The position numbers and the translations under genes are program-made. A stretch of DNA of 6,802 nucleotides from Candidatus Pacearchaeota archaeon (GTDB taxonomy: Archaea; Nanoarchaeota; Nanoarchaeia; Pacearchaeales; GW2011-AR1), in assembly GCA_002690445.1 (NCBI GenBank), contig NZER01000097.1, positions 1 to 6,802 of the forward strand. The letters are read 5' to 3'. Position 1 is the first letter of the stretch. Every line of letters starts with the position of its first letter. A model generated the notes under the pieces. That model was not told where the DNA came from. It was given only the letters and a program-made list of their open reading frames with translations, and searched no databases. Shown piece after piece: positions 1 to 6,802 of the stretch.

Positions 1-77
1 AACTTACCCTTTGCCAGTAGTTCATTTTCACTCTCCTCGGTTGCTGCGACCTAAATGGTCAAAGGGGGTATGATTGC

Positions 78-260
78 TCATACCCAAAAGAAGAAGGCGG
101 TAGTGCATTTGATTAACCGCCATAGACGTAGAAAAAAGACACGCCTATGGGCACGCCGCCAATCTTTCGGGTGACGACGTGAGATCATGTAGTAGACGCA
201 ATACATGAACATTGCGCTATCATGGTCAAGCCGTGCGCTACGTTTTTTTGGAGTTAACAT
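78..260 (-). CDS. Possible 60-aa basic small protein, unknown function
   Basis: I do not recognise this protein. The ATG at 260-258 follows AGGAGT (272-267) with a 6-base gap, a good Shine-Dalgarno arrangement. The same frame stays open upstream to about 368, but nothing there supports an earlier start. The product is rich in Arg/Lys (starts MLTPKKRSARLDHD; an RRHPKDWRRAHRR segment lies mid-protein) and ends in an aromatic stretch AFFFWV. The GGAGT of the ribosome site can pair with ACTCC inside codons 3-5 (250-254 with 267-271), so the site could be masked in the RNA. Two facts argue against a real gene. Long hairpins (183-227 and 120-150) cover much of the frame, and a terminator-like hairpin with a U-rich tail (86-121) lies before the stop codon. 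It may be a chance ORF inside a structured RNA. Confidence 0.3.
   Translation of the reverse strand: MLTPKKRSARLDHDSAMFMYCVYYMISRRHPKDWRRAHRRVFFLRLWRLIKCTTAFFFWV
86..121 (-). terminator. Possible intrinsic terminator of the leftward transcript
   Basis: On the minus strand GGCGGT (121-116) pairs with ACCGCC (101-96) across a 14-base loop, followed by TTCTTCTTTT (95-86). The loop is long and the U tract is interrupted, so strength is uncertain. A second hairpin, GGGTATG/CATACCC (85-79 with 72-66), follows at once but lacks a U tract. The outer stem competes with alternatives: 96-100 can also pair with 156-160, and 120-125 with 145-150. Confidence 0.35.
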
Positions 261-1351
261 GGGCACACTCCTGTTATGACAAAAAGGGCGACAGGTTTCA
301 AACACAGCACTAAAGACTGCTAGCCCGTCGCCCCCACAGCATAGGAGGAGGAGATTTGAAGTCCCCATAGCTTAAACTTCAGGTCACGCCCGCGACGGCG
401 TAGGTTCCTGTAACCCGCTACGCAACAACATTATTGGTTTCTGATTAGTGCGTCCATAGTTGTTGTGCGTGTCCCTACATCTTTCATCATCTACGTGCGT
501 ACCGCATGTGCTTTTGCGGCGGTTTCTATCCGACAGGTTTGGGTTACTGACTACTTTTTGTGTGGTAGGGGTTCTTTGCGTTGCTGAGTCTAAGCTCAGC
601 GGTAAGGCTAGTCTAGCCACAAAAACAACAGCTTGACCAAGGCCAGAACCTTATCAACGTCTATAGTCGGCCAGCCCGACGTTATATGATGGTGTAGTGT
701 TGTAGAAGCTTGGAACAGGGTTGGTATACGTTCGTCCCAGGTATGACCCCATAGTTTTCACTACGGCTAATTAGCGGCTGATTGCTTCCGCTAGCCAGCC
801 CCAACCCGTACCTTTCACGGCCCGAGGTAAGGGGGCTTCGGCCCTACGGCCTGGGTGGGTTCGCCACCCGTGGTGCATTGTCAAGTTCGGCTCCTAAACC
901 GCCGCGACACACGCCGCGCTAATCCTCGTCGCCCTACGTGGTATCCTCAGGTCTATGACCTTCGGTTTAAGTACCTGGGGGGTTTCGCAAACACACAAAT
1001 CCCAGGCAACTCGTTGCCCACGCGGTACGGCAAGTTTCCCTTGCTCACCGGTTGGTTCGGTCTACCCAGCGGACCAGACCGTTTCCACGCTCAGGCTTTC
1101 GCCGTCTGCGGGGTGGGAAGCTTTTGCTTATCGTTCCCAAAGGTTTGGTAGACCATTCGGACGCCTCAGGCATCCCCGTTTTGGCTGGCTTTCTTATCAA
1201 TCAGGCCAGCAGGTTGTTCGCTGTTTCCAGCGACTACCGAAACAAACACTGGTAGTGTCCTAGCTTACCACCAGGGGCAACGAATTAGTACCATTATTAC
1301 TGCTCTTAGTTATGCGTCACGTGCATAACTGCTATGCACCACACGCATGGC
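86..1351 (-). ncRNA. Large highly structured RNA candidate, no known class recognised
   Basis: About 1.25 kb contains no convincing protein gene apart from the doubtful ORF at 78-260, but stems follow one another closely. Pairs, in plus coordinates, include 183-189/221-227 with 197-202/211-216, 286-292/327-333, 420-429/459-470, 502-506/515-519, 606-610/614-618, 718-724/801-807, 772-777/788-793, 853-858/864-869, 974-979/1001-1006, 1005-1009/1014-1018, 1030-1034/1040-1044, 1058-1063/1076-1081, 1184-1189/1205-1210, 1219-1223/1228-1232, 1308-1315/1323-1330 and 1331-1337/1345-1351. The minus strand is favoured because there the loops become GAAA tetraloops (CGCTG-GAAA-CAGCG at 1232-1219, GGC-GAAA-GCC at 1103-1094) and the linkers A-rich, as in folded RNAs. 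On the plus strand they are T/C-rich. Size and style recall the large ornate RNAs of phages and their hosts (GOLLD, ROOL), but I cannot match a conserved motif. Ends are approximate. No clear promoter was found, so it may be co-transcribed with the genes at 1355-1903. Confidence 0.42.
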
Positions 1352-1354
1352 ATC

Positions 1355-1594
1355 TTAAGGATGAGTTTTTTTCGAAAGATTAAGGGCTTTTCGTACTACA
1401 CGCATTCGAGTTATTTGTGCGCTTGTAGGTTCATTACCATGGAGGATATTTAAAAAATAAGCTACTTGTAGCCCCCTGTCGAAGGTTGTTTTTGTGATAA
1501 TTTTATTAACGTCATTAGGGTTAATCGCATATGAGCTAAGACAATAAAAAGTGCGGTCATCCGAACGAATTATATAATGAGTATTTAGGTCCAT
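1355..1594 (-). CDS. Hypothetical 79-aa protein, third gene of a coupled minus-strand operon
   Basis: No family recognised. The ATG directly follows the stop of the upstream gene (TAAATG), with no Shine-Dalgarno site of its own, so translation is probably coupled: the ribosome ending the gene at 1595-1774 restarts here. The N-terminal half (MDLNTHYIIRSDDRTFYCLS) looks beta-rich. The C-terminal half (about residues 35-79, FDRGLQVAYFLNILHGNEP then SAQITRMRVVRKALNLSKK) looks helical and basic. No signal peptide or membrane segment is seen. The stop codon (1357-1355) lies in the loop of a small CATC/GATG hairpin, just before the structured RNA region. Coding is supported by the tight packing of three frames and by sensible protein composition, not by homology. 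Confidence 0.6.
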   Translation of the reverse strand: MDLNTHYIIRSDDRTFYCLSSYAINPNDVNKIITKTTFDRGLQVAYFLNILHGNEPTSAQITRMRVVRKALNLSKKTHP

Positions 1595-1774
1595 TTAAGT
1601 TATCAACGTTCCGCTAAGTTTATTTAAAAGGAGTGCGAACTGTGCGCCCTCCTGGAAATTATTTGTATTTAAGATAATTGCTTCCCCATTTACCACAAAA
1701 TCCTTCGTTCTACAGACCCATTTGTTGTACCCGGGAGACCATATAACTACATATGATTTTGTTAATTCAATCAT
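1595..1774 (-). CDS. Hypothetical 59-aa protein, second gene of a coupled minus-strand operon
   Basis: No family recognised. The frame starts at an ATG placed directly after the TAA of the gene at 1775-1903 and ends in a TAA directly before the ATG of the gene at 1355-1594, so it is locked between two TAAATG junctions. The product begins MIELTKSYVVIWSPGYNKWV, followed by a charged turn (CRTKDF) and a C-terminal segment rich in Asn, Leu and Ala. It looks like a compact soluble domain with aromatic strands near the N-terminus. A 7-bp hairpin with one mismatch (GGAGGGCG / CGCACTCC, 1630-1652) lies within its 3' part. Function unknown. The two junctions are the best evidence that it is real. Confidence 0.55.
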   Translation of the reverse strand: MIELTKSYVVIWSPGYNKWVCRTKDFVVNGEAIILNTNNFQEGAQFALLLNKLSGTLIT

Positions 1775-1903
1775 TTAATTTTTGATACGTATCGTATTCA
1801 GTTGTAGTGTCTGATATTTATATACAAGAGTAATGACCCAACGGAGTGGATCTAATATCGCATAGTCTTGCGCAATTTCGTAAGTCATTTTTGATATAGC
1901 CAT
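1775..1903 (-). CDS. Hypothetical 42-aa protein, first gene of a coupled minus-strand operon
   Basis: No family recognised. I place the start at the ATG at 1903-1901, giving a product starting MAISKMTYEIAQDYAILDPL and ending in a basic NTIRIKN tail. An ATG five codons later (MTYEIAQ) is an alternative. The same frame is open upstream to about 2218, but that stretch crosses strong hairpins (2042-2189) and reads as improbable protein, so I reject the long form. No Shine-Dalgarno site is seen. The start codon sits at the edge of a 6-bp hairpin (ATGGTA/TACCAT, plus 1902-1919), which could affect initiation. It leads a TAAATG-linked series of three genes. Confidence 0.42.
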   Translation of the reverse strand: MAISKMTYEIAQDYAILDPLRWVITLVYKYQTLQLNTIRIKN

Positions 1904-2041
1904 GGTAAACGTATACCATTGATAATAAGGTATGAGCAAGCTTTGTTTTTTCCATCGACTGGACCGCTGCCAAATGGCGACGAGATCAACATTAATTAGT
2001 GCTTGTGTTTTAAAACCCAATCCCCTAATCTGTACTCCGAT

Positions 2042-2130
2042 GTCGCGTAGGGGTGGTATCCTCAAAGGCTGTACCAGCAGCCTGAGGTCCCCTGTGAAGC
2101 CGGATGCATACGGTGGAGGTGGCGCGTGAC
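2042..2130. other. Structured element in the divergent spacer
   Basis: A GC-rich island in AT-rich surroundings. A nested hairpin has three stems in series: AGGGG 2049-2053 with 2089-2093, CCTCA 2060-2064 with 2083-2087, and GGCTG 2067-2071 with 2078-2082, 15 bp in all. GTCGCG (2042-2047) can close the whole element by pairing with 2123-2125 and 2128-2130, leaving a 2-base bulge and a small CCG/CGG hairpin inside. It lies between the divergent genes starting at 1903 (minus) and 2206 (plus). It could be a small RNA, a leader structure, or a protein-binding DNA site. The strand cannot be decided. Confidence 0.45.
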
Positions 2131-2144
2131 GATAGTAAGGTAGA

Positions 2145-2189
2145 CAATGCCCCACACTCCGATTGAGTGAAATGGGGTGTGGGGCATTG
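2145..2189. repeat. 16-bp inverted repeat (hairpin) upstream of the plus-strand gene pair
   Basis: 2145-2160 pairs with 2174-2189 over 16 positions with a single T.G wobble and a 13-base loop (arms CAATGCCCCACACTCC and GGGGTGTGGGGCATTG). There is no T tract on either side, so it does not look like a simple terminator. It ends 16 bases before the ATG at 2206 and would form in that gene's 5' leader, or act as a two-fold DNA site for a regulator of the divergent pair. Confidence 0.7.
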
Positions 2190-2205
2190 GCGCAGATTGG
2201 TAGAT

Positions 2206-2478
2206 ATGAAACATACATATACAGTACCTCGTAAGAAGTATAAGCATGGGCCTCACCAGAAATTTGTGGTGGGGGTTAATCATCTAAGCCGTGAGATATT
2301 TTGTGATAGGATAACTACTACAAGTAGTTATATTCCTATTATAGGGGATGCTTTAGTAAGTAGATATGCTGCTTATAAAGGTGCTACGGATAGAGTTGGT
2401 GAGTTAGCAGCATATTTTGGATATAAGATTGAAAACAACGTAAAATATTTACGTAAACCGAAAGAGAGTATAGAATGA
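2206..2478 (+). CDS. Hypothetical 90-aa protein
   Basis: No family recognised. I choose the ATG at 2206 because the upstream GTG at 2167 lies in the hairpin loop and would translate the stem. No strong Shine-Dalgarno site precedes it. The N-terminus is strongly basic (MKHTYTVPRKKYKHGPHQK), the middle polar with a TTTSS run, and about residues 46-75 look helical (IGDALVSRYAAYKGATDRVG). Near the C-terminus is a KYLRKPKE stretch. The stop overlaps the next gene's start by ATGA, so the two are co-translated. A basic protein followed by a small acidic partner fits several pair types (inhibitor pair, toxin-antitoxin, two-subunit complex), but nothing in the sequence decides. Confidence 0.65.
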   Translation: MKHTYTVPRKKYKHGPHQKFVVGVNHLSREIFCDRITTTSSYIPIIGDALVSRYAAYKGATDRVGELAAYFGYKIENNVKYLRKPKESIE

Positions 2479-2660
2479 CAAATGAAATAGTTATAGAGCA
2501 GACTGAGGAGTTTGGTTTAGAGAGTATTACGGCTGCGGACTGTTCTGTGATCGCGGAAAAGATTGATGATGATATTTGGTGTGTGACAATAGAAAAAGGA
2601 GAGGAGTATGTTGTCCTGTGGCTTCAGAGGAATGACAAGGGCATAACAGCGGCAACATAG
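2475..2660 (+). CDS. Hypothetical 61-aa acidic protein, coupled to the 90-aa gene
   Basis: No family recognised. The ATG at 2475 overlaps the upstream stop (ATGA) and has a GAGAG Shine-Dalgarno-like site (2464-2468) 6 bases before it. The product is acidic (TNEIVIEQTEEFGLES at the start, then EKIDDD) and its second half has alternating hydrophobic residues typical of a small beta sheet (DIWCVTIEKGEEYVVLWLQR). No signal peptide or membrane helix. The acidic charge contrasts with the basic upstream product, so a physical complex is possible but only inferred. Confidence 0.65.
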   Translation: MTNEIVIEQTEEFGLESITAADCSVIAEKIDDDIWCVTIEKGEEYVVLWLQRNDKGITAAT

Positions 2661-2905
2661 CTGAAAACCCTGAGTTGGAAAGATATTGAGGGGTAATGCG
2701 TATTTAACGTATGATGAGGAAAAACTTAAGACCTTCAGTTAGATTCCGACCACCTAAATACTACTCATCCATAACACATATTAATATGTGTTGCTTGTTC
2801 CAAATATATATATTATGTTTTGATTTGGTTTGTATTTCTAGGTAAACCAGGGCGGAGGAGTTTTCTGTCTTTTTACCACAAAAAGAGAGAGTGATCTAAT
2901 TTAGA
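2661..2905. other. AT-rich intergenic stretch with a perfect 20-bp palindrome
   Basis: No supported gene. It contains the perfect palindrome AACACATATTAATATGTGTT at 2773-2792, two further possible hairpins (CCAAA/TTTGG and GGTTT/AAACC, about 2800-2850), and a GGCGGAGGAG motif near 2850 without a start codon at the right distance. The palindrome has no T tract after it, so an operator is as likely as an RNA hairpin. A 44-codon frame at 2711-2845 was considered and not accepted. Confidence 0.5.
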
Positions 2906-3034
2906 ATGACAATAAAGGAAGCTAGAGAGCTTGGATCTACTATTGGTATATTTTTTAGCTATGCTGTGAGAGAGAGATTAAGGCAGTTGAGGATTCCTGG
3001 TTTCATTAGATGTCCTCCCCTTAGAGTTTCTTGA
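2906..3034 (+). pseudogene. Short ORF whose 3' end is a dispersed repeat copy (truncated gene?)
   Basis: The ATG at 2906 sits in the same local context (TAGAATGACA) as the gene at 2475. The first 27 residues look like normal protein (MTIKEARELGSTIGIFFSYA, then VRERLRQ), predicted helical and basic. From 2987 the reading frame runs into a copy of the 35-bp repeat family A (TTGAGGATTCCTGG ... TTAGATGTCC), which supplies the last residues and the stop. The simplest reading is a gene whose 3' part was replaced when the repeat or its cassette arrived. A genuine 42-aa protein is possible. The original function cannot be told. Confidence 0.4.
2987..3022 (+). repeat. Repeat family A, copy 1 (inside an ORF)
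   Basis: It matches the family pattern: (C/T)TGAGGATTC, then a variable centre, then TTAGATG(T)CCT. It is followed by TTTCTTGAG, as the copies near 5941 are, so the downstream context is also conserved. This is the leftmost copy seen. Confidence 0.6.
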
Positions 3035-3101
3035 GTATGTAGGTAGGATGTTTAGTTGAGTGATATGATTTTTAGAGGTGAGAGTAGTTTGATTGGAATT
3101 T

Positions 3102-3167
3102 GATTGGAGTTTTTAGAAGTAAATTGATTGGAGTTTTTAGAAGTAAATTGATTGGAGTTTTTTTTTT
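3102..3167 (+). repeat. 24-bp tandem repeat ending in a T10 run
   Basis: The unit at 3102-3125 (GATTGGAGTTTTTAG then AAGTAAATT) is repeated exactly at 3126-3149, followed by a partial third copy that runs into ten T residues (3158-3167). A weaker partial copy precedes it at 3091. The T run could be replication-slippage prone. Confidence 0.85.
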
Positions 3168-3175
3168 CCGGCCTT

Positions 3176-3241
3176 CTGAAGGGGGGTATAATCTTTCTAT
3201 TCTGACCTGAGGATTCTTATTCGAGCTAGATTACTTCAAGC
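3176..3241 (+). repeat. Repeat family A, two adjacent copies
   Basis: A degenerate copy starts at 3176 (CTGAAGG ... TATAATCTTTCTA) and a good copy at 3207 (CTGAGGATTCTTATTCG ... CTAGATTACTTC). Their 31-base spacing is close to the 35-base period of the tandem arrays further right. CCTTC/GAAGG around 3172-3182 can form a short hairpin. Confidence 0.6.
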
Positions 3242-3280
3242 TGGATATTCATGAAACCCTTTCATACTAAGGGTTCGAGG

Positions 3281-3385
3281 CTGATTTTAAAATTAAATCT
3301 AATCGACCAGGCGAGTCCAAATTTGGACATGAAATAACCACAAATAACCTCTGATTGATTTAAATTAAAATTAATCGATTAACAA
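3281..3385 (+). repeat. AT-rich repeat family C (two copies) with a 14-bp palindrome between
   Basis: CTGATTTTAAAATTAAATC then TAATCGACCAGG at 3281-3310, and CTGATTGATTTAAATTAAA then ATTAATCGATTAAC at 3351-3383, share start, AT-rich palindromic centre and a TAATCGA end. A third copy is at 3750-3785. Between them GTCCAAATTTGGAC (3315-3328) is a perfect palindrome. Meaning unknown; possibly a decayed intergenic element. Confidence 0.5.
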
Positions 3386-3432
3386 CTTGGTGCTCCTACC
3401 CATAAACTTATAGAGTTCTCAGTGTAGAGCTG

Positions 3433-3467
3433 CTGAGGATTCTTGTTCGAGCTAGATTGCTTCAGTC
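3433..3467 (+). repeat. Repeat family A, single copy
   Basis: CTGAGGATTCTTGTTCGAGC followed by TAGATTGCTTCAG. CTGAG and CTTCAG at its ends can pair, and CTAGA/TCTAG form a second small stem. It shares the TTGTTCGAGCTAG centre with the copy at 3846, making a subfamily with the copy at 3207. A family B-like GAGTTCGAATTCGAG follows near 3490. Confidence 0.7.
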
Positions 3468-3749
3468 TAGAGTTTCATGAAAGTAATAGAGTTCGAATTC
3501 GAGTCCTACCCACCACATCTTGTGTTTTCGAGACCGCCCTTGAAATAGGTTTTAAATCAAAATTCCTCAATGGGGCGAATCGTCGGAGACCCGCAGAGAA
3601 CTAGGAAAGTGATTTTCACGAAAACTAGCTAATTCAGCCTCTTCGGCATACTATATCTTGTGCTTAACCTTACTTCAGGACTCCCTACCTAGTGGTTCGT
3701 CAATTGGTTAGTCGATGTTTAATCTGTTGAGCTCTGTTAAATGAATAGC

Positions 3750-3785
3750 AGATTGATATTAATTTTAATTTAATCGACTGAGGCG
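3750..3785 (+). repeat. AT-rich repeat family C, third copy
   Basis: AGATTGATATTAATTTTAAT then TTAATCGACTGAGGCG resembles the copies at 3281 and 3351, including the TAATCGA motif and, as in the 3281 copy, a following AGGCG. The AT-rich centre is nearly palindromic. Confidence 0.45.
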
Positions 3786-3845
3786 CACGCCGCGTTTTAT
3801 TACACACGTCGAGTTTTTATCCCAAACATTACAAGGTGCAAATGG

Positions 3846-3967
3846 CTGAGGATTCTTGTTCGAGCTAGATTGCTTCTGGCTAGATAATTCTGAAATAAAA
3901 AGAGGTAGAGTTCGATCTCGAGCGGCTCAGAAAAGAAAGCCTAGGTTTGAATTCGATCTCGAAAATA
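3846..3967 (+). repeat. Repeat A followed by two family B copies
   Basis: Family A copy at 3846-3880, then GTAGAGTTCGATCTCGAGCG ... AAAGAAAG (3905-3938) and a shorter TTGAATTCGATCTCGA (3946-3961). The same A-then-B order on the plus strand is seen at 5836-6005 and 6459-6648, although the gene to the right here (4086-4607) is on the minus strand. The order therefore does not depend on gene direction. Confidence 0.65.
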
Positions 3968-3975
3968 GTCCAGTC

Positions 3976-4012
3976 AAATAAAAAAGAAAGTGGAGGGGCT
4001 CGCGCCCCTCCA
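3976..4012 (-). terminator. Strong intrinsic terminator of the 173-aa gene
   Basis: On the minus strand TGGAGGGGC (4012-4004) pairs perfectly with GCCCCTCCA (3999-3991) around a 4-base loop, followed by CTTTCTTTTTTATTT (3990-3976). The nine-bp GC-rich stem plus U-rich tail lies about 73 bases after the stop of the gene at 4086-4607 and ends its transcript before the repeat region. Confidence 0.9.
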
Positions 4013-4085
4013 ACTTCCTCACAGCGCCAGGCCGTTTGATCCGAGGACTGCCAGAAAGGCAGCCCACCAAATCATCCAACGCAGC

Positions 4086-4607
4086 TCAGGAAGCATTGGC
4101 CGCTTCTTGCTGCGCCTTCTTGCGCCCCGCCGTCGCCGCGCGCCGCGCCTTGTCCTTCGCCCGTCGCTCGGCCTTCCGCGCGTTGGCCCGGTCGTCCGTC
4201 TTCGGCCTCGCCAATTGCTTGGCGATCTTCGTGTCCTGCTTGTCCAGGTGAGCCCGGAGGGCCACCATGTCCACGCAGAACGCCTTCACGGACCGGCCGT
4301 TCACGCTCGCCATGGCGACGGTCGTGAACGTGGACAGGTTGCCGTAGCGAAGGACGTTGGCCCGCGTGTGACCATTCCCTCCGTGCAGCTTGCTGAGCAC
4401 TCCGGTCTCATCGATGGTCACACCCTCGCTGCGCATGGCGCACGCGGCGACAGCCCAACCGATCGAGCCGGCCTTGAACATCCTCGCCGCGAGGGCCGCC
4501 ATGGCCTTCGTGACGCGCGTGGGCAGGTCGAACGTGCCCGGACCATTCGGATCGTTCCAAGTGACCTTGGTGGACTCGATGGCCTTACGCTCATTTCGCT
4601 TTGCCAT
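4086..4607 (-). CDS. Hypothetical 173-aa protein with basic C-terminal tail
   Basis: No family recognised. The start is the ATG at 4607-4605, preceded by AAGGAG (4621-4616) with an 8-base gap. The N-terminus is polar and charged (MAKRNERKAIESTKVTWNDP). About residues 28-65 are Ala-rich and probably helical (TRVTKAMAALAARMFKAGSI). The middle (about 66-120) has a GVLSKLHGGNGHTRANVLR loop and looks globular. Residues about 130-173 form an Ala/Arg/Lys-rich helix or coiled coil (ARKAERRAKDKARRAATAGR), suited to binding nucleic acid, though that is inferred. No signal peptide or clear membrane segment. The gene is much richer in GC, especially at third codon positions, than all its neighbours, suggesting recent transfer from a high-GC source. 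It is monocistronic, with its own promoter, about 180-base leader and terminator. Confidence 0.85.
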   Translation of the reverse strand: MAKRNERKAIESTKVTWNDPNGPGTFDLPTRVTKAMAALAARMFKAGSIGWAVAACAMRSEGVTIDETGVLSKLHGGNGHTRANVLRYGNLSTFTTVAMASVNGRSVKAFCVDMVALRAHLDKQDTKIAKQLARPKTDDRANARKAERRAKDKARRAATAGRKKAQQEAANAS

Positions 4608-4615
4608 AACAATGG

Positions 4616-4621
4616 CTCCTT
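4616..4621 (-). promoter_or_regulatory. Shine-Dalgarno site AAGGAG of the 173-aa gene
   Basis: A perfect AAGGAG 8 bases before the ATG at 4607, which fixes the start codon. The leader hairpin at 4628-4648 ends 6 bases upstream of it. Confidence 0.85.
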
Positions 4622-4627
4622 GATACA

Positions 4628-4648
4628 GCCCCTAGGAAACCTGGGGGC
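4628..4648 (-). promoter_or_regulatory. Leader hairpin just upstream of the ribosome site
   Basis: GCCCC (4628-4632) pairs with GGGGC (4644-4648) and AGG (4634-4636) with CCT (4640-4642), loop of three, one mismatch on the minus strand. Next to it the ten-base word CCTTCAGGTA (plus) occurs twice, at 4648-4657 and 4664-4673. It may protect the 5' side of the ribosome site or serve in translational control. Confidence 0.5.
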
Positions 4649-4791
4649 CTTCAGGTAGCAACACCTTCAGGTATTACCAAACGAATGTATGTAGGAATAA
4701 GGTTTCTAGCGGCGCTGCTTTTCAGGGCAAATCGCTCGTGGGGGTCCGAACCCTTGTTCAGTCTTTTTGTTTTTATATGTGTAGTATGTGG

Positions 4792-4820
4792 AGCCTACCA
4801 CGTATGACAACGAGTTGACA
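4792..4820 (-). promoter_or_regulatory. Promoter of the 173-aa gene (extended -10 type)
   Basis: On the minus strand TCATACGTGGTAGGCT (4807-4792) nearly repeats TCATATGTGGTAGGCT of the promoter at 6746-6761. The -10 is TAGGCT with a TG one base upstream. The -35 position (TGTCAA, 4820-4815) is weak, as can be tolerated with an extended -10. It implies a leader of about 180 bases. The shared -10 core links this GC-rich gene to the same replicon as the plus-strand cassettes. Confidence 0.55.
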
Positions 4821-4879
4821 GCTTAAATTGACCATGAATTTGCATGACAGCTATGCGTTAAATGCATGGCTCGTCGTCA

Positions 4880-4915
4880 TGTGAGGATTCATGGTTTCGT
4901 TAGATGCCTTCAGCC
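4880..4915 (+). repeat. Repeat family A, single copy opening the right-hand cassettes
   Basis: GTGAGGATTCATGGTTTCG then TTAGATGCCTTCAGCCTGG. It is closest in its centre to the copy at 2987 (CTGGTTTCATTAGATG). It is followed, as at 5941, by a CTTTCCTTC word. Confidence 0.7.
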
Positions 4916-4941
4916 TGGATGTTGTTATTCCTTTCCTTCAG

Positions 4942-5031
4942 GAACGTTCTTGAGTTCTTCGTTGAAGAACGTTCACGTTTTGTTCTCTTACTCGAATAGG
5001 TATCTATTCCGAAACGTTCACGTTTTGTTCT
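4942..5031 (+). repeat. Hairpin and 18-bp direct repeats
   Basis: GAACGTTCTT (4942-4951) pairs perfectly with AAGAACGTTC (4965-4974). ACGTTCACGTTTTGTTCT occurs twice, at 4969-4986 and 5014-5031, 45 bases apart. Between them GAATAG gtat CTATTC (4994-5009) is a perfect small hairpin. No gene is supported here. Confidence 0.75.
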
Positions 5032-5072
5032 TTCAGCTAGTCGAAGTTCCCTCCCTCGAAGTGGTAAAGAGC

Positions 5073-5216
5073 GATATACCCCTTCGGGGTATATCAATAT
5101 TTGATGTCGAGTTCGATCTCGAGCGGGCTCAAGAAAGAAAGCTGGATATACCCCTTCGGGGTATATCAATATTTGATGTCGAACTCGAATTCTTCCAATT
5201 GTTGAATAATAGAAAC
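5073..5216 (+). repeat. 72-bp tandem duplication carrying perfect hairpins and family B
   Basis: GATATACCCC (5073-5082) pairs with GGGGTATATC (5086-5095) with a TTC loop. The identical hairpin recurs at 5145-5167. The 72-base unit starts with this hairpin and continues with AATATTTGATGTCGA and a family B block. About the first 38 bases are identical in both copies, after which the second decays. There is no U tract, so these are not standard terminators. The unit may have grown by slippage or unequal exchange. Confidence 0.8.
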
Positions 5217-5270
5217 TGGCAGAGGATTTGCATCAAAAGTCTTCTTAAATGCTTGGGTAGTTAAGAGTAC

Positions 5271-5299
5271 TTTACATGTCTTTGCCCACATGCTAGGCT
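5271..5299 (+). promoter_or_regulatory. Sigma70-type promoter of the 127-aa gene
   Basis: TTTACA (5271-5276), a 17-base spacer, and TAGGCT (5294-5299) with TG at 5291-5292 (extended -10). Related sequences lie before the next two cassettes at the same distance from the conserved start-of-transcript motif. Confidence 0.7.
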
Positions 5300-5306
5300 G
5301 TCTATG

Positions 5307-5328
5307 GTTGTTGGACATTGTCAATAAG
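5307..5328 (+). promoter_or_regulatory. Conserved start-of-transcript motif, copy 1
   Basis: GTTGTTGGACATTGT followed by CAATAAG begins 8 bases after the -10 box, so it covers about the first 20 transcribed bases. TTGGACATTGTCAA is nearly two-fold symmetric here. It could be an operator at +1 or a 5' tag in the RNA. Confidence 0.65.
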
Positions 5329-5400
5329 TATGTGGAACCGTTGAATGGCAGCGGCACAGGTACTTTGTGCGTGTTGCTGAAACCTTGAAAGGAATAGGCT

Positions 5401-5784
5401 ATGAGCATGAAAAATACCTTGACCCGAGAGTTGCTGGCCCAGCATGGGTATGAGGTGAAATTGTGGGACAGTGGCGACGGCGGCGATGACTACTGCGTCC
5501 TGAAGGAGTCGAACAAGTGGTTGGCCGCCATTTGTTACCACAAGGGCGAGTATATGTGGGGTTCTGTGCCCCATGCTGGCCAGCCTTGCATTGTCGCTTT
5601 GTGCGACATGGACAAGTTGCGGGCCGAGTACCCTGTCGAGTGGGCAGAGGCCGAGGCGAATGGCTACGACCACTACCCCATGGACAGCGACATGTCATGC
5701 ACCGTCGAAACGGTGTACGACACGCTGGAAGAAGCCTTGGCAGCATTAAAAGGGTTGCTGCCGGAAGGACTAGAAAAGAGCTAG
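5401..5784 (+). CDS. Hypothetical 127-aa acidic protein
   Basis: No family recognised. The start is the ATG at 5401, with AAAGGA (5388-5393) 7 bases before it. The ATG two codons later is too far from that site. The protein is acidic and soluble, with no signal or membrane segment. About residues 1-45 contain a short Asp/Gly turn (WDSGDGGDDYCVLKESNKW). A middle beta-like part (IVALCDMDKLRAEY) contains Cys, an Asp/Glu-rich part follows (EWAEAEANGYDHYPMDSDMS), and a C-terminal helix (YDTLEEALAALKGLLPEGL) ends it. The gene stands alone between its own promoter (5271), a leader of about 95 bases and a terminator (5804), the cassette plan repeated downstream. GC content is moderate, above that of the flanking repeats. 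Confidence 0.85.
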   Translation: MSMKNTLTRELLAQHGYEVKLWDSGDGGDDYCVLKESNKWLAAICYHKGEYMWGSVPHAGQPCIVALCDMDKLRAEYPVEWAEAEANGYDHYPMDSDMSCTVETVYDTLEEALAALKGLLPEGLEKS

Positions 5785-5803
5785 AAGACGTGTGCTGAAT
5801 TGT

Positions 5804-5830
5804 GGGCCGGGTAAAACCGGCCCTCTTTTT
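5804..5830 (+). terminator. Intrinsic terminator of the 127-aa gene
   Basis: GGGCCGG (5804-5810) pairs with CCGGCCC (5817-5823), loop GTAAAA, followed by TCTTTTT. It lies 19 bases after the stop codon. Stem and loop are almost identical to the terminator at 6427. Confidence 0.92.
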
Positions 5831-5835
5831 GTCTA

Positions 5836-5940
5836 CTGAGGATTCATAATCTTTTTAGATCTCTTCCCACCTGAGGATTCATAATCTTTTTAGATGCCTT
5901 CGGCTCGGAGGATTCATAATCTTTCTAGATGCCTTCGGTC
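5836..5940 (+). repeat. Three exact-period tandem copies of repeat A (35 bp)
   Basis: Units start at 5836, 5871 and 5906, exactly 35 bases apart. Each reads (CTG/CGG)AGGATTCATAATCTTT, then (T/C)TAGAT, then CTCTTCCCAC in unit 1 or GCCTTCGG in units 2 and 3. A fourth, decayed unit starts at 5941 (CTGAACC). The array starts 6 bases after the terminator tail. Confidence 0.9.
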
Positions 5941-5972
5941 CTGAACCTTTCCTTCTTGAGTCCTTCACAGTT

Positions 5973-6005
5973 GATGTCGAACTCGAGTGGCTCAAGAAAG
6001 AAAGG
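5973..6005 (+). repeat. Repeat family B copy
   Basis: GATGTCGAACTCGAG then TGGCTCAAGAAAGAAAGG. It matches copies at 5103, 5175 (partial), 6581 and 6622 (partial). It contains CTCGAG within a near-palindrome TCGAACTCGAG, and always follows the A repeats on the plus strand. Confidence 0.8.
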
Positions 6006-6046
6006 ATTTTTTTTATCCCAAAACATCTAATGAGTGCAATGAAAGC

Positions 6047-6075
6047 TTTTATGAAAAGCACACATATGCTAGCCT
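6047..6075 (+). promoter_or_regulatory. Sigma70-type promoter of the 86-aa gene
   Basis: TAGCCT (6070-6075) with TG one base upstream, and TTTTAT (6047-6052) 17 bases before it. Weaker than the 5271 promoter by match, but in the same place relative to the start-of-transcript motif. Confidence 0.6.
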
Positions 6076-6082
6076 TATAGGT

Positions 6083-6104
6083 GTTGTTGGACATTGTAAA
6101 TAAG
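6083..6104 (+). promoter_or_regulatory. Conserved start-of-transcript motif, copy 2
   Basis: GTTGTTGGACATTGT then AAATAAG, identical over 15 bases to the copy at 5307 and again 8 bases after the -10. Confidence 0.65.
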
Positions 6105-6157
6105 GTTTCGTTGTGGTGCGCATACCGCGCGCCGCCGTCTTTGGTATGGAGTTCGTC

Positions 6158-6418
6158 ATGAAAGCTACACGTAATCGAACTACAGTGTACCGCGCCGTGG
6201 GCGACTGTCTTGACATACTAAGCAGCCGCCTTGATGAAAGTCCTGCTGTTGACTTGGCTGACAACATAAATGAAAGTGTGTTGTACCTGTCATATATGGC
6301 AGACGTGTTTCATCAACTGGCTGACAGCCCAAGTCAACGCAAAAAGCTTTTCAGCACGCTTGCTGAAGAAGCAGACGACTTAGTTGAAGAAGTCGCCGTT
6401 GAATTCAAGACTGGCTAA
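6158..6418 (+). CDS. Hypothetical 86-aa acidic helical protein
   Basis: No family recognised. I choose the ATG at 6158 (product MKATRNRTTVYRAVGDCLDI...) because GGAG (6148-6151) precedes it by 6 bases. A GTG at 6113 in the same frame has no such site and would add 15 residues. The short basic N-terminus (KATRNR) is followed by mostly helical sequence: about residues 10-35 with CLDILSSRLDES, then NINESVLYLSYMADVFHQLA, then LFSTLAEEADDLVEEVAVEF at the acidic C-terminus. It looks like a small helical bundle or dimer, with no membrane segment. It is a single-gene cassette like its left neighbour, with promoter at 6047 and terminator at 6427. The function of either gene is not visible from context. 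Confidence 0.8.
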   Translation: MKATRNRTTVYRAVGDCLDILSSRLDESPAVDLADNINESVLYLSYMADVFHQLADSPSQRKKLFSTLAEEADDLVEEVAVEFKTG

Positions 6419-6426
6419 GACATAAG

Positions 6427-6453
6427 GGCCGGGTAAAACCGGCCTTTCTTTTT
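6427..6453 (+). terminator. Intrinsic terminator of the 86-aa gene
   Basis: GGCCGG (6427-6432) pairs with CCGGCC (6439-6444), loop GTAAAA, tail TTTCTTTTT. Stem and loop repeat the terminator at 5804 almost base for base, showing that the terminator belongs to the repeated cassette frame. Confidence 0.92.
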
Positions 6454-6458
6454 GCCCA

Positions 6459-6562
6459 CTGAGGATTCATTCTTTTTTTAGATCTCTTCCTACCTGAGGA
6501 TTTATAATCTTTCTAGATGCTTTCAGCCCGAAGGATTCATGTTCTGGTTAGATGCCTTCGGC
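6459..6562 (+). repeat. Three tandem copies of repeat A (35 bp)
   Basis: Units start at 6459, 6494 and 6529, again exactly 35 apart, with a decayed continuation from about 6563. The order of variants matches the array at 5836: unit 1 ends in CTCTTCCTAC, units 2 and 3 in GC(T/C)TTC(A/G)G. In the last unit CCGAAGG (6528-6534) and CCTTCGG can form a 7-bp stem. Terminator plus array were therefore copied as one block. Confidence 0.9.
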
Positions 6563-6580
6563 CTCGAGCCTTTCATGTTT

Positions 6581-6648
6581 GATGTCGAACTCGAGGGGCT
6601 CAAGAAAGAAAGCTGGCGTTTGATGTCGAGTTCGATTTCGAGCGGGCT
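6581..6648 (+). repeat. Two repeat family B copies
   Basis: GATGTCGAACTCGAG then GGGCTCAAGAAAGAAAGC at 6581-6613, and GATGTCGAGTTCGATTTCGA then GCGGGCT at 6622-6648. The second is of the longer type seen at 5103. Confidence 0.8.
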
Positions 6649-6730
6649 ACCCTCTCCTCCGTTCGTTCGAGCTCAACATCGACTGGCAAAGTTGAGCTCC
6701 GCCTGGCGGGGCAAAACGTAGTACAATGAG

Positions 6731-6790
6731 TTTACACAAGGCTGGTCATATGTGGTAGGCTGTCTGGTGTTGTTTGACATTGTTTAAAGG
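6731..6790 (+). promoter_or_regulatory. Promoter and start motif of a third cassette, gene beyond the window
   Basis: TAGGCT (6756-6761) with an extended TG. TTTACA at 6731-6736 is 19 bases upstream, or TACACA 17 upstream. GTTGTTTGACATTGT then TTAAAGG (6769-6790) starts 8 bases after the -10, as in copies 1 and 2. No coding start is visible in the 12 bases left. Confidence 0.6.
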
Positions 6791-6802
6791 TAACTAGTCG
6801 CT

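Follow-up and report, generated by a model that had tools for sequence, protein, structure and literature searches.

A ~1,070-base, non-coding-looking stretch of a Pacearchaeota contig that may yield a partly well-folded RNA not assigned to any recognized family

The DNA analyzed here (the window) comprises 6,802 nt, that is, positions 1 to 6,802 of contig NZER01000097.1 (assembly GCA_002690445.1), assigned to a Candidatus Pacearchaeota archaeon. Three adjacent small open reading frames (ORFs) were found on its minus strand: ORF c (1775..1903; 42 aa if started at the ATG at 1903, a start chosen by eye), ORF b (1595..1774; 59 aa), and ORF a (1355..1594; 79 aa), which is the last of the three. 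The stop codon of ORF c lies directly before the start of ORF b, and that of ORF b directly before the start of ORF a, both junctions reading TAAATG. Similarity between ORF a and ORF b was weak, being equalled in 7 of 1,000 shuffles, and none was found by BLASTP.

ORF a ends at 1355 and adjoins a candidate non-coding RNA unit of ~1.07 kb (281..1354, minus strand), which extends from the ORF a stop to an intrinsic terminator and contains a multi-branched domain (domain I, 919..1288) in its 5′ third. No period-3 signal was found over 86-1351. The 5′ end of the RNA was placed from the ORF a stop only, and a search of 1-2400 detected no promoter above chance (5 sites vs. 3.9 expected). Two overlapping and mutually exclusive hairpins (1339-1321 and 1330-1308), possibly a switch, are present on the minus strand at the 5′ end of the unit (1308-1339). 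Past the terminator, a separate hairpin cluster (60..262) was identified, followed at the very start of the contig by the beginning of a minus-strand ORF (1..25, read by eye) that carries the Shine-Dalgarno-like sequence GAGGAGAG and runs out of the window.

The terminator (281..335, minus strand) was identified by stem scan, folding, and shuffling. It is composed of a 12-pair stem (335-324/295-284) containing 8 G-C pairs, a 28-nt loop, and the subsequent UUUUUGUC, a U-run into which the final stem pairs extend. None of 300 shuffles of 86-1400 reached at least 10 pairs with at least 8 G-C pairs ahead of a T-run, a criterion that was set after the stem had been seen. The standard terminator scan missed this element because of its 28-nt loop. 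Two further candidates came from the script that looks for a stem before a T-run, one on the minus strand (157-138), which is weaker, and one on the plus strand (6424-6447). The tail TTTTTGTC recurs behind a plus-strand stem ending near 5823. Read on the plus strand (286-337), the terminator hairpin presents a stem of 7 bp (GGGCGAC/GUCGCCC) with C and CCA behind it, an arrangement superficially similar to the acceptor end of a tRNA; ARAGORN identified no tRNA, there or elsewhere in the 6,802-base window, to which that search was confined.

The presence of the terminator suggests that the RNA has its 3′ end near 281. This site and the stop of ORF a at 1355 together delimit a unit of about 1354-281, instead of the 86-1351 given in the initial annotation. 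That annotation had described one ornate RNA across all of 86-1351, a description contradicted by the terminator near 281, by weak minus-strand folding of 281-919, and by the hairpin cluster at 60-262, the loops of which are A-rich on the plus strand. It had further proposed a long-range helix joining 327-334 with 1274-1281. In the fold of 1354-279, 333-324 paired instead with 295-286, and the probability of the pair 330-289 was 0.999, in comparison with ~4e-10 for 330-1278. The terminator stem thus occupies the bases assigned to the partner of 1274-1281, which are then unavailable for the proposed helix; longer partners for 1275-1283 were found at 926-934 and 1011-1019. Long-range duplexes were rejected as proof of structure, since the best minus-strand duplex was equalled in 4 of 40 shuffles. 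A helix joining both ends of the RNA was seen in the fold, yet it is at chance level (1300/2000) and was likewise rejected.

Domain I (919..1288, minus strand) has about eight arms and is closed by the helices 1288-1275/934-919 and 1271-1266/943-938. It was recognized from folding energy, ensemble diversity, the composition of unpaired bases, and the fold itself, in which (1354-279) the closing helices had pair probabilities of 0.77-0.94 and the main helices of the arms at least 0.88. Over 925-1284, the fold was more stable and better defined on the minus strand. The minus-strand minimum free energy was -149.2 (z -5.39), a value reached by none of 300 shuffles, and the z-score was -5.12 (0/150) when shuffling kept the local composition. 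Ensemble diversity on this strand was 0.097 per nt, compared with 0.247 in shuffles (0/100 as low), and 45% of the unpaired bases were A, compared with 25% on the plus strand. The plus strand was also below all shuffles in energy, although less so (z -3.4 to -3.8), and its ensemble was diffuse, its diversity being matched or undercut by 69 of 100 shuffles. Three long perfect helices were counted in 925-1300 on the minus strand, fewer than in most shuffles. The control segments were not clean: two of eight segment-strands (3300-3659 plus and 5400-5759 minus) had lower diversity than any of the 100 shuffles, and segment 2100-2459 plus had a z-score of -6.6. The support for domain I therefore lies in the agreement of several measures and not in any one of them. 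With its strong terminator and this one well-supported domain, the locus is likely a minus-strand non-coding unit of ~1.07 kb that belongs to no recognized class.

The remainder of the unit folded less convincingly. The many stems noted previously are present, in that dozens of helices of at least 4 bp with mean pair probability above 0.6 were found on either strand. With 30 shuffles, the whole region 86-1351 had a z-score of -5.39 on the minus strand and -5.23 on the plus strand. Control windows of equal length gave -5.3 to -8.0 on both strands at 4086 and 5300, low values that we think are owed partly to repeats, and -2.4 to +0.5 at 1400 and 2666. Since comparable scores were thus obtained for other parts of the contig, the whole-region score was not accepted as proof of a structured RNA. 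With shuffling inside 120-nt blocks, 279-1354 gave -3.7 on the minus strand and -4.1 on the plus strand, and 200-nt windows over the region ranged from about -3.5 to +1.0 on either strand. Minus-strand folding was weak at 281-512 (z 0.06), 367-764 (z -1.70; 8/150), and 504-914 (z -2.25; 4/150).

These data bear on a plausible, though not preferred, reading, according to which the operon transcript reads on to the terminator at 281 as a 3′ trailer, or the stretch is intergenic DNA in decay, and its hairpins, besides the terminator, are chance or functionless leftovers. In favor of this reading, folding over two thirds of the unit is hardly or not at all better than in shuffles, comparable z-scores occur elsewhere in the contig, and no conservation was detected. 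In contrast, domain I on the minus strand is below all shuffles in both energy and diversity, and an untranslated trailer of 1 kb would be long for a phage-like element. A structured minus-strand RNA unit remains the reading that we prefer.

The assignment to the minus strand, as made in the initial annotation, holds at least for 925-1284 and for the terminator; some other segments favor the plus strand. Lower z-scores were obtained on the plus strand at 181-229 (-4.49 vs. -2.39 on the minus strand), 262-352 (-4.56 vs. -3.40), 536-682 (-2.16 vs. -0.37), and 1300-1357 (-3.86 vs. -1.63). Long perfect helices in 86-1351, wobble pairs allowed, numbered 70 on the plus strand (as many in 1 of 40 shuffles) and 53 on the minus strand (5 of 40), so that these counts favor the plus strand if anything. 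Hairpins with GAAA loops had been reported to appear only on the minus strand. Counting GNRA hairpins with at least 4 pairs, we found two on the minus strand (loops starting at 1227 and 759) and none on the plus strand; the argument from strand is weak, however, because 121 of 500 minus-strand shuffles carried two or more. Tetraloop hairpins of all kinds on the minus strand were mildly enriched, with 36 found against a shuffle mean of 25.6 (reached in 16/500). Similarly, A-rich linkers had been described as a minus-strand feature. This was observed in most 160-nt windows across 361-1300, the bias among unpaired bases being level or slightly reversed in windows 541-700 and 601-760, but it was reversed in all windows starting at 1-301.

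In the cluster at 60-262, strong hairpins were seen on either strand, with z-scores of -4.1 on the plus strand and -5.0 on the minus strand; the fraction of A among unpaired bases in 61-220 was 0.52 on the plus strand vs. 0.22 on the minus strand. The cluster may be part of the minus-strand gene that begins at 25, or it may be a plus-strand RNA. The region as a whole could hold several small elements, some of them on the plus strand, such as the hairpins at 96-160, 183-227, 268-350, 540-678, and 1304-1351. The four segments with lower plus-strand z-scores and the loops that are A-rich on the plus strand in windows starting at 1-301 point in this direction, as do plus-strand T-runs at 243-249 and 1366-1372. 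However, neither T-run has a strong stem ahead of it in the scan that found the minus-strand terminator, and domain I favors the minus strand; we regard such an assortment of elements as unlikely.

Known classes of large RNA were compared with the preferred candidate, a single minus-strand unit. Rfam 15 gave no credible match, either for the window at E-values up to 1 or for 1-1460 searched in pieces at E-values up to 10, both searches being run without a positive control, in agreement with the earlier statement that the class is not recognized. The matches to UPD-PK2, GRIK4_3p_UTR, adapt33_3, PAGEV, bxd_5, and SOX2OT_exon2 (E-values of 0.89 to 6.3) were far below gathering scores and were rejected. 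In particular, the covariance models of GOLLD, ROOL, OLE, and group I and II introns, the known classes against which a check had been suggested, were all without a match. Membership in GOLLD or ROOL, which had been put forward as one possibility, was further disfavored by the absence of a tRNA from the window.

OLE lies among operon protein genes, and the candidate would resemble it in this setting and as a large structured RNA. In contrast to the candidate, which has no Rfam match, OLE is described in PMC9723947 as an RNA of ~600 nt from Gram-positive bacteria. According to PMC12286853, the functions of GOLLD, ROOL, and OLE are still poorly understood, many GOLLD members exceed 800 nt and consist of separate domains with a variable linker, and GOLLD and ROOL often occur near tRNA islands. 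The candidate is similar to GOLLD, as described there, in size and would likewise have domains split by a variable linker. It differs from GOLLD in lacking an Rfam match and a tRNA in the window, and also in that its better defined part is the 5′ one, whereas the same source names the 3′ region as the universally conserved part of GOLLD. ROOL is a large structured RNA in which ordered regions are joined by a disordered linker (PMC12286853), a layout that the candidate would share; the candidate again differs in the lack of an Rfam match and of a tRNA in the window. Size and general look are all that would connect the unit with a divergent member of GOLLD, ROOL, OLE, or the group I or II introns lying too far off for a covariance model, and with no family match at E-values up to 10 (or up to 1) and no nearby tRNA, this is very improbable.

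By the tests available, 86-1351 is non-coding. Period-3 power was 0.53, compared with a shuffle mean of 0.73 (186/300 shuffles as high), and did not exceed 1.12 in any 240-nt window of the region. Among reference ORFs, it was 8.76 and 5.96 in the two clearest (4086-4607 and 5401-5784, respectively) and 2.84 in 6158-6418. The test can score short true genes low, as in 1355-1774 (ORFs a and b; 1.59, with 13/300 shuffles as high) and 2167-2660 (1.25). The longest open stretch in the region, 121 codons, was reached by 198 of 500 shuffles. The earlier statement that no convincing long gene is present was thus borne out, and the protein-like codon constraint that would have spoken against an RNA was not seen in the period-3 test of 86-1351. 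Open frames of 78-102 codons do occur, but it is scarcely credible that the region codes for small, fast-evolving proteins, given the shuffled open stretches, the low period-3 power of the 240-nt windows, and the lack of relatives for 955-1263 (plus strand), the single frame of the region used in a protein search.

Relatives of the RNA were sought in several collections. No match was obtained by blastn of the window against a phage collection or of 60-1460 against plasmids and E. coli genomes, and a 360-base query against phages at E-values up to 10 returned nine records with matches of only 25-29 bases. Exact-word scans of IMG/VR aimed at the RNA and a scan of GTDB genomes with a frame of the RNA found no relatives. 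Of 52 IMG/VR loci retrieved with a pattern from the RNA, none preserved the hairpin in which that pattern lies, no more than 2 flanking pairs being retained, and seven loci from a scan aimed at the 173-aa ORF or the repeat had little beyond the search pattern in common with the window. Because these scans need exact words, moderately diverged relatives could escape them. Nothing that could be tied to the element was found in the literature; a sequence is not searchable in text, so this result says little on novelty. As the relatives needed as proof were not found, the status of the unit stays that of a candidate.

The proteins of the window were similarly isolated. No relatives were detected by tblastn of its ORFs against phages and plasmids, and no credible family was assigned (eight ORFs against Pfam and PHROGs, seven against NCBIfam). 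A protein search with the 127-aa ORF at 5401-5784 returned its own cluster only. For the 173-aa ORF (4086-4607, minus strand), two relatives of ~70% identity, P0003 and P0004, were returned besides the cluster of the ORF itself, the only ones among 5.8 billion proteins; these relatives exist on metagenome contigs, and P0004 departs abruptly from the 173-aa ORF at its C-terminus. The ORF's cluster was located on 5 contigs, and P0003 on 3 contigs of up to 10,799 bp. The DNA of P0003 and P0004 was absent from the IMG/VR and GTDB genomes scanned. The 173-aa ORF has ~65-70% GC within a contig of mostly 35-50% GC.

Repeated elements were found in other parts of the window. A 35-nt intergenic element (GAGGATTC, ~10 nt, and TAGATGCCTTC, with variants) occurs in about eleven copies on the plus strand at 2987-6574, with a tandem run of three copies at 5838-5938; IMG/VR contained no instance of the strict form. 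A 40-nt element containing GTTGTTGGACATTGT lies ahead of ORFs in three plus-strand copies (5291-5330, 6067-6106, and 6753-6792), two of which are preceded by TTTACA and TAGGCT hexamers, and it is likely a shared promoter and leader. A near-perfect inverted repeat, CAATGCCCCACAC/GTGTGGGGCATTG, with a loop of 18-20 nt and no flanking T-run (by eye), is present at 2142-2187 and is possibly a protein-binding site or a regulatory hairpin. In addition, a 51-nt repeat that includes the UUCG-loop hairpin GATATACCCCTTCGGGGTATATC occurs twice, 72 nt apart, at 5066-5188 (plus strand). The small orphan ORFs, the terminator-like hairpins, and the many intergenic repeats hint at an origin in a phage or some other mobile element, which we infer from these features.

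Our best explanation, held tentatively and with somewhat less than even confidence, is a minus-strand unit of ~1.07 kb of non-coding RNA with a structured 5′ domain and a terminator, most likely a structural (scaffold) RNA. Minus-strand transcription would read through the three small coupled ORFs, or begin just after them, continue for ~1.07 kb of non-coding sequence, and halt at the intrinsic terminator near 281. Processing of the operon transcript would release the RNA, or it would be made from a promoter of its own. Its 5′ third (1288-919) would form a compact, multi-branched domain whose unpaired bases are rich in A, and the 600 nt between domain I and the terminator would have a poorly determined structure. 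In its role, most likely that of a structural (scaffold) non-coding RNA, it may be broadly similar to the large ornate RNAs known from phages and bacteria.

A more specific proposal, which is speculative and rather doubtful, is that of a new class: a large structured RNA of ~1.1 kb encoded by a mobile element not sampled so far. It would be produced along with tiny orphan genes, with cleavage or initiation directly downstream of them, and would comprise a compact 5′ domain, a flexible middle part, and a terminator of its own; possibly it would also self-assemble, as do ROOL and GOLLD, the latter into a homo-oligomeric cage. Few classes of ~1 kb RNA are known besides those of ribosomes and introns. 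As a single sequence without reachable relatives, the unit is a lead and not a discovery. If the proposal is true, it would represent a further class of ~1 kb RNA with attached small genes, the products of which would be candidate partner proteins.
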